From the NCBI RefSeq assembly GCF_036997485.1, contig NZ_JAWLPU010000003.1:434001-498000 (forward strand): 64,000 nucleotides of DNA, written 5' to 3'. The stretch comes from Brachyspira pilosicoli. GTDB lineage: Bacteria; Spirochaetota; Brachyspiria; Brachyspirales; Brachyspiraceae. A program made the position numbers and the translations under genes. The number at the start of each line of letters is the position of its first letter. Position 1 is the first letter of the stretch. Under the pieces are notes generated by a model. The model was not told the DNA's origin. It searched no databases and saw only the letters and a program-made list of their open reading frames with translations. This document shows, piece after piece, positions 1-64,000 of the stretch.

Positions 1-351
1 CACTTCATCATCATGTGTAAGCAAATCAACTTTACCTATCTCTTTAAGATAAAGTCTTATAGGGTCATCATTGTTTCCAACTTTATCTTCTACATGTATG
101 AATCTTGCAGCATCATCAATTTTATTTTGATTTTTAGAAAGACTTTCAAACTCTCTCTTGTCTTCGACAATAGCAATCTTTCTTGTACTTAATAATTGAA
201 AAAGTATATCCATTACATCAGTATCCATATTGTCTATGGCAGCATTAATCTCTTTGAATGTAAGATATTTGTTAGCGTTTCCTTTTTCAAGCAATTTTCT
301 AATTTTTTCATTATTTTTAATTAGAAGATCGCAATCCTCTTCAATCATCAT
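1..351 (-). CDS. rpoD: RNA polymerase primary sigma factor RpoD, 5' part only
   Basis: The first 117 codons of the housekeeping sigma factor, which directs RNA polymerase to TTGACA/TATAAT promoters; the rest lies beyond base 1. The visible part is a charged, poorly conserved N-terminus like sigma region 1.1, followed by the region 1.2 motif DDPIRLYLKEIG near residues 96-107, which identifies the family. Two adjacent ATG codons (351 and 348) could start it; both lie inside the last codons of dnaG, so the genes overlap by about 8-11 bases and are probably translationally coupled. The dnaG-rpoD order matches the macromolecular synthesis operon of many bacteria. Identity is strong although the gene is truncated by the window edge. 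Confidence 0.9.
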   Translation of the reverse strand, partial: MMIEEDCDLLIKNNEKIRKLLEKGNANKYLTFKEINAAIDNMDTDVMDILFQLLSTRKIAIVEDKREFESLSKNQNKIDDAARFIHVEDKVGNNDDPIRLYLKEIGKVDLLTHDDEV

Positions 352-2155
352 AATCACTTCCTTGATATAGTTTTTCCTTTTGCTTATTTAGTAAATGTAT
401 TTCACGGGCTTTATTACATATAGCTTCAAATCCTTCATTACTGTGGAGCGTTGTAGTTTTTAATACTTCCTCTCTCCTATAGTCTATATCCCCGCTTTTT
501 ATCTTTACAATAAGCTCATCTAATTTTTCTTGTATATTATCACTATACAGTTTTTCCTTGCTTCTTATCTGATTAGCTATATGCTCGTTTCCTAATACGT
601 TTAGAGCATCTTCAGCTGTTGCATCTTTATTAAGAGTTAAGAGCCTTATATAAAATTCCCTTGTGATATCTTTTTTAATAAGATCTACACCTATCTCTTT
701 CTCTGCCTCTTTTATTAAAGATGGATTCAAAGCAAGTAAATATATTAAACTATTTTCATAGTAAAATTTATTATCTTTTACATTTTTTTGTAAAGCAGAA
801 ACAGTTTTTGTGTTTTGAGCTTTATTAGTTAAAGTCTTTAAATAATCTCTATTGAAAGCATCTCTATCAATAGAAAGTTCTGATGAAACATGAGAAATTA
901 TCATTTGTTTTTCTGTCTCACTTTTCAAAACATCTAAATACTTATAAAACAACTTTACTATATAGAGTTTTTCTTCTATACTAAGTAATGCTATATCTTT
1001 ATTAGCTGATGTTTTTAATAAAAAATCATACCAAGCAAGTTTTTTATTATATAGTATATCAAAACCATTAGCATTATTTATAGTAAAAAACTCATCTAAA
1101 TCTTTAGTTGTTTCTATCAATAGTATAGTCAATTTTAAATCAAACTTCAATAGTGTTAATATAGCCATTTTAGTGGCTTTTTGCCCAGCTTCATCATTAT
1201 CCAAAGCTAAAACTACATTGTTGGTATATTTTTTTATTTCTTTTGCATGTTCTTCTGTAATGGCAGTACCTAAGCTTCCAACAACATTTTTTATATTCAT
1301 TTTGTGGCAAGCAATAGTGTCCATATAGCCTTCTACCAATATAACTTCATCTTTTTTCATTATATGTGTTTTGGCTACATTTATACCATATAAAGTAGAT
1401 TTTTTCTTAAATATTAAACTTTCTTTTGAGTTTAAATATTTCGGCTCTTTTCCATCAATGCTTCTTCCGCCAAAGCCTATAATCTCCTCTTTTTCATTGA
1501 TTATCGGAAACATTATTCTATTTATAAATGTGTCATAAAAATGGTTCGGATTATTTTTACTTATGCTTGCTAAACCTAATGCATTTATATTGTTTGTAGT
1601 AATATTATTTTCATTTAAAGCTCTAATTAGAGCATTCCAGCTTGGAGGAGCATATCCTATTTTGAATTCCTTTATAATAGAGAATGGTATTTTTCTTTTT
1701 TTTAGATAATCTATAGCCTCTTTATAAAAATATTCCCCATTATTATTTTTTAATAAAAGATTTTTACCAAAGAAGTTGCAAGCTATTTTATTTATTCTTT
1801 TGCTTTCTACAAATATTTGGTCTTTATGTTTATTTTTTTGAGAGAAAAAATTGCTGGTATCAATAGAAAATCTATTTCCAAGATATTTTACAGCTTCTTT
1901 AAAATCCATAGCCTCTTTTTCTTTTAGGTATGTAAATATATTTCCTTTAGCACCGCATGTAAAACATTTATATATACCTTTAGAATCGTCAACAGACATA
2001 GAAGGATTTGCCTCTTGACCATCTTTATGAAAGGGGCATTGAACGGTATACTGATTGCCGCCTCTTGATATAACTTTATATCTATCTCTCAATATATCTA
2101 TTAAAGAGACATTGGATAAAAGCTGATTTAGTTTTTCTGTAAATAAAGTATCCAC
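341..2155 (-). CDS. dnaG: DNA primase DnaG
   Basis: Synthesises RNA primers at the replication fork with the DnaB helicase. It is 604 residues, normal for the family. An N-terminal CHC2 zinc finger is visible (Cys40, His43, Cys64, Cys67). The Toprim catalytic core has the acidic glutamate in VEGYMD (Glu275) and the metal-binding pair in ALDNDEAG (Asp319, Asp321). The C-terminal third is variable, as expected for the helicase-interacting part. The start is GTG at 2155 and no Shine-Dalgarno is evident before it; a TATACT box only 14 bases upstream would give a near-leaderless mRNA, but its -35 match is poor. The gene overlaps rpoD at its 3' end. Confidence 0.96.
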   Translation of the reverse strand: MDTLFTEKLNQLLSNVSLIDILRDRYKVISRGGNQYTVQCPFHKDGQEANPSMSVDDSKGIYKCFTCGAKGNIFTYLKEKEAMDFKEAVKYLGNRFSIDTSNFFSQKNKHKDQIFVESKRINKIACNFFGKNLLLKNNNGEYFYKEAIDYLKKRKIPFSIIKEFKIGYAPPSWNALIRALNENNITTNNINALGLASISKNNPNHFYDTFINRIMFPIINEKEEIIGFGGRSIDGKEPKYLNSKESLIFKKKSTLYGINVAKTHIMKKDEVILVEGYMDTIACHKMNIKNVVGSLGTAITEEHAKEIKKYTNNVVLALDNDEAGQKATKMAILTLLKFDLKLTILLIETTKDLDEFFTINNANGFDILYNKKLAWYDFLLKTSANKDIALLSIEEKLYIVKLFYKYLDVLKSETEKQMIISHVSSELSIDRDAFNRDYLKTLTNKAQNTKTVSALQKNVKDNKFYYENSLIYLLALNPSLIKEAEKEIGVDLIKKDITREFYIRLLTLNKDATAEDALNVLGNEHIANQIRSKEKLYSDNIQEKLDELIVKIKSGDIDYRREEVLKTTTLHSNEGFEAICNKAREIHLLNKQKEKLYQGSDYDD

Positions 2156-2345
2156 AATGTTTAAAATATAGTATAGTTTAATTTATTTGTGTATAAATAT
2201 TATTAATATTTTAAAAAAAGTCAAGTATAATATTATGTTCTTTCTTTATACTTTATTATAAAATAAACAATGATGAATTAATAATATTTTTATTAATTTA
2301 TATATTTTATAAATTATTTAGTATTAGAAAGTATAATATGTATAA

Positions 2346-2978
2346 TTAGTTTGCTATATCTTTTATTAGTTTGGAAGCCTCTTCAAATCTGTTTCTAATT
2401 TCTTTCCAATTTTTTTCTTTAATCAAATTTACAGGGCATAACCAAGAGCCGCCGCATGCAAATACATTTTTATTTTGAAGATATTCTTTTACATTATCAA
2501 TATTTACTCCTCCTAAAGGCATGAATTTTACTCCTGCATGCTGATAAACAGGAGATATATTTTTTATCCAATCAATACCTCCATAAAGACCAGCATGGAA
2601 AAATTTTATATATTTATATCCGTAAGCTAAGCATTGCTCAACCTCGGCTGGAGTTGCAGCACCTGGTATATAATAATAGTTTTTCTTTTTAGCATATTCG
2701 AGCATTATAGGCTGAAAACCTGGGCTAATTATTATATTTGTACCTAAATCAAGTATTTTATCAACTTGTTCTGTATTTAAAACTGTGGCAGCAGCTCTTG
2801 GAAGAGTAGGATAGTCTTTGGCTAATATCTCTAAAGCCTTGTAACTATATTCTGTTCTAAGTGTTAATTCTATAGAAGGCAAAAACTCTAAGCAAAGCTC
2901 AGCTATATTTCTTATCTCCTCTTCATTTTCTACAACTACTACAGGTACAATTTTATTTTGTATGTATTTTTCTAACAT
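2346..2978 (-). CDS. eda: 2-keto-3-deoxy-6-phosphogluconate aldolase (KDPG/KHG aldolase)
   Basis: Class I aldolase that splits KDPG into pyruvate and glyceraldehyde 3-phosphate, the last step of the hexuronate branch. Length (210 residues) is typical. The Schiff-base lysine is Lys125 in IKFFHAG, the general acid/base is Glu37 in IELTLRT, and the phosphate/substrate loop is GAATPAE (residues 106-112). The usual KFFPA has His in place of Pro here. A GGGA ribosome site precedes the ATG. It lies 93 bases downstream of uxaC on the same strand, so the two are probably cotranscribed from the uxaC promoter. The substrate could also be 4-hydroxy-2-oxoglutarate, but the uxaC neighbour favours KDPG. Confidence 0.93.
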   Translation of the reverse strand: MLEKYIQNKIVPVVVVENEEEIRNIAELCLEFLPSIELTLRTEYSYKALEILAKDYPTLPRAAATVLNTEQVDKILDLGTNIIISPGFQPIMLEYAKKKNYYYIPGAATPAEVEQCLAYGYKYIKFFHAGLYGGIDWIKNISPVYQHAGVKFMPLGGVNIDNVKEYLQNKNVFACGGSWLCPVNLIKEKNWKEIRNRFEEASKLIKDIAN

Positions 2979-3071
2979 AAAAATCCCATAAAATATTCTT
3001 TATTATTATTGTTTATAAAAAATCTTAATAAAAGTTTATATTTAGTATTACAGTAGTTTAATTTATCATAT

Positions 3072-4478
3072 TTAGCTGTTAAAGTAAATATTGGCATTAT
3101 TGAAGCATATATTTTCTATTACATTTCCTAAATATTTAATATCATTAGGAATTTCTCCTTTTTCAACCCATTCTCCTATTATATTGCATAGTATTCTTCT
3201 AAAATATTCATGTCTCGAATATGATAAAAAACTTCTCGAATCGGTAAGCATTCCAACAAATAAACCTAATGAAGCAGTATTCGCAAGAATTTTTATTTGT
3301 TCTTCAATTCCTTCTTTATTATCGCAAAACCACCAAGCAGAACCAAGCTGCATTTTTCCTTTTATATTTCCATCTTGAAAAGAGCCCATAAGAGTTGAAA
3401 TAGGGTAGTAGTCTTTATTGTTAAGACTATAAAAAATCATTTTTGGAAGTCCGCCTTCATTATTAGCAGCTGTTAATAGTGATGATAATTTTTCTATAAT
3501 ATTAGAATCTCCTATAGAATCATAGCCCGTATCAGCGCCTAATTTTTTGAACATCACTTCATTATTGTTTCTAATGGCAGATATATGTAATTGCATAACT
3601 AAATTTGATTCTCTGTATTTTTTTATTAATTTCATAAGAATATACGTTTTATATTTTTCTATATCTTCATTGGATAATAATTCTTTATTCATTGCTTTTT
3701 TTAAAATATTATCTACGCTTTTTTCACTATCTGAATTAAACGGGACTATAGATAATGAACAGTCGCTTGATACACAACCTAAACTCTTAAAATAATCTAT
3801 TCTTTTATATAATGCTTCAATTAATGATTTTATATCTTTTATATTTACTTTACTTGCTTCTTCCAACTTTTTTATATAACCACTAAAATCAGGCATATCA
3901 ATATTTATAGCTTTATCAGCTCTAAAAGATGGTATTATTTTTGTGTCAATTTTTCCTATTTGAGCTTTACCTTCGTTTATTAATTTATGATATTCTAAAT
4001 TATCTATTGGGTCGTCAGTAGTACCTATTGTATGAACCCTAAATTTTTTAAGAATATCTTTAATAGTCATATTATCTAACTTTTCATTAGCTTTTTCCCA
4101 TATTATATTAGCATTTTCTTCATTAATAATTTCGTAAATATCAAAATACCTTTGAAGCTCCAAGTGACTCCAATGATATAAAGGGTTGCCTATTAAATTA
4201 GGCACGGTTTTTACCCAAGCAATAAATTTATCATAATCATTTGCATCTCCTGTTATAAATTTTTCATCTATTCCATTAGCCCTCATCATTCTCCATTTAT
4301 AATGATCTCCATAAAGCCAGATTTCAGTTATATTATTAAATTTTTTATTTTCAGCAATTTCTTTTGTGTTTAAATGACAATGATAGTCAAATATAGAACA
4401 TTTATTAGCATAATTATGAAAAAGCATTTTTGCTGTTTCATTATATAATAAAAAATCTTTATCCATAAAAGTTTTCAT
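3072..4478 (-). CDS. uxaC: glucuronate (uronate) isomerase UxaC
   Basis: Cytoplasmic isomerase converting D-glucuronate to D-fructuronate and galacturonate to tagaturonate, the entry step of hexuronate catabolism. At 468 residues it has normal length for this amidohydrolase-superfamily enzyme. The N-terminal metal motif is His33-Cys-His35 in DYHCHLN, followed by family-typical stretches such as EIWLYGDHYKWRMMRANG and GNPLYHWSHLELQRYF. A GAGG ribosome site and a strong promoter (4498-4526) lie upstream. The neighbour eda and the uxuB-uxuA pair 7 kb away complete most of the pathway. The start ATG at 4478 has the best spacing. Confidence 0.96.
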   Translation of the reverse strand: MKTFMDKDFLLYNETAKMLFHNYANKCSIFDYHCHLNTKEIAENKKFNNITEIWLYGDHYKWRMMRANGIDEKFITGDANDYDKFIAWVKTVPNLIGNPLYHWSHLELQRYFDIYEIINEENANIIWEKANEKLDNMTIKDILKKFRVHTIGTTDDPIDNLEYHKLINEGKAQIGKIDTKIIPSFRADKAINIDMPDFSGYIKKLEEASKVNIKDIKSLIEALYKRIDYFKSLGCVSSDCSLSIVPFNSDSEKSVDNILKKAMNKELLSNEDIEKYKTYILMKLIKKYRESNLVMQLHISAIRNNNEVMFKKLGADTGYDSIGDSNIIEKLSSLLTAANNEGGLPKMIFYSLNNKDYYPISTLMGSFQDGNIKGKMQLGSAWWFCDNKEGIEEQIKILANTASLGLFVGMLTDSRSFLSYSRHEYFRRILCNIIGEWVEKGEIPNDIKYLGNVIENICFNNANIYFNS

Positions 4479-4497
4479 GATTTATCCTCTTTTTTAA

Positions 4498-4526
4498 TTT
4501 ATACTAAAGATTTTATGTTTTGTCAA
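4498..4526 (-). promoter_or_regulatory. sigma-70 promoter of uxaC (and probably eda)
   Basis: Read on the minus strand: a perfect TTGACA -35 box (4526-4521), a 17-base spacer and TATAAA (4503-4498), ending 19 bases before the uxaC start codon. The short leader carries the GAGG ribosome site. No obvious palindromic operator was seen around it. Confidence 0.75.
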
Positions 4527-4579
4527 AAAAAATTGAAAGTTTTTATTAAATTTTAAAACGTATAATAGCTAAAAAGTTA

Positions 4580-4606
4580 TAAAGCGAATTTTCTATATAC
4601 CGAAAA
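4580..4606 (+). promoter_or_regulatory. sigma-28 (FliA)-like promoter of flgG
   Basis: TAAAGCGA (4580-4587), exactly 11 bases, then ACCGAAAA (4599-4606), 31 bases before the flgG ATG. The enterobacterial sigma-28 consensus is TAAAGTTT-N11-GCCGATAA; the first element matches at TAAAG and the second at six of eight positions, with correct spacing. The nearby TATAAT at 4561 lacks a properly spaced -35 box, which favours the sigma-28 reading. Function is inferred. Confidence 0.5.
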
Positions 4607-4637
4607 TATAATATCATCAATAAATGGAGTAATAAAT

Positions 4638-5432
4638 ATGTTACGTTCTTTATGGACTGCTGCAAGCGGTATGAATGGTATGCAATTTAAAACAGATACA
4701 ATAGCAAACAACCTTGCTAATGTTAACACCATTGGATATAAAAAAGTAAGAGCAGATTTTGAAGATTTAATATATCAAAACTTAAAAATACAGGGCACTC
4801 CTGCAACAGAAGATACCGTAACACCTGTTGGACTTCAAACTGGTTTGGGGGTAAAAAGTGCTGCTACACAAAAAATGTTTGACCAAGGTTCATTGCAGGC
4901 TACTGGAAATAAATTAGATTTAGCATTAGAGGGAGAGGGATTCTTCCAAGTGTTGATGCCTGATGGAAGCGTATCATACACAAGAGATGGTTCTTTTAAA
5001 GTTGATGCTAATGGTCAGCTTGTTACTTCTAACGGATACAAATTAGTACCTGAAATTATTTTTCCAGAAAACTTCCTTGTAGAAAAAATTAGTATATCAA
5101 GAGAGGGAGTTGTTTCTGTTACAATAGGAGATGAAAATGAACCTGTTGAGTTAGGAAACATCACATTGCATAGATTTATAAATCAGGCTGGACTGCTCTC
5201 TATAGGTGATAATTTATATAAAGAAACTGTAGCAAGCGGACCTGCATTTGAAGGCGAGGCTGGTTCTAAAGGTTTCCCTAGAATACATCAAGGCTTTGTT
5301 GAAATGTCTAATGTTAAAGTAGTAGATGAAATGGTAGATATGATAGTTGCACAGAGAGCTTATGAAATGAACTCTAAAGCTGTACAAACTAGCGATAATC
5401 TACTAGCTACTGTTGTAAATTTAAAAAGATAA
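4638..5432 (+). CDS. flgG: flagellar basal-body distal rod protein FlgG
   Basis: Subunit of the distal rod of the flagellar motor, secreted through the flagellar export apparatus and, in spirochaetes, located in the periplasm. The 264 residues match the family length. The N-terminal rod motif ANNLANVNTIGYKK (residues 24-37) and the C-terminal block ending AYEMNSKAVQTSDNLLATV are both intact. The gene is alone, not in a flagellar operon, with a sigma-28-like promoter in front and a shared hairpin terminator behind. The convergent neighbour is a lytic transglycosylase that could open peptidoglycan for the rod. Confidence 0.95.
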   Translation: MLRSLWTAASGMNGMQFKTDTIANNLANVNTIGYKKVRADFEDLIYQNLKIQGTPATEDTVTPVGLQTGLGVKSAATQKMFDQGSLQATGNKLDLALEGEGFFQVLMPDGSVSYTRDGSFKVDANGQLVTSNGYKLVPEIIFPENFLVEKISISREGVVSVTIGDENEPVELGNITLHRFINQAGLLSIGDNLYKETVASGPAFEGEAGSKGFPRIHQGFVEMSNVKVVDEMVDMIVAQRAYEMNSKAVQTSDNLLATVVNLKR

Positions 5433-5453
5433 TTTAATTAATAGTTAAAAAAC

Positions 5454-5488
5454 AAAGAGAGTTTTTAATTTTTTTAAAAGCTCTCTTT
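5454..5488. terminator. hairpin terminator between convergent flgG and the transglycosylase gene
   Basis: The arms AAAGAGAG (5454-5461) and CTCTCTTT (5481-5488) pair perfectly and can be extended inward by T/A pairing with one bulged G. T-rich sequence follows on the plus strand and A-rich sequence precedes it, so it may stop transcription from both sides. The right arm lies inside the last codons of the transglycosylase gene. Confidence 0.6.
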
Positions 5489-6031
5489 TCTATATATATC
5501 ACCGTAAGTATCTTTTTTAGCTGCATAAAGCGATGTAAGCATATCATATTCTTCTTTAATATCTTCAGAATAAGAAAGCTTTGTTTCATCATAATTACTT
5601 CCAGCATTATAATATCTAAGACTCTGTATTATATCGCCATTAAATCTATTTAAAAGTTTAGCTATAAACCTAGTGCCAAGTATGATGTTTTCTCTATGAT
5701 TATATCTATTAAGAGTAGGATCAACATCTTTATTTGCTATAGGAGTAATTTGGCAGTATCCGTAAGCATTTTTCTTAGACAAAGCAGTCGGTATAAAATC
5801 ACTTTCTATTTTTATTAATGCTATCATAAGTAATGGATCTATATCATAGCTTTGAGATATATCGAAAACATCTTTAATAAACCAAAAATCTTGATTATAG
5901 TGATTAGAAATGTCTTGTATTAAATTAACCCAATTATTTGTTACAAAAGAATAATTATTAATATTGAAACTATGTGTCTCTAAATTACCAGCACACAGTA
6001 TTAAACTAAAAATGATTACAATTCTTTTCAT
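5474..6031 (-). CDS. periplasmic lytic transglycosylase (SLT family)
   Basis: A small exported SLT-type muramidase that cleaves peptidoglycan glycan strands. It is 185 residues with a hydrophobic signal sequence (about residues 1-18; a cysteine at 13 is not followed by a clear lipoprotein pattern). The catalytic glutamate is Glu76 in ALIKIESDF, followed by the typical AYGYCQITP block (89-97) and LRYYNAG in the second half, matching the GLMQ and AYNAG motifs of the family. GGGGG precedes the ATG. It converges on flgG, so a role in rod penetration is a reasonable inference; general wall turnover is the alternative. Confidence 0.85.
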   Translation of the reverse strand: MKRIVIIFSLILCAGNLETHSFNINNYSFVTNNWVNLIQDISNHYNQDFWFIKDVFDISQSYDIDPLLMIALIKIESDFIPTALSKKNAYGYCQITPIANKDVDPTLNRYNHRENIILGTRFIAKLLNRFNGDIIQSLRYYNAGSNYDETKLSYSEDIKEEYDMLTSLYAAKKDTYGDIYRKESF

Positions 6032-6184
6032 AATTTTACCCCCAATAAAATTAAAGTTTTTCTTCGCTCCTTTAACTATTTAAAAAATAGTAGCTATAAA
6101 TTAAAGTCATAAAATTATATACTATTTTTTCATATAAATCAATAGTTTATTAGATATTTTATACATATAAAAAAATATTTTTAG

Positions 6185-6214
6185 TTGACATAATATATAT
6201 ATATACTGTACAAT
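6185..6214 (+). promoter_or_regulatory. promoter of the TPR protein gene
   Basis: TTGACA (6185-6190), an 18-base spacer of alternating AT, and TACAAT (6209-6214), about 39 bases before the ATG. The 222-base gap to the divergent transglycosylase gene also holds a 7-bp inverted repeat (ACTATTT/AAATAGT, 6075-6091) in the transglycosylase leader. Confidence 0.6.
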
Positions 6215-6253
6215 ATAACATATTATTATTTTATATATTTCGAGGTTTTATAG

Positions 6254-8500
6254 ATGCAAAACTCTATGGACAATATTTTAAATCATATATCCTATAATAT
6301 AAAAAATGAAGATTATGAAGGAACTTTGGAAGCTTTAGATAATATTCTAAAAAAAGTACCAAAGAATTATAGAGCTAATTTATACAAAGGCCAATTGTGT
6401 GTTGAGATAAAAAAATTTGATGATGCAATCAAATATTTTGAGGAAGCTAAAAGAGTAGATATTAATACATTCAAATCTTATAATTTGCTTGGTATAAGCT
6501 ATCATGCAATAGGAAACTATGATAAAGCTATAGAATGCTTTTATGAAACATTAAAAATACTTCCAAAATCTTATACAGCATACAATTTGCTTGGTATAAG
6601 TTATTACAAAAAAAATGAACATGATAAAGCAATAGAATGTTTTAATAAAGCAATAGAGATTAATCCTAAGTATGATAAGGCTTATAACAATTTAGCATTA
6701 TATCATTATAGAAGTAAAAATTATGAAGCAGCAATAAACTTTTTTGAAAACTCAAAAAGTATGGATGAGATGACTTTTAAAGCTTATGATATGCTTGGAA
6801 TGTGCTATTATAATATTGACAATTATGATAAAGCGATAGAATGTTTAAATAGATATTTGCAAAGCAACAGCCGCTCTTATAAAATATCAAATACATTAGG
6901 AGCAATATATTCTTACCTAAAAGATTATGACAAAGCAATAGAGTATTTTAATAAAGCAATAGAAATTAACCCTAAATATGCTAATGCTTATAATAATCTT
7001 GCATTAATATTTTTTAATAAAAAAAACTTTGATAAAGCGGCATTATATTTTGATAAAGCAAGAAAGTTTGATTTGGATTCTTTTACAGATTATTATAAAT
7101 TGGCAATTAGTTATTATTCAAAAAAATACTATTATGAAGCAATAGAATATTTTAATAAGGTGATAGAAAGAAATGCTAATTCATATAAGGCTTATAATTT
7201 TATTGGGCTTTGCTACTCATCAAACGAAGAATATGATAAGTCTATAGAATATTTTAAAAAGGCTATAGAAATAAATGATATGTATTACAAGGCCTATAAT
7301 AATTTAGCTAATGCATATTTAAATTTAAAAGACTATGATGAAGCTATAAAATATTTTAAATCTTCTATAGATATTAATGATAATGATGAGGCCTATTATG
7401 GAATAGCTATTTGTTATTATAACAAAGATGAAAAAGAAACAGCAGCATATTATTTAAATAAAAATATTGATAACATAAATGAAAATTATATAGATATGCT
7501 TTTTAATATTTATATAGATTTGGAAGATTATGATAAGGCAATTGTATGTGTTAGAAAAAACAATAAATATTATGATAAGCTTATAAATATTTTGTATAAT
7601 AAAAAAGAGTATTCAAAAATAATAACTTTATTTGAAGAAAACAATAATATAGTTAATGAAAATAATGAGATTATAGCTAATTCATACTTCTATACAAAAA
7701 ATTATGATAAAGCTATAGAATACTATAAAAAACTGTTAGAAACAAATAAAGACAATTTTATTTATTATAATAATATTGCTATTTTATTTTTCTTAAAAAA
7801 TGATTACTCTTCTATTGTTGAAACTTATTTAAAATATTTAGAGAATAATGGTTTAGCAAGCTACAGTATATTTTTGCTTTCATATAGTTTACTTGCAAAC
7901 AAAAAAATTAGCTATAATGATTTTTTAAAACTAACAGATAAATGTTTAGAGAAAAGTTTGATATATACAAATTATACAAAAACTATATATCAAACTTTTA
8001 AATATGATACCAACACTTTAAAAACCATATTTGAAAACAGAATACAATTTTGTGATTCTCATACTATATTAAAAGATGAGTTCACAGAAAATCATTTAAG
8101 AGCATTAAAACCTATATTAGAAAAAGTGGATATAATTTCATTTTATAAAAATATAGATGATATTAATAATTGGAATACTGACACTATATGCATAGAATAT
8201 GAACTATTAGATTCTAATATATGCATTGCTCATAAAAACGATAACACTAACATATACGGTAAAAAGGCTAAGTTTTTATCATCTAATGAAGACATAGAAT
8301 ACGGCAATTTGCTTTCTATTTTTTATAAAGATAGAGATAAAATAATATCATATAAAAAAGAATTACAATTAAAAGTAAAAGCGGTATATTTATCATATAG
8401 TTTTGATGATTCTGATATAAACCTTATGAAATGCATACTAAAAAATGAAAACATAAAACTATATAAAATGAATAATGATAATTCATATAATGAGATTTAA
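6254..8500 (+). CDS. large tetratricopeptide-repeat protein
   Basis: A 748-residue protein whose first two thirds are built from consecutive 34-residue TPR units, recognisable by recurring patterns such as YDKAIECFNKAIEINPKY and AYNNLA. No signal peptide or membrane segment is seen, so it is probably a cytoplasmic protein-protein interaction scaffold. The last ~200 residues lack clear TPRs and are not recognised. The near-identical repeated units suggest recent internal duplication. It is transcribed alone from its own promoter and ends five bases from the convergent solute-binding protein gene. Partner and function are unknown. Confidence 0.85.
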   Translation: MQNSMDNILNHISYNIKNEDYEGTLEALDNILKKVPKNYRANLYKGQLCVEIKKFDDAIKYFEEAKRVDINTFKSYNLLGISYHAIGNYDKAIECFYETLKILPKSYTAYNLLGISYYKKNEHDKAIECFNKAIEINPKYDKAYNNLALYHYRSKNYEAAINFFENSKSMDEMTFKAYDMLGMCYYNIDNYDKAIECLNRYLQSNSRSYKISNTLGAIYSYLKDYDKAIEYFNKAIEINPKYANAYNNLALIFFNKKNFDKAALYFDKARKFDLDSFTDYYKLAISYYSKKYYYEAIEYFNKVIERNANSYKAYNFIGLCYSSNEEYDKSIEYFKKAIEINDMYYKAYNNLANAYLNLKDYDEAIKYFKSSIDINDNDEAYYGIAICYYNKDEKETAAYYLNKNIDNINENYIDMLFNIYIDLEDYDKAIVCVRKNNKYYDKLINILYNKKEYSKIITLFEENNNIVNENNEIIANSYFYTKNYDKAIEYYKKLLETNKDNFIYYNNIAILFFLKNDYSSIVETYLKYLENNGLASYSIFLLSYSLLANKKISYNDFLKLTDKCLEKSLIYTNYTKTIYQTFKYDTNTLKTIFENRIQFCDSHTILKDEFTENHLRALKPILEKVDIISFYKNIDDINNWNTDTICIEYELLDSNICIAHKNDNTNIYGKKAKFLSSNEDIEYGNLLSIFYKDRDKIISYKKELQLKVKAVYLSYSFDDSDINLMKCILKNENIKLYKMNNDNSYNEI

Positions 8501-8505
8501 AATAT

Positions 8506-11097
8506 TTATTGTAATATAAAGTTTCTTGTTTCTATATAAGGCGTTTCATCTGCAATATAGGATTCTATTACAACAATATAATTTCCTTTTGGAAGAGTTA
8601 CCAATTCCTCTTTTGTTATAGTGAGCTTAAACACATCATCTTGTAAAATCGCATTATACTCTCTTTCGCCTCCATTTTGTAATTGAAGAAGCACTTTTAC
8701 TTTTGTATTAGGGTCTGGCATTTCTAAAGCATTATTAGGATAATTATATGATGAAACATAAATATCTATATTCATGTCGCTGTTTCTATTAACTATTGCA
8801 GGCATTTCAATATCTTCTATTCTACTCATTTTTGTTGATAGTTTTTCTATCCAATATTCAGCAGTGTAAGCATAATCTTTAAAAGCAGTTAATTCTATAT
8901 AATTAGCCTTTGAATCTATTCTTGATATAAAGAAAGGTCCGTTTGATATATAAGCGTGTCCATATTTATCTATAAAGTCAATAGCAGCCTGATATCTTTT
9001 AACAGCCTCTTCTTTTGTAATAAAATCTTCTATTCCTGCAGGTATATATTCACTATCTCTCATCTCAATTAATTTTTCTTTTATGTCAGCCACACATATA
9101 GGATTTTTTACATCTATAGCTGTCAATGATTGGTCTTGTGAAATAGTATAAACATTACCAGATTTAGAGCCCTCAAGAACAATTTTCATTATAGCTTCAT
9201 TTATCTCAAAAGGAATGACTGTGTTTCTATTAGGGTTGCCTATTTTAGGACCAACTGCAGCAATAGCAATTTGTCTATTCATATCCATTGGCCAATAATA
9301 GTTGCCATAGAGTGTAAAACTTCCATCTTCATTTATTACACTTCCAACTGCATTATCCATAGCAGAAGTATATCTTCCAGCCATAGCAGAATCATAATAC
9401 TTATCATTTTCATTTGTCTTTGTTATTATGTTTGCAATAAACACACTTCCATACATCAAATCAACTAAAGATGAATCTATGCCATGATGCCATTTAAAGC
9501 TTTTTGGTTTAAAATCACATTTTACATAAGCAGTAAGATTATCAGCCTTTTTATAAGTTATCTCACCATTTTCAACTTTTGTAGTTAAACCCTCTTCCCA
9601 TTTTTGAGTATAAGGGTTATACATCTTAGCATTATTAGGAACTTTTACAGTGCCTACTGGTATGCCATTATTACCTGCTATAACACCTATCTCTAAACTG
9701 TTAGTATCAGCTTCACCGAGTATAAACTCTGTCTTTGCAGTGGAAGGCGATTCAAATGTAGCACCAGCATCAGAACAAGGACCTATCATTATAGCAGAAT
9801 ATGCATCAGAAAATCCTCCCACTCCCACAGGGTCCCAAGGGCTTATAAATAATGAACCTTGTGCAGAATGCTGAAGAACCCTAAGCACTTTTTCACCGTT
9901 TCTATTTGGTTTTATGTCGGCACTTCTTATAGACCAATCATTAACACCATCGCCAACGCCATAAAGCATTCTTCTGTTAAATCTTTCTTTATTTGCTACA
10001 AAAAACTGCGTTTGAGAGTTTAAATATATCCGTACAGCATCTTCAAGCCCAATCTCTTGCAAACGCATATTACCATTCCAATATTCATCAGCAGTTAAAA
10101 ACCAGCCGTTTGAATTTTTATCGCTTATTCTTGAAGCTTCTTTATTATCATAATTCCAAAACTCAGCAACGTTTCCGCCAGGCATATAGTTGCCTTCTCT
10201 TACATACATTTGCCTAAGCGTAACATCCCACCAAGCTCTTGTTGCCCCTGCTCCCCAAGCTTCTGTTATAATATTCCATTCATAATCTTTTGGGTTTGAA
10301 CCATACACAACTTGGGTGGATTTGTTTCTGTCGTATAATAGTTTTTCTACTTTTATGCCTGTCTTTTCTATTAAGTCTGATATTGCATTGCCTGCAGGAA
10401 GTCTTCCTGTGGGGTCATCAACCCTTATAACAAATTTAATAGTTACTATTTCACCATTATATTTCCACCAGCCATTTTCTTTTTTTAGCTTTCCTCTGTT
10501 TTCTGGAAGATTAGCAGCTTTTTCCATAGCTTTATTTATATCATTAATTGCTTTCTCTTCATTTCCGTTTGCTGTCATACCCATTTTTGAAGGAATGAGA
10601 TTATATCTATAAGTACCGGGCTGACCGGGTGTTGCTTGAGTAAATGAAGGCTCACCTGCCCCTCTTAAAATTTCATCAACAAGTTTTTTTCTGTCTATCA
10701 AAAAATTCATTGCAAATCTTACTTCTCTTATAGCAAGAGGATTAAAGTGAGTTTTACCGTCTCTTGTAGTAACTGTATAAGGGGCTTTATTTGGCACAGG
10801 ATTAAAAAGCAAAGACCAAGAACCAGAAGGTACAGCATAAGTATCAAGTTTCTCCAAATCACTTTCACTTAATGATAAATATGTGCTTCCGTCTATTCCG
10901 CTAGCCATTAAATCTGCACGTCCGTCTGCCACATCTTTAATAGCTATTGTCATATCGGTTCTCACTTCATATATTATTTTATCTATTAACGCTCCGCCTC
11001 TGTCTATTTCTTTTATTTCTTCTTGACTGCTATTAGAACATGAAAATAATGTTAATAAACTAAATATTGATAGAAAAATTTTATTCAAAAATTTCAT
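8506..11097 (-). CDS. peptide/nickel-type extracellular solute-binding lipoprotein (SBP family 5)
   Basis: A large (863-residue) substrate-binding lipoprotein of the OppA/DppA type. The chosen ATG at 11097 has a GAGG site eight bases upstream and gives a proper lipoprotein signal ending LFSC (Cys20); a longer frame from 11163 would bury that signal. Family features include IREVRFAMNFLIDRKKLVDE and WNIITEAWGAG. It is longer than usual (500-600 residues), with an extended C-terminal region ending in a beta-rich tail. No permease or ATPase genes adjoin it. The peptide/oligosaccharide substrate is unknown; location downstream of uxuA could hint at sugar oligomers, but that is only inference. Confidence 0.8.
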   Translation of the reverse strand: MKFLNKIFLSIFSLLTLFSCSNSSQEEIKEIDRGGALIDKIIYEVRTDMTIAIKDVADGRADLMASGIDGSTYLSLSESDLEKLDTYAVPSGSWSLLFNPVPNKAPYTVTTRDGKTHFNPLAIREVRFAMNFLIDRKKLVDEILRGAGEPSFTQATPGQPGTYRYNLIPSKMGMTANGNEEKAINDINKAMEKAANLPENRGKLKKENGWWKYNGEIVTIKFVIRVDDPTGRLPAGNAISDLIEKTGIKVEKLLYDRNKSTQVVYGSNPKDYEWNIITEAWGAGATRAWWDVTLRQMYVREGNYMPGGNVAEFWNYDNKEASRISDKNSNGWFLTADEYWNGNMRLQEIGLEDAVRIYLNSQTQFFVANKERFNRRMLYGVGDGVNDWSIRSADIKPNRNGEKVLRVLQHSAQGSLFISPWDPVGVGGFSDAYSAIMIGPCSDAGATFESPSTAKTEFILGEADTNSLEIGVIAGNNGIPVGTVKVPNNAKMYNPYTQKWEEGLTTKVENGEITYKKADNLTAYVKCDFKPKSFKWHHGIDSSLVDLMYGSVFIANIITKTNENDKYYDSAMAGRYTSAMDNAVGSVINEDGSFTLYGNYYWPMDMNRQIAIAAVGPKIGNPNRNTVIPFEINEAIMKIVLEGSKSGNVYTISQDQSLTAIDVKNPICVADIKEKLIEMRDSEYIPAGIEDFITKEEAVKRYQAAIDFIDKYGHAYISNGPFFISRIDSKANYIELTAFKDYAYTAEYWIEKLSTKMSRIEDIEMPAIVNRNSDMNIDIYVSSYNYPNNALEMPDPNTKVKVLLQLQNGGEREYNAILQDDVFKLTITKEELVTLPKGNYIVVIESYIADETPYIETRNFILQ

Positions 11098-11393
11098 TAA
11101 AAGCCTCATATATGTAATAAAAATACTACTTAACATAATAATCTCATAAATAATAAATGTCAATATAAGTATATATATGAAGTTAGAAATTAAGTATATA
11201 ATAAATATTTGTATATATTTTTGAAAAGCATATATTTTATATTGGTTTTTTTATTTTTATAAGCAGTTTGTATTTCAAAAAAGTTTATAATATTTTTTAT
11301 AAAAATAAAAAAATACCAAATTATTTTTAGTATATAAATTTATAAATATATTGATGCAATTTTTATAAAAAGTATAATATATGAAATATATGC

Positions 11394-12467
11394 TTAATTA
11401 TTTTTAGTTATTTTATCTATAGCTTCCCATAAACCTTGTAAATAAACTGCTCCTAATGCTCTGTCATAAAGTCCGTATCCTGGCATAGACACTTCATCCC
11501 AAATAGCTCTTCCGTGGTCAGGTCTAAATGGTCCTTCAAAGCCTATATCATAAAAAGCCTTCATAATAGCAAACATATCCATTGAGCCATCGCTTGATAA
11601 GTGAGCTGCTTCTTGGAATTTACCGGGTGCGGTATGCTCTAAGTTTCTTACATGAGCAAAGAAAATTTTTCCTTTTAAACTTTTTATTATATCAGGTATA
11701 TCATTTTTAGGGTTAGAACCCAAAGAACCCGCACATAATGTTACACCATTACAAGAGCTATTAACACTATTAACCATCCTTAAAATATTTTCTTTATTGA
11801 CTATTATTCTCGGAAGTCCAAATACAGGCCATGCAGGGTCATCAGGGTGTATAGCCATTTTTATATTATATTTCTCACATGTAGGCATTATAGCACTTAA
11901 GAAATATTTTAAATTTTCAAATAACTTTTCATCATCAATATCTTTATACATTTCAAAAAGTTCTTTTAATCTGCTCAACCTTTCAGGCTCCCAACCAGGA
12001 AGTACAAAACCGTTGGAATTAGAATCAATTTTCTCAAACATTTTCTCTGGCTCTATTTTGTCTATTATATCCTGATCGTAAGATAAAACAGTAGCTCCAT
12101 CTGGTCTTATCTTAGCTAAATCACTTCTAGTCCAATCAAATACAGGCATGAAATTGTAGCATACTAAATTAATTTTATTTTTTCCTAATACTTCTAATGT
12201 TTTTATATAATTTTCTATATATTTATCTCTACTAGGCAGACCTATTTTTATATCATCATGTATGTTTACACTTTCTATGCCGTATATTTTTAGTCCTGCA
12301 TTTTCCACTTCTTTTTTTAGGCTTTGTATATCTTCTTCTCTCCAAGCTTCTCCTGCTTTACTGTCATATAATGTTGTTATAACTCCCTTTACTCCCGGTA
12401 TTTGTCTAATCTGTTTTAAAGTTACAGAATCAAAATTCTTTCCAAACCATCTTAAAGTCATTATCAT
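11394..12467 (-). CDS. uxuA: mannonate dehydratase UxuA
   Basis: Metal-dependent dehydratase turning D-mannonate into 2-keto-3-deoxygluconate. Its 357 residues are typical. The TIM-barrel metal and substrate motifs are visible: CYNFMPVFDWTRSDL, HPDDPAWPVFGLPRI, TLCAGSLG, HVRNLEH and RPDHGR. The ATG at 12467 lies 11 bases after GGAG; a second in-frame ATG two codons later is less well placed. It follows uxuB by 19 bases and is surely cotranscribed with it. The 296 bases before the next gene are A+T-rich, with no clear terminator or other feature seen. Confidence 0.96.
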   Translation of the reverse strand: MIMTLRWFGKNFDSVTLKQIRQIPGVKGVITTLYDSKAGEAWREEDIQSLKKEVENAGLKIYGIESVNIHDDIKIGLPSRDKYIENYIKTLEVLGKNKINLVCYNFMPVFDWTRSDLAKIRPDGATVLSYDQDIIDKIEPEKMFEKIDSNSNGFVLPGWEPERLSRLKELFEMYKDIDDEKLFENLKYFLSAIMPTCEKYNIKMAIHPDDPAWPVFGLPRIIVNKENILRMVNSVNSSCNGVTLCAGSLGSNPKNDIPDIIKSLKGKIFFAHVRNLEHTAPGKFQEAAHLSSDGSMDMFAIMKAFYDIGFEGPFRPDHGRAIWDEVSMPGYGLYDRALGAVYLQGLWEAIDKITKNN

Positions 12468-12486
12468 AATAAATAATTCTCCTTAA

Positions 12487-14115
12487 TCATTTTATGTATT
12501 TTTCTAAGCATTCTTTTACAGCATTTTCTTTACTTATCATTTCTTTAAAATAATTTTCTATTTTGTCTCCTAAATTTATTTTTTCATCGTATAAATTAAC
12601 AGCAAATATAGTTTTGTTTGATAATATAGGTTTTAGATTATTTCCTAAGCTTTCAGGTTCTTTGAATTTTATATATTTTATATGTTGTTGTAATTCTTCA
12701 AGCATAGGGTCTGGGCTTATTTCTATTACATTTCCTTTATCATCTATACCCATTAAATATCTAATCCAAGCTGCTATTGTTAGAGGTATGCCTATTAAAG
12801 AAGAACAATCAAGTTTATTTTCTGCATAAGATTTTAGAGTTTCTCCATATCTTATAGGTATTTTTTGAGAGGTGTCTGTTGCTATTCTTTGAGGCGAATC
12901 TGGTATATAAGGATTTACTAAACGCTCTTCAATTACCTCTTTTATAAAATCTTTAGGATTCAAAATTTTAGGATTAGCAACTACTTTCATACCCTCATCA
13001 TATCCTATTATTTGAACTAATTTTTTTAATTTATGATTTCTCATCTCTTCATAAATAAAATCATAATTGAGTAAGCATCCAAATATTGCTAAAGCTGTAT
13101 GCAAAGGATTTAAGCATGTTGCAACTTTCATTTTCTCTGAATTTTTAACCGTTATTCTATCTGTTAAATATATACCAGCTTTTTCAAAATCTGCTCTTCC
13201 GTTTGGAAATAAATCTTCTATAACTAAATATCCAGTACTTTCAGCATTTACAAAAGGTGCCATATTGTTGCCGCCTATTTTAAATAAACTCATATCTTCA
13301 AACTCAATATCTTCTAATTTTTTTGCTATAATTTCAGAAGGCCTTGGAGTTATTTTATCAATCATGCTTAAAGGAAAAGCAACTTTGCTATTATTATCAA
13401 GATATTCTATAAATCTATCATCAGCAAAACCATTTTTATTCCACTCTTTAGCTATTTCAATAATAGATGATTTCAATTTATCTCCATTATTAGAGCAGTT
13501 ATCTATACTAAGCATAGCTATGGGATAAGCTCCGTTTTTGTATCTTTCCAAAAGCATAGCAGCAGTCATACTCATAATATTTTTTGCTTTTTTCGGTTCA
13601 TTATTAATATCTTCTTGAACTATATTGCTGTAATTGCCGTTTGAGTCTTTTATAGAATAGCCTTTTTCAGTAATTGTAAAACTTACTATTTGAAGAGAGT
13701 TTGATATAAATATCTTCTTTAATGAATCATAATAATTTATAAAATCAGCATGCAGTATATTAGTTATGCTTCCTATAATTTTTTTATCTATATCACCATT
13801 GCTTTTTATAGATGCTAAAAGGGTAAGATTATCGAAAGGCTTATAAACTTTATCAATCATTTCATAATCATCATCTCTTCCAGCAGCATGCGTGTCTACG
13901 GCTATTATACCTGTATCTATTATATTATCATTTAAAAGCTTATCTGCCACTGCTGCTATAAATCCTCTGAATATATTTCCTGCACCTAAATGAATCCAGG
14001 TAGGTTTTTTATTTGTATTTTCTATAATTTTTTTTATATCATATTTTGGAATTTTTATATTAGCTTTTTTAAAAAAATCTTTATTATTATTTAATGTATT
14101 TATATTTAATTTCAT
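12487..14115 (-). CDS. uxuB: fructuronate reductase UxuB (mannitol dehydrogenase family)
   Basis: NAD-dependent long-chain dehydrogenase reducing D-fructuronate to D-mannonate. The 542 residues begin with the nucleotide-binding motif GAGNIFRG (44-51); the catalytic lysine motif is KVATCLNPLH (Lys331, Asn337, His340), characteristic of the polyol dehydrogenase family. The first gene of the uxuB-uxuA pair, it has its own promoter. UxaB (tagaturonate reductase) is a close relative, but the adjacent mannonate dehydratase makes the fructuronate assignment the natural one. Confidence 0.92.
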   Translation of the reverse strand: MKLNINTLNNNKDFFKKANIKIPKYDIKKIIENTNKKPTWIHLGAGNIFRGFIAAVADKLLNDNIIDTGIIAVDTHAAGRDDDYEMIDKVYKPFDNLTLLASIKSNGDIDKKIIGSITNILHADFINYYDSLKKIFISNSLQIVSFTITEKGYSIKDSNGNYSNIVQEDINNEPKKAKNIMSMTAAMLLERYKNGAYPIAMLSIDNCSNNGDKLKSSIIEIAKEWNKNGFADDRFIEYLDNNSKVAFPLSMIDKITPRPSEIIAKKLEDIEFEDMSLFKIGGNNMAPFVNAESTGYLVIEDLFPNGRADFEKAGIYLTDRITVKNSEKMKVATCLNPLHTALAIFGCLLNYDFIYEEMRNHKLKKLVQIIGYDEGMKVVANPKILNPKDFIKEVIEERLVNPYIPDSPQRIATDTSQKIPIRYGETLKSYAENKLDCSSLIGIPLTIAAWIRYLMGIDDKGNVIEISPDPMLEELQQHIKYIKFKEPESLGNNLKPILSNKTIFAVNLYDEKINLGDKIENYFKEMISKENAVKECLEKYIK

Positions 14116-14153
14116 TTATAATGAAAATCCTGTTTATATAATAGTGTCTATTA

Positions 14154-14181
14154 ATTTTATAAAAAGAATATAAACTGTCAA
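14154..14181 (-). promoter_or_regulatory. promoter of uxuB-uxuA
   Basis: On the minus strand TTGACA (14181-14176), 16-base spacer, TAAAAT (14159-14154), about 38 bases before the uxuB ATG, with AGGA at 14131-14128 as ribosome site. No clear operator palindrome shared with the uxaC promoter was found. Confidence 0.65.
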
Positions 14182-14323
14182 GGTCTTATTAATTTTATAT
14201 ATGTTTTTATTATAATAATTAACAATGATTTTTGAAATTATTTTTTATATGCATAATCTTTTTAACAAAATAATTATAAGAAATTATTGATAAAAAACGA
14301 AATTAAAGTTATTTTTATAATTT

Positions 14324-14785
14324 TTATTTAAAATTTCTATCTATTTCTAAATTTCTTAAAGTTTCCATCATTTGTATTTGCATTTGTATTCTAAAGTTAT
14401 CATTAACAGCACTATTTACAGCATTATTATTTGGTGATTTCTGATATATTTGTGATTGTATTTTAGCATTATTTACTCTCATTCTATCTTCAAGCATTCT
14501 AATTCTTGGAGAATATCTGCCGTCTATTGCTTTTAATTTTTCTCTCTCTTGATAAGTCATATATCCATTTCCAAATTTATAGAATCTTCCATTTTTATAA
14601 TATGTTTTTGTATATCCGTAATTTTTATATCTTTGATTATACAAATCATAACGAGGCTGATATTGTGGTATTCTTTGGTTAGGTATTAATGGTTTTACAT
14701 TGCCCACTCTTGGTGTTGGAGAATAATAATATTGTGAAAATAAATTAATTGATAGTATAAAAAATATACAAAATAATTTCTTCAT
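14324..14785 (-). CDS. secreted Tyr/Gln/Asn-rich hypothetical protein
   Basis: Not recognised. The 153-residue product has an N-terminal signal sequence (residues 1-17, KKLFCIFFILSINLFS; a cysteine at 5 is too early for a lipobox) and a mature part rich in Tyr, Arg, Gln and Asn, with short repeats of the type YNQRYKNYGY. The C-terminal half contains heptad-like QIQMQIQMMETLRNL, possibly a short coiled coil. A strong GGAGGT ribosome site precedes the ATG, so it is likely expressed. It is transcribed alone. A periplasmic or surface role is plausible from the signal only. Confidence 0.7.
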   Translation of the reverse strand: MKKLFCIFFILSINLFSQYYYSPTPRVGNVKPLIPNQRIPQYQPRYDLYNQRYKNYGYTKTYYKNGRFYKFGNGYMTYQEREKLKAIDGRYSPRIRMLEDRMRVNNAKIQSQIYQKSPNNNAVNSAVNDNFRIQMQIQMMETLRNLEIDRNFK

Positions 14786-14837
14786 TGTTTTACCTCCGTA
14801 TATATTAATTATACAAATAGTAAAAATAAATTCAATA

Positions 14838-14872
14838 ACTCCGCATAATACAAAGTATTACACGGAGTTTTT
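14838..14872 (+). other. terminator-like hairpin without an upstream gene
   Basis: ACTCCG-ca-TAATAC, an AAA loop, then GTATTA-ca-CGGAGT (14838-14868), followed by TTTT. The 12 paired positions are perfect around a 2x2 internal loop. On the plus strand it looks like an intrinsic terminator, yet no plus-strand gene precedes it; it may end a small RNA or act in the leader of the leftward gene. The rest of this 266-base gap holds only the promoter of the next gene. Confidence 0.45.
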
Positions 14873-14983
14873 GAGTAAATTATGAGTAATTATTCTTAAG
14901 TTGTGTATTATATTAGACGATTGATATTCAAAAAAGTTCCCGAAAAATTATTTTTTTTATATTTTTTTATGTTTTTTAATACT

Positions 14984-15012
14984 TTGACAAATGAGGCATT
15001 TTATTATATCCT
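14984..15012 (+). promoter_or_regulatory. promoter of the B3/B4-domain and radical SAM genes
   Basis: TTGACA (14984-14989), 17-base spacer, TATCCT (15007-15012). The -10 box is weak. The short inverted repeat TCCTGTATAGGA (15009-15020) overlaps the -10 and the expected start point and might be an operator. Confidence 0.45.
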
Positions 15013-15051
15013 GTATAGGACTATAAAAATATAATTATATAAAGGACTAAT

Positions 15052-15756
15052 ATGAAATTTAAAATAGAAAAAAAAGTATTTAACACTTTAGATAATTTAT
15101 GCATAGCATTTGTTGTAGCTAAAAATATAGACAACAGAGAAAATGATAAATATGTTATGGATTTACTTGATAACAACTTATCAAAATCTCAAAAAGAATT
15201 AGAAAATATAAAGATAAAAGAATATAGTGAAATATTATGCTATAGAAATGCTTTTGAAAAGTTATCTATTAACCCTAATAAATTTTTATCATCTATAGAG
15301 GCTATTCTTACAAGAGTGTCAAAAGGTAAAGGGTTCCCTCATATAAATAAAATAGTAGATTTAGTTAATGCTTTATCTATAAAATACAGACTTCCTATGG
15401 GTTCTCATGATATTGATTCTATGAATGATGATTTTTGTGTAAGATATTCTGTTAAGGGGGATAAGTTTTTACCTTTTGGGGAGACTGAAACAGAATTATT
15501 AGAAGATAATGAACTTGTATACACTTGCGGTAATGATATAAGAACAAGAAGATGGATATGGAGGCAAAGCGAGTATGGAAAGATTGTAGAGACTACAACT
15601 AATATTATTTTTCCAATAGATGGTTTTATTGGTGTTAATGATAAAAAAGTAATGGATGCTAGAGATGAACTTGAAACTATTTTAAAAGAGTTATTTAATT
15701 GCACCACTATAAAAGGTTTTTTAAGCAAAGAAAATAATGAATCTGAAGAGTTTTAA
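15052..15756 (+). CDS. B3/B4 tRNA-binding-domain protein
   Basis: A 234-residue stand-alone version of the B3/B4 domain found in the phenylalanyl-tRNA synthetase beta subunit, where it carries editing activity. Typical pieces are NPNKFLSSIEAILTRVSKG, the central INKIVDLVNALSIKYRLPMG and DGFIGVNDKKVMDARDEL near the C-terminus. Free-standing members are suspected of editing or sensing amino acids, but no activity is established that I can name with confidence. An AAAGGA ribosome site precedes the ATG, and the radical SAM gene starts 13 bases after its stop, so the two form an operon. Confidence 0.75.
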   Translation: MKFKIEKKVFNTLDNLCIAFVVAKNIDNRENDKYVMDLLDNNLSKSQKELENIKIKEYSEILCYRNAFEKLSINPNKFLSSIEAILTRVSKGKGFPHINKIVDLVNALSIKYRLPMGSHDIDSMNDDFCVRYSVKGDKFLPFGETETELLEDNELVYTCGNDIRTRRWIWRQSEYGKIVETTTNIIFPIDGFIGVNDKKVMDARDELETILKELFNCTTIKGFLSKENNESEEF

Positions 15757-15769
15757 TTAAAGGGTATTT

Positions 15770-18199
15770 ATGAACAATAATTCAAGCAGCAGTATGAGAG
15801 AAGAGATATTAAATCTTGTAAAAAGCGAGGAGATAGTAAAACCTACCAGATATTTAGGCGGCGAGATAAACGCTATAATAAAACCTAATATGCCTTTTAA
15901 ATTTGTTATGTGTTTTGCTGATATGTATGAAGTAGCAATTAGCAATTTGGGGCTTTCTATACTTTATGAGGTTATTAACTCTATTGAATATGCTTCTTGC
16001 GAGAGAGTGTATAGTATTGCTGAAGATTTTGAGAAACTTTTAAGAGAAAAAAATATACCGCTTTATACTTTAGAAACTTTCAGCAGAGTAAAAGATGCTG
16101 ATGTTTTGGGGTTTACTTTGCAGTATGAGCTTATATATACAAATATACTTCAAGTGTTGGAATTAAGTCAAATACCTATACATAGAGAGAGTAGGGGAGA
16201 AGATGTACCTATAATAGCTGCAGGAGGCCCAAGCGTATTTAATCCTTTTCCTTTGGTTGATTTTATTGATGTGTTTTTGTTTGGCGAATTTGATTTTGAG
16301 ATGAAAAACTTTGTAGATATAATTTATAATCTCAAGAAAAACGGAGCTAAAAGAGATGATATATTAAAAGAGCTTTCAAAACTTGAATATGCTTATGTTC
16401 CAAAATATCCAAGAGATAATGTAAAAAGAATATTCGTTGAAAATATTAATGAAATGCCTTATGTGAAGAAACCGTTAGTTCCTCTTGTTGAAGGCATACA
16501 AAATAGAATATCCATTGAAATAGCGAGAGGTTGTACACATAGCTGCAGATTTTGTTTAGCTGGAATTACCTATAGACCTGTAAGAAACCGTACTATAGAA
16601 AAAATAGTAGACATAGCAATGGAGTCTTTAGAGGCAACGGGAGCAAACACTTTAAATTTATTTTCACTTTCTGCTGATGATTATCCTTATATTGGTGAAT
16701 TAATAGAATATTTACAGACACTCGGAGAGCATAAAGGATTTTCTCTATCCTTGCCTTCATTAAGAATAGATTCATTCGATAAAGAAACTGCAAAGCGAAT
16801 TGGTCAATTTAGAAAAACAGGATTAACATTTGCATTAGAAGTAGGAAGCCACGAGTTAAGAGAAAAGATAAACAAATCAATGGACGAAGATGCAATTTAT
16901 AATATACTTGCCGATGTTCATAAGATGGGCTGGAAGATAGTAAAAATATATTTTATGATAGGATTCACCGATAACCCAGAAAAAGAATCTGATGAAATAA
17001 TAGAAGCTCTTGAAAAAATGCTGGAAGTATCAAAAAAGAAAGTAAAAATAAATGCCGCAATTAATGTGTTTATACCAAAACCTCATACACCTTTAGAAAA
17101 TAATAATCAGCTTACAGATGAAGAAGCTATTTACTATATAGGAAAAATAAGAGACCATTTTAGAGGAAGCAAAGTAGCTATAAAATATCATCCTCCAAGA
17201 ATGGCAGAAATTGAAGGGATAATATCAAGAGGCGATGAAAAAATAGGAGATATTATTTATAAAGCATATAAAAAAGGTGCAAGATTTGATGCTTGGGTTG
17301 AGCATTTCAAATATGATGTTTGGAAGGAAGTTATAGAAGAGAGCGGATACACCATAAAAGGACTATTAAGCAAAAAAATAAATATGCCTTGGAAATGCAT
17401 TGACACTCTTGTAAGTCAGCAATTTTTTGATAAGGAATATGAAAGATTTCAAAATGGAAAGTTTACAGACTACTGTTTTACAGGAAACTGTCAAAATTGT
17501 GGTATAGATTATAAAAAATATTGCCATAAATATAAAAAAGAAGTGTTAAATACAAACTTTACTCAAATGGTTGAAGAATTAAAAACTCTAAATAAAAGAG
17601 ATATATTCGCTGTAAACTATAAAGTATTTATGAAGTTTAAAAAAGAAGGCATATCATCTCTTTTGGGTATGCATGATTTATCGCGTGTAATGGTTTGTGC
17701 TTTAAAGATAGCAGGTGCAAGCATAGCATTAAGCAAAGGTTTTCACCCTCTTGAAAAAATAGTATTTACGCCTCCTACTCCTTTTGCCTGCGAGAGTGAT
17801 GCTGAATATATGGAAGTAAGTTTAACTGATAATATAGACATAGATTTACTTAAAAACAAAATTAATAACTTACTCTCTCATATAGGAATAGAAATATTAG
17901 AAGCTAACTTTATAGCTGCAAACATAAAAAAAATACAAACTCTTCCAAAAAACATTTTATATAAAATAAATACTAATGATAACAGTAAAGCATTTAATTT
18001 ACTTTCAAATAAAGAAACTCTAAAAGAAAGTGAAGAGCGTTTGGGAGATTATATATTAAACAAAAAAGATAATGATATATTTGTAACTATACTACAAAAT
18101 GATAATAAACCTATAAGAATCAGAGATATTAAGAGCTATTTGTTGAAAAACAATGTTAATATAATAAGCTTAAGGAAATTAGAGTTAGTATATAGCTGA
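15770..18199 (+). CDS. B12-binding-like/radical SAM protein fused to a DUF2344 domain
   Basis: An 809-residue fusion. Residues ~30-200 resemble the cobalamin-binding-like N-domain; the radical SAM core carries CTHSCRFC (Cys255, Cys259, Cys262) for the 4Fe-4S cluster, and a C-terminal DUF2344 domain begins near residue 620 (FKKEGISSLLGMHDLSRV). A cysteine-rich linker (FTGNCQNCG ... YCHKYKK, about 570-590) may hold a second cluster. In other bacteria the two parts are often neighbouring genes of the TIGR03960/TIGR03936 families, sometimes near ribosome genes. The reaction is unknown. It is the second gene after the B3/B4 protein. Confidence 0.82.
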   Translation: MNNNSSSSMREEILNLVKSEEIVKPTRYLGGEINAIIKPNMPFKFVMCFADMYEVAISNLGLSILYEVINSIEYASCERVYSIAEDFEKLLREKNIPLYTLETFSRVKDADVLGFTLQYELIYTNILQVLELSQIPIHRESRGEDVPIIAAGGPSVFNPFPLVDFIDVFLFGEFDFEMKNFVDIIYNLKKNGAKRDDILKELSKLEYAYVPKYPRDNVKRIFVENINEMPYVKKPLVPLVEGIQNRISIEIARGCTHSCRFCLAGITYRPVRNRTIEKIVDIAMESLEATGANTLNLFSLSADDYPYIGELIEYLQTLGEHKGFSLSLPSLRIDSFDKETAKRIGQFRKTGLTFALEVGSHELREKINKSMDEDAIYNILADVHKMGWKIVKIYFMIGFTDNPEKESDEIIEALEKMLEVSKKKVKINAAINVFIPKPHTPLENNNQLTDEEAIYYIGKIRDHFRGSKVAIKYHPPRMAEIEGIISRGDEKIGDIIYKAYKKGARFDAWVEHFKYDVWKEVIEESGYTIKGLLSKKINMPWKCIDTLVSQQFFDKEYERFQNGKFTDYCFTGNCQNCGIDYKKYCHKYKKEVLNTNFTQMVEELKTLNKRDIFAVNYKVFMKFKKEGISSLLGMHDLSRVMVCALKIAGASIALSKGFHPLEKIVFTPPTPFACESDAEYMEVSLTDNIDIDLLKNKINNLLSHIGIEILEANFIAANIKKIQTLPKNILYKINTNDNSKAFNLLSNKETLKESEERLGDYILNKKDNDIFVTILQNDNKPIRIRDIKSYLLKNNVNIISLRKLELVYS

Positions 18200-18203
18200 A
18201 AAA

Positions 18204-18481
18204 CTATATTTTGTCATAGAAGTTTTTTTCTTCAACTTTTTCCCGCCTTCGCACCCACAGGCACTTCCTTCGGTCGCGGTGCGGACTTCGTCAAAGTTGC
18301 AAAAAGTGCAATTTATTTAAGATTATATATTAAAAATATGTATAAAAACGCAGTGTGAAATTTTAGTTAAAAATGCAGTTATTTTGCTTCTTTTATACCA
18401 ATACCGAAAGGTACCTACTCGGTAAAAGAAGTTGGAGTGTGGTGGCTAGTCTCCGTACCGCGTATCTGCGGTAAAAAGAAC
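18204..18481. repeat. dispersed intergenic hairpin repeat, copy A
   Basis: Fills the 327-base gap between two convergent genes. It begins CTATATTTTGTCATAG, then GAAG(T)n CTTC, then CAACTTT pairing with AAAGTTG 50 bases later around an unusually G+C-rich core that itself holds CGCACC/GGTGCG. After about 90 A+T-rich bases a second hairpin follows: CTTCTTTTA/TAAAAGAAG enclosing ACCGA/TCGGT, then ACCGC/GCGGT. Layout and many words are shared with the copies at 28246, 48008 and 59391. No coding potential seen. Confidence 0.75.
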
Positions 18482-18526
18482 ATAAAAAATAACAAACTTA
18501 AATTTTTTACTATAAATAGCTTTAAT

Positions 18527-19162
18527 TTAAAAATCTATAAATACAGAAAAATCGTTTTGTAAATATTTATCTTCTATATGTATTTTATAATTTAAATTAA
18601 GCTTTTTTAATATATCTTGAGTAAGCAGAAGTATATCATCTTTTTTGTAATAATAATATTTATCTCCATATTTTTCTTTACAAGATATATCAAGCAAATT
18701 AAAACAAACTCCCTTTCTTGCCGCCAACAAAAATGCTTCTATAGCCTCTTTTAAAAATGCTTCATTGTTTCCCAAGTTCAAATTAAATATTCCAGAAGTG
18801 TATATATAATCAACATCATCTTCTATATCAGTCTTTTTAAAGAAATCCATAGTCATAAATTGCGGGCTAATATTTTTATAAGTTTTTGATTTTGCTCTCT
18901 CAACCATCTCAGGCATAATATCTATACCTATGTAATATAAATTGATGTTATTTTTATCTATATATTCAGCTAAACTTCCAACCCCGCATCCAACATCAAG
19001 TAAAACATTACCGCTCATATTAAAATGCTCTATTAATGCCTTAAACCTTAAATTCTGTGCGTCTTCAGATTCCCAGTCAACTACTTTATAATCTGGAATA
19101 TTTAAGTCATTTACTCTGTTTATATAATGCTCTACTATTATAGATTTTCTGCTTTCTTCCAT
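18527..19162 (-). CDS. class I SAM-dependent methyltransferase
   Basis: A 211-residue Rossmann-type methyltransferase. Motif I is LLDVGCGVG (54-62), and the following acidic residue (IGIDIMPEMVERA) would bind the adenosyl ribose. No extra domain points to a substrate, so small molecules, lipids or quinone-like compounds are all open. The ATG at 19162 has an AGAGAG purine stretch upstream. galM lies 45 bases upstream on the same strand, so cotranscription is likely. The 3' end faces repeat copy A. Confidence 0.8.
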   Translation of the reverse strand: MEESRKSIIVEHYINRVNDLNIPDYKVVDWESEDAQNLRFKALIEHFNMSGNVLLDVGCGVGSLAEYIDKNNINLYYIGIDIMPEMVERAKSKTYKNISPQFMTMDFFKKTDIEDDVDYIYTSGIFNLNLGNNEAFLKEAIEAFLLAARKGVCFNLLDISCKEKYGDKYYYYKKDDILLLTQDILKKLNLNYKIHIEDKYLQNDFSVFIDF

Positions 19163-19207
19163 AAAAATATAATCTCTCTTTAATTGTTAATTTATCAATT
19201 TATATAA

Positions 19208-20206
19208 TTATTTATTTAAACTTAATTTATATATAGTTTTCTCTTTATAATCCCTGTCAGGCGAATATATTATACTAGGAAAATGCAAAAAATTCAAAGT
19301 ACCAGGTAAATACTCACTCTCAAAACAAAAAGCCATATGTTTATTTAATACAGTATTTCTCACTTCTCTATTATTAAGCATGTTTCCAGAATAAAAATGC
19401 ATAGCAGGTTGTGTTGTGTAAAACTCTAAACTTATACCTGTTTTTTCACTATAAGCCTTAGCCTTTAATTTATTTATATCATTATTAGTAAATATAAAAC
19501 AATTATCATATCCTCCGCATTTTTCTATATCTATCCCTACTTTTTTGTTTTTTGTAAAGTCAAAAGGAGTGTTATCTGTTTTTAAAATCTCTCCAGTAGA
19601 TACGCATTCATCTGTTACAGGAAGATAATATTTTGAATCTATAAATAATTCATGCTCATATATAGTGCCGTCTCCATTTAGATTCCAATATGCATGGTTG
19701 GTAAAGTTTAAAGGAGTTTTTTTATCTGTTTTTGCAAAATAATCTATTATTATCTCATTATCATCAGTAAGAGTGTAAGTAATATTAATATTTACGTTTC
19801 CTGGGTAGCCCTCTTCACCGTCTTTTGAAAAATAAGAAAATAATACTGTTTTATCATTAATACATTTAGAATCAAATTTTTTAAAAGATATACCCTCAAC
19901 ACCTCCATGAAGATGATGTTTGTTATTATCATTTTTAGCCAATTTATATGTTACGCCGTCTAATGTAAATTCTGCATTTATAGTTCTATTTGCAACTCGT
20001 CCAACAGAAGCACCTATATAATCATGGGCTTTAAGATAAAAATAAATATCATCGCTTCCAAAAGAAACCTGAATATCATTATTGTTTTTATCTTTTACAA
20101 ATACTCCAACTATTGAAGCCCCAATATCTGTGAGTTTTAATATCATATCATTTTTATTTTTTAGTTCATAAAGTAAATAGCCATTATTAAAATTTTTTAC
20201 TTGCAT
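19208..20206 (-). CDS. galM: aldose 1-epimerase (galactose mutarotase) GalM
   Basis: Interconverts alpha and beta anomers of galactose, glucose and related sugars in the cytoplasm. The 332 residues hold the family landmarks HHLHGG (97-102), NHAYWNL (170-176, catalytic His171) and the catalytic base Glu296 in CFESEYLPG. No signal peptide is visible. First gene of a two-gene leftward unit with the methyltransferase; no galK or galT neighbours, so it probably serves sugar use in general. Confidence 0.93.
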   Translation of the reverse strand: MQVKNFNNGYLLYELKNKNDMILKLTDIGASIVGVFVKDKNNNDIQVSFGSDDIYFYLKAHDYIGASVGRVANRTINAEFTLDGVTYKLAKNDNNKHHLHGGVEGISFKKFDSKCINDKTVLFSYFSKDGEEGYPGNVNINITYTLTDDNEIIIDYFAKTDKKTPLNFTNHAYWNLNGDGTIYEHELFIDSKYYLPVTDECVSTGEILKTDNTPFDFTKNKKVGIDIEKCGGYDNCFIFTNNDINKLKAKAYSEKTGISLEFYTTQPAMHFYSGNMLNNREVRNTVLNKHMAFCFESEYLPGTLNFLHFPSIIYSPDRDYKEKTIYKLSLNK

Positions 20207-20359
20207 TTTTTTTTACTCTCCAATTTATTATAGGCAAGATTATATAAATATTTTAACTAGTTTTCAACTTAATTTCATTTTTATTTGCAATAAAAAATAT
20301 TGTTTTTTTTACATATAAATATAAAATATAGAGCATAATTATTTTTAAGGATTATAGAA

Positions 20360-22447
20360 GTGAAAGATTTACTTATTGAAATATTGGTTGAAGAGATACC
20401 TGCAGATTTTGCCTATCCTGCAAGTATGAGTTTTAAGAAAATTATGGAAGATACCCTAAAAAATAATGGTATAGGTTTCAAATCCATAATAGCCTACACA
20501 ACTCCAAGAAGATTATCTGTTCTTGTTGAAGAAGTAGAAGAAAAGTCAAAAGATGAAGTTGTAGAGTCAAGAGGACCTTTATTAGATAGTGCTATAAAAG
20601 ACGGTTCTTTAACAAAAGCAGGAGAAGGGTTTTTAAAATCTCATAATATTGACAATATTAAAAATATAGATGAAAAAGAAGATTTTAATAAAGCATATAT
20701 AAAAGAAGTAGGCGGAAAAAAATATTTATTTGTGAAAAAAGAAAAAAAAGGCGTAGATACTAAAAAATTATTCGAAGAAGTATTAGAAGATATTGTATCT
20801 AAAATAGATTTCAAAAAGAAAATGAGATGGGGAAATAAAGATTTTGCATTTGTACGTCCTATTAGAAATGTGCTCGCTTTATTTGGTAATGAAGTTATAA
20901 AAACTACTGTTGCTGGAATAGAGACTAACAATAAAGTAACTGGACATAGGCTGCTCTCTCCAGAGTTTAAAGAAATTAATAACCCTAAAGATTATGAAAA
21001 AACTTTAGAAGAAAAACATGTAATTGTTTCAAGAGAAAAAAGATTAGAAAATATAGTAAGTCAATTAGAAAATATCGAAAAAGAGTTTGGTTTTGAAGCT
21101 GTTTCAAAGAAAAAAGTTTCTGAAATAGTTGTGGATTTGGTAGAAGAACCTTATTTACTTACTGCTGAATTTGATTCTAAATTTTTAGAGGTACCTAAAG
21201 AAGTTTTAACAAGTGAAATGATTGAGCACCAAAAATATTTCCCATTATGTAAAAAAGACGGCTCTTTAACTAATATATTTGTAATTACAGCTAATCAGCC
21301 TAAAACTCCTCAAATAATAGCAGGAAACATAAGAGTATTAACAGCAAGACTTTCAGACGGTAGATTCCTTTATCAAGAAGATATTAGAAAGGGCATGGAC
21401 GAAATGAATGAAAGACTTGAGATGCTTATGTTTAGAAAAGAGCTTGGAAGCGTTTCTGATAAAGTAAAAAGACTTGAGAGAAACTCTGAGATTTTAATAA
21501 AGCTTTTGGGTTATGATAATGATAAAGAAAATATACTTAAAGCTATAAAATATATGAAATCAGATTTGGTAAGTAATATGGTTTACAACTTCCCAGAGCT
21601 TCAAGGTATAATGGGCGGTTATTTTGCTAAGTCTATGAATCTTAATGATGATGTAGCCTTAGCTATTAACGAACAATACAGACCTTTATTTGCTTCTGAT
21701 AATATACCTTCTAATGATACTGGTAAGGCTATAGCTATACTTGACAAGATGGATAATATTGTAGCTGGTTTCTATGTTGCTGATATACCTACTGGCTCTC
21801 AAGACCCTAATGCTTTAAGAAGACAGGCACTTGGTATTGTAAACATTCTTATAAAATCTAAAAAGCATGTTAATCTTAAAAAATTAATAGAAGATTCTAT
21901 TAACTCTATGCCTAAAGATGCTAAAGTAAATAAAAGCAATGATTTATTGAATGATATATTTGAGTTCTTTAAATCTCGTTTTGAAAATGATATTGACTTT
22001 GCAAAAGATTCTGTTGCGGGTGTTCTTTCTACTGGCATAGATGATATGTATGATGCTTACTTAAAGATAGAAGCTATTGATGCGTTTAGAAAGAAAAATG
22101 AAGAATTATTCTCTAATCTTTTATTAGTGTTTAAGAGAGTAAAAAATATGATTAAATCTGCTAAAGAGGTTAGTTTAGATGAATCATTATTAAAAGAGGA
22201 AGCAGAGAAATCTTTATACAATACTTATAAAGAAAAATTAAATGAAGTTAATAAACTTATGGAAAAAAGAGAATATGAACAAACATTTGCTTTATTAGCA
22301 AGTCTTTATGAACCATTAGACAAGTTCTTTAAAGATATTATGGTAAATGTAGATGATGAGAAAATAAAAAATAACCGTATAGCTTTGCTTTCTTCAGTAG
22401 ATAAGATTTTCAAGAATATGCTTGACTTCTCTAGTTTGGTAAAATAA
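20360..22447 (+). CDS. glyS: glycyl-tRNA synthetase beta subunit GlyS
   Basis: The large subunit of the bacterial two-subunit glycyl-tRNA synthetase, needed with GlyQ for tRNA-Gly charging. The 695 residues open with the diagnostic LLIEILVEEIPADF and include TPRRLSVLVEE, GHRLLSPEF, EHQKYFPL and DPNALRRQALGIVNIL, ending in a helical tRNA-binding tail. The start is GTG at 20360 after AAGGA at 20347-20351. GlyQ is not in this window, which is unusual because glyQ and glyS are often adjacent. A strong terminator follows. Confidence 0.96.
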   Translation: MKDLLIEILVEEIPADFAYPASMSFKKIMEDTLKNNGIGFKSIIAYTTPRRLSVLVEEVEEKSKDEVVESRGPLLDSAIKDGSLTKAGEGFLKSHNIDNIKNIDEKEDFNKAYIKEVGGKKYLFVKKEKKGVDTKKLFEEVLEDIVSKIDFKKKMRWGNKDFAFVRPIRNVLALFGNEVIKTTVAGIETNNKVTGHRLLSPEFKEINNPKDYEKTLEEKHVIVSREKRLENIVSQLENIEKEFGFEAVSKKKVSEIVVDLVEEPYLLTAEFDSKFLEVPKEVLTSEMIEHQKYFPLCKKDGSLTNIFVITANQPKTPQIIAGNIRVLTARLSDGRFLYQEDIRKGMDEMNERLEMLMFRKELGSVSDKVKRLERNSEILIKLLGYDNDKENILKAIKYMKSDLVSNMVYNFPELQGIMGGYFAKSMNLNDDVALAINEQYRPLFASDNIPSNDTGKAIAILDKMDNIVAGFYVADIPTGSQDPNALRRQALGIVNILIKSKKHVNLKKLIEDSINSMPKDAKVNKSNDLLNDIFEFFKSRFENDIDFAKDSVAGVLSTGIDDMYDAYLKIEAIDAFRKKNEELFSNLLLVFKRVKNMIKSAKEVSLDESLLKEEAEKSLYNTYKEKLNEVNKLMEKREYEQTFALLASLYEPLDKFFKDIMVNVDDEKIKNNRIALLSSVDKIFKNMLDFSSLVK

Positions 22448-22464
22448 TAAAATTATAAATTGAA

Positions 22465-22499
22465 GGGGGTTTATTAATAATAATAAAGCCCCTTTTTTT
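22465..22499 (+). terminator. intrinsic terminator of glyS
   Basis: GGGG-G-TTTATTA, a short ATAA loop, TAATAAA-G-CCCC, then seven T residues. The stem is 11 pairs with a single G/G mismatch. Eighteen bases after the glyS stop codon. Confidence 0.85.
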
Positions 22500-22545
22500 A
22501 TATAAAAATAATTGATTAGGATAAATTGGATTATATAAAAATATT

Positions 22546-23205
22546 TTACGATAACAAATACTTCTCTTCTAATACTTTCAAAGGTTTGCTGAATTGTTTA
22601 GTTAATAATCCTACAAAAATAGCTCCTGCAATAGTTCCTTCTCTCACTCCTTCCAAATGTCCTAAAAATGATAACACGGTTACAACTGCTATTATTACTA
22701 ACAATGTGTCAAATGCTATTTTAGTATTGCCGAATTTTACAGAAAATATTTTACAAATTGCTAAAACAACTCCCTCTCCAGGTGTAGTAACTAATTTTGC
22801 CATTACTTCTATGCTTACACCTAAACCAAGTAACATTATTCCTAATATACATAAAAGCCATTGCTGAAAATAATTTGTGTATGTTATATCTTTTATTAAA
22901 TAAGCAGAAAAATCAATCATAAGACCAAACAAAATAAGTGCAGGTATTTGAAAAAGCTGAAATAAATCATACTTTTTTCTGAGAAGTAATATTTGTATTA
23001 ATATAAACACAAGATTGATAATAATAGTTGTTACACCTACTGATAAACCTGATATTGAACTTGCCACATACGGCACACTCGAAATAGGAGAGGTGCCAAG
23101 TGCCGCTTTAATAGAAAATGATATTCCTAAAGACATAATAGCAAGACCGATTAATAATATTATACATCTTTCAATAAAACGATTTTTAAAAATTTCTCTG
23201 TTCAT
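22546..23205 (-). CDS. YczE/YitT-like integral membrane protein
   Basis: A 219-residue protein with about five hydrophobic segments (around 13-33, 48-73, 82-104, 113-135 and 160-180), and the motifs ALGTSPISSVPY and TTPGEGVVLAICK typical of YczE-like membrane proteins of unknown transport function. It starts three bases after the MarR gene stop, with AAGGGAG inside the end of that gene as ribosome site, so the two are one operon. A substrate exported or imported under MarR control is a fair guess, but none is known from sequence. Confidence 0.72.
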   Translation of the reverse strand: MNREIFKNRFIERCIILLIGLAIMSLGISFSIKAALGTSPISSVPYVASSISGLSVGVTTIIINLVFILIQILLLRKKYDLFQLFQIPALILFGLMIDFSAYLIKDITYTNYFQQWLLCILGIMLLGLGVSIEVMAKLVTTPGEGVVLAICKIFSVKFGNTKIAFDTLLVIIAVVTVLSFLGHLEGVREGTIAGAIFVGLLTKQFSKPLKVLEEKYLLS

Positions 23206-23208
23206 AAA

Positions 23209-23625
23209 TTAAACTCCCTTAAGCGACTGACACATTTTCATTAACAGTTCTTTTAATTTTTCTTCATCTTCTTTTGATATCTCATTTGTAGCAATACTTT
23301 CTATATCTTCAAAAACTTTCTGCATATAATTTGAAGCTTCTACTCCCTTTTCTGTTAGAGAAACATAAAGAGAACGCCTATTACCGTCATGCTGCTTTCT
23401 TGTGATGAGCCCAGCATTTTCCATACCCAATAATATGCTTCCTACAGTTGTTTGCTCTATTTCTAAATAATTTGCTATAGTTTTCTGGTCTGCTTCTTTG
23501 AATTTAGATAAAAAATATAATACTTTAGGCTGACCAGATGTAAGCCCTATTTTGTTTGCTTCAAGCATTACTCTCTTTGCAAACATAGAATTAGCTTTCA
23601 TTAGTAAATAGTGTAGATTCTCCAA
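23209..23625 (-). CDS. MarR-family transcriptional regulator (TTG start)
   Basis: A winged-helix repressor of normal length (138 residues). Core motifs are LEIEQTTVGSILLGMENAGLI (recognition region) and the wing DGNRRSLYVSLTEKG. The frame is open further upstream to 23715, but that part would encode a hydrophobic tail and contains the gene's own promoter; the TTG at 23625 has AAGGA eight bases before it and begins exactly where MarR homology starts (MENLHYLL). It is cotranscribed with the membrane protein gene. A palindrome at the start point suggests autorepression. Confidence 0.85.
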   Translation of the reverse strand: MENLHYLLMKANSMFAKRVMLEANKIGLTSGQPKVLYFLSKFKEADQKTIANYLEIEQTTVGSILLGMENAGLITRKQHDGNRRSLYVSLTEKGVEASNYMQKVFEDIESIATNEISKEDEEKLKELLMKMCQSLKGV

Positions 23626-23639
23626 TGTGAGTATCCTTA

Positions 23640-23696
23640 TAATAAGTATTGCTATAATGAGATAGCTTATTATATAATGTTCAAAAAAAATGTCAA
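23640..23696 (-). promoter_or_regulatory. promoter and palindromic operator of the marR operon
   Basis: On the minus strand TTGACA (23696-23691), 16 bases, TATAAT (23674-23669). Overlapping the -10 box and the start region is a nested inverted repeat: TAATAAG/CTTATTA outer arms (23640-23646 and 23666-23672) and GCTAT/ATAGC inner arms (23651-23655 and 23662-23666). Its place fits repressor binding by the MarR product, an inference. Confidence 0.65.
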
Positions 23697-23785
23697 ATAA
23701 ATTATTATCATTCATAAACTATAATTATATAAAATACTATATTTTTATTTGAAAGAATAGGGATTATGAAAGAATTACACAATTC

Positions 23786-23816
23786 TTTTGTAAAGATAAT
23801 TTACTTTTTTACAAAA
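23786..23816. promoter_or_regulatory. inverted repeat upstream of the PepSY-like gene promoter
   Basis: TTTTGTAAA (23786-23794) and TTTACAAAA (23808-23816) form perfect 9-base arms around 13 bases, ending 14 bases before the -35 box at 23831. The position suits an activator or repressor site; the binding protein is unknown. Confidence 0.4.
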
Positions 23817-23830
23817 AACTGTAAAAAAAC

Positions 23831-23859
23831 TTGACAAATAATTAATAATATACTATACT
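23831..23859 (+). promoter_or_regulatory. promoter of the PepSY-like protein gene
   Basis: TTGACA (23831-23836), 17-base spacer, TATACT (23854-23859), 37 bases before the ATG; AAGGAG (23885-23890) serves as ribosome site. Confidence 0.75.
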
Positions 23860-23896
23860 ATTATTATAATTAAATAAAACCGTTAAGGAGAGTAAA

Positions 23897-24331
23897 ATGA
23901 AAAAACAAGTAAAACAAATTATTCTAATTGCTTCTATTATGATGGTGTCTATAGCTACGGTGTTTGCAGCAGATATGCCTATACAGGCTAATCAGCTTCC
24001 AAAAAAAGCACAAGACTTTATCACAGCTAATTTTCCAAGCGACCAAATCGTTTATGCTGAGCAGGACAGAAACAGCTTTAAAGCAGAATTAGCCAGCGGA
24101 GTTGAAATAGACTTTAATAAAAACGGTGATTGGACTGATGTGTCTGCTAAAATGCCTTTGCCTACAAAATTTATACCTGCAGCTGTAATAAAAGCAGTAG
24201 AAACTAAATATCCTCAAGTTCCTGTTTTAGAAATAAGCAAAGAATATAATAGCTACAAATTAAAACTTGGAAACAACAGAGAAGTTTATGTAGATAATAG
24301 CGGTAAAATTGTAGGAGATAAATTAGATTAA
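23897..24331 (+). CDS. exported PepSY-like (DUF2874) protein
   Basis: A 144-residue periplasmic protein with a clear signal peptide (about 1-24, ending VFAADMP). The mature part shows two tandem copies of a ~55-residue PepSY-like unit: LPKKAQDFITANFP ... GVEIDFNKNGDW, and VIKAVETKYPQVPVLEI ... NREVYVDNSGKIV. Such beta-lactamase-inhibitor-like proteins occur in many gut bacteria; their role is not established. Monocistronic, with strong promoter and terminator. Confidence 0.8.
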   Translation: MKKQVKQIILIASIMMVSIATVFAADMPIQANQLPKKAQDFITANFPSDQIVYAEQDRNSFKAELASGVEIDFNKNGDWTDVSAKMPLPTKFIPAAVIKAVETKYPQVPVLEISKEYNSYKLKLGNNREVYVDNSGKIVGDKLD

Positions 24332-24354
24332 TAGAAAATAGAAATTAAATATTA

Positions 24355-24390
24355 AAAAAGAGAGAGGTTTTCATACTTCTCTCTTTTTTT
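24355..24390 (+). terminator. intrinsic terminator after the PepSY-like gene
   Basis: AAAAAGAGAGAG and CTCTCTTTTTTT arms around a loop of about ten bases, with the T tract forming the tail. Starts 24 bases after the stop codon. Confidence 0.75.
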
Positions 24391-24466
24391 ATTAGAATTT
24401 TCAAATATTTTATTTTTTCTGTATATAGTATATAATTAATGAAAAATACATAAAAGGATAATAATT

Positions 24467-25201
24467 ATGAAACATTTAATAATTTTAGTACTATCTGTTT
24501 TTATTATTTCATGCGCCGATAATACTGAAACAAACAATCAAAACACAACAGAGCCTGCAACACTTAATATAGACTTTCAGGCTGTATTTGGTGAAAAAGC
24601 TAACGATGACAATACAATAATGGAAAACTCATATTTAAAAGTTACAGGCAGTTATGGAGATATAGACGCTAAAGTGGATGCTGTCACAGGAGCTTCTACA
24701 CCTACAGGGGCTACAAAATCATGGGATTCATATAGATACGAAAACAAACAATTTGCTAACAATAAAATCGAAAGAGGATTAGGTTTTTTTGTGTTATATG
24801 GAGTTGCACCTGCAAAAACTTATAATTTTGATGGTATGACAGGAACTGGTATATCACAAAAAACTTTAGATGGTACTAATGGACCTAAAGTTACAGGAAC
24901 AGGTGTTACAAAAGATGAAACTGGTGTTATCACTATTAGATATGCACATGCAGGCGGTCCTACTGTTTATCCTTGGGCTTATGAATTAAAATCAGATACT
25001 AATGGAATATTTAAAATAGGTTATGGTTCAGAAAACAACAAAATGAGCAAATTACAAATTTCTAATGATACAGACTTTGCAAATATTGAAATGGTTACAG
25101 ATAAAGCAAAAGATGGAATTTCTTATTGGCAGGGAGATTTACAAGGTACTTTTGAAAACGATATTCTCACATTAAAAGGTATTTTAAAAGAAGTTAAATA
25201 A
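24467..25201 (+). CDS. lipoprotein of unknown function with a flavinylation-like motif
   Basis: A 244-residue lipoprotein: signal 1-15 with lipobox IISC and lipid site Cys16, then an Asn/Thr-rich linker. The family is not recognised. The mature part is beta-rich and Gly/Thr-rich, ending LTLKGILKEVK. Residues 71-77, DAVTGAS, match the D-x-x-(S/T)-G-A-(S/T) motif at which ApbE attaches FMN to FMN-binding domains; the surroundings are not obviously such a domain, so this may be chance. AAAGGA precedes the ATG. Expected on the periplasmic or outer face. Confidence 0.7.
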   Translation: MKHLIILVLSVFIISCADNTETNNQNTTEPATLNIDFQAVFGEKANDDNTIMENSYLKVTGSYGDIDAKVDAVTGASTPTGATKSWDSYRYENKQFANNKIERGLGFFVLYGVAPAKTYNFDGMTGTGISQKTLDGTNGPKVTGTGVTKDETGVITIRYAHAGGPTVYPWAYELKSDTNGIFKIGYGSENNKMSKLQISNDTDFANIEMVTDKAKDGISYWQGDLQGTFENDILTLKGILKEVK

Positions 25202-25275
25202 ATTAAATATTTAATAGGGGATTTTTATTCACTTTTTATAATATCTTTATCTTAAAAAAACATTTAATATTTATT

Positions 25276-25360
25276 TACCGCACGCTAAGATAAACAGTAA
25301 ATATAAATTAATTTGAAATTCAATTTTTATTATATTGATAAATTTATTTAACGTGCGGTA
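25276..25360. repeat. 85-bp element with 18-bp terminal inverted repeats
   Basis: Left end TACCGCACGCTAAGATAAA (25276-25294) mirrors right end TTTATTTAACGTGCGGTA (25343-25360); nine outer bases are perfect and the rest differ by one substitution and one extra base. The 48 bases inside are A+T-rich and non-coding. The ends carry G+C-rich words that stand out in this DNA. It could be a miniature inverted-repeat element or a large hairpin. The remainder of the 412-base gap between 25201 and 25614 shows only the nadK promoter. Confidence 0.6.
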
Positions 25361-25547
25361 TATAGTATAATAAGTTTAATAAAACCTTGTTGTGCTTTTT
25401 TTATTAAGCATTATAAAATATTAAAGCAAAAATTGTATATAATATAAAAAACTAATAGGGTAGTGGATTAAAATAGATTTGAAACTTTGATGAATATAAA
25501 GAATAAGATTTTGTACCTGTTAAATACATTATATATTTTTATTTTAC

Positions 25548-25576
25548 TTGATATATTGATAAAAGTTTTATATAAT
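25548..25576 (+). promoter_or_regulatory. promoter of nadK-recN
   Basis: TTGATA (25548-25553), 17-base spacer, TATAAT (25571-25576), 37 bases before the nadK start. Confidence 0.7.
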
Positions 25577-25613
25577 ATTTTAATTAAAAAGTATTTATTT
25601 TAAGAAAAGTAAG

Positions 25614-26486
25614 ATGAAAAAAAACAATAATGTAGAAAAGAAATTAATAGGTATCATAATAAATAAAAGCAGAAATAATACTGATAGTATAGTAAAAAGG
25701 TTGAAGAACATTATAAATAAATATAATGCAGAAGCAATAGCTATAGATTATGATATATCATCTTATAATAATATTAACAAAGCAATAAAAACTTTAAAAA
25801 ACGTGTCAATGCTTATATCTATAGGCGGCGATGGTACATTATTATCAGCATTAAAAATAGCCATTAAATACAATATATCTGTTTTGCCTATATATAATGG
25901 TACATTAGGTTTTATATCAGAGATTCCTCCTGAAGAAGCATATCTCATTATAGAAGAATATTTTAATAACAAAAAAACATTATACGAAATAGAACCTAGG
26001 ACACTTTTAGATATAGAAATTAAAACATCAACAACTACAAAAAAATATTTAGCAATAAATGAACTTGCATTATGCAAATTAGACGGAAGAACTTTATATA
26101 TGGATATAAATATATCTGGAAAGAAAGTATCTTCTATAATAGGAGATGGAGTTGTTGTGGCTACTCCTACAGGTTCAACTGCTTATGCTTTGAGTGCAGG
26201 CGGCCCAATAATTGTTCCTACAATAGATGCTATGTCTTTTGTTCCTATAGCACCTCATTCTCTTACATTTAGACCGCTTGTTATACCTAAAGGTGACAGC
26301 GTAGAAATAAAGCTTTCTCAGAAATCAAAAAAAGGTATGATAACGATAGACGGTTATGATATATATAAATTTGGAAAAACTGATACTGTAAAAGCAAGTA
26401 TAAGCGATAAGAACTGCTATATATTTCAAAGTGCAAATAGGCTATTTTATGATATACTTAGAAATAAACTTAACTGGGGCATATAA
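25614..26486 (+). CDS. nadK: NAD kinase NadK
   Basis: Phosphorylates NAD to NADP in the cytoplasm. The 290-residue protein has the GGDGT motif (71-75, with catalytic Asp73), NGTLGFISE for the second conserved region, and TPTGSTAYALSAGGPI, the glycine-rich conserved block. Length is normal. It has its own promoter, and recN begins two bases after its stop, an arrangement of nadK followed by recN that is common in bacteria. Confidence 0.95.
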   Translation: MKKNNNVEKKLIGIIINKSRNNTDSIVKRLKNIINKYNAEAIAIDYDISSYNNINKAIKTLKNVSMLISIGGDGTLLSALKIAIKYNISVLPIYNGTLGFISEIPPEEAYLIIEEYFNNKKTLYEIEPRTLLDIEIKTSTTTKKYLAINELALCKLDGRTLYMDINISGKKVSSIIGDGVVVATPTGSTAYALSAGGPIIVPTIDAMSFVPIAPHSLTFRPLVIPKGDSVEIKLSQKSKKGMITIDGYDIYKFGKTDTVKASISDKNCYIFQSANRLFYDILRNKLNWGI

Positions 26487-26488
26487 TA

Positions 26489-28216
26489 ATGCTTAAATAT
26501 TTAGATATTAGAAATTTTGTATTAATAGATAAAGTAAAAATCAATTTTGAAAATGGGTTTAATGTTTTAACAGGGGAAACAGGAGCTGGAAAAAGTATTA
26601 TAATCAGTGCTTTGGAATTAATTACAGGAGAAAAAGGCTCTACAAGAATGGTAGGCTTAAATGGAGACAGGCTAACAGTAATAGGCACTTTCTTTTTACA
26701 ATCATCATTAAATATAGTAAAAAACAAATTAAAAGAATGGAATATAGAAATTATAGGTAATGAACTCAATATAAAAAGAGAAATTACAAAAGACGGTAAG
26801 AGCCGTTCTTTTATAAACAATATTGGTGTACGTGTAGCAGAATTAAAAGAATTAGGAGATTTAATTGTAGATATACATGGGCAGCATGAACATCAATCGC
26901 TTTTTAATGCAGCAAATCATATTAATTTTTATGATGCTTATTTAAATATTGAAGATAAATTGCAAGTTTATAGAGAGCATTATAATAAACTTACAAAACT
27001 AATAAAACAATATAATGAAATATCACAAAATAAAAATACAATATTAAAAGAAAAATCGTTTTTAGAATATGCTATAGAAGAAATAGAAAAAGCAAACTTA
27101 AAATATAATGAAGATGAGGAGATAAAAAACGATATAGCAATGATGTCTAATGCAGAAAACATAGCATCTGCTTTGTCTATTATAAATAAAGATATATTTG
27201 GAAGCGAATCTGGGGCATATTTAAAACTTACAAGAAGCATTAATACATTACAATCAATTTCTCAATATGATGATAGGCTTTCAGATTTGGCATCACAGAT
27301 AGAAGCTATATCATTAAACCTTGAAGATATAAAAACAGTATTTACCGAAATAAGAGCGAAGGCTAAATTTGACCCAGAAGAATTGCAAGCTCTCAATGAA
27401 AGACTTTTCTTTATAAACACATTAAAAAAGAAATATGGAAACAATATAAAAGAAATTATTAATTATGCAAAAGAGGCTAAAGAAAAATTGGAGTCTCTTA
27501 ACTTCTCTGAAGAAGATATATTAAAATTAAAAGAAGAAATAGAAAACATAAGAACAAAAACATCAATATTAGCAAAAGAGATTTCTGATATAAGAAAGTC
27601 AAAGAAAGATATTTTTATAAATGCTATAGAAAAAGAAATGTGCGACTTGGGAATGACTTCTACAAAATTTGATGTTGAGATTACTTATGATGAAGATGAT
27701 GAAAACGGCATACTTAATATAGACGGCACAAACTTAAAAGCAAACTCCAATGGTGTGGATAATATAGAGTTTATAATAGCACCAAATAAGCAAGCTATGT
27801 TTCAGCCTTTAAGAAAGATTGCTTCTGGAGGAGAAATATCAAGAATCATGCTTTCATTAAAAAGTGTACTTTCTAGCGGAGATTACTGCGAGACTTGTGT
27901 ATTTGATGAAATAGATGTTGGTGTTGGCGGAAGGATTGCAGAAGTTATAGGAGAGAAAATAGCAACATTATCCAAACAAAAACAAATATTAAGCATTACT
28001 CACTTAGCACAAATTGCGATATATGCTAATAATCATTTTAAAGTAATAAAAAATGAAAAAGATGATGTAGTTACTTCTACAATAGAAGAGTTAAATGATT
28101 CTAATAAAGTAAATGAAATAGCAAGAATGATAACAGGCAAAGAAATAACAGATGCAAGCATAAAGCATGCCGAAGAATTGTTGGAACATGCCAAAAAGTC
28201 ATCGGGCTTATTTTAA
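26489..28216 (+). CDS. recN: DNA repair protein RecN
   Basis: SMC-like ATPase that acts early in double-strand break repair and sister cohesion. The 575 residues show Walker A GETGAGKS (29-36), a long central coiled coil (about 150-380), the ABC signature ASGGEISRIMLSLK and Walker B VFDEIDVGVGG, then the His-switch region SITHLAQIA. Cotranscribed with nadK. Its 3' end faces repeat copy B and the convergent nitroreductase gene. Confidence 0.95.
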   Translation: MLKYLDIRNFVLIDKVKINFENGFNVLTGETGAGKSIIISALELITGEKGSTRMVGLNGDRLTVIGTFFLQSSLNIVKNKLKEWNIEIIGNELNIKREITKDGKSRSFINNIGVRVAELKELGDLIVDIHGQHEHQSLFNAANHINFYDAYLNIEDKLQVYREHYNKLTKLIKQYNEISQNKNTILKEKSFLEYAIEEIEKANLKYNEDEEIKNDIAMMSNAENIASALSIINKDIFGSESGAYLKLTRSINTLQSISQYDDRLSDLASQIEAISLNLEDIKTVFTEIRAKAKFDPEELQALNERLFFINTLKKKYGNNIKEIINYAKEAKEKLESLNFSEEDILKLKEEIENIRTKTSILAKEISDIRKSKKDIFINAIEKEMCDLGMTSTKFDVEITYDEDDENGILNIDGTNLKANSNGVDNIEFIIAPNKQAMFQPLRKIASGGEISRIMLSLKSVLSSGDYCETCVFDEIDVGVGGRIAEVIGEKIATLSKQKQILSITHLAQIAIYANNHFKVIKNEKDDVVTSTIEELNDSNKVNEIARMITGKEITDASIKHAEELLEHAKKSSGLF

Positions 28217-28245
28217 TATATAGTGAAAATTTTTATATTTTAATT

Positions 28246-28517
28246 ATTTGCTGGGGCTAGTCTTCGCAAATACTAAAAAACTTATTAATTTTATTGTTCT
28301 TTTTCCCGCAGCAAAAAGAACCAAAAAGTGCGAGTGTTTTAGCTTTATATTTTTGGAATATGTAAAACTAAAATAATGTTTATATTTTGTTTATATATAA
28401 AAAGCTATATTTTATAAAATGCAGTTCTTTTGGTTCTTTTATACCAATAAAAGAACTGGGGGTGCGTACCCTAAGGGCACGCTTCGCAGGGGGCTAGTCC
28501 CCGCAAACAATAAAATT
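28246..28517. repeat. dispersed intergenic hairpin repeat, copy B
   Basis: Occupies most of the 314-base gap between convergent genes. Left hairpin GTTCTTTTT (28296-28304) pairs with AAAAAGAAC (28313-28321); right hairpin AGTTCTTTT (28423-28431) pairs with AAAAGAACT (28449-28457). The words AATTTTATTGTT (28287) and AACAATAAAATT (28506-28517) form terminal inverted repeats, and GGGGCTAGTC occurs near both ends. Bases 28296-28331 are identical (36 of 36) to 59400-59435. Confidence 0.8.
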
Positions 28518-28530
28518 TTAAAACTAAAAA

Positions 28531-29040
28531 TTAATAAGCCTCATAATGAATTTTGTTTGGTTCAAATCTATCAGGCATAGCTACTTCACCGTCAGGATAG
28601 CCCACAGCAACTATTCCAAGAGGTTTTATATTATCTGGTAAATTAAACAATTTTATAATATCATTCATTCTCTCTTCACGAGGAGCAACCCCAAGCCACA
28701 CACTTCCTAAATCTTTTGCCTTACAAGCAAGCATTAAATTCTCTATTGCAGCAGAACAGTTTTGCTGCCAATAAAGTTTTCCAGATTCATCAGATAAATC
28801 CCCGCATACAATAACAGCTAAAGTTGCAGTGTATAGCATCTTAGCATAAGGGTGAACATCAGCTATTTTATCTAATGTCTCTCTTTTCTCTACAACTATA
28901 AACTCCCAATTTCTTTTATTGTTTGCAGAAGGAGCATACATAGCAGCTTTTAATATGTAGTCTATTTTTTCTTTTTCTACTGCTTTATCTTTAATATATT
29001 TTCTTATACTTCTTCTTGTAAATAAAATATCTTCTTGCAT
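28531..29040 (-). CDS. nitroreductase-family flavoprotein
   Basis: A 169-residue FMN-dependent NAD(P)H oxidoreductase. RRSIRKY at the N-terminus binds FMN phosphate, APSANNKRNWEFIVVE is the second conserved block, and GSVWLGVAPREER the third. The ATG at 29040 with GGGGGA upstream was preferred to a TTG five codons earlier. Last gene of a leftward cluster with cobD and a CobC-like phosphatase. BluB, which makes the lower ligand of B12, belongs to this superfamily, but the sequence looks like a general nitroreductase, so that role is only a possibility. Confidence 0.85.
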   Translation of the reverse strand: MQEDILFTRRSIRKYIKDKAVEKEKIDYILKAAMYAPSANNKRNWEFIVVEKRETLDKIADVHPYAKMLYTATLAVIVCGDLSDESGKLYWQQNCSAAIENLMLACKAKDLGSVWLGVAPREERMNDIIKLFNLPDNIKPLGIVAVGYPDGEVAMPDRFEPNKIHYEAY

Positions 29041-29064
29041 AAAAATATCCCCCAATATAAATAA

Positions 29065-30057
29065 TTAAAAAAATAATTTATTAAAAATAATACCAAACAA
29101 CATAAATAATAATTTTAAAACTATCAACACAAATAAAGCAACTATAGCACCAACAATCAATATCTTGTTAGCTAATACTATATGACTAGATTCTAATTTA
29201 TTTATTGCATCTCCAACTAAAATTCTATCATGAATCTCTGAATCTTTAAAATATTCTCCTCCAAGCTCTATATCCAAAGCCCCAGCAACTCCACATTCCA
29301 GCCTAGCCTTATTATCGTTTCCATCTCTCTTAAAAACCCTAAAAACTTTTTTTATATCATATCCCAAAAGAAAATCTGCTGCAGTATATGATAAAAATGC
29401 AAATATAGAAGTTATCATATTAATATAATAAGCAAAATTAATATTAAATATTCCATATTTATCTTTAACTCTATTTTCATCAATAGCAACATTATTATCT
29501 GATGATATATCAGAAAGCATGCATAAAACTTTATATACAAAACAAAGAGGTATCCCCCCTAAAAGAAAAAAAATGGAAGTATATATATAATCCTCTCCCA
29601 CACTAATAGAAGAATATTCTATAGTTTTTTTTATAATATTCTCTTTATCAATATCATTAACATCTATATTGGTATTTTCTTTTAAAATATTCTTTGCCGA
29701 GTTTAAATCCATATATTTAATAGAAGAATATATAGAAGAGCTCACTTCAAAAGGTTTTCTTATTCCTATAATGATGTATGCAGCTATAAGCTCTATTATA
29801 ATTCCTAATAAAAAATGAACTTTATATAAAAAATAGAACAAAAAATATGGTATAACAAAAGAAATAAATAAAACTATTAAAGATACTATTGTTCCTAAGA
29901 TAAGCTCCAATGTTTCATTATTTTTGTAAATTTTGTCTTTTAATAAATATTGCAATTTTTCTATTGGAATCTTTATATATTGAAATATATCAATTTTAAA
30001 CTTATACACAAAAATATTTAGAAGAAATGATATAGGAAGTATTAATAAAGTTTGCAT
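29065..30057 (-). CDS. cobD: adenosylcobinamide-phosphate synthase-like protein (CobD/CbiB family)
   Basis: Membrane enzyme that joins aminopropanol phosphate to adenosylcobyric acid in B12 synthesis or salvage. The 330 residues carry about five hydrophobic segments. Family features include the IRKPFEVSSSIYSSIKYMDL block, an ISVGEDYIYTSIFFLLGG stretch equivalent to the usual ESxAENxxDGxxxPLF region, and FLSYTAADFLLGYD. Conservation is weaker than in classical CobD, so activity is not assured. It follows the CobC-like phosphatase by 19 bases; that context supports the assignment. Confidence 0.78.
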   Translation of the reverse strand: MQTLLILPISFLLNIFVYKFKIDIFQYIKIPIEKLQYLLKDKIYKNNETLELILGTIVSLIVLFISFVIPYFLFYFLYKVHFLLGIIIELIAAYIIIGIRKPFEVSSSIYSSIKYMDLNSAKNILKENTNIDVNDIDKENIIKKTIEYSSISVGEDYIYTSIFFLLGGIPLCFVYKVLCMLSDISSDNNVAIDENRVKDKYGIFNINFAYYINMITSIFAFLSYTAADFLLGYDIKKVFRVFKRDGNDNKARLECGVAGALDIELGGEYFKDSEIHDRILVGDAINKLESSHIVLANKILIVGAIVALFVLIVLKLLFMLFGIIFNKLFF

Positions 30058-30076
30058 AAAAATTAATTTCCGTTTT

Positions 30077-30667
30077 TTATAATAAAATTTTATCTATTAT
30101 TTTTAAATTGTTGTTTTCTATAATTTCGGTAAGATATCCGCAACCATTAGGTAAAAGATAATCATAAAATGGGTGTTTTTCTATGTTATATTTATCTAAT
30201 ATAGTCATAATTATTCCGCCATGTGTAACCACAGCAGTATATTTTAAATTATTTTTTTTCATATCTTCTATTATAGTTAAATATACATTATAAACCCTAT
30301 TAAAAAAATTATTAGATATCTCCCCATTAGGTATTTCGCTTTTCCAGCAGCTTTTAGCAAACTCTTTATAATAAGGATTATCTTTAAGCTCATTATAAGT
30401 CATACCTTCAAAATCTCCAAAACTTCTCTCTCTTAAATCGTTTAAAATCTCATAACTCATATCATCAAAATATATTTTGGCAGTCTCAATACATCTTTTC
30501 ATTGGGCTTGAATACAATTTTTCAAAAGGCTTATATTTATCTACTATGCTTTTATTTTTTAATAAAGCGTTTATACCCTCCTCCCAGAGTGATACATCTG
30601 TAGAACCAAGCCATCTTTGTTCTGCATTGTTTTTTGTTTGACCATGTCTTATAAATAAAATTTTCAT
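30077..30667 (-). CDS. histidine phosphatase, probable alpha-ribazole phosphatase (CobC-like)
   Basis: A 196-residue phosphoglycerate-mutase-like phosphatase. The phosphohistidine is His8 in IRHGQT, with partner motifs SSPMKRCIETA, LRERSFGDFEG and VTHGGI. ATG 30667 was chosen because GGAG lies six bases before it; an ATG four codons upstream lacks such a site. General sugar-phosphatase activity cannot be excluded, but the adjacent CobD/CbiB gene points to dephosphorylating alpha-ribazole phosphate or adenosylcobalamin phosphate. Confidence 0.82.
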   Translation of the reverse strand: MKILFIRHGQTKNNAEQRWLGSTDVSLWEEGINALLKNKSIVDKYKPFEKLYSSPMKRCIETAKIYFDDMSYEILNDLRERSFGDFEGMTYNELKDNPYYKEFAKSCWKSEIPNGEISNNFFNRVYNVYLTIIEDMKKNNLKYTAVVTHGGIIMTILDKYNIEKHPFYDYLLPNGCGYLTEIIENNNLKIIDKILL

Positions 30668-30684
30668 TTGCTGCTCCATGTTTT

Positions 30685-31575
30685 TTAATCATCTATTTTC
30701 AAATCATCTATAGCTCTATATAGCTTGCTTTTTAATTTGCTTCTTTCATTGTAACTTTTTATATTATAATCTTTAATTTTATCACTCATATAATTAATTT
30801 CATCTTCCATACTTTTAAACTCAAATACCGCTTTCAAGATTTCCATAGTATCAATATATCCTCTCTCTATTCTATACATAGCCCCATCTAAACTAAAATC
30901 TAATCCGCCATTAGTAAAAGTACCTATATCTTCGTTAGGTACTATCTCATAAACTTTACAAGTTTCAGATTTTTCTACTATAGCATCTCTATATAAATTA
31001 ACAACTATAATTTCATCGCATCCATATTCATATAAAGGAGTAAGAGGTAAATTATTTCCATTTAAAAATTCAACTCCGCCGTCGATATAATTAACACCAT
31101 TAATTTTCTGTCTACCAAATATTATTGGTATAGCACTTGTAGCCATCATTATCTCTTTTATCTCTTTTACACTCTTTCCATTAAGCTTAAAATACTCAAC
31201 ATCAATGCTATCTAAATTAACTGCCGCAGCATATATTGGATACTCACAATTTGATACAGCTTCTATATTTAAATATTTATCTATAATCTCAAGCAAACCT
31301 TCTCTGCTAAATATTCCATTTGCTGATATACTTTTATTTTTGCTGTCTATCTTTTTTTTAGATAATATTTTATCTTCTATTTCATTAGTCCAAATATGCT
31401 CTGCTATAGTATAGTCATTCTGTGCCATTAAGCATGCATTTAATACTCCCACAGAAGCCCCAGATATAGCCTTTATCTGTTTATCTATATTATACTCCCT
31501 TAAAGCCTTCCATACCCCTATCTCATAGCTTCCAAGTCCTCCTCCTCCTCCTAAAACTAATCCTAATTTATTCAT
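30685..31575 (-). CDS. patatin-like phospholipase
   Basis: A 296-residue serine lipase of the patatin/RssA type. The oxyanion loop is the glycine run at residues 9-13, the nucleophile is Ser41 in GASVG, and the dyad aspartate is Asp165 in YIDGG. No signal peptide is seen, so it acts inside the cell or at the inner membrane, probably on phospholipids or lysophospholipids. Five bases separate it from an in-frame upstream ATG of the phosphatase gene; it is probably in the same transcript as the coiled-coil gene upstream (25-base gap). Confidence 0.88.
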   Translation of the reverse strand: MNKLGLVLGGGGGLGSYEIGVWKALREYNIDKQIKAISGASVGVLNACLMAQNDYTIAEHIWTNEIEDKILSKKKIDSKNKSISANGIFSREGLLEIIDKYLNIEAVSNCEYPIYAAAVNLDSIDVEYFKLNGKSVKEIKEIMMATSAIPIIFGRQKINGVNYIDGGVEFLNGNNLPLTPLYEYGCDEIIVVNLYRDAIVEKSETCKVYEIVPNEDIGTFTNGGLDFSLDGAMYRIERGYIDTMEILKAVFEFKSMEDEINYMSDKIKDYNIKSYNERSKLKSKLYRAIDDLKIDD

Positions 31576-31600
31576 TATATGCTCTCCAAAAAATTATACT

Positions 31601-33085
31601 CTATTTAATTTTACTTAAATAAAGCCCCCAAAAATCATTCAAAAAATCTAAATACTCTTTTTTATTATCATCTTTAGTTTTATCTATCTGCTTAGATATT
31701 TTATCCTGATATTTTTTTGTTTTTTCATAAAGCTCTTTTAATCGGTTTTTATATCTATACAATTCTTTATTATTAGAATGCTCTTCAAAATATTTATTTA
31801 AATATTTTATAGATTTATCATATTCGCTTTTCATTAAATATACTTTTGCAATTTCTTTATAGTTTTTAGTTTTAGATATTTCTTTTATTAGTATTTTATA
31901 TATAGAATCAATCTTGATATTTAAAATTTCTTCGTTATTATTTTTTATCTTATTACATTCTGATAAAACTTTTAAATACTGTTTTGAAGAATAATACTTT
32001 TTTATTAACTCTAAGCTATTTTCTAAACTTATAGCTGGAGTTTCGATTTTTGTTGATATTATTTTTAATTCATTCATTATTAAAACTATAAGCTCGTAAT
32101 TATTAATAGTTGTTTCATAATTGAAATTTGAAATATTTTTCCCATATTCTTTTATTAAATCAAATTTAATATCTGTTATATTGGCTTCTATATTTGAAGC
32201 AGTAAATTTATCTAATATAGATGATACTACATAGTTTTCTTCACCATTTAATTTCTCTAATTTTTTTACACCTCCAAGTATTGGAATAAATATTTGTGCA
32301 ACATCATTATTAATATCAATTGCAGAAAATATTTTATCTATTAAATAAGGCTTCTCCATAAATTTAAGATAAAAATCTTTTAAACATGTGCTTCCTTCTA
32401 AGTTTATATCAAAATCAAATAATATAGACTTAATCATAAAAATGTTATCTTTAAATACTAAATTATCTTTTTTATTATTTGAAGTTATACTATGATACAA
32501 ATCATTAGATAAGCATATTAATCTCTCTATATCATCCATCTCAATATATTTTAAGCCATTATACTCCAATATATTTTTGGATGCTTTAAACTCTAATAGC
32601 TGAACTTTTTTTTCTATATTATCTATTCTGCTTGATTGTTCATCTATCTTATTTAGTAAAACATTAAATGACTCTCTTACATTTTCACATACTGCTATTA
32701 ATTCTTCATCTACATCTTTTTCTATGTTATTGAGTTTATTATTTAAATATATTATCCCTTCATAAGTTATTTTATTTTGCCTTGCTAAGGTTTCTATCAT
32801 TTTAATAGAAGCATTTTTTACTATGGAATAATTATAATCAATTTCGTATCTTATCTTTCTGTTTTGTCCTGTGATTGTATTTAATATATTTTTTATAAAA
32901 CCTTGATTAGCAATAAATTGTGTCCTGGATTTAGAAGCACTTAATGATGATACAGCATCCATTGTAAGTTCTGTTAATTTGGCATAATTATTTTTATACT
33001 CTTCTACATTATTTTCTATATATTCTTCTATTATTTTTTTGTCAGCTTCTTTTATTTTGTTTTCATATGGAATAGTTAAATTCAT
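31601..33085 (-). CDS. coiled-coil hypothetical protein
   Basis: Not recognised. The 494-residue, Lys/Glu/Asn-rich protein has no signal peptide or membrane segment. Coiled-coil-like heptads run about 115-170 (LNNKLNNIEKDVDEELIAV, NKIDEQSSRIDNIEKKVQLL), and the C-terminal part (about 345-470) looks like degenerate TPR helices (ECNKIKNNNEEILNIK, YDKSIKYLNKYFEEH). It is the first gene of the leftward cluster, with AAGGAG before the ATG. A scaffold or toxin-effector-like role would be speculation. Confidence 0.65.
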   Translation of the reverse strand: MNLTIPYENKIKEADKKIIEEYIENNVEEYKNNYAKLTELTMDAVSSLSASKSRTQFIANQGFIKNILNTITGQNRKIRYEIDYNYSIVKNASIKMIETLARQNKITYEGIIYLNNKLNNIEKDVDEELIAVCENVRESFNVLLNKIDEQSSRIDNIEKKVQLLEFKASKNILEYNGLKYIEMDDIERLICLSNDLYHSITSNNKKDNLVFKDNIFMIKSILFDFDINLEGSTCLKDFYLKFMEKPYLIDKIFSAIDINNDVAQIFIPILGGVKKLEKLNGEENYVVSSILDKFTASNIEANITDIKFDLIKEYGKNISNFNYETTINNYELIVLIMNELKIISTKIETPAISLENSLELIKKYYSSKQYLKVLSECNKIKNNNEEILNIKIDSIYKILIKEISKTKNYKEIAKVYLMKSEYDKSIKYLNKYFEEHSNNKELYRYKNRLKELYEKTKKYQDKISKQIDKTKDDNKKEYLDFLNDFWGLYLSKIK

Positions 33086-33107
33086 GCATACTCCTTAAAG
33101 TACTTCT

Positions 33108-33136
33108 ATTATACTATTTTTATAATTTTTTCACAA
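33108..33136 (-). promoter_or_regulatory. promoter of the coiled-coil/patatin/cobD cluster
   Basis: Minus strand TTGTGA (33136-33131), 17 bases, TATAAT (33113-33108), 22 bases before the ATG at 33085. Confidence 0.55.
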
Positions 33137-33222
33137 TAAATTATAATATATATAATCTTTTAGGAGTAGGGTAGTAGTTATGTGTTTTTAATATATTTAA
33201 TGCAAATTTGGAAAAAATAAAT

Positions 33223-33250
33223 TTGACAATTTTTTAACTAAAATTATAAT
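33223..33250 (+). promoter_or_regulatory. promoter of nrdB-nrdA
   Basis: TTGACA (33223-33228), 16-base spacer, TATAAT (33245-33250), 37 bases before nrdB; AAGGGG at 33272-33277 is the ribosome site. No convincing NrdR box pair was seen. Confidence 0.75.
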
Positions 33251-33287
33251 AAGACAACAACAAATATAAGAAAGGGGTATAAAATTA

Positions 33288-34367
33288 ATGAAAGTAATAG
33301 ATATAGAAAAGAAACCTAATCTTGAAAATGAAAGAATATTTTTCGGAGATTTTGGTCACTACATAAGAATAGATTCTGTAAGCCATGAAATAGCAAGAAA
33401 ATTAAAAGAAGCAAGCGAAGGAAATACATGGTTTTCAAAAGAAGTGGACTATAAATCTGATAAAACAAGATTTTCTTCTCTTCCTGAAGATGCTCAAAGG
33501 GCTTTTAAGCTTAATATTGCATATCAAACTCTAATGGATAGTGGTGTTACAAGCGGTTTTTCATCAATATTAAACAGAATAGTTACAAGTTCTATATGGT
33601 CTATTCTTTATTCAAGGATAGCTATAGAGGAAGTTATACATGCTGAAAGTTACTCTTACGGACTTTCTGAAGTTTTCGGGCATTTAGCTACTGAAACTTT
33701 GGATTTGGTTTATAATGATGAGTTTGTAAAGCATAGAATGGAAAAAGAAGTTGAGCTTTTTGCTTGTGTTGATGATTTATGTAATATAGAAAACAGTGGT
33801 GCTAGTCTCGAAGAGAAAAAAAAGGCCGTATTAAAACTTTTAACTGGTATATATTTGCTTGAAAGTGTGAAGTTTCCATTTTCATTTTTAGTAACTTTTA
33901 CAATTAACAATAGTTACAATGATGCAATTACAGGATTTACAAAAACTATTAAACTAATAGCACATGATGAGCTTAATACACATGTACCAACTGGTAAAAA
34001 TGTTATAGGAATATTAAGAAAAGATGCTAATCAAGGCTTTAAAGAGTTATTTGACAGCGGTTGGTATAATGATATGGCTAAAGAAATGACTGAGTTTACT
34101 GTTAATGAAGAGATAAAATGGGCTAAATATTTATTTGACGGAAAAGAGGTTGCAGGTATAAACTCTTCTGTAAGCGAACATTTCATCAAATATTGGGCTG
34201 GTGTAAGGTTAAAAGATTTAGGAGTGGAAACAGAATATTTAAAAGAGCCTAAATCTGATATTATAGATTGGTTTAATGCATACAGAGATATTAATAAACA
34301 AAACGCTGCACTTCAAGAGACAACAAACACATCATATCAAAAAGGTGCATTAAAAAACGATTTATAA
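33288..34367 (+). CDS. nrdB: class I ribonucleotide reductase beta subunit
   Basis: Small subunit that houses the metal-radical cofactor for deoxyribonucleotide synthesis. The 359 residues hold Asp84, Glu115, His118 and Tyr122 (EVIHAESY), at the same numbers as the E. coli enzyme, so a classical tyrosyl radical is possible. Second-half ligands include Glu192 (LLESVKFPFSF) and Glu228; the next histidine is three residues after Glu228 plus one (HDELNTH), rather than the usual E-x-x-H. nrdA follows after 17 bases. Confidence 0.93.
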   Translation: MKVIDIEKKPNLENERIFFGDFGHYIRIDSVSHEIARKLKEASEGNTWFSKEVDYKSDKTRFSSLPEDAQRAFKLNIAYQTLMDSGVTSGFSSILNRIVTSSIWSILYSRIAIEEVIHAESYSYGLSEVFGHLATETLDLVYNDEFVKHRMEKEVELFACVDDLCNIENSGASLEEKKKAVLKLLTGIYLLESVKFPFSFLVTFTINNSYNDAITGFTKTIKLIAHDELNTHVPTGKNVIGILRKDANQGFKELFDSGWYNDMAKEMTEFTVNEEIKWAKYLFDGKEVAGINSSVSEHFIKYWAGVRLKDLGVETEYLKEPKSDIIDWFNAYRDINKQNAALQETTNTSYQKGALKNDL

Positions 34368-34384
34368 TACAGGGTTAATTTATT

Positions 34385-36700
34385 ATGATAGAACTTACTA
34401 AAGATAAAAAGCATATTATTATCAAAAGAGACGGAAGAGAAGAACCATTTAACGAGGAAAAATTAAAAAAAGTTATTAACTGGGCTACAGATGGCAAAGA
34501 AGGCTTCACAAATGCCTTATTAGAAGGGCTAAATATAAAAATAAATGATAGAATGAAAATAGAAGTTCTATATGATGAGCTAATAAATACAGCTGTAAAT
34601 AAAATAAGTCCATTATATCCTTCTTATGATACCATAGCAGAAAAATTGTATCTTATGAAGATATATAAAGAAACATGTAAATTAAAAAAGACAGGAAGTT
34701 ATCCTCATATAAAAACTTTTTTAAAAAAAGGTGTAAAACATAAAGTATACGATAAAAATATAGTATCATTATTTTCAGATAAAGAACTTGATAAAATTAA
34801 CTCTATGATAGTTCCTGATAGGGATTTACTATTTACATATAAAGGTCTTGCTATATTTTATAGAAAGTATTGTAAAAATATAGGAAGCAAAAAGTTAGAA
34901 CTTCCCCAGATTACATATATGGTTGCTGCTATGTTTTCTTTTTATGATGATTTTTATAAGGGAAGCAATAAAGATATAGTTGAAAAAACAAAGTCAGAGA
35001 GATTAAAATATATAAAAAGAACTTATGATATGCTTTCTAAACATGAAGTGACATTTGCAACACCAAGAATAGCGAATAGTATGTCTATAAGACCTCAGCT
35101 TGCAAGCTGTATATTAAATACTCCAGATGATGATACTTGGAGTTTAAATCAAACAGATGGAAACATGGCATTATACTCAAAGTTTTCAGGCGGTATAGCT
35201 TATGATGCATCATATATAAGGGCTTCCGGCTCTACTATACAAAGCAACAGAGGGCGTTCTGATGGGCCTGTACCTTTTATTAAGCGAACAGAGCAGACAA
35301 TATCGTCATTTAATCAGGGGGGAGTGAGAAAAGGTGCTTGTGTTGTTACTTTTCCTTGGTGGCATTTAGATGTATTAGACCTTATTATGCTTAAAGATGC
35401 AGGAGGAACAGAAGATACTAGGGCAAGAAAATTAGTTTATTCTATTAGAATAAGTAATATATTGAGAGAGCGTGTTAATAAAGATGAATATATTACATTA
35501 TTTGACCCTAAAGAAACTCCGCTTCTTAATGAAGAGTTTGGAGCAAAATTTGATGTGGCTTATATGTATTATGAGAGTAAAACATCTATTAGAAAAAAGA
35601 GAATTAAAGCCAAGGACTTACTCTTTCAAATATTAAAAGTAAGACAAGAGACTGGAAACTTATACCTTACATTTGTAGATAACATTAATGAACAGAATAT
35701 GGTTAATAAATTTGTAGGGGCTTCTAATCTTTGTCAGGAGATAGTTATTCCTTCTTTCCCTTCAAAAATAATAGAAGAGAAATATGTTGTTAATGAAGAT
35801 GGAAGTTATGAGATAATACAGAGAAAGAAAAGCGGTGAAATTGGTATATGTAACTTGGTATCTGTAAACTTAATGTCTTGGGTTAATTTTAGCGAAGAGA
35901 AGAAAAAATCATTTTGCTATACTCTTTTAAGAGGATGCGATAATATTATAGACAGTCAATTTTATCCTGTAAAAGAAGGAGAGATTGCAAATAAGAAAAA
36001 TAGACCTATTGGCATAGGGGTTATTAATTATGCCAATTTATTAGCGTCAAACAAACTAAAATATACTGATAAAGAGGCATTAGAATTTACAAATAAAATA
36101 TTTGAAGATTTATATTATCACATATATGAAGCTTCTAATATATTGTCAAAAGAAAGAGGACCTTACAAAACATTTAATGAATCTAAATGGAGAGAAGGAA
36201 AAACTCCTGTACATATTTCACTTTTAAACAAAAGCTCTAATTTGAAATTTGATATAGATATGGAGAAATGGGATAGACTTGCAGAAAATATAAAAAATTA
36301 TGGAGTAAGATTTTCATTCCATGGAGCAATAGCACCAACTGCAACTTCTGGTAAAAGTGTATCAGCAACAGAAAGTATAGAACCTATAGTAGATTTATTT
36401 TTCGTAGAAGAAGGTATACAGACTCTACCAAGCTTAGCACCAAATTTGAAAAAGAATAGAGAATATTATGAAAGATGTTGGGATATACCAGCAAAAACTA
36501 TAATAGAACTTGCTGCTGTAAGACAAAGATATATAGACCAATCACAATCTTTGAATCTTTATTATGTAAAACCAGATTCTGCAAAAGAGTTATGGGATGA
36601 TATTCAGTATGCTATGGATTTGGGACTTAAAACACTTTATTATATGAAAACACCTAAATCTAATTTTGAGCTTGAAGAGGTTTGTGAGTCTTGTACTTAA
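34385..36700 (+). CDS. nrdA: class I ribonucleotide reductase alpha subunit
   Basis: Catalytic subunit reducing ribonucleoside diphosphates. An N-terminal ATP-cone (about 10-95, KRDGREEPFNEEKL) suggests dATP activity control. Active-site residues are visible: Cys242 (LASCIL), Asn448/Cys450/Glu452 (NLCQE), Cys489 (GICNLVSVNL), the radical-transfer tyrosines in LNLYYVKPD and a C-terminal CESC redox pair. At 771 residues it is of normal size. Operon with nrdB; strong terminator after it. Confidence 0.95.
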   Translation: MIELTKDKKHIIIKRDGREEPFNEEKLKKVINWATDGKEGFTNALLEGLNIKINDRMKIEVLYDELINTAVNKISPLYPSYDTIAEKLYLMKIYKETCKLKKTGSYPHIKTFLKKGVKHKVYDKNIVSLFSDKELDKINSMIVPDRDLLFTYKGLAIFYRKYCKNIGSKKLELPQITYMVAAMFSFYDDFYKGSNKDIVEKTKSERLKYIKRTYDMLSKHEVTFATPRIANSMSIRPQLASCILNTPDDDTWSLNQTDGNMALYSKFSGGIAYDASYIRASGSTIQSNRGRSDGPVPFIKRTEQTISSFNQGGVRKGACVVTFPWWHLDVLDLIMLKDAGGTEDTRARKLVYSIRISNILRERVNKDEYITLFDPKETPLLNEEFGAKFDVAYMYYESKTSIRKKRIKAKDLLFQILKVRQETGNLYLTFVDNINEQNMVNKFVGASNLCQEIVIPSFPSKIIEEKYVVNEDGSYEIIQRKKSGEIGICNLVSVNLMSWVNFSEEKKKSFCYTLLRGCDNIIDSQFYPVKEGEIANKKNRPIGIGVINYANLLASNKLKYTDKEALEFTNKIFEDLYYHIYEASNILSKERGPYKTFNESKWREGKTPVHISLLNKSSNLKFDIDMEKWDRLAENIKNYGVRFSFHGAIAPTATSGKSVSATESIEPIVDLFFVEEGIQTLPSLAPNLKKNREYYERCWDIPAKTIIELAAVRQRYIDQSQSLNLYYVKPDSAKELWDDIQYAMDLGLKTLYYMKTPKSNFELEEVCESCT

Positions 36701-36726
36701 TAATTAATAAAAAATAATAATAAATA

Positions 36727-36760
36727 AAAGCCCTATAATAATTATAGGGCTTTATTTTTT
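36727..36760 (+). terminator. intrinsic terminator of nrdBA
   Basis: AAAGCCCTATAAT and ATTATAGGGCTTT pair perfectly over 13 bases around a single A, followed by ATTTTTTT. Starts 26 bases after the nrdA stop. Confidence 0.88.
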
Positions 36761-36787
36761 TATTTAATATTTTTTATATAAATACAT

Positions 36788-36823
36788 AAAAAACCGCTAT
36801 AACCTTTTTCAAGATTACAGCGG
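36788..36823 (-). terminator. intrinsic terminator of the thrS-infC-rpmI-rplT operon
   Basis: On the minus strand CCGCTGTAATC, an eight-base loop, GGTTATAGCGG and a TTTTTT tail; eleven pairs including two G-T wobbles. It lies about 33 bases after the rplT stop. Confidence 0.85.
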
Positions 36824-36856
36824 ATACATATTGTAAATATTTTTTAACTTTTTATT

Positions 36857-37210
36857 TTAAGCAAGTGCTTTTTTAGCTACCTCAACAACAGCTTCAAACG
36901 CTTTATAATCATCAATAGCTAAATTAGATAAAGCTTTTCTATCTATTAAAACATTAGCTTTTTTAAGACCATTAATAAACTTACTGTAAGATATACCTAA
37001 AGGTCTGCATGCAGCATTGATACGAAGAGTCCATAATCTTCTCATCATTCTCTTTTTCTGTCTTCTATCACGGTAAGCGTATTTTAAGCCTCTTATTACA
37101 GCTTCTTTAGCCTGCTTAGTTTGCTTGCTATGAGAACCATAATAGCCCTTAGCCATTTTTAATATTTTTTTAACTTTTTTCTTTCTTACTATTCCGCTAA
37201 CTGCTCTCAT
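36857..37210 (-). CDS. rplT: 50S ribosomal protein L20
   Basis: The 117-residue primary 23S rRNA-binding protein L20, identified by the basic N-terminus and [16 protein letters not shown], then [18 protein letters not shown]. In several bacteria L20 also represses its own operon by binding the mRNA. Last gene of the operon, 18 bases after rpmI, followed by a terminator. Confidence 0.97.
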
Positions 37211-37228
37211 TTTAGTCTCCTTTTAGTT

Positions 37229-37432
37229 TTATCTGCCATAAGGCATTAATCTTGGCATTTCTAACATATTAGTATCATCAGCAATTTTTGCTTTACGATA
37301 CTTTCTTTTAGTATCAGGTCTTTTGCTTAAAAACTTATGGCTACCAAATGCATGAGCAAACTTTACTTTACCAGTCTTAGAGAATCTAAAACGTTTTTTA
37401 GCACCGCTTTTTGTCTTTAACTTTTGTTTCAT
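37229..37432 (-). CDS. rpmI: 50S ribosomal protein L35
   Basis: A 67-residue basic protein with the L35 signature KSGAKKRFRFSKTGKVK and the C-terminal MLEMPRLMPYGR. Normal length. An AAAGGA ribosome site precedes the ATG. It lies between infC and rplT, the conserved order. The 97-base gap upstream holds a hairpin that may be regulatory. Confidence 0.97.
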   Translation of the reverse strand: MKQKLKTKSGAKKRFRFSKTGKVKFAHAFGSHKFLSKRPDTKRKYRKAKIADDTNMLEMPRLMPYGR

Positions 37433-37474
37433 AAACTAATATCCTTTAAAAATTATATTTACTATATGCTCAAT

Positions 37475-37500
37475 CTACCCGTATGATAAGTACGAAGTAG
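37475..37500 (-). promoter_or_regulatory. hairpin in the infC-rpmI intercistronic region, possible L20 site
   Basis: CTAC-C-CGTA, a seven-base loop, TACG-AA-GTAG: eight pairs with a small internal loop, between infC and rpmI. In E. coli and Firmicutes L20 represses translation by binding structured mRNA in this operon. Position fits; whether it resembles the 23S rRNA site was not computed. Confidence 0.35.
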
Positions 37501-37529
37501 TTAGTGGGCTTAAATTATATTATACTTAC

Positions 37530-38117
37530 TTACTCTTCAGTATCATTAGAAATTTCTTTTTTGGAAATTTCTTCATCTTCAAAAGAAGCTTTTTTCATTT
37601 TTATTGGATTAAGCACTGCAGAAAGATTTTTTCCTTCTAACTTAGCAGGTTTTTCTGTAGAAGCTTCATTTTCCAAATCTTGTATAATTTTATTAATAAG
37701 GTCATAACCGAATTCTGTATGAGCCATTTCCCTTCCTCTAAACATGACAGTTATTTTTACCTTATTGCCTTCATCTAAGAATTCACGAATATGTTTCATT
37801 TTAAAGTTGTAATCATGTATGCTTATTTGAGGACGCATTTTAATTTCTTTAAGCTGAACAGACTTCTGTTTTTTCTTAGCTTCTTTATTTTTCTTTTGAA
37901 TATCAAATTTATACTTTCCATAATTGATAATCTTACAAACAGGAGGGTCTGCCGTAGGAACTATCTCAACTAAATCTGAATCTTCTTCCTTGGCTAATGC
38001 TAAAGCATCTTTTATATTCATTACTCCAAGGTTTCCTCTCTTATCATGCACTACTCTAACTTCTGGTGCAGTAATAAACTGATTAATTCTCTCTCCTTCT
38101 TTTTTTACTGTTGCCAT
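37530..38117 (-). CDS. infC: translation initiation factor IF-3
   Basis: Binds the 30S subunit and checks start-codon selection. The 195 residues have an N-terminal domain (about 8-75, INQFITAPEVRVV) and a C-terminal domain (about 85-170, KMRPQISIHDYNFKMKHIREFL and MFRGREMAH). A ~25-residue acidic Ser/Glu tail (EDEEISKKEISNDTEE) extends it slightly. It starts with ATG here, not the AUU of E. coli. GAGG lies upstream, 12 bases after the thrS stop. Confidence 0.96.
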   Translation of the reverse strand: MATVKKEGERINQFITAPEVRVVHDKRGNLGVMNIKDALALAKEEDSDLVEIVPTADPPVCKIINYGKYKFDIQKKNKEAKKKQKSVQLKEIKMRPQISIHDYNFKMKHIREFLDEGNKVKITVMFRGREMAHTEFGYDLINKIIQDLENEASTEKPAKLEGKNLSAVLNPIKMKKASFEDEEISKKEISNDTEE

Positions 38118-38129
38118 TATTTAGCTACC

Positions 38130-40061
38130 TCATTTAGTAGTAAATATAGAATCATTCATTCTCTCCTTAGATTCTTTCTGTAGTTTTTCCATAAACTCAG
38201 TTAAATCCATATCTTTTATTTCTTGTGAAGAACGTGTTCTAATAGATAATTTACCATTAGAAACTTCTTCTGCTCCTATTATAACTGTATATGGAGTTCT
38301 TTGCAAGCGATATTTTTTTATCTTAGTACCTAAATTATCATTACTTTCATCAATTTCTACTCTGAAACCTGCTTCTTTTAACTTTTTAGCTACTTCATGA
38401 ACTCTATTTATTTGTGCTTCTTCATTAAGAACATTAACAACAGCAACCTGTATTGGAGATAACCACAACGGGAACTTACCATTATAATGCTCTACCAATA
38501 TACCTATAAAACGCTCCATTGAACCAAGTATAGCTCTATGAAGCATTACAGGAGTATGTTTTTTACCGTCTTTACCCTCATAACTAATCTCAAATCTCAT
38601 AGGAAGGGAGAAGTCAACTTGTAAAGTACCGCATTGCCAGTTTCTGTCAAGAACATCTTTAATATTGAAGTCTATTTTAGGACCATAGAAAGCTCCGTCG
38701 CCTTCATTAACTTTGTAGCTTATGCCAAGTTTATCCAAAGCATTCATTAAAGATTTAGTAGCAAGCTCCCAAATCTCATCGCTTCCTATTGATTTTGCTG
38801 GTCTTGTAGAAACAAATATCTCAAAGTCCTTAAAACCAAAATCTTTATATACAGATAAATAATATTCTATAGTGTTAATAATCTCATCGCCTAATTGCTC
38901 TTCTGTACAGAATATATGAGCATCATCTTGAGTGAAAGCTCTCACTCTAAATAGTCCATGCAAAGCTCCAGAAAGCTCATGTCTATGTACAAAGCCTAAC
39001 TCAGCAACTCTTAAAGGCAAATCTCTATAACTATGTATATTAGAATTATAAACAATCAAACCGCCTGGGCAGTTCATAGGTTTTACAGCATATTTAGTGT
39101 CATCAATTTCTGTAAAATACATATTTTCTTTATAGTTATCCCAGTGTCCGCTTCTATGCCATAACTCTTCATTAAGTATAGCAGGAGTTTTAATCTCAAC
39201 GTATCCGCGTTTATCATTTTCATTTCTTATATATGATTCAACTGCCTTATAAATAATCATACCATTAGGATGCCAGAAAGGAAAACCAGGGCCTTCATCA
39301 TGGAAACTAAATAAGTTTAATTCTTTACCTAATTTTCTATGGTCTCTTTCTTTTGCTTCTTTAAGTTTTTTAAGATATTTATCTAATGCTTCTTTACTTT
39401 CAAAAGCAGTACCATATATACGAGAAAGCATTTTATTGTTTGAGTCGCCTCTCCAATAGCTTCCTGCAACAGACATAAGTTTATAAGATTTTATATAGCC
39501 TGTTGAAGGTACATGCGGTCCGCGGCAAAGGTCTATAAAATCGCCTTGTTCATAGAATGATACAGTATCTGCATCTATGCCTTCTATAATTTCAACTTTA
39601 TATGGTTCATTTGCCTTTTTAAAATATTCTATAGCTTCATCTTTTTTCATTACTTTTCTTACTACAGGAATATTTTCTTTTACTATTTTTTTCATTTCAT
39701 CTTCTATTTTTGGCAAATCCTCTTCTGTAAAAGGTTTCTCAGCATCAAAGTCGTAATAAAAACCGTCTTTAATAGCTGGTCCTATAGTAACTTGAGTATT
39801 AGGATAAAGCCTTCTTACTGCCTGAGCCATTAGGTGGCTTGTAGAGTGTCTTAATATTTCAAGCCCCTCTTCGGTGGTGTTAAGTATCAATTCTAAATCG
39901 CCGTCTGTTTCAGGCGTATATGTAAGATCAACTTGTGTTCCATTAAACTTTGCTGCTACTGCATCTTTTGAATCTTTTTTTACGTTTTGTTTAAGGAAGT
40001 CTAATAAAGACTCTCCATGAGACAAGTCATAAGACTGTCCTAAATAATTAATTTTTGACAT
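38130..40061 (-). CDS. thrS: threonyl-tRNA synthetase
   Basis: Class II synthetase charging tRNA-Thr, with editing of mischarged serine. The 643 residues comprise TGS (about 1-62), the editing domain (about 65-220; HSTSHLMAQAVRRLYP), a catalytic core with zinc ligands (NCPGG; motif 2 HRHELSGALHGLFRVRAFTQ; HRAILGSMERF motif 3) and an anticodon-binding domain. First gene of the operon with infC, rpmI and rplT; AGAGGTG before the ATG. Confidence 0.97.
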   Translation of the reverse strand: MSKINYLGQSYDLSHGESLLDFLKQNVKKDSKDAVAAKFNGTQVDLTYTPETDGDLELILNTTEEGLEILRHSTSHLMAQAVRRLYPNTQVTIGPAIKDGFYYDFDAEKPFTEEDLPKIEDEMKKIVKENIPVVRKVMKKDEAIEYFKKANEPYKVEIIEGIDADTVSFYEQGDFIDLCRGPHVPSTGYIKSYKLMSVAGSYWRGDSNNKMLSRIYGTAFESKEALDKYLKKLKEAKERDHRKLGKELNLFSFHDEGPGFPFWHPNGMIIYKAVESYIRNENDKRGYVEIKTPAILNEELWHRSGHWDNYKENMYFTEIDDTKYAVKPMNCPGGLIVYNSNIHSYRDLPLRVAELGFVHRHELSGALHGLFRVRAFTQDDAHIFCTEEQLGDEIINTIEYYLSVYKDFGFKDFEIFVSTRPAKSIGSDEIWELATKSLMNALDKLGISYKVNEGDGAFYGPKIDFNIKDVLDRNWQCGTLQVDFSLPMRFEISYEGKDGKKHTPVMLHRAILGSMERFIGILVEHYNGKFPLWLSPIQVAVVNVLNEEAQINRVHEVAKKLKEAGFRVEIDESNDNLGTKIKKYRLQRTPYTVIIGAEEVSNGKLSIRTRSSQEIKDMDLTEFMEKLQKESKERMNDSIFTTK

Positions 40062-40120
40062 AATAACACCTCTTTGAATTGATACTTTATTATTTACAAT
40101 ATATGCAAATAATTTGAAAC

Positions 40121-40148
40121 ATTATAACATATTTTGTTTTATAGTCAA
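40121..40148 (-). promoter_or_regulatory. promoter of thrS-infC-rpmI-rplT
   Basis: Minus strand TTGACT (40148-40143), 16-base spacer, TATAAT (40126-40121), leaving a leader of about 50 bases. No T-box or tRNA-like leader was seen. Confidence 0.7.
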
Positions 40149-40212
40149 TTATTTTTAATATACTATAAATATCTAACCAATATAGTTTTTTCTATGTAAA
40201 TAAATATTTAAA

Positions 40213-40244
40213 ATAAAAGACTGACATACAAAACTATGCCAGCC
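40213..40244 (-). terminator. intrinsic terminator of pepF
   Basis: On the minus strand GGCTGGCATA, six-base loop, TATGTCAGTC, then TTTTATTTT. Ten pairs with two G-T wobbles, about 30 bases after the pepF stop. Confidence 0.75.
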
Positions 40245-40274
40245 TTACAAAATCAAAACTAATAATAAATCAAA

Positions 40275-42095
40275 TCAATTTAACGCTTTTAATTCTTCTA
40301 CCTCTTTAGAAAATAGTTTTAAAGCACTCTCTACCACATCAGGCTTAGTCATATCAACACCAGCCACTTTTAGGTTTTCTATAGGAGTTCTGCTTCCTCC
40401 GCTCCTTAAGAATTTTAAATAGTTATCTCTGTTTGTGTAGTCATTTTTAGCATTGCCTTCAAGTACTCCATTAGATAAAGCAACAGCAGCAGACATACCA
40501 GTAGCATATTTATAAACATAAAACGAACGATAGAAATGAGGTATTCTCAAAGCCTCTAAATCGCTTGTCTCTTCAAGAACAGATTTCTCTCCAAAATATT
40601 TTTTTAGTAAGTCCTTATAAACATTTCTTATAAGCTCTAATGTTGTAGGGTTGCCTTCTTCTGCCTCTTTGTGAATGATATGCTCAAACTCTGCAAACAT
40701 TGTCTGTCTAAACACTGTAGCAACAAATCCGTTTATGTCTTTATTGAGTAAAAATGCCTTAACTTCTTTTTTGCTTTCATTTTGCATTAAATAATTAAAT
40801 AAAAGTTTTTCATTGAAAGTAGATGCAACTTCAGCTTCAAAGATAGTATAGTCGTGATGTTGGAAAGGGTTATTTTTTCTGCTGTAATAGCTATGCATAC
40901 TATGTCCTGCCTCATGAGCTAAAGTAAATACTGATTCAATGCTTTCATCTCTGAAGTTCATTAATATATAAGGCTCTGATGTATAGCAGCCAGCTGAGAA
41001 TGCTCCGCTTGTTTTGCCTTTATTCTCATATTTATCAACCCATCTTGAATTAAGACCTTTTGTAAGAGTTGATACATATTCTTCACCCAGTGGTGATAAA
41101 GCTTTATTTAAAACATCTATTGCCTCATCAAACGTATGATGTAGCTTAACATCTTTTACCACTGGGGCATATTTGTCATATTGCCTAAAGTCGTTAATAC
41201 CTAATTTATTAGCACAATATTCGTAGTAGCTATGAAGTGCAGGCAAAGCATTATGCACACTCTCAATTAAACTGTCATAAACACTTACAGGTATATCATC
41301 AGCAAATAGTTCCATCTCGCGTACGCTGTTATAATTTCTTATTCTAGCGTCAAATATATCCTGCTTTATTTGGCTTGCATAAAGTTCTGCTAATGTATTT
41401 TTGTGTTTATCATATTCTTTATAAAATTGATTGTAGCTGTTTTTTCTTATTTCTCTGTCGTGACTTTCTTGAAAACTTGAAAATGTTGCATGAGTTAGAG
41501 GAGTTTTTTTGCCGTTATGTTCTAATTCTCCAAAGTCTAAATCGGCATCATTTAAAGTGTCAAATACATTTGAAGCCGTTGAAGATAATTCTCCTTGAAG
41601 AGCTAATATTCTCTCCTCTTTCTCTGACAATGTATGAGGTTTGTATTTTAATATGTTTCTTAAATAAATTAAATAATCTTTTAATACTTCATCTTTCAAA
41701 AAACTATTAATCTTTTCATCATCAATGCTCATTAACTCAGGCTCAAAATAGCTCATATTAGCAGATATTTCTGAAGAGAGTTTTGCAAATCTTGCAACTT
41801 TTATATTAGAATCATTATTAGTTAAATCTTCTGTTTGTTTTAAAAATGCATAAGAGCCTAATTTTTCTAAAACAATAGAAGCCTTCATTATAGTGTCTAA
41901 TATATTTTTTAATTCAGCTGCTGAGCTAGATAATTTTCCTTTAAACTTACTAACTTCCTTTGAAAAATCTTCCATTGATTTAAAATCTTTTTCAAACTCT
42001 TCATCGTTTTTATATAATAAACTCAAATCCCAAGTATCTTCTATTTTTACATCTTTTCTTTCTATTAAAGTATTTGATTTATTTTCATTGCTCAT
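40275..42095 (-). CDS. pepF: oligoendopeptidase F (M3 family)
   Basis: Cytoplasmic zinc metallopeptidase that degrades oligopeptides. The 606 residues carry the HExxH site as LAHEAGHSMHSYYS around residue 390, with the third ligand glutamate in the FEAEVASTFNEKLL stretch that follows. Family-typical phrases include CYTSEPYILMNF and GVDMTKPDVVESAL. No signal peptide. Single gene with its own terminator. Confidence 0.95.
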   Translation of the reverse strand: MSNENKSNTLIERKDVKIEDTWDLSLLYKNDEEFEKDFKSMEDFSKEVSKFKGKLSSSAAELKNILDTIMKASIVLEKLGSYAFLKQTEDLTNNDSNIKVARFAKLSSEISANMSYFEPELMSIDDEKINSFLKDEVLKDYLIYLRNILKYKPHTLSEKEERILALQGELSSTASNVFDTLNDADLDFGELEHNGKKTPLTHATFSSFQESHDREIRKNSYNQFYKEYDKHKNTLAELYASQIKQDIFDARIRNYNSVREMELFADDIPVSVYDSLIESVHNALPALHSYYEYCANKLGINDFRQYDKYAPVVKDVKLHHTFDEAIDVLNKALSPLGEEYVSTLTKGLNSRWVDKYENKGKTSGAFSAGCYTSEPYILMNFRDESIESVFTLAHEAGHSMHSYYSRKNNPFQHHDYTIFEAEVASTFNEKLLFNYLMQNESKKEVKAFLLNKDINGFVATVFRQTMFAEFEHIIHKEAEEGNPTTLELIRNVYKDLLKKYFGEKSVLEETSDLEALRIPHFYRSFYVYKYATGMSAAVALSNGVLEGNAKNDYTNRDNYLKFLRSGGSRTPIENLKVAGVDMTKPDVVESALKLFSKEVEELKALN

Positions 42096-42232
42096 ATAAT
42101 ATTCACTCCTTAATAATATTTTTTATAAAAACATATTTAACCGATGTTTGTAAATTATAACATAATATATAGTTTTACAAAATAAGAAATAAATATATAA
42201 TAGTATAAAATATTTATTTTGGAAATATTATC

Positions 42233-42565
42233 TTGGAACAATATATTATTGTTAATAAAAAAACAACTGAAGAGCAAATTAAAGCATTAAATGAAATTAT
42301 AAAAAATAATAATTTGTATAAATTAAATAATGAATTAGAAAAAATATTATATAATGAATTAAAAGCCGGAAACAAAATAAGAGAAATATCCGTTGGCGGT
42401 TTTGGAGATGAAAAACATTTATATATTTTTCTAAATAAAACTTTCATTACTAAAATAGTGAAGAATTGTAATAATATAAAATATATAGAAATTAATGATC
42501 CTCATTATTGGAAGGCAGAATATACAGATATAAAAAATAAACAAACTATAGCCTGTCCTTTTTAA
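42233..42565 (+). CDS. small hypothetical protein (TTG start)
   Basis: Not recognised. A 110-residue Asn/Lys/Ile-rich soluble protein without signal or membrane segment. The TTG start has GGAAA eight bases upstream. A glycine-containing centre (REISVGGFGDEKHLYIFL) suggests a small alpha/beta fold. The next hypothetical gene begins 25 bases later, so they are likely cotranscribed. Confidence 0.6.
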   Translation: MEQYIIVNKKTTEEQIKALNEIIKNNNLYKLNNELEKILYNELKAGNKIREISVGGFGDEKHLYIFLNKTFITKIVKNCNNIKYIEINDPHYWKAEYTDIKNKQTIACPF

Positions 42566-42590
42566 AAACTATAACATAAGGAGATTTACA

Positions 42591-42965
42591 ATGGAAACTT
42601 TAAACTTTAGTAATATAGAACAAATAATGACATTTTATCTAATATTTAATTTTATAATATTTGTATGTTTAATATATATAGTATTATCTTTAATATTTAG
42701 ATTGATTCCAAAAAAGAAAGAAGAAAATAAAAAAGAAGATATAAAACAAAAACAAATACAAAAAAATAAAAATATAAAAAGAAGAAAAAAGAAAGATATA
42801 ATCGAACTATTCTGGACTGAAGATAAAAATAGTAAATCAAAAACTATTATCAAAAGAGTTATTTTTATATTTTTTATAATATTTACATCATACTACATAT
42901 TTAATTCTATAAGTTTTATTATAGCAAATATTGATATTGTAAAAAGGGTTTTAAAAATAGAATAA
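42591..42965 (+). CDS. small two-TM hypothetical membrane protein
   Basis: Not recognised. The 124 residues contain a hydrophobic segment near 14-38, a strongly basic Lys-rich cytoplasmic stretch (about 40-72) and a second hydrophobic segment near 90-115, so it should be an inner-membrane protein. AAGGAG precedes the ATG. Probably second in a two-gene unit with the preceding hypothetical. Confidence 0.65.
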   Translation: METLNFSNIEQIMTFYLIFNFIIFVCLIYIVLSLIFRLIPKKKEENKKEDIKQKQIQKNKNIKRRKKKDIIELFWTEDKNSKSKTIIKRVIFIFFIIFTSYYIFNSISFIIANIDIVKRVLKIE

Positions 42966-43045
42966 AGTTTTAGTATTCTTTATTAATTATCAAAAATAAT
43001 ATTTATGCTATTGATAATTTTTATTTTTATATTAAACTCTTTTCC

Positions 43046-43780
43046 ATGATTATATTTAGCATATTTTATATTTTATTAAATGTACTTTTTACTATTATTT
43101 TATTTATAGTAGCTTTAATTTTATTTATTTTGGTGAGGCCTTTTAGTAAAACTCTTTCAATAAAGATTACTCATAATATAGCGAAATTGTGGGGAACTTT
43201 TTTAATGAAAAGTGCTTTTATTTCTTTTGATATAGAAGGCAGAGAGAATTATGATTATAAACAAACCTATTTAATAACTCCAAATCATCAAAGTGCCTTT
43301 GACATATTTTGTTGTTTTGCAATATTTAAAGGTATGTTTGCATTTGTTTCTAAAGATACTTATGGAAAAGTGCCTATGGTTGGGTTTGGTATGAGTTTGG
43401 CTAATTATATATTTGTAAAGAGGGGTACTATAGGGGCAGCTAAATCTATAGATGATATGGAAGACAGATTAAAATCAAAAACTAGTATTATCATATATCC
43501 GGAAGGTACTAGAAGCAAAGACGGAGAGATTAAAAAACCAAAAAGAGGAATATTAAAAATTGCTGAAAGATGTGAAGATGTAGCAGTACTTCCTGTTGTT
43601 ATATATGGTACTAAAGATATTATGAAAGCAAAAAGTTTTGTATTAAAGCCGTTTAAGAAAATAAAGATAAGATTTTTAGAGCCTTTCTACTTTAAAGATA
43701 TAGAAGGCGATGATAATGCTAAATTAGATTACTGGCATAACATAATGACAAAAAACTATGATGAATTGAGAAATAAATAA
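43046..43780 (+). CDS. plsC: 1-acyl-sn-glycerol-3-phosphate acyltransferase (PlsC family)
   Basis: Membrane enzyme that acylates lysophosphatidate to phosphatidate. The 244 residues begin with a transmembrane helix (about 5-30), then the catalytic NHQSAFD (His81, Asp86) and the phosphate-binding YPEGTRSKDG near residue 150. Length is normal for PlsC. There is no obvious ribosome site before the ATG. The gene appears to be alone. Confidence 0.88.
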   Translation: MIIFSIFYILLNVLFTIILFIVALILFILVRPFSKTLSIKITHNIAKLWGTFLMKSAFISFDIEGRENYDYKQTYLITPNHQSAFDIFCCFAIFKGMFAFVSKDTYGKVPMVGFGMSLANYIFVKRGTIGAAKSIDDMEDRLKSKTSIIIYPEGTRSKDGEIKKPKRGILKIAERCEDVAVLPVVIYGTKDIMKAKSFVLKPFKKIKIRFLEPFYFKDIEGDDNAKLDYWHNIMTKNYDELRNK

Positions 43781-43870
43781 AATCTAATATATAATTTTTA
43801 TTCTTTTTGTAATGCTTAAATTATTGACATTATAACTATAATATAGTACCTTAAAAATATAGGTGTTGGT

Positions 43871-45262
43871 ATGTTGAGCTTAAAAGAGATTAATGAGATA
43901 ATAGATAAAAATTACAAATCAAAATATGATAAAACAACTTCTTTTATAGAAAATAAACTTATTTCTAATGTTTTTACCAAAGATAAGAATGCTGTTGTTT
44001 GTGTTAAGGTGATAAGGTTTATTATTGGGGCTTATTTAGAGTTAAAAGAACCTTGCAGGTTAGATATTGCTGATGATATAGGCTATTCTTTAGATGAAGA
44101 GAGTTTTAGAGAGGCATTAGAAAATATATATATTAATTTTTCCGAAGATAATAAAACTAAAAATATTCTCTATCCATATTGTATATTTGCTTCTAATGGT
44201 CAAATTAATAAGCTTTATAAAAAAGCAAAAAATATCGCAAGCAGAAGATTTAAATATGCTTGTTTTATAATGGAGGCTATATTTTTATCTTCAAAGAATA
44301 TTGGTTTTTATTTAATTTATGAAGCTTCAAAAAAGTTTAAGCAAGTTAGCGTTAGAAATAGATGTCGCGATATGTTTTATACTATTTCACGTAAAATGAA
44401 TATGACAGAAGAAGAGTTTGCAGATATTATTATGCCTAATTTTGGATTCGATAGAGATGGTATTCGCATTATTAAAACAGATGATAGAATATTTAAAATA
44501 ACTTTAAAAGATAATTTCTCTATTGATATTTTTGATGAATCTAAAAATAAAGAGTTAAAAACTTTACCAAAAGATTTTCCAATTGATGTAAAGAATGAAC
44601 TAACTTCATTAAAAACAGAAGCAAAAAAAATCTTAAAAATACAAACAGAAAGATTGATTTATGTTTTTATGAATGGAAGAAAATGGCAGTTTAATAATTG
44701 GAGGGATTTATTTATATATAATCCATTTATGAAGATATTTGCTGTTAATTTAGTTTGGGGTATATTTGATGAAAAAAATGCTTTATTAAACAGTTTTAGG
44801 TATATGGAAGACGGCACATTTAATGATATAAATGATGAAGAGATTTCTATTAAAGATAATACTATTATAGGTTTATTAAGCCCAATAGAAGTAAAAAAAT
44901 CTACTATAGAAAAATGGCAAAAACAAATTTTAGATTATGAAATAGAACAGCCTTTCGAACAGCTTTCTATAAAAACAAAAAATGCTTTAATAAAAAAAAT
45001 ACCTAAGATTCTTACAGTTGGTGTTGTTAAAAATATTGCTGATAAATTTTCTATGCTTAAAGATGATATTAATGGTGTTGTTACTAAGGGGTATGTTTTT
45101 TACGATGATTATAACGATGCATCTGTCTATATAAAATTATCTAATGTTTATTATGCTTCTAATAACAATGATGAAACTGAAATAGAGATAAAATTTAATG
45201 AATATGCAGATGAAAGATTTAAATACGGTTTTTATTTAATAATTTCTTCATTTATGAAATAA
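43871..45262 (+). CDS. DUF4132-domain protein
   Basis: A 463-residue protein with a C-terminal half resembling DUF4132 (NGRKWQFNNWRDLFIYNP, VNLVWGIFDEKNALLNSFRY). The N-terminal half is helical and not recognised. Relatives of this domain are often found near MolR-like or WGR proteins, but no function is established. No signal peptide. GGTG precedes the ATG. Full members are often longer (700-1000 residues), so this may be a shortened form. Confidence 0.65.
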   Translation: MLSLKEINEIIDKNYKSKYDKTTSFIENKLISNVFTKDKNAVVCVKVIRFIIGAYLELKEPCRLDIADDIGYSLDEESFREALENIYINFSEDNKTKNILYPYCIFASNGQINKLYKKAKNIASRRFKYACFIMEAIFLSSKNIGFYLIYEASKKFKQVSVRNRCRDMFYTISRKMNMTEEEFADIIMPNFGFDRDGIRIIKTDDRIFKITLKDNFSIDIFDESKNKELKTLPKDFPIDVKNELTSLKTEAKKILKIQTERLIYVFMNGRKWQFNNWRDLFIYNPFMKIFAVNLVWGIFDEKNALLNSFRYMEDGTFNDINDEEISIKDNTIIGLLSPIEVKKSTIEKWQKQILDYEIEQPFEQLSIKTKNALIKKIPKILTVGVVKNIADKFSMLKDDINGVVTKGYVFYDDYNDASVYIKLSNVYYASNNNDETEIEIKFNEYADERFKYGFYLIISSFMK

Positions 45263-45404
45263 TTATAAATAACATCAATAATACAAATAATGTGATTTAA
45301 AAGCAAAAAAGCTATTTATTTTTATCTAAATATTGTTTTAAATGTCGATATCTTAATTGACAAAAAAAATTGCATATTATATGATATTAGAAAGGTAACA
45401 TAAT

Positions 45405-46376
45405 ATGGTAAGCGTTATAATACCAGTCTATAATACTGATAAATATTTATCCTATTGTTTGGATAGTTTAATTAAGCAGACTATTAAGAAAATAGAAATA
45501 ATATGTGTTAATGACTGCAGCAGTGATGATAGTAAAGAAATTATAAAAGAGTATGCTCAAAAAGATAAGAGAGTAATACTAATAGATAATAAAATAAAAC
45601 ATGGTGCTGGTATATCTAGGAATATTGGATTAAATATTGCTAAGGGCGAGTATGTTTTTTTTATGGATTCTGATGATTATATTTCTAATAATTTTTTAGA
45701 GGAATTATATAATACAGCAAAAAAATATGATTCTGATTATGTAAGCAGCTTAAATATATATGATGTTATAGATTCAAAAGAATATGTATCTCATTTAAAT
45801 AAAGTAAGTTTTTTAAATGATGATGATTTAGAAGGTATATCTAATGCTAATATTAAAAACTTATCTCCTACAGATAAAGAAACTATTGAAGAATCAACTT
45901 GGTCAAAATTATGGAGAAGAGAGTTTTTAATAAATAATAATGTTTATTATTCTTCTATACTTTGCTATCAGGATACAGAACAGTTTTTTAAATCTCTTAT
46001 TCATAATCCTAAAATATCTTTTAATCATAAACCAACATATTATTATAGACAGCATATTCATACTATATCTACTAAAAAAAATAGTGATATTAATTATTTT
46101 AAAACATTATTTGTATTATTAAAAAATTGTATAGATTATTATAAACAAGATTATAAATATATGCCTTATCTTATAAAAAATTTCTTTGAGTTATCAAATA
46201 GAGCTATAGAAAAATTTGCAGATAAAAATCTTGCTTTAAATACATTTGTATACGAACTTAAATTATTAGACTTAGATGAAAGTTATTTTATTAATGAAAT
46301 AGAGTATTTAAAATATAAGGATGTAATATCTGATTATTCTATATTAGTTTCTAAAGATTATGCTTATCAAGTGTAA
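45405..46376 (+). CDS. family 2 glycosyltransferase
   Basis: A GT-A fold sugar transferase of 323 residues. The N-terminal domain shows VSVIIPVYNTDKYLSYCLDSL, then VNDCSSDDS for the nucleotide and the DXD-type MDSDDY (about 85-90). The C-terminal ~120 residues are variable and decide acceptor. No membrane anchor is seen. It stands alone, so its glycan (surface lipooligosaccharide, or flagellin or other glycosylation) is open. Confidence 0.85.
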   Translation: MVSVIIPVYNTDKYLSYCLDSLIKQTIKKIEIICVNDCSSDDSKEIIKEYAQKDKRVILIDNKIKHGAGISRNIGLNIAKGEYVFFMDSDDYISNNFLEELYNTAKKYDSDYVSSLNIYDVIDSKEYVSHLNKVSFLNDDDLEGISNANIKNLSPTDKETIEESTWSKLWRREFLINNNVYYSSILCYQDTEQFFKSLIHNPKISFNHKPTYYYRQHIHTISTKKNSDINYFKTLFVLLKNCIDYYKQDYKYMPYLIKNFFELSNRAIEKFADKNLALNTFVYELKLLDLDESYFINEIEYLKYKDVISDYSILVSKDYAYQV

Positions 46377-46398
46377 ATTTATTATTTAATTTTTTTAT

Positions 46399-46426
46399 TT
46401 GACAAATATAGGTTTTGTGTTATAGT
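46399..46426 (+). promoter_or_regulatory. promoter of the tetR-ABC exporter operon
   Basis: TTGACA (46399-46404), 16-base spacer, TATAGT (46421-46426). The expected start point falls at the left edge of the palindrome at 46434. Confidence 0.7.
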
Positions 46427-46433
46427 TTAACTA

Positions 46434-46452
46434 ACTGACTAAGTTAGTCAGT
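46434..46452. promoter_or_regulatory. TetR operator palindrome
   Basis: ACTGACTAAGTTAGTCAGT is a perfect 19-base palindrome around a central G, placed at the start point between the promoter and the tetR ATG. The overlapping CTAACT/AGTTAG repeat shares its left part. Size, symmetry and position are those of a TetR-family operator. Confidence 0.75.
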
Positions 46453-46474
46453 AAAATAAATTGTATGTAATAAA

Positions 46475-47083
46475 ATGAACACTAATATACCAGAAGAAAA
46501 AAAAGAAGCTATTATAAACACATCAATCGAAGAGTTTGCAAAGCATGAATATAAACATGCTATTTTAGAAAATATTGCGAGTAATGCCAATATATCTAAA
46601 TCTTTGCTTTTATATCATTTTAAGACTAAGAAAAAATTGTATGAATATGTTTATAATTATGTATATGAATATATAGAGAAAATAATTGCAGATTCTAACT
46701 TTTACAAGATAAAAGATTTTTTTGAGCTTATGGAATATTCTTTTTATAAAAAGTTAGAAATGATGGAGAGGCATAAATCTATATTTGATTTTTTAATACA
46801 GGGATATTTTGATGAGAGTGAAGATGTAAAAGAAATAGTTAATAATTATAAAAATAAAAAGCAAATTGATATAAATAGTTATTTTAAAAATATTGATAAA
46901 AGTAAGTTTAGAGATGATGTTGATATAGAAGATATTATAGAAATGATAACATACACATCGGAAGGTTATTTGCAAAGCAGAAAGAAAATGACTAAAAAAA
47001 TAGATAAAGAAGATATGATAAAGCAGTATTCTAAGTGGATGAGGATGTTTAAGCAGATTTCATACAAGAAAAAATATTTATAA
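46475..47083 (+). CDS. TetR-family transcriptional regulator
   Basis: A 202-residue repressor: N-terminal helix-turn-helix (about 1-55; IENIASNANISKSLLLYHFKTKKKL is replaced here by ILENIASNANISKSLLLYHF) and a helical ligand-binding domain without recognisable specificity. No clear Shine-Dalgarno precedes the ATG. The gene lies 19 bases upstream of an ABC exporter ATPase, so it probably controls its own operon in response to a toxic compound. Confidence 0.88.
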   Translation: MNTNIPEEKKEAIINTSIEEFAKHEYKHAILENIASNANISKSLLLYHFKTKKKLYEYVYNYVYEYIEKIIADSNFYKIKDFFELMEYSFYKKLEMMERHKSIFDFLIQGYFDESEDVKEIVNNYKNKKQIDINSYFKNIDKSKFRDDVDIEDIIEMITYTSEGYLQSRKKMTKKIDKEDMIKQYSKWMRMFKQISYKKKYL

Positions 47084-47102
47084 GGCATAAGGAGGATTAT
47101 TT

Positions 47103-47984
47103 ATGTCTATAATAAAAATAGATAATATTAGTAAAGATTATGGAAGCGGCAGGGGAGTATTTGATTTGTTTTTTGAAGTGAATAGAGGTGAAATATTTGG
47201 AATGCTTGGCCCTAATGGAGCAGGTAAGACAACAACTATAAGGCAGCTGATGGGGTTTATAAAGTCTGATAAAGGCAGTGCTAAAATATTAGATATGGAC
47301 TGTTTTATTAACAGAGCAAATATACAATCAAAGCTTGGATATTTGCCTGGAGAAATTGCTTTTATGGATGAGATGAAGGGGAGTGATTTTATAAAATTTA
47401 TTGCTGAAATGAAATCAATAAAAAATAAAAATAGAATTAAAGAGCTTATAGATTTGTTTGAACTTGATGCGAATAGAAAAATAAATAAAATGTCTAAAGG
47501 TACAAAACAGAAAATAGGTATAGTATGTGCTTTTATGAATGAGCCTGAGGTTGTTATATTAGATGAGCCTACAAGCGGACTTGACCCTTTGATGCAAAAA
47601 AAGTTTATTGAATTGATTTTAGAAGAGAAGAGAAAAGGCACTACTATTTTTATGTCATCTCATATATTTGAAGAAGTTGAAAAAACATGTGATAGAACTG
47701 CTATATTAAAAGACGGCAAACTCATAGCAATAGAAAATATGGAAGAATTAAAATCTAAAAAGAATAAAAATTTTGAAGTGGTTTTTAAAACAAATGAAGA
47801 AGCGTTAAATTTCAAAAATAAAATTAGTTTTAAATCTGAATTGAATAATAATACTATAAAAGTTGTTATTGCTAATAATGAAGTTAATAGCTTTATAAAA
47901 GAACTTAGCAATTATGATGTATTGGATATTAATTCTTCAAGTCAGAGTTTGGAGGAGTTATTTTTGCATTTTTATAATAAGTGA
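47103..47984 (+). CDS. ABC exporter ATP-binding protein
   Basis: ATPase of an ABC-2-type drug or lipid exporter. The 293 residues show Walker A GPNGAGKT (36-43), signature MSKGTKQ (the usual LSGGQ is changed, as in many exporters of this subfamily), Walker B VVILDEP and the switch histidine in MSSHIFEEV. An AAGGAGG site precedes the ATG. The partner permease is 378 bases downstream, separated by repeat copy C. Confidence 0.9.
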   Translation: MSIIKIDNISKDYGSGRGVFDLFFEVNRGEIFGMLGPNGAGKTTTIRQLMGFIKSDKGSAKILDMDCFINRANIQSKLGYLPGEIAFMDEMKGSDFIKFIAEMKSIKNKNRIKELIDLFELDANRKINKMSKGTKQKIGIVCAFMNEPEVVILDEPTSGLDPLMQKKFIELILEEKRKGTTIFMSSHIFEEVEKTCDRTAILKDGKLIAIENMEELKSKKNKNFEVVFKTNEEALNFKNKISFKSELNNNTIKVVIANNEVNSFIKELSNYDVLDINSSSQSLEELFLHFYNK

Positions 47985-48007
47985 TGGTTTTGTATATACT
48001 GAAACAA

Positions 48008-48244
48008 ATATATTTTGTTGTAGAAGTTTTTTTCTTCAACTTTTTCCCGCCGCAAAAAGAACTAAAAAATGCAAGGATAGAATTAGTACTAAACCATACT
48101 GAAATTGTTTTACATGTAATATAAATTATCAGTGTAAGCTCAAATACAGCCTTTTTGCTTCTTTGTGGCAACAAAAGAAGTGGGGTACGGGGCAAAGCCC
48201 CGGATATAAAAGCAAAATATAATGTTATTTTTGACAAAATATAG
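48008..48244. repeat. dispersed intergenic hairpin repeat, copy C, inside the ABC exporter operon
   Basis: Begins TATATTTTGTTG (48009-48020) and ends CAAAATATAG (48235-48244), which are inverted copies of each other. It includes GAAG(T)nCTTC, a CTTTTTCCCGCCGCAAAAAG core like the other copies, then about 80 A+T-rich bases, then CTTCTTT/AAAAGAAG and GGGGCAAAGCCCC. It separates the ATPase and permease genes. No ORF. The 118 bases after it lead to the permease. Confidence 0.78.
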
Positions 48245-48259
48245 TTGTTTAGATATATA
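48231..48259 (+). promoter_or_regulatory. possible promoter at the right end of repeat copy C
   Basis: TTGACA (48231-48236) lies in the repeat's terminus; 17 bases further is TATATA (48254-48259), or TATACT at 48256 with a 19-base spacer. It points to the permease gene about 100 bases downstream and could restore its expression. Inference from sequence only. Confidence 0.45.
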
Positions 48260-48362
48260 CTAAAATAGTTAATTATATAACATATAATACATTGTTTTTA
48301 TAATTTAAAAATTAAAGTAATTTTTATTAGCAATAATAAGTTTATCAATAATAGGAGTTTTT

Positions 48363-49163
48363 ATGTTTAATTTAGTTTTATTAAAAAAAGAATTAAAATC
48401 GAATTTTAAAATATTATTAATATTTGCTTTAGTATTAACTATGTATGGAGCAATTATAGTTTCTATGTTCGACCCTAAACTTGTTGATAGTTTAAACTCT
48501 ATGGTTGAGAGTATGCCTCAGATGTTTGCTTTATTTGGAATGAATAATTTTTCAAGTAATTTAACTGACTTTTTGATTGATTATTTATATTCATTTTTAA
48601 TGATTATTTTTCCATTAGTTTTTATTGTTTTGCTTGTTAATAGACTTGTTATAAGATATATTGATAAAGGAAGCATTGCATATTTATTTGCAACACCAAA
48701 TTCAAGAATAAAAATAATAACTACACAAATATTAACTGCTATTTTAGAAATATTTATATTAAACTTATATATAACTATACTTCTTATATTTACAAGCGAG
48801 ATTATGTTTAAAGGTGAACTTGATATAACAAAACTTATCATTATAAATGTTGGACTTTTAGGTTTATGGTTTGCTTTTTTAGGAATATGTTTTTTAAGCT
48901 CTGTAAGTTTTTCTTCTACATCAATGTCTCTTTGGGTTGGTTCTGGGCTTTGTATATTTTTTATACTTTTTCAAATGATATCAAGGGTGGGGGAGAAGGC
49001 AGAGTTTTTTAAATATTTAAGTATCATAACATTGTTTGCACCGTCTAAATATAGCACTGATTTTAATGTATTTTTAATTGGTGGTATATGTTTATTTGCT
49101 ATTGGAATATTAACTAATATATTGGCTGTTATTATATTTAATAAAAGAGATATTTCTGTTTAA
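48363..49163 (+). CDS. ABC exporter permease (ABC-2 type)
   Basis: The 266-residue membrane partner of the upstream ATPase, with about six hydrophobic segments (near 16-36, 70-92, 108-135, 150-178, 188-205 and 236-260). Such permeases span the inner membrane and export drugs, antibiotics or lipids. GGAG precedes the ATG by seven bases. Although separated by the repeat, orientation and type pair it with the ATPase. Confidence 0.85.
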   Translation: MFNLVLLKKELKSNFKILLIFALVLTMYGAIIVSMFDPKLVDSLNSMVESMPQMFALFGMNNFSSNLTDFLIDYLYSFLMIIFPLVFIVLLVNRLVIRYIDKGSIAYLFATPNSRIKIITTQILTAILEIFILNLYITILLIFTSEIMFKGELDITKLIIINVGLLGLWFAFLGICFLSSVSFSSTSMSLWVGSGLCIFFILFQMISRVGEKAEFFKYLSIITLFAPSKYSTDFNVFLIGGICLFAIGILTNILAVIIFNKRDISV

Positions 49164-49182
49164 AATTATTAATAAAATAAAA

Positions 49183-49211
49183 AAGGGTATTAACAAATAA
49201 TTAATACCCTT
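49183..49211 (-). terminator. intrinsic terminator of the OppA-like gene, shared with the permease end
   Basis: AAGGGTATTAA (49183-49193) and TTAATACCCTT (49201-49211) pair perfectly over 11 bases with a seven-base loop. The T tract is on the minus-strand side, 20 bases after the OppA-like stop; it may also stop readthrough from the permease side. Confidence 0.8.
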
Positions 49212-49230
49212 AAACACTTATATGAATTAT

Positions 49231-50832
49231 TTAATTTTCTTCTCTGTATACATAGAAAAATCTATTCATACCTAATTTATCAAATACAACACCTTTCAAA
49301 TTAGGGCGCATTAAAGCTGATGTTGTATGGAAATATAAAGGTATTATAGGCATATCATTTATAAGTATTTTTTCAGCATCATGAAAAGCTTTCATTCTTA
49401 CAGCATTATCTCCGCTATTCATAGCGATATTTATAAGTCTATCATATTCAGGATTATTGTAGCTTGAATGATTTTGGTCGCTATAGCTTAAAAACATAGC
49501 TAAGAATGTAAGAGGGTCATTATAATCTGCAAGCCAACTATGCATAGCTATTTCAAAATTTTTATCAACTCTTGTTTGCTGAAATACTGCCCATTCCTCA
49601 GCAGAGAAAGTAACATCTATATTTAATACCTCTTTCCACATTTGCTGTATAGGTTCAAATATCTCTAAATTTCCCCCTCCTTGATTTGATTTAAACTCTA
49701 TTACCGGAAAACCTTCACCATTAGGATAACCAGCCTCTGCTAATAATGCTCTTGCTTTTTCTATATTTTCCTGATGTTTATCTTCACTTACTTCATAATA
49801 ATTTCCGCCATTTTGTCTGAAATCTCCTTCAACATCAGATACACCATAAGGAACAAAAGCAGCAGCTGGTATCTGTCCTCCTTTAGTAACATTTTTTACA
49901 ATGTAATTTCTATCAATAGCCAAAGTTAAAGCCTGTCTTACTTTAGGATCTTTTAGAACATCATTAGTACAGTTAATCATATAAAAATATATACCCAAAC
50001 TTACATTAGTTTGTATAAAGCCCTCATTTCTAAGTGCTTCTATTTCCTGAACAGGAGGAGCTCCGCCATAATCTAAACTTCCATCTTTTATGCTTGCAAC
50101 TGATACTGTAGGGTTATCCATAAGTATAAATTCTAATTCATTAGGTATTATTGTTGAAGCATTCCAATAGTTTGTATTTTTCTCTAAAATTAATCTATCA
50201 TCAATTCTTCTTTCTTTCATTATAAAAGGTCCATTTCCTATATATGTTGAAGCATCTCTTGTCCATGAATCAGGATTAGCTTCCACTATATCTTTTCTTA
50301 CAGGAAATAAAGTAGGGAAGGCTGTTAATTCCAAAAAATATGCAGTAGGGGCTTTTAATGTTACTTCTAATGTTTTTTCATCTAAAGCCTTTACACCTAA
50401 ATTAGATTTATCCATTTTTCCTTCTGTTATCTCTTTAGCATTCAATATTGGTTCTAACTGGTAGCTATATCCGCTTGCAACTATAGGATCAACTGCCCTT
50501 TGCCAAGAATATACAAAATCTTCAGCTTTAACTTTTTGCCCATCTGACCATTTAGCATCATCTCTTATATGAAATGTGTAAGTTAAACCGTCATCGCTTA
50601 TTTCCCAGCTTTCAGCGGCTCCTGCTGCAATTTTATTATCTTTGTCCTTAGTTGTAAGACCTTCAAATATATGAACTATATATGTAGCACCGTCTATAGA
50701 AGTATTTAATGTAGGATCTATTGTTTGCGGTTCTGGTCCTATTCTTATTTTTATAGCATTAGAAGAAGTTTTCTGGCAACTTATAGCTATAAAAATAATA
50801 AATAAAGTTAGTAAAAAAATCTTTTTTATCAT
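49231..50832 (-). CDS. oligopeptide-binding lipoprotein (OppA family)
   Basis: Periplasmic, membrane-anchored receptor of an oligopeptide ABC importer. The 533 residues start with a lipoprotein signal ending AISC (Cys19). Family blocks are GPEPQTIDPTLNTS, YTFHIRDDAKWSDGQ, AEDFVYSWQRAVDP and VRQALTLAIDRNYI. Length is typical for OppA. GGGG precedes the ATG. No permease or ATPase genes adjoin, so it may serve a transporter encoded elsewhere. The 257 bases upstream are A+T-rich with no other clear feature. Confidence 0.92.
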   Translation of the reverse strand: MIKKIFLLTLFIIFIAISCQKTSSNAIKIRIGPEPQTIDPTLNTSIDGATYIVHIFEGLTTKDKDNKIAAGAAESWEISDDGLTYTFHIRDDAKWSDGQKVKAEDFVYSWQRAVDPIVASGYSYQLEPILNAKEITEGKMDKSNLGVKALDEKTLEVTLKAPTAYFLELTAFPTLFPVRKDIVEANPDSWTRDASTYIGNGPFIMKERRIDDRLILEKNTNYWNASTIIPNELEFILMDNPTVSVASIKDGSLDYGGAPPVQEIEALRNEGFIQTNVSLGIYFYMINCTNDVLKDPKVRQALTLAIDRNYIVKNVTKGGQIPAAAFVPYGVSDVEGDFRQNGGNYYEVSEDKHQENIEKARALLAEAGYPNGEGFPVIEFKSNQGGGNLEIFEPIQQMWKEVLNIDVTFSAEEWAVFQQTRVDKNFEIAMHSWLADYNDPLTFLAMFLSYSDQNHSSYNNPEYDRLINIAMNSGDNAVRMKAFHDAEKILINDMPIIPLYFHTTSALMRPNLKGVVFDKLGMNRFFYVYREEN

Positions 50833-51089
50833 TTTTGTACCCCGGATTGTATTTTTATATATTTATTATAGTAAAATAAATGAGTAATTTCAATTTTTTA
50901 TTAATAATATATTAATATATTAGTTTATATAGTTACAATAATAATGATTTAATATCTCAATAAAACTATTTATAGTAAAATATATAATTGTATTGTGATA
51001 ATAAATAAAAAGATAATTTATTATAATATATTTTTTGATTTAATTATATTATATAAATTCTAATAAAGTAATTTTTTGTATCAATAATG

Positions 51090-51815
51090 TTATTTTTCAA
51101 TATATGATTTATATGAATACATATTTCCAATATAATATGTGTCAATATATTCTAATATTCTATTGTCTTTTAGTTCTGTAATATGAGAAACTTTTAATAA
51201 GGCTTCATTTTTTATTTTTAATATTTTTTTTTGTTCTTCTGTTGGTAAAGTTGCAGTTATTGTTAGCGATGCATTTCCTATGCTCAATCCAAATTCTTGC
51301 ACATATTCAAAAAAAGAGCCTTCAAGCCTTGAAACATCTATTATTGGTAAAGTTTTTGTAGGAACATAGTCATAACTAACTGCAAAAATGATTCCATTTC
51401 CTGTTCTTAATCTTGAGAAATAATGTATAAAATCATCATTTTCCGCTTTTAATTTTAAAGTAATTTCTTCTGGTATTTCTGATGCTCTTAATATTCTATA
51501 TTCTAATAATTTAGCACCTGCTACCATTCCTATTGATTTCATGTCTTCTGTAAAACTTCTAGGAGTTTTTTTCAAAGTTTTTTCTATAAATTGACTATTT
51601 ACAAAACTTCCCTTGCCAGAAATTCTTTTTATATAACCTCGAGATACTAATGAAGTGATAGCTCTATTAACTGTCATTCTACTAGTTTCAAATGTTTTAC
51701 ATAATTCAATTTCTGTAGGAATTTGGTCTCCAAATTGAAGCTTTTTATCTTTTATATCTTTTAGTATACTATTTTCTATAATTTTATATTTGGTTTCTTT
51801 TTTCATAATTTGCAT
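51090..51815 (-). CDS. GntR/HutC-family regulator with UTRA domain
   Basis: A 241-residue regulator: winged helix (about 8-70; IPTEIELCKTFETSRMTVNRAI) and a UTRA effector domain (about 90-235) that commonly binds a sugar phosphate. ATG 51815 and ATG 51806 are both possible; neither has a good ribosome site. Last in order after the PTS and SIS genes, from which a strong hairpin separates it. It likely controls that PTS operon. Confidence 0.88.
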   Translation of the reverse strand: MQIMKKETKYKIIENSILKDIKDKKLQFGDQIPTEIELCKTFETSRMTVNRAITSLVSRGYIKRISGKGSFVNSQFIEKTLKKTPRSFTEDMKSIGMVAGAKLLEYRILRASEIPEEITLKLKAENDDFIHYFSRLRTGNGIIFAVSYDYVPTKTLPIIDVSRLEGSFFEYVQEFGLSIGNASLTITATLPTEEQKKILKIKNEALLKVSHITELKDNRILEYIDTYYIGNMYSYKSYIEK

Positions 51816-51870
51816 ATTATATATTTTTTATTAGTGTTATATAATATCATATTTCTATGCTTTTTTGAAT

Positions 51871-51903
51871 ATATAGCCCTCAATTAAAAATTAAGGGCTA
51901 TAT
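51871..51903. other. strong intercistronic hairpin between the SIS gene and gntR
   Basis: ATATAGCCCT-C-AATT, AAA loop, AATT-A-AGGGCTATAT: 14 pairs with one C/A mismatch. No T tract follows on either strand, so it is not a typical terminator; it may be a processing or stability element that separates regulator from enzyme expression. Confidence 0.6.
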
Positions 51904-51925
51904 AATGTAAATTAAATAAACAATG

Positions 51926-53044
51926 TTATTTATCAATAGTATATTGATCTCTTATACCATCTAATTTTTTACTGCCTATTCTTTTATGAAAGTTAGGGTC
52001 TTTAGGTATATCGGGATTAATTCCTAATTGGTAAGCACCTAAGCAAGCTACTATTTGTAATGGTATTATATATTCCCATTGTCCAAATAGTTTATCTTCT
52101 GTAAAATCACATTTTAAATATTTATCAGAATTTACTTGTATATCTTTTGAAGAAATTAAATAATGATGCGAAGTCCATTCTGATAAAATCTCAATTAGTT
52201 TTACAGTTCTATCTTTGTAATCTCCATCTGATGCTAAATAAAATATATGCGCACTATCTGTTATTGAATTATATATGCCATGGAAAAACTCTTCTATATC
52301 ATATCCAGCAACTCCTTCTCTAACTGTTTCTAATATCTTCAAAGCTCCTTCCAAAACATCAGCATAATTATTTTCATATCCAACAACTATTATTCTTTTA
52401 GCATTTATGAATTCTTTAGATATTCTATCAAACCATTTTGTTGCCTCTTCAATAATATTTGGCATATTATCAATAACTTTTAACATGCGCTCTATATATC
52501 TATTTTCATCGTTTGAAGATATTTGCTCTTTTTTTAGCATAAGTTCCATTATCATTAGCATTAAAGTTATTATAGTTCCTTCAAAACCTTTTGTCTTTGC
52601 CCCACATTTTTCATTTCCTATTTCTATTAAGGTTTTTGTATTAGAATATTCAAATATTAATGCTGTTGGATTTTCAGATATTGCAGCGGTGTATAAACCT
52701 TTTTCTTTTGCGGAATTTAAGCCTTCTACAGTTGAAAGACTTTGTCCGCCCTGAGAAATACCTATTACTAAAGTATTTTTATTTATCACTTTTTCAGACC
52801 TAGCAAATTGAGTAGGATACATACAAAATACTTTACCAGGAAATATTTCTTCCAAAAATTTTTTAGCTGCAACTCCAGCATGATAACTTGTACCAGAACC
52901 TACTATGTATATCTGTTCTATATTTATATCTTTATAATAGTTTGCAAATTCTTGAGTTATTTTTTTCCTATTTTCTAAAATATGCTTTAAAACAACAGGG
53001 GTCTCTACAATATATTCATACATTTTTGATACATTTTTTTCCAT
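51926..53044 (-). CDS. double-SIS-domain sugar isomerase/deglycase
   Basis: A 372-residue protein with two SIS domains and no glutaminase part. The first has IYIVGSGTSYHAG (about 45-57) and ISQGGQSLST for sugar phosphate; the second has ALKILETVREGVAG and EEFFHG with the catalytic glutamate region. GlmS-like isomerases, AgaS and the FrlB/GfrE/GfrF deglycases share this build. With a mannose-family PTS it probably acts on a phosphorylated amino sugar or an Amadori compound. It starts directly after the IID stop. Confidence 0.82.
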   Translation of the reverse strand: MEKNVSKMYEYIVETPVVLKHILENRKKITQEFANYYKDINIEQIYIVGSGTSYHAGVAAKKFLEEIFPGKVFCMYPTQFARSEKVINKNTLVIGISQGGQSLSTVEGLNSAKEKGLYTAAISENPTALIFEYSNTKTLIEIGNEKCGAKTKGFEGTIITLMLMIMELMLKKEQISSNDENRYIERMLKVIDNMPNIIEEATKWFDRISKEFINAKRIIVVGYENNYADVLEGALKILETVREGVAGYDIEEFFHGIYNSITDSAHIFYLASDGDYKDRTVKLIEILSEWTSHHYLISSKDIQVNSDKYLKCDFTEDKLFGQWEYIIPLQIVACLGAYQLGINPDIPKDPNFHKRIGSKKLDGIRDQYTIDK

Positions 53045-53863
53045 TTAAAAAACTCCTAACAATGCTCCTAATATACCTACCAATATAATACCATACATAA
53101 TGTGTATTGTTTTTAATCCCTTTTTTAATAAAGCGTATATTAAAAATGTAAGACCTAATGGCAATATAGAAGGCAATATTTGATCAAATATAGACTGTAT
53201 TTTAATACTGGCACCGCTTAATTCTATTGTAAATGGAATACTAAAAGAAACCATAGAAGCTATCATTGCCCCAACAACGCAAAGTCCCATTACTTTAGCA
53301 CTATTAGTTAATATTGATATCATTCCTGATTTTTGGGCATTTGTTATAAAATCTATACCGCTTTTGTAGCCAATTTTTAAGCCGTAAAATCTTACTAAAT
53401 AATGAGGTATATTAAATATTAAAAGAAATAAAATAGCACCCAATATGCTTCCTTGTGTAGCTAAACTGCATCCTATACCTGCTGCTATTATACGAAAAGT
53501 TCCCCAAAAAAATGAATCCCCTATACCAGATATAGGACCCATTAAGGCTGCTTTTAATGCTGCTATAGAACTGATATCAAAATCTTTATTATTTTTATTT
53601 TGTTCTTCTAAAGCTATACAAGCTCCTGTTATAAAAGTTACTGTTTGAGGAGTTGTGTTAAAAAACTCCAAATGTCTTTTTAAAGCTTTTGACATATCAT
53701 CTTTATTAGTATATAACTTTTTTAATATGGGAAGTATTGAATAACAAAATCCAACATTTTGCATTCTTTCATAATTAAAACAAGCCTGTAGAGGAAAAGA
53801 TCTCCAAAATACTTTTTGTAAATCTTTTTTTGTAATTATTGATTTTTCTTCTGTTTTTTCCAT
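53045..53863 (-). CDS. PTS system mannose-family IID component
   Basis: Membrane component of the sugar-translocating channel with IIC. The 272 residues include KKDLQKVFWRSFPLQACFNYERMQ, typical of IID, and GPISGIGDSFFWGTFR, then hydrophobic segments in the second half. GGAG precedes the ATG. The stop codon abuts the SIS gene ATG, indicating translational coupling. Confidence 0.92.
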   Translation of the reverse strand: MEKTEEKSIITKKDLQKVFWRSFPLQACFNYERMQNVGFCYSILPILKKLYTNKDDMSKALKRHLEFFNTTPQTVTFITGACIALEEQNKNNKDFDISSIAALKAALMGPISGIGDSFFWGTFRIIAAGIGCSLATQGSILGAILFLLIFNIPHYLVRFYGLKIGYKSGIDFITNAQKSGMISILTNSAKVMGLCVVGAMIASMVSFSIPFTIELSGASIKIQSIFDQILPSILPLGLTFLIYALLKKGLKTIHIMYGIILVGILGALLGVF

Positions 53864-53880
53864 AATTTCTCCTTTTTTTA

Positions 53881-54669
53881 TTATAGTTCTCCGCTTGAAG
53901 CACTATTATTTTCTAATGTATTAGGATTATTTTCGTTAGATTTATGTTTTATTGTTTCTTGATAAATTATATAAGCTATAATACCGCCAACAATAGCAAC
54001 AGCTATAGTACTTGCTTCAAATATTGCACTTAAAACAAAACCTACAAATAAATATGCCGCATTGTTTTTATCAAAGATTAATTGCATTAAAATGGCTATA
54101 CCTAATGCTGGCAACATTCCGCTTGCTACTGTTAAACCTTTTATAATAAAGTCAGGAAGAGCATCAATAAAAGCAGCTATTGTATTTGAACCTAATAATA
54201 CTCCCAAGAATACAACTATAAATTCACTAAAAAAGAATAAAAATGCTCCTGCCCACATAGCTCTAGCAACTTTATTAGGGTCTCCTTCATTTGCCGCTTT
54301 ATCTGCCCAATGCAAAAACGTAGTGTTTATTGTTCTGTCTAATATGCCGACAGATTGAGCCAAAGTAGCAATTGGTAAAGATAAGGCAACAGCAGCCTCC
54401 ATACTTAATCCAGACATAATAGCAAAAGCAGTAGATAATATTCCCCCAGCAACAACATCAGGAGGTGTAGCAGCGCCTATGCCGACAATACCCATCATTA
54501 CTAATTCTAATGAAGCCCCCATTATTATTCCTGTCTGAAAATCTCCTAATATTAATCCAACTATTGGACCTGTTACTATTGGTCTGTCAATCATGTGCTG
54601 ACCAAAAACACGTCCGTCCCATATAGCTATACCAGCTAAAATACCAAGTAATAACGCATTTAATAACAT
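53881..54669 (-). CDS. PTS system mannose-family IIC component
   Basis: Polytopic permease that carries the sugar across the inner membrane. The 262 residues begin LLNALLLGILAGIAIWDG and include RPIVTGPIVGLILGDFQTG and GASLELVMMGIVGIGAATPP, diagnostic of IIC. The C-terminal tail is short, polar and Asn/Ser-rich. GGAG precedes the ATG. Third gene of the operon. Confidence 0.93.
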   Translation of the reverse strand: MLLNALLLGILAGIAIWDGRVFGQHMIDRPIVTGPIVGLILGDFQTGIIMGASLELVMMGIVGIGAATPPDVVAGGILSTAFAIMSGLSMEAAVALSLPIATLAQSVGILDRTINTTFLHWADKAANEGDPNKVARAMWAGAFLFFFSEFIVVFLGVLLGSNTIAAFIDALPDFIIKGLTVASGMLPALGIAILMQLIFDKNNAAYLFVGFVLSAIFEASTIAVAIVGGIIAYIIYQETIKHKSNENNPNTLENNSASSGEL

Positions 54670-54683
54670 TTTACTCTCCTTTG

Positions 54684-55169
54684 TTATTTATAAAATTCTT
54701 TTATGATATCTTCATATCCAAGCTTTCGTCCAGTAGGAACAGCTTGCAAAAAAATTTCCTTATTTAATTCATGTAGCTTTTTTAAATTATTTATATCATG
54801 CTCATCTAAATATACCTGCATATCAATCATTTTCTTAGATTCAGCTTTTCTAATCCCTCCCAAACATATTGTTTTTATAGAATTCGTATTGTTACAAATA
54901 GTTAAAGCATCATCTATAGAAGCTGTGATAACTAGTATATTTCTATTTTCATGCTTAGGATTATTAATAACTAATATAGCACCTTCTATATTCTTTATGG
55001 ATAACAAAACTTGAGGCGGAGTTGCCATACTAAAAGCAGCCTGCATCATCTTATCATTGACAGCCTGTTCATTTGCAACCAATAAAGTATCAGCACCTGT
55101 AAAAGATACCCAACTTACAGCGACTTGACCATGTACAAGACGATCATCAATTCTTAATAATTTTATCAT
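54684..55169 (-). CDS. PTS system mannose-family IIB component
   Basis: Cytoplasmic 161-residue domain passing phosphate from IIA to the sugar. The phosphorylated histidine is His13 in RIDDRLVHGQV, the hallmark of the family. AGGAG precedes the ATG. It lies 14 bases upstream of IIC. Confidence 0.94.
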   Translation of the reverse strand: MIKLLRIDDRLVHGQVAVSWVSFTGADTLLVANEQAVNDKMMQAAFSMATPPQVLLSIKNIEGAILVINNPKHENRNILVITASIDDALTICNNTNSIKTICLGGIRKAESKKMIDMQVYLDEHDINNLKKLHELNKEIFLQAVPTGRKLGYEDIIKEFYK

Positions 55170-55194
55170 AATTAATTACTCCTAAAATATATAT

Positions 55195-55629
55195 TTATAA
55201 TTCTTCTAAATTTTGATAATTTTTTTCAAGATAATTATTGACTAAATACATAGTTTCTTTTGTATCTGCTATAATGTCTTCTAATATCTCTTTATTCTTG
55301 GAATCATCTTCTCCAATATCAGCCATAACTATTTCTAATAATAAACCTAAATTTAACCCTGTTACTATATATATATTTTTCCTATGGGATAATGTTTCTA
55401 AAGCGGCTCTTGTAGTACTGCCTCCTACTATATCTGTGATAATTATAGTAGAAATATTATTATCATATTTTTCTATCTCTTTAATGATATTATCTTTTAT
55501 ATCTGATAATTGATCTGAAACTTCTAATGAAACACAACTAATATTCTCAACATTGCCATAAATAATTTTTAATGAATCTATTATTCCTAAAGCAAATTTG
55601 CCATGAGTAACTAAGATAATATTTTTCAT
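55195..55629 (-). CDS. PTS system mannose-family IIA component
   Basis: A 144-residue phosphocarrier receiving phosphate from HPr. The active histidine is His9 in ILVTHGKFA, with TDIVGGSTTRAA further on. ATG 55629 follows AAGGAGAG at the right distance; an open frame to 55680 overlaps the promoter/operator region and is rejected. First gene of the PTS operon. Confidence 0.93.
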   Translation of the reverse strand: MKNIILVTHGKFALGIIDSLKIIYGNVENISCVSLEVSDQLSDIKDNIIKEIEKYDNNISTIIITDIVGGSTTRAALETLSHRKNIYIVTGLNLGLLLEIVMADIGEDDSKNKEILEDIIADTKETMYLVNNYLEKNYQNLEEL

Positions 55630-55669
55630 ATTGCTCTCCTTTTGATTTGTATATTCTTTTAAATATATT

Positions 55670-55711
55670 TGTATATACATTTATAATATAATACATAAAT
55701 ATTTTTAAATC
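55670..55711 (-). promoter_or_regulatory. promoter and probable GntR operator of the PTS operon
   Basis: Minus strand TTGATT, 17 bases, TATATT lead to the palindrome TGTATATACA (55670-55679), which sits at the expected start point. A related TTGTATATTC word occurs 23 bases nearer to the gene. Such GTATATAC-like sites are typical of HutC-type GntR operators. The regulator is encoded at the end of the same cluster. Confidence 0.5.
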
Positions 55712-55747
55712 AAGTTATTTGAATATTTTTATAACTAAATATTATAA

Positions 55748-55786
55748 AAAAACTATTATATATAAGATTTATATATAATAGTTTTT
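55748..55786 (-). terminator. intrinsic terminator of the arg operon
   Basis: Arms 55748-55764 and 55770-55786 (AAAAACTATTATATATA and its complement) pair perfectly over 17 bases with a five-base loop; T residues follow on the minus strand. It is about 140 bases after argD. Confidence 0.7.
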
Positions 55787-55924
55787 AGATAAATATTTAT
55801 TTTATTAATATTTAGTTAAAGGATATAATTAAATTATGAAAATATTTTTTTAACAAAATTATTATACTTTTTTTATTGCCATATATTAAGACTATAAGTA
55901 CAACAATTATATTTGTTTTAAAAA

Positions 55925-57163
55925 TTAAATATTTTCTATACACTCACAAAGTATTGAAATAGCTTTTTCTAATTCTTTATCAGTTATTGTGAGAGGAGGA
56001 AGAAGTCTTATTTTATTTTTTGCTGTTAGTGGAATGACTCCTTTTAATATACATTTCTCAACTATTTCTCTTGCATTTAATCCATCTTTTAATCCTATTC
56101 CAAGCATTAAACCTATTCCGTCAACACTTACAACATTATTAAGTTTTGTTAATTTAGTTTTTATATATTTAGATTTCTTTTCAACTTCTTTTAATAAGTT
56201 TTTATCTATTATATTTAAAACTTCTAAAGCTCCTGCAGCAACAACAGGATTAGCACCGAATGTAGAAGCATGATCCCCCGGAACAAATACATCGGAACAT
56301 TTTTTATTCATAAGTATAGCCCCTATAGGAAGACCTCCCCCTAAACCTTTTGCTAATGTAGTGATGTCTGGTTTTATACCAAAATGTTCAGAGCATAAAA
56401 ACTTTCCTGTTCTTCCAACGCCAGTTTGAACTTCATCTACTATAAAAAGTATATCATTTTCTTCGCAGTATTTTTTTATCTTTTGTACATATTCTTTATC
56501 AAGAGGTATAACTCCGCCTTCACCCTGTATAAGCTCCATCATTATAGCACATGCATTATCTTTTAATTTTTCTATAGTGTCTTCATAGTTGTTTGCCTCT
56601 GCAAATGAAAAGCCTTCCAAAAATGGAAAAAAGTAATTGTGAAAAACTTCCTGACCTGTAGCAGAAATTGTACAGATAGTTCTGCCATGAAAAGAGTTTT
56701 TTAATGTTACAATTTTGTTTCTTTTATAATTTTTATCATTATTGGCATATTTATTGAATGAATATTTTCTTGCACATTTAATAGCAGCTTCATTTGATTC
56801 GGCACCAGAGTTGCAGAAAAATGCTTTATCGTATTTTGTGATAGAGCATAATTTTTTTGCTAAATCTATATAAGGTTTATTATAATAGAGATTTGAAGTA
56901 TGCTGCAAAGTTTTTAATTGATTAGTTACAGCATTAATCCAATTTTTATTTCCATAACCAATGCTATTAACTCCAATGCCGCTTCCTAAATCAATATACT
57001 CTTTTCCTTCTACATCTTTTAATTTAGTGTCTTTTCCAGATTCCAAAACTAAATCGAATCTTGCATAAGTGTTAGCAACATATTTTTTACTATTATTAAT
57101 ATATTCTTTTTTTAATTTTGATTTTTCATTATTTTGATTATTATTATTTTTTTTGCATGCCAT
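55925..57163 (-). CDS. argD: acetylornithine aminotransferase ArgD
   Basis: PLP enzyme converting N-acetylglutamate semialdehyde to N-acetylornithine. The 412 residues include FCNSGAESNEAAIK, the VDEVQTGVGRTG aspartate block and the PLP lysine Lys272 in TLAKGLGGGLPIG. A low-complexity Asn/Lys-rich N-terminal tail (about 1-28) is unusual; the ATG is supported by AAGGAT upstream. Ornithine aminotransferase is the alternative, but the arg neighbours decide it. Last gene of the operon. Confidence 0.92.
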   Translation of the reverse strand: MACKKNNNNQNNEKSKLKKEYINNSKKYVANTYARFDLVLESGKDTKLKDVEGKEYIDLGSGIGVNSIGYGNKNWINAVTNQLKTLQHTSNLYYNKPYIDLAKKLCSITKYDKAFFCNSGAESNEAAIKCARKYSFNKYANNDKNYKRNKIVTLKNSFHGRTICTISATGQEVFHNYFFPFLEGFSFAEANNYEDTIEKLKDNACAIMMELIQGEGGVIPLDKEYVQKIKKYCEENDILFIVDEVQTGVGRTGKFLCSEHFGIKPDITTLAKGLGGGLPIGAILMNKKCSDVFVPGDHASTFGANPVVAAGALEVLNIIDKNLLKEVEKKSKYIKTKLTKLNNVVSVDGIGLMLGIGLKDGLNAREIVEKCILKGVIPLTAKNKIRLLPPLTITDKELEKAISILCECIENI

Positions 57164-57191
57164 ATTTTTATCCTTATTATTTTAATTTATT

Positions 57192-58058
57192 TTAATCTTT
57201 ATAAAACATTGTTCCTATACCTTCATCAGTAAACATCTCTATTAATAATGAATGGCATAGTCTTCCATCTATTATAAACACTTTTGATACACCATTTTGT
57301 ACTGCATTAATACAGTGTTGAACTTTAGGTATCATTCCTCCAGATATAGTTCCATCTTTTATAAGATTATCTATTTCTTTAATATTTATTTGGCTTATTA
57401 AAGTGCTTTCATCATCTTTATTTTGCAGAAGTCCAGGTGTATCAGTCATATATATTAATGTTTCAGCTTTTAGGCTTTCTGCAATTTTTGCAGCAGCAGT
57501 ATCAGCATTAATATTATAAACATTTCCATCTTTATCACATCCAACAGTAGCAACTATTGGAATATATTTGTTTGTTACTATTGTATTAAGCAAATGAGTA
57601 TCAACATCATCAACATCTCCAACAAATCCTAAATCAGTATCTCCTTTGTATTTGCTTACTTTAAACATGTTCCCATCAATACCGCATATACCTAAACATT
57701 TGCCTCCGCAGTTTTCAAGAGAAGCCACCAACTCTTTATTAACTTTTCCAGCAAGAACCATTTTTACTATTTCCGCAGTTTCGCTATCAGTGTATCTTAA
57801 TCCATTTATAAACTTTGATTCTTTGCCTATTTTATTGAGCATAGCAGTAATGTCTTTTCCTCCCCCATGAACTACTATAACATTTATTCCCACAGTAGAA
57901 AGCAAAGCAACATCGCTCATAACTTTCTTTTTTAATTCAGGGTTTTCCATAGCACTTCCTCCGTATTTTATTACAACGGTTTTTCCCGTGTATTTTTGTA
58001 TATATGGAAGTGCCTGATTAAGTATAAGTGCTTTATCTCTATTTGAAATATTATCCAT
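57192..58058 (-). CDS. argB: acetylglutamate kinase ArgB
   Basis: Phosphorylates N-acetylglutamate, usually the arginine-feedback step. The 288-residue protein has KYGGSAM (Lys31), VHGGGKDITAML and NINADTAAAKIA. Whether the N-terminal helix needed for arginine feedback is present (residues 1-20 are helical) suggests a regulated form, not proven. AAGGAA before the ATG. Operon with argC, argJ and argD. Confidence 0.95.
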   Translation of the reverse strand: MDNISNRDKALILNQALPYIQKYTGKTVVIKYGGSAMENPELKKKVMSDVALLSTVGINVIVVHGGGKDITAMLNKIGKESKFINGLRYTDSETAEIVKMVLAGKVNKELVASLENCGGKCLGICGIDGNMFKVSKYKGDTDLGFVGDVDDVDTHLLNTIVTNKYIPIVATVGCDKDGNVYNINADTAAAKIAESLKAETLIYMTDTPGLLQNKDDESTLISQINIKEIDNLIKDGTISGGMIPKVQHCINAVQNGVSKVFIIDGRLCHSLLIEMFTDEGIGTMFYKD

Positions 58059-58096
58059 TTTTATTTCCTTGTATCTATATTGCTTTATATAAAATT

Positions 58097-59326
58097 TTAG
58101 CTTCTGTATGAGCCGTTAATTTTTACATAATCATAAGTTAAATCACATCCCCAAGCTATAGCCTTGCTAGCCCCGCAGTTCATATTTATTGTAATTTTTA
58201 TCTCATCTTCTTTTAATATTTTTAAAGCCTCTTCTTCATCAAACTTTACACCATATCCATCTTTATAAACATTCATCTCACCGTATTTTGAACCTACATT
58301 TATAGAAACTTTATTTATATCAAAATCAGCATCAGTATAACCTATAGCACATGAAATCCTTCCCCAGTTCATATCGCAGCCAAACATAGCAGCCTTAACT
58401 AAATTTGATGTTATAACAGATTTCGCTATTTTTCTTGCTAATTTCATATCGCTTGCATTCATTACTTCGCATTCTATTAACTTTGTAGCCCCCTCTCCGT
58501 CTTTAGCTATTGCTTTAGATAAATAAGTATTTGTCATATTTAATGCTTTGCAAAATATTTTATAATTATCATCTTCTTTATTTATTAAAGTGTTTTTAGC
58601 TTCTCCATTAGCAAGTACAACACACATATCATTTGTAGAAGTATCTCCATCAACGCTAACCATATTGTATGTAGATTTTGTATCCTCGCTTAAAGCCTTC
58701 TGAAGCATTTCACTTGATATATTGCAGTCTGTTGTGATAAATGCGAGCATTGTAGCCATATTTGGATGAATCATTCCGCTTCCTTTTGCTATGCCTCCAA
58801 TATGAACTTTTTTGCCGTCTATTTCAAACTCATAAGCTATCTCTTTCATAAATGTGTCAGTTGTCATTATTGCAGCTGCAGCATTTTTAGCATGCTTATG
58901 AGAGTGATTTGCATTATCTATTAATTGTTTAATATTTTTTTCTATAGGCTCTATTGGTAATGGTACTCCTATAACTCCAGTAGATGCAACAGCTACTTCT
59001 TTTTCATCAATACTAAGTACATCGGCAGTAAGTTTGCACATCTCTTTTGCTATTTCTACTCCGTTTTTATTACAAGTATTAGCATTACCAGAATTGCATA
59101 TAATAGCTTTTGCTTTTCCGTCTTTTAAATGTTCTTTACTTACTGTAATGTTTGCTCCGCATGCTTTATTTTGAGTATATACTGCCGCAGCAGAACATTG
59201 ACTTTTACTATAAATTATTGCTAAATCTTTTTTTTCTTTATTTTTCTTTATTCCTGCATGTATTCCATTTGCGAAGAAACCTTCAGAAGCACATACACCG
59301 CCTTCAATTTCTTTAATATTTATCAT
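58097..59326 (-). CDS. argJ: glutamate N-acetyltransferase ArgJ
   Basis: Recycles the acetyl group from acetylornithine to glutamate, saving acetyl-CoA. The 409 residues contain the autocleavage site HPNMATMLAF, with Thr192 as the new N-terminal nucleophile, and AAAAIMTTDTF. It may also accept acetyl-CoA (bifunctional forms), which cannot be told from sequence. AGGAG before the ATG. Separated from argC by 174 bases holding repeat copy D. Confidence 0.95.
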   Translation of the reverse strand: MINIKEIEGGVCASEGFFANGIHAGIKKNKEKKDLAIIYSKSQCSAAAVYTQNKACGANITVSKEHLKDGKAKAIICNSGNANTCNKNGVEIAKEMCKLTADVLSIDEKEVAVASTGVIGVPLPIEPIEKNIKQLIDNANHSHKHAKNAAAAIMTTDTFMKEIAYEFEIDGKKVHIGGIAKGSGMIHPNMATMLAFITTDCNISSEMLQKALSEDTKSTYNMVSVDGDTSTNDMCVVLANGEAKNTLINKEDDNYKIFCKALNMTNTYLSKAIAKDGEGATKLIECEVMNASDMKLARKIAKSVITSNLVKAAMFGCDMNWGRISCAIGYTDADFDINKVSINVGSKYGEMNVYKDGYGVKFDEEEALKILKEDEIKITINMNCGASKAIAWGCDLTYDYVKINGSYRS

Positions 59327-59390
59327 TTTATTCTCCTATTTATTTATAAAATTAATTGTTGTTTAGTAAATTAATTTCTTATATGCTTGT

Positions 59391-59436
59391 TTTTTTATTG
59401 TTCTTTTTCCCGCAGCAAAAAGAACCAAAAAGTGCA
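59391..59436. repeat. dispersed intergenic hairpin repeat, partial copy D, inside the arg operon
   Basis: Only the left hairpin: GTTCTTTTT (59400-59408), CCCGCAGC loop, AAAAAGAAC (59417-59425), then CAAAAAGTGC. 36 bases (59400-59435) are identical to 28296-28331 in copy B. It lies between argC and argJ and could act as a partial terminator or stability element in the operon mRNA. Confidence 0.8.
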
Positions 59437-59500
59437 AAATAGTTCTAAATAATTTTAATTATATTATTTTTAATTAAATATAATTATTTATCTATATTTA

Positions 59501-60559
59501 TTAAAAAGCTGGAGGAATGAAATTCAATCCTTCAGCTTCTTCTAACCCTAAAGCTATATTCATGTTTTGTATAGCCTGTCCTGCAGCTCCTTTTACCATA
59601 TTGTCTATTGTTGATACTATTATTAATTTGTTTGTTCTATTGTCTATATGCAAAGATATATCACAGTAATTTGAGTATTTAACATATTTTAAATTTGCTA
59701 TCTCTCCAATATTTAATACTCTTACAAATGCTGAATCTTTATAAAACTCTTTATAAATGTTATGTATATCTTCCAATTTAAGATTTTTATTTTCTAATTT
59801 AGCATATATTGTTGAAACTATTCCTCTGTTTAATGGAAGCAAATGAGGAACAAAAGTAACTTTTATATCTTCACCGTATATGTTTGATAATGTTTGTTCT
59901 ATTTCTGGTGTGTGTCTATGTTCAGCAATTTTGTATGGAGCAAATGCTTCATTACATTCAGTATAATGAGTATTTAATTTTAATTCACGTCCCGCACCAG
60001 TAGCTCCAGATTTAGAGTCAATTATAATATCATCTTTTTGTATTAATTTGTTTACCAAAGCAGGAGCTAATGCCAAACCTATAGAAGTAGGGTAGCAGCC
60101 GGGGTTTCCTATAATTTTAGCATTCTTTAATTGTTTCTTATTATATACATTATCATATTTAATTATTTCAGGTATTGAATAAATTGCCTCTTTATGAAGA
60201 TTTTTATATTTGTATTCTTTGCCGTACCAATTTTTATAATCTTCTTCATCGTCCAATCTGAAATCAGCCCCCAAATCTATAAATAAAATATTTTTTTCAA
60301 AGCATTTATTTGCAATCTCATCGCTTAAACCAGCAGGAAGTGAGGCAAATACTACATCAGTGTTTTCAAATATTTCATTTTCATCTATTAATAATTTATC
60401 TAAGTTTTTATTTAAGTTAGGATATACTTCGTTTATGTTTTTTCCAACAAAACTTTTTGAAGAAATATTTTTTAATTCTACTTTACTATGAGATAATAGC
60501 AGTCTAATTAATTCTGCACCTGCATATCCTGTTGCACCTATAACGGATACTTTTATCAT
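59501..60559 (-). CDS. argC: N-acetyl-gamma-glutamyl-phosphate reductase ArgC
   Basis: NADPH-dependent reductase of the third step to ornithine. The 352 residues show the nucleotide-binding GATGYAG (8-14), the catalytic Cys155 in GNPGCYPTS and HRHTPEIEQTL. First structural gene of argC-argJ-argB-argD. The ribosome site AGAGGAG (60575-60569) is nine bases before the ATG and is complementary to a leader segment just after the upstream small ORF. Confidence 0.96.
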   Translation of the reverse strand: MIKVSVIGATGYAGAELIRLLLSHSKVELKNISSKSFVGKNINEVYPNLNKNLDKLLIDENEIFENTDVVFASLPAGLSDEIANKCFEKNILFIDLGADFRLDDEEDYKNWYGKEYKYKNLHKEAIYSIPEIIKYDNVYNKKQLKNAKIIGNPGCYPTSIGLALAPALVNKLIQKDDIIIDSKSGATGAGRELKLNTHYTECNEAFAPYKIAEHRHTPEIEQTLSNIYGEDIKVTFVPHLLPLNRGIVSTIYAKLENKNLKLEDIHNIYKEFYKDSAFVRVLNIGEIANLKYVKYSNYCDISLHIDNRTNKLIIVSTIDNMVKGAAGQAIQNMNIALGLEEAEGLNFIPPAF

Positions 60560-60647
60560 AATACAATACTCCTCTGTGATATTTAGAAATAATATGTTTT
60601 TTATTTTTTTAATGTTTTTGATGAAATTATTTTAATAAAAGAATTTT

Positions 60648-60653
60648 AGAGGC
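60648..60653 (-). promoter_or_regulatory. anti-Shine-Dalgarno segment after the arg leader ORF
   Basis: GCCTCT directly after the leader stop codon. CCTCT (60652-60648) can pair with AGAGG of the argC ribosome site (60575-60571); alternatively its GCCT pairs with AGGC of the Arg codons. Five base pairs over 72 bases is weak alone; the placement is what is suggestive. Confidence 0.4.
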
Positions 60654-60710
60654 TTAACGCCTTGAAGAATGATTTGTAAAAAGAGTGTAGCTATTATTTA
60701 TATTTTTCAT
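60654..60710 (-). CDS. candidate arginine-operon leader peptide
   Basis: An 18-codon ORF, MKNINNSYTLFTNHSSRR, stop. AGGA lies eight bases before the ATG and a consensus promoter 33 bases upstream, so the mRNA should be translated. The last two sense codons are AGG and CGT, both arginine, and both seem uncommon here where AGA prevails. It is followed at once by an anti-Shine-Dalgarno-like segment and, 95 bases later, by argC. All this fits a translational attenuator that senses charged tRNA-Arg. Existence of the peptide is inferred from sequence only. Confidence 0.55.
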   Translation of the reverse strand: MKNINNSYTLFTNHSSRR

Positions 60711-60742
60711 TAGTTTTTTCCTAAAAATTTACTACAGAAAGT

Positions 60743-60770
60743 ATTATACTATAAATGATAAAAAAGTCAA
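60743..60770 (-). promoter_or_regulatory. promoter of the arg operon
   Basis: Minus strand TTGACT (60770-60765), 16-base spacer, TATAAT (60748-60743). Start expected near 60736, giving a leader of about 175 bases before argC. No ARG-box-like palindrome was recognised. Confidence 0.75.
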
Positions 60771-60872
60771 TAAATTATATAATAATAATAAATTATTTTT
60801 TTATTATATTCAATTTATTTATATTACTTAAATAAAATATATTTAATATTATTTATTTGAATTAATATTTTA

Positions 60873-60901
60873 TTGACAATATGAATCTTTAGAATTATAA
60901 T
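60873..60901 (+). promoter_or_regulatory. promoter of the corrinoid-type ABC importer
   Basis: TTGACA (60873-60878), 17-base spacer, TATAAT (60896-60901): a full consensus promoter 51 bases before the ATG. AGAAGGA (60935-60941) is the ribosome site. No riboswitch or Fur-like box seen in the short leader. The 383-base divergent region with argC holds only this promoter and the arg leader. Confidence 0.8.
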
Positions 60902-60951
60902 TGCCAAACATTAAATTTGTTAAATAAAAATATTAGAAGGATTTGTCATTT

Positions 60952-61893
60952 ATGAAAAATCTTACTATATATATAGTATTTATTTGTTTTAATATATTTT
61001 TGTTTTCATGTAATGATTCTAAAATAAATATAGAAGAGAATATAACAAAAGATAGAGTAGGAAATGAAATTATTTTACCAAAAAAAATAGAAAGTATAGC
61101 AAGTTTATCTCCTTCTTCTACGGATATTATATTATCTTTAGGTTTTGCTGATAAAATAATAGCAGTTGACTCTACTTCTAAAGAAATTTTATCTACTAAC
61201 AATGTGGATATGTCTAATATTGCCGTTTTTGACATGTTTAATCCTGATTCAGAAAAAATAATATCTCTTAAGCCTGACATAATTTTTGTTAATGGTTTTA
61301 GTGTGTTTGGAGGAAAAAATTCATTAGATTCTATAAAGGCTTCTGGTATATGTGTGGCTGTAATACCTACAAGTGATACTATTAATTCTATAGAAGATGA
61401 TATATTCTTTTTAGGAGATGTTTTATCTAAAACTGATGAGGCTTCTAACATTGTCAATATTATGAGCAGTAATATAGAAAAGATTAGAGCTATAGGCGAT
61501 ACAATAACTAATAAAAAGAAAGTGTATTTTGAAATATCGGCTTTGCCAAATTTATACACATTCGGTACTAATGTTTATTTAGACGACATGATAAATATTA
61601 TAGGAGCATCAAATGTATTTTCGGATAGAAATTCTTGGATATCCACAACAGAAGAAAATGTACTCTTTTTAAATCCTGATATAATATTTACAAGTGTTGA
61701 TTACATTAATAATCCTGATAAAGAAATATTAAGCAGAGCATCTTGGCAGAATGTAAATGCTGTAAAAAACAAAGATGTATATTATATAACATCAGCTTCA
61801 TTGCCTACCCATAATATAGTTAATGCTTTAATAATGATGGCTAAATATATTTATCCTAATGAATATAAAGATATTGAATTGATTAGGAATTAA
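60952..61893 (+). CDS. corrinoid/siderophore-type ABC substrate-binding lipoprotein (BtuF/FhuD class)
   Basis: A 313-residue class III binding protein with lipoprotein signal ending LFSC (Cys20). Family blocks are IESIASLSPSSTDIILSLG, ISLKPDIIFVNGF and FLNPDIIFTSVDY, the long-helix two-lobe fold of BtuF, FhuD and FepB. ATG 60952 was preferred over an in-frame TTG three codons earlier, because the ribosome site at 60935-60941 is at the right distance. Permease gene follows after five bases. The cobalamin riboswitch downstream favours B12 as ligand. Confidence 0.88.
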   Translation: MKNLTIYIVFICFNIFLFSCNDSKINIEENITKDRVGNEIILPKKIESIASLSPSSTDIILSLGFADKIIAVDSTSKEILSTNNVDMSNIAVFDMFNPDSEKIISLKPDIIFVNGFSVFGGKNSLDSIKASGICVAVIPTSDTINSIEDDIFFLGDVLSKTDEASNIVNIMSSNIEKIRAIGDTITNKKKVYFEISALPNLYTFGTNVYLDDMINIIGASNVFSDRNSWISTTEENVLFLNPDIIFTSVDYINNPDKEILSRASWQNVNAVKNKDVYYITSASLPTHNIVNALIMMAKYIYPNEYKDIELIRN

Positions 61894-61898
61894 TTGTA

Positions 61899-62909
61899 AT
61901 GATAAAAAAGATAATAATAATATTGGTTTTAGTTTTTATTTCTACTATATTATCAATATGTATAGGGAGTGTATTTATATCGCCTAAAGAGATAGGAGCT
62001 ATATTATTATATAAGTTGTTAAATATCGAGATTATGAATATAGATAAAATAAATTCTGATATTATAGGTATAAGGCTTCAGCATGCTATATTATCCTTAT
62101 TTGTAGGAGCTTCACTTTCCATGACTGGAGTTGTTATACAATCTATATTAAGAAATCCATTAGCTTCTGCTTATAATTTGGGTATATCATCTGGTGCAGG
62201 TCTTGGGGCTGCATTACTTATAGTTATGCAGATATCTTTTAATCAGTATTTTTTTATAAGTACATCTATGATATTTGCTTTCATTACTATATTATTTATA
62301 TTGTTTATATCTAATAGAATAGATAAATATATGAGTAATAATTCTATAATACTTGCAGGAATTGTAATATCGCTTTTTTTAAGTTCTGTAATGAGTTTTT
62401 TATCTTATATGTTTCCTAAATATTCAAATCAGATAATACTTTGGCAGCTTGGAAGCTTATTTGTAAGAAACAAATTAGATATTTTCATAATAATTTTTGC
62501 TACTTTAATATTTTTACTTATACTTATAAAATATTCAAGTGTATTGGATATTATGACTTTCTCAGATGAGACAAGTTTATCTTTAGGTATTAATGTAAAG
62601 AATATGAGAATATTTTTTATACTTATTTCGTCATTTATAACAGCAATGTTGGTTGCTTTTACTGGTATAATAGGGTTTGTTGATTTGGTGTCTCCTCATA
62701 TAGCGAGGAAAGTATTTGGAGCTAAGCATATCATTGTTGTTCCTATGTCTGCTTTAATGGGGGCATTGCTTTTAAATATTTCTGATATATTTTCAAGGGT
62801 TATAGTAGAAGGTTCAAATATACCTATAGGGATTGTTACAGCTGTTATAGGTGCGCCTTTCTTTTTATATGTATTTATATCGAGCAGCAGTAGTAAAAAG
62901 GGAATGTAA
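61899..62909 (+). CDS. FecCD-family ABC importer permease (BtuC-like)
   Basis: A 336-residue permease with about ten hydrophobic segments. The conserved RNPLASAYNLGISSGAGLGAA region, LGINVKNMR and GFVDLVSPHIARKVFG (the ATPase-coupling loop) identify the BtuC/FhuB/FecCD family. The middle gene of a compact operon, six bases before the ATPase gene. Confidence 0.9.
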   Translation: MIKKIIIILVLVFISTILSICIGSVFISPKEIGAILLYKLLNIEIMNIDKINSDIIGIRLQHAILSLFVGASLSMTGVVIQSILRNPLASAYNLGISSGAGLGAALLIVMQISFNQYFFISTSMIFAFITILFILFISNRIDKYMSNNSIILAGIVISLFLSSVMSFLSYMFPKYSNQIILWQLGSLFVRNKLDIFIIIFATLIFLLILIKYSSVLDIMTFSDETSLSLGINVKNMRIFFILISSFITAMLVAFTGIIGFVDLVSPHIARKVFGAKHIIVVPMSALMGALLLNISDIFSRVIVEGSNIPIGIVTAVIGAPFFLYVFISSSSSKKGM

Positions 62910-62915
62910 TTTTTT

Positions 62916-63686
62916 ATGAATGATAAAGTAAATAAAATGCTTGAAGTAAAAGACTTATGTTTGAGCTATACAAATAAAAAAGATGTTTTGAAAGATATAT
63001 CATTTGAGGCATATAAAAACGAAAGTTTATGTATTATAGGTCCAAACGGATGCGGGAAAAGCACACTTTTAAAATCTTTATGCAGAATAATAGATTTTGA
63101 TAGCGGAAAAATACTTATTAATAATGAAGATATAAGAAAAATAGATACTTATAAAACTGTAGCTATAATGACTCAGATGTCTGCGATATATTTTGGCTAC
63201 ACTGCTTATGATACTATAATGATGGGTAGATATTTTAATTATAAAGATAAACTTTTGTCTATTCCAAGTAAAGAGGATAAAGAATTTGTAATTTATTATA
63301 TGGAAAAATTAAAGATTATGCATTTAAAAGATAAGTTAATAACAGAGCTTTCAGGGGGTGAGCTTCAGAGGGTTTTTTTAGCTAGGACTTTAGTGCAAAA
63401 TCCAAGCATAATACTTATGGATGAGCCTACTAATCATTTAGATTTGAATAGTCAGATAGAGTTGATTTATAATTTGAAAGAGTGGGTTAAAGAAGGTAGT
63501 CGATGTATTATAGCAGTTCTTCATGATATTAATGCTGTATTAAATTTTGCTGATAAATTATTGGTTTTAAAAAATGGCGGCTCTAAATATTTTGGAAGTA
63601 TTGATGACTTTGATATTAGGTTATTGAATGATATATATGGTATTAATGTGGTTGAATATATGCACAATTCATTAAATAAATGGTGA
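62916..63686 (+). CDS. ABC importer ATP-binding protein (BtuD/FepC-like)
   Basis: The 256-residue ATPase of the importer: Walker A GPNGCGKST (42-50), signature LSGGELQRVFLARTL, Walker B IILMDEPTNHLDL, switch histidine in VLHDINAVL. AAGGGA lies inside the end of the permease gene. Last gene of the operon; the next promoter and the cobalamin riboswitch begin about 30 bases later. Confidence 0.92.
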   Translation: MNDKVNKMLEVKDLCLSYTNKKDVLKDISFEAYKNESLCIIGPNGCGKSTLLKSLCRIIDFDSGKILINNEDIRKIDTYKTVAIMTQMSAIYFGYTAYDTIMMGRYFNYKDKLLSIPSKEDKEFVIYYMEKLKIMHLKDKLITELSGGELQRVFLARTLVQNPSIILMDEPTNHLDLNSQIELIYNLKEWVKEGSRCIIAVLHDINAVLNFADKLLVLKNGGSKYFGSIDDFDIRLLNDIYGINVVEYMHNSLNKW

Positions 63687-63718
63687 TTTTATTTTTTAAT
63701 TTTTTTGTAAAAAACACC

Positions 63719-63747
63719 TTGATTTTTATTTATAATTATATTATACT
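63719..63747 (+). promoter_or_regulatory. promoter of the riboswitch-controlled downstream gene
   Basis: TTGATT (63719-63724), 17-base spacer, TATACT (63742-63747). It shows that the riboswitch starts a new transcript and does not merely follow the importer operon. Confidence 0.6.
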
Positions 63748-63760
63748 TTATAATATAATT

Positions 63761-63915
63761 AGGAGGAAATAGGTTAGAATCCTATACGAGCCCGTCACTG
63801 TGTTTGGTAGCGAAACTTCTTTTTAATATTAAATCGCTAATATTAAAAAACCATTGCTTATTAGTGAGAAGGTGAAGCGTAGATAGCCATAAGTCAGGAT
63901 ATTCCTTTTTGTTAC
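63761..63915 (+). ncRNA. cobalamin (AdoCbl) riboswitch
   Basis: The pattern follows the B12-riboswitch core: AGGAGGAAATAGGTTAGAATCC, then GAGCCCGTCACTGTG (usual GCCCGCCACTGT), a variable hairpin (63820-63850, AATATTAAATCGCTAATATT-like), GAAGGTGAAG, and the 3' B12 box AGCCATAAGTCAGGATATTCC in part. The downstream arm GGGAG (63923) and CTCCC (63956) could form the switching hairpin. It should repress when adenosylcobalamin is plentiful. The gene it controls starts past the window end. Confidence 0.88.
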
Positions 63916-63921
63916 AAAACT

Positions 63922-63962
63922 CGGGAGCAGTTTTTATACAATCAGAATATTATAAACTCCCT
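63922..63962 (+). promoter_or_regulatory. expression platform hairpin of the cobalamin riboswitch
   Basis: GGGAG and CTCCC, with TTTATA/TATAAA extending the stem, lie directly after the aptamer. No T tract follows, so control is more likely at translation than by termination; a coding start near 63997 is possible but cannot be confirmed. Confidence 0.45.
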
Positions 63963-64000
63963 AAGTCATAAACCTTGTATTTAGGATTTTAAGAGAATGA

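Follow-up and report, generated by a model that had tools for sequence, protein, structure and literature searches.

In leaders of the trp and his type, a biosynthetic operon is preceded by a string of codons for the amino acid it makes, and in the erm and cat systems a leader ORF with a stall site lies upstream of the regulated gene. Arginine operons are classically placed under the control of ArgR or, in Firmicutes, of T-boxes. That leaders with arginine codons exist is already known from two cases. In the Salmonella speF leader orf34, arginine is sensed by two adjacent Arg codons, AGG CGG, which are codons 12-13 out of 34; this leader has no intrinsic terminator, it is acted upon by Rho, and the hairpin that follows its stop codon depends on the position of the ribosome (PMC6386406). 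In Staphylococcus aureus, the short leader rbfL (MVLKYRKR) ends in rare Arg codons and senses arginine via tRNA charging (PMC13009471). Our search, which covered the open-access literature, turned up no arginine-biosynthesis operon with a leader peptide and no account of leaders in Brachyspira. Here we argue that the argCJBD operon of Brachyspira is probably preceded by an arginine-sensing leader-peptide attenuator.

The window analyzed, a stretch of 64,000 nucleotides of Brachyspira pilosicoli DNA, carries the operon on its minus strand, to which all coordinates in this paragraph refer unless stated otherwise. Its assignment as argCJBD in the original prediction is confirmed for all four genes by NCBIfam models: argC, N-acetyl-gamma-glutamyl-phosphate reductase (59501..60559; TIGR01850, 410 bits), argJ (58097..59326; TIGR00120, 476.7 bits), argB, acetylglutamate kinase (57192..58058; TIGR00761, 260.9 bits), and argD, of the acetylornithine transaminase family (55925..57163; TIGR00707, 437 bits). 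Upstream of argC, all of the sequence statements made in that prediction proved correct on direct reading. A near-consensus sigma-70-type promoter, TTGACT-16-TATAAT (60743..60770; 11/12 consensus positions), is followed by an AGGA ribosome-binding site (60719..60722), 8 nt ahead of the ATG at 60710, and by an 18-codon ORF encoding MKNINNSYTLFTNHSSRR (60654..60710). The last two sense codons (60657..60662) are AGG (60662-60660) and CGT (60659-60657); then come the TAA stop (60656-60654) and GCCTCT (60653-60648). AGGC (60662-60659) can pair with GCCT (60653-60650) to form a stop-codon hairpin, AGGC-GTTAA-GCCT (60650..60662), which holds TAA in its loop and the Arg codons in its 5' arm. From the leader stop to the argC ribosome-binding site AGAGGAG (60569..60575; argC ATG at 60559), direct reading gives a 78-nt spacer that contains C and is free of G (60575..60652), a candidate stretch for Rho loading. 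Divergent from argC lies an iron/cobalamin-type ABC transporter, with a cobalamin riboswitch (Rfam RF00174; 63766-63901, plus strand) downstream of it.

The window contains 18 ORFs of 12-25 codons that are preceded by an SD, and this is the only one to end in RR. Both codons are rare, AGG being used 3.7 and CGT 1.7 times per thousand as against 22.8 for AGA, and each is served by its own tRNA-Arg gene, with the anticodons CCU and GCG, respectively; among the 30 of 34 tRNA matches examined in this genome, the tRNA-Arg anticodons were CCU, UCU, UCG and GCG, and no ACG was seen. The tRNA-Arg with the GCG anticodon (L216:1500-1575) represents an unusual way to read CGT.

Our genus set consisted of 26 Brachyspira genomes, 23 of which have argC, with an argC upstream region readable in 22. 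An in-frame, SD-preceded counterpart of the leader ORF, 15-21 codons long, occurs in 19 of these 22 regions, and all 19 end in Arg-Arg-stop spelled AGG CGT TAA; they differ from one another in length, always by whole codons, and in the body of the peptide, while the end is invariant. The ribosome-binding stretch of the leader, TTTTAGGA, is conserved across main-clade genomes, and TTGAC and -10 elements resembling those of the window's promoter recur in the aligned regions. The 15-mer AAGGCGTTAAGCCTC is identical in 17 main-clade genomes, and its exact matches in the 26 genomes lie solely upstream of argC, one apiece in these 17. Because it has stayed unchanged across a tree whose length, from the third-codon positions of argC in 16 main-clade genomes, is 2.2 substitutions per site, drift does not account for it. 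The three genomes without the Arg codons (G002, B. alvinipulli; G018; G020) belong to one clade and keep a related frame, LLHYLFILGNSL followed by L or V and the stop in two of them and with a broken start in the third; since the deeper branches L021 and L023 retain the RR end, this represents a single loss. In the argC leaders of this clade (L018, L019, L020) the SD is kept and one start is out of frame, as if decaying. With considerable confidence, we take the ORF ahead of argC to be a translated Arg leader. Outside the genus, 71 Clostridia-type relatives, a further genus of the family and two genomes from the order yielded no convincing RR leader ahead of argC. Nor was an RR leader found in the argF(GH) upstream regions, or any leader, a His leader included, in those of hisG. 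In the former (L143-L158), ATTGCAAAATTATAAAAACGATATATAGTATTAC, which may combine promoter and operator, is conserved upstream of argFGH, and in main-clade Brachyspira a strongly conserved TTACTATTTGAAAAAAT...TTAT...ATTATAAT, with no leader ORF, stands just before hisG (L168-L186).

What is new here is that the same 13-nt core ends a second leader, ahead of an ABC transporter. When all 26 genomes were searched for the 15-mer with at most one mismatch, an extra match in G016 (L121) turned out to close a further ORF, MINNFSNIKILSFFQVLIRR, which lies some 100 nt ahead of the gene for an amino-acid binding protein. This second leader, MINYFSDIKILSFFQVLIRR, is present in five genomes of the B. pilosicoli group, namely the window's own (G000), G011, G012, G013 and G016, and in G000 it lies at C1:931267-931205 (L269:5768-5706, minus strand), complete with Arg-Arg-stop and the stop-codon hairpin. 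The transporter leaders have their own promoter and a spacer of 101-110 nt, and the four genes of the operon (two SBP_bac_3 proteins, a permease and an ATPase) make up a complete amino-acid ABC transporter. The best solved homologue of the binding protein is 6svf (E 2.9e-55), the Thermotoga maritima arginine-binding protein, and Gln binders also appear in the match list; judging by this homology, the operon probably encodes an arginine importer. Orthologous transporters in the other Brachyspira genomes have no such leader upstream. FFQVLIRR is retained in all five transporter leaders. These leaders resemble those ahead of argC only in the RR-stop and the hairpin and are otherwise unrelated, which indicates that the codons rather than the peptide body are conserved, and that Arg-Arg-stop plus hairpin, contained in the shared 13-mer AGGCGTTAAGCCT, is the functional core. 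Since the 15-mer search with one mismatch would miss leaders like CAGGCGTTAAGCCTA, the regulon may be larger.

As in known amino-acid leaders, then, a short SD-preceded in-frame ORF is found, in 19/22 argC and in the 5 transporter upstream regions, and the pathway's own codons are conserved, AGG CGT being invariant in leaders of both types and lost only in the alvinipulli clade. Conservation of the Arg-Arg-stop end, and its second use before a probable arginine transporter, are consistent with a ribosome that senses arginine by stalling. The C-terminal domain of ArgR (PF02863) was detected in 0/26 Brachyspira genomes, with 8/14 control genomes positive; in this genus without ArgR it is very likely the ribosome itself that detects a lack of arginine, by way of the leader. 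The window's genome lacks argG, a true argH and a biosynthetic argF (its sister G012 differs), so that argCJBD yields ornithine only; judged by gene content, the strain should make ornithine and be unable to convert it to arginine, and for this reason a leader on the importer makes sense. Several other Brachyspira genomes likewise have argCJBD without these three genes, and have close relatives with the full pathway. Both the absence of such a leader from the argF and hisG upstream regions and the retention of the argC leader in some genomes unable to make arginine count against the attenuator reading.

The small AGGC/GCCT hairpin of the original prediction reappears on folding as a conserved stop-codon hairpin, with an ensemble probability of 0.85-0.999 in most genomes (0.60 in L014 and 0.71 in L021). 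In L021 and L023, TCGTCCG or TCGCCCG follows the stop and pairs with GGCG, the register being displaced by one position (GGCG/CGYC). Random 3' arms of spacer composition match the hairpin energies in at most 0.5% of trials (1.75% for L021). The hairpin is only 4 bp long, and we found no other conserved structure in the leader; an AU hairpin before the argC SD looked suggestive by eye, with an inconsistent consensus.

Our model of the attenuator is as follows. The ribosome would translate the leader of 15-21 codons up to the two rare Arg codons beside the stop and, when charged Arg-tRNA is scarce, would stall there, covering the Arg codons, the stop-codon hairpin and perhaps some 10 nt downstream. 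This would allow expression of argCJBD and, in the B. pilosicoli group, also of the ABC amino-acid importer. With arginine plentiful, the ribosome would terminate and leave, the hairpin would refold, and a ribosome-free spacer of about 80-110 nt with more C than G would be exposed; expression would then drop, most plausibly because Rho terminates transcription or because the leader RNA, being untranslated, decays. That the leader senses Arg-tRNA charging we hold to be quite likely; stalling and the direction of control are inferred. We can also conceive, more tentatively, of AGGCGTTAAGCCT as a portable 13-nt module in which Arg codons, stop and hairpin overlap, so that sensor and switch coincide, and which might underlie an ArgR-free arginine regulon of ornithine synthesis and uptake, operating with no terminator, antiterminator or masking helix.

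As to the output step, Rho is present in 26/26 Brachyspira genomes, and together with the C-over-G excess of the spacer this makes Rho-dependent termination in the untranslated leader the leading candidate, although we put it forward with considerable reservation. The excess falls in the top 5% of the background formed by 96 other upstream windows in most main-clade genomes; in L021 and L023, the deep branches, it is weak or missing, the transporter spacers show it in milder form, and the alvinipulli clade, which lost RR, has it. The hairpin partly hides the C-rich GCCT and is of no obvious help to Rho. Second in rank comes a model in which the ribosome directly occludes a hairpin that acts as a pause or weak terminator: the stop-codon hairpin and the pyrimidine-rich tract after it would form a minimal intrinsic terminator or RNA-polymerase pause site, blocked by the stalled ribosome in a pyrL-like manner. 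We consider this unlikely: the hairpin is conserved and pyrimidines reach 66% in the 20 nt that follow it, against 46% in the remaining spacer, but four base pairs are few, the U-tract begins with a delay of 3-5 nt and is poor in several genomes as well as in the transporter leaders, and the terminator scan of the window gave no intrinsic terminator-like site. Transcription attenuation of the trp/his type is not supported, with no mutually exclusive antiterminator and intrinsic terminator hairpins found, and no Rfam element, including a T-box by covariance model, matched the leader, a relaxed threshold giving chance-level matches only.

A different output step is called for because the switch originally predicted, in which GCCTCT masks the argC Shine-Dalgarno sequence as long as no ribosome is stalled at the Arg codons, did not hold up; of the leader-peptide attenuation proposed there, the Arg-Arg-stop leader stands and the switch does not. 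The complementarity of CCTCT to AGAGG of the argC ribosome site is real and exact in the window's genome, and many relatives show a weaker match, CTCY/GGAG. Across the aligned argC upstream regions, however, the Arg codons and stop are kept (19/22) and the GCCTCT/AGAGG match is not, being exact only in the window's genome. Pairing of GCCTCY with the SD has a probability below 0.06 in all 17 folded genomes, as the local stop-codon hairpin wins, and the SD is no more buried than with shuffled spacers. Masking the RNA at AGG to mimic a stalled ribosome failed to free the SD in 15 of the 17 genomes, accessibility rising only in L023 and slightly in L002; the transporter leaders, which have GCCTA in place of GCCTC[CT], likewise showed no consistent effect of a stalled ribosome. 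We also discarded the idea of a conserved anti-SD at some other place in the spacer or immediately ahead of the Arg codons, since its partners differ among genomes and burial equals that of shuffled spacers, and an erm/cat-type structure opened by a stalled ribosome found no support in folding, masking or the transporter leader. We thus regard masking as very improbable. Somewhat less so is an arrest peptide of the TnaC or SpeFL type, which at the stop codon would sense free arginine or ornithine through its nascent ...RR chain: Arg-Arg does sit directly at the stop and FFQVLIRR is conserved in five transporter leaders, yet the body of the argC leader is unconserved and the two leader families have only RR in common, whereas known arrest peptides need several spaced residues. 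Least credible of all is that AGGCgttaaGCCT is the DNA operator of an unknown repressor and the ORF incidental; this quasi-palindrome is indeed common to two arginine-related operons, but in all of 24 sequences it coincides, in frame, with the close of an ORF that has an SD, and deep-branch genomes keep the coding arm while altering the other in a way that preserves RNA pairing.

Taken together, and on the evidence of genome sequences from one genus, an arginine-sensing attenuator would, if true, be the first case of an arginine-biosynthesis operon controlled by a leader peptide, as far as the open-access literature shows, with one Arg-codon leader reused on two operons, for synthesis and uptake, in a genus without ArgR. 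It would also offer a compact and easily recoded test case of how a stop-proximal stalled ribosome alters downstream expression without the usual hairpin pair. With ARG T-box and ArgR control it would have arginine feedback on arg operons in common, although neither T-box nor ArgR was found in Brachyspira. It resembles erm/cat in its leader ORF, but no conserved structure masks the downstream ribosome site; it resembles trp/his in its own-amino-acid codons, but these abut the stop and no terminator/antiterminator pair was found. Like rbfL, it is short, ends in rare Arg codons and would sense tRNA charging; there, however, stalling obstructs the rbf ribosome site, which overlaps the leader, and starvation means off (PMC13009471), whereas the Brachyspira gene starts about 80-110 nt downstream. 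The likeness to orf34 extends to paired Arg codons and the lack of an intrinsic terminator, and would extend to a hairpin tied to ribosome position; Rho, which acts on the orf34 leader, is a candidate in Brachyspira. The Salmonella leader orf34 differs in that its Arg codons are not at the stop and that it has a conserved peptide domain, DUF2618 (PMC6386406). Finally, the target of orf34, speF, makes putrescine from ornithine, whereas the Brachyspira targets make or import arginine precursors.
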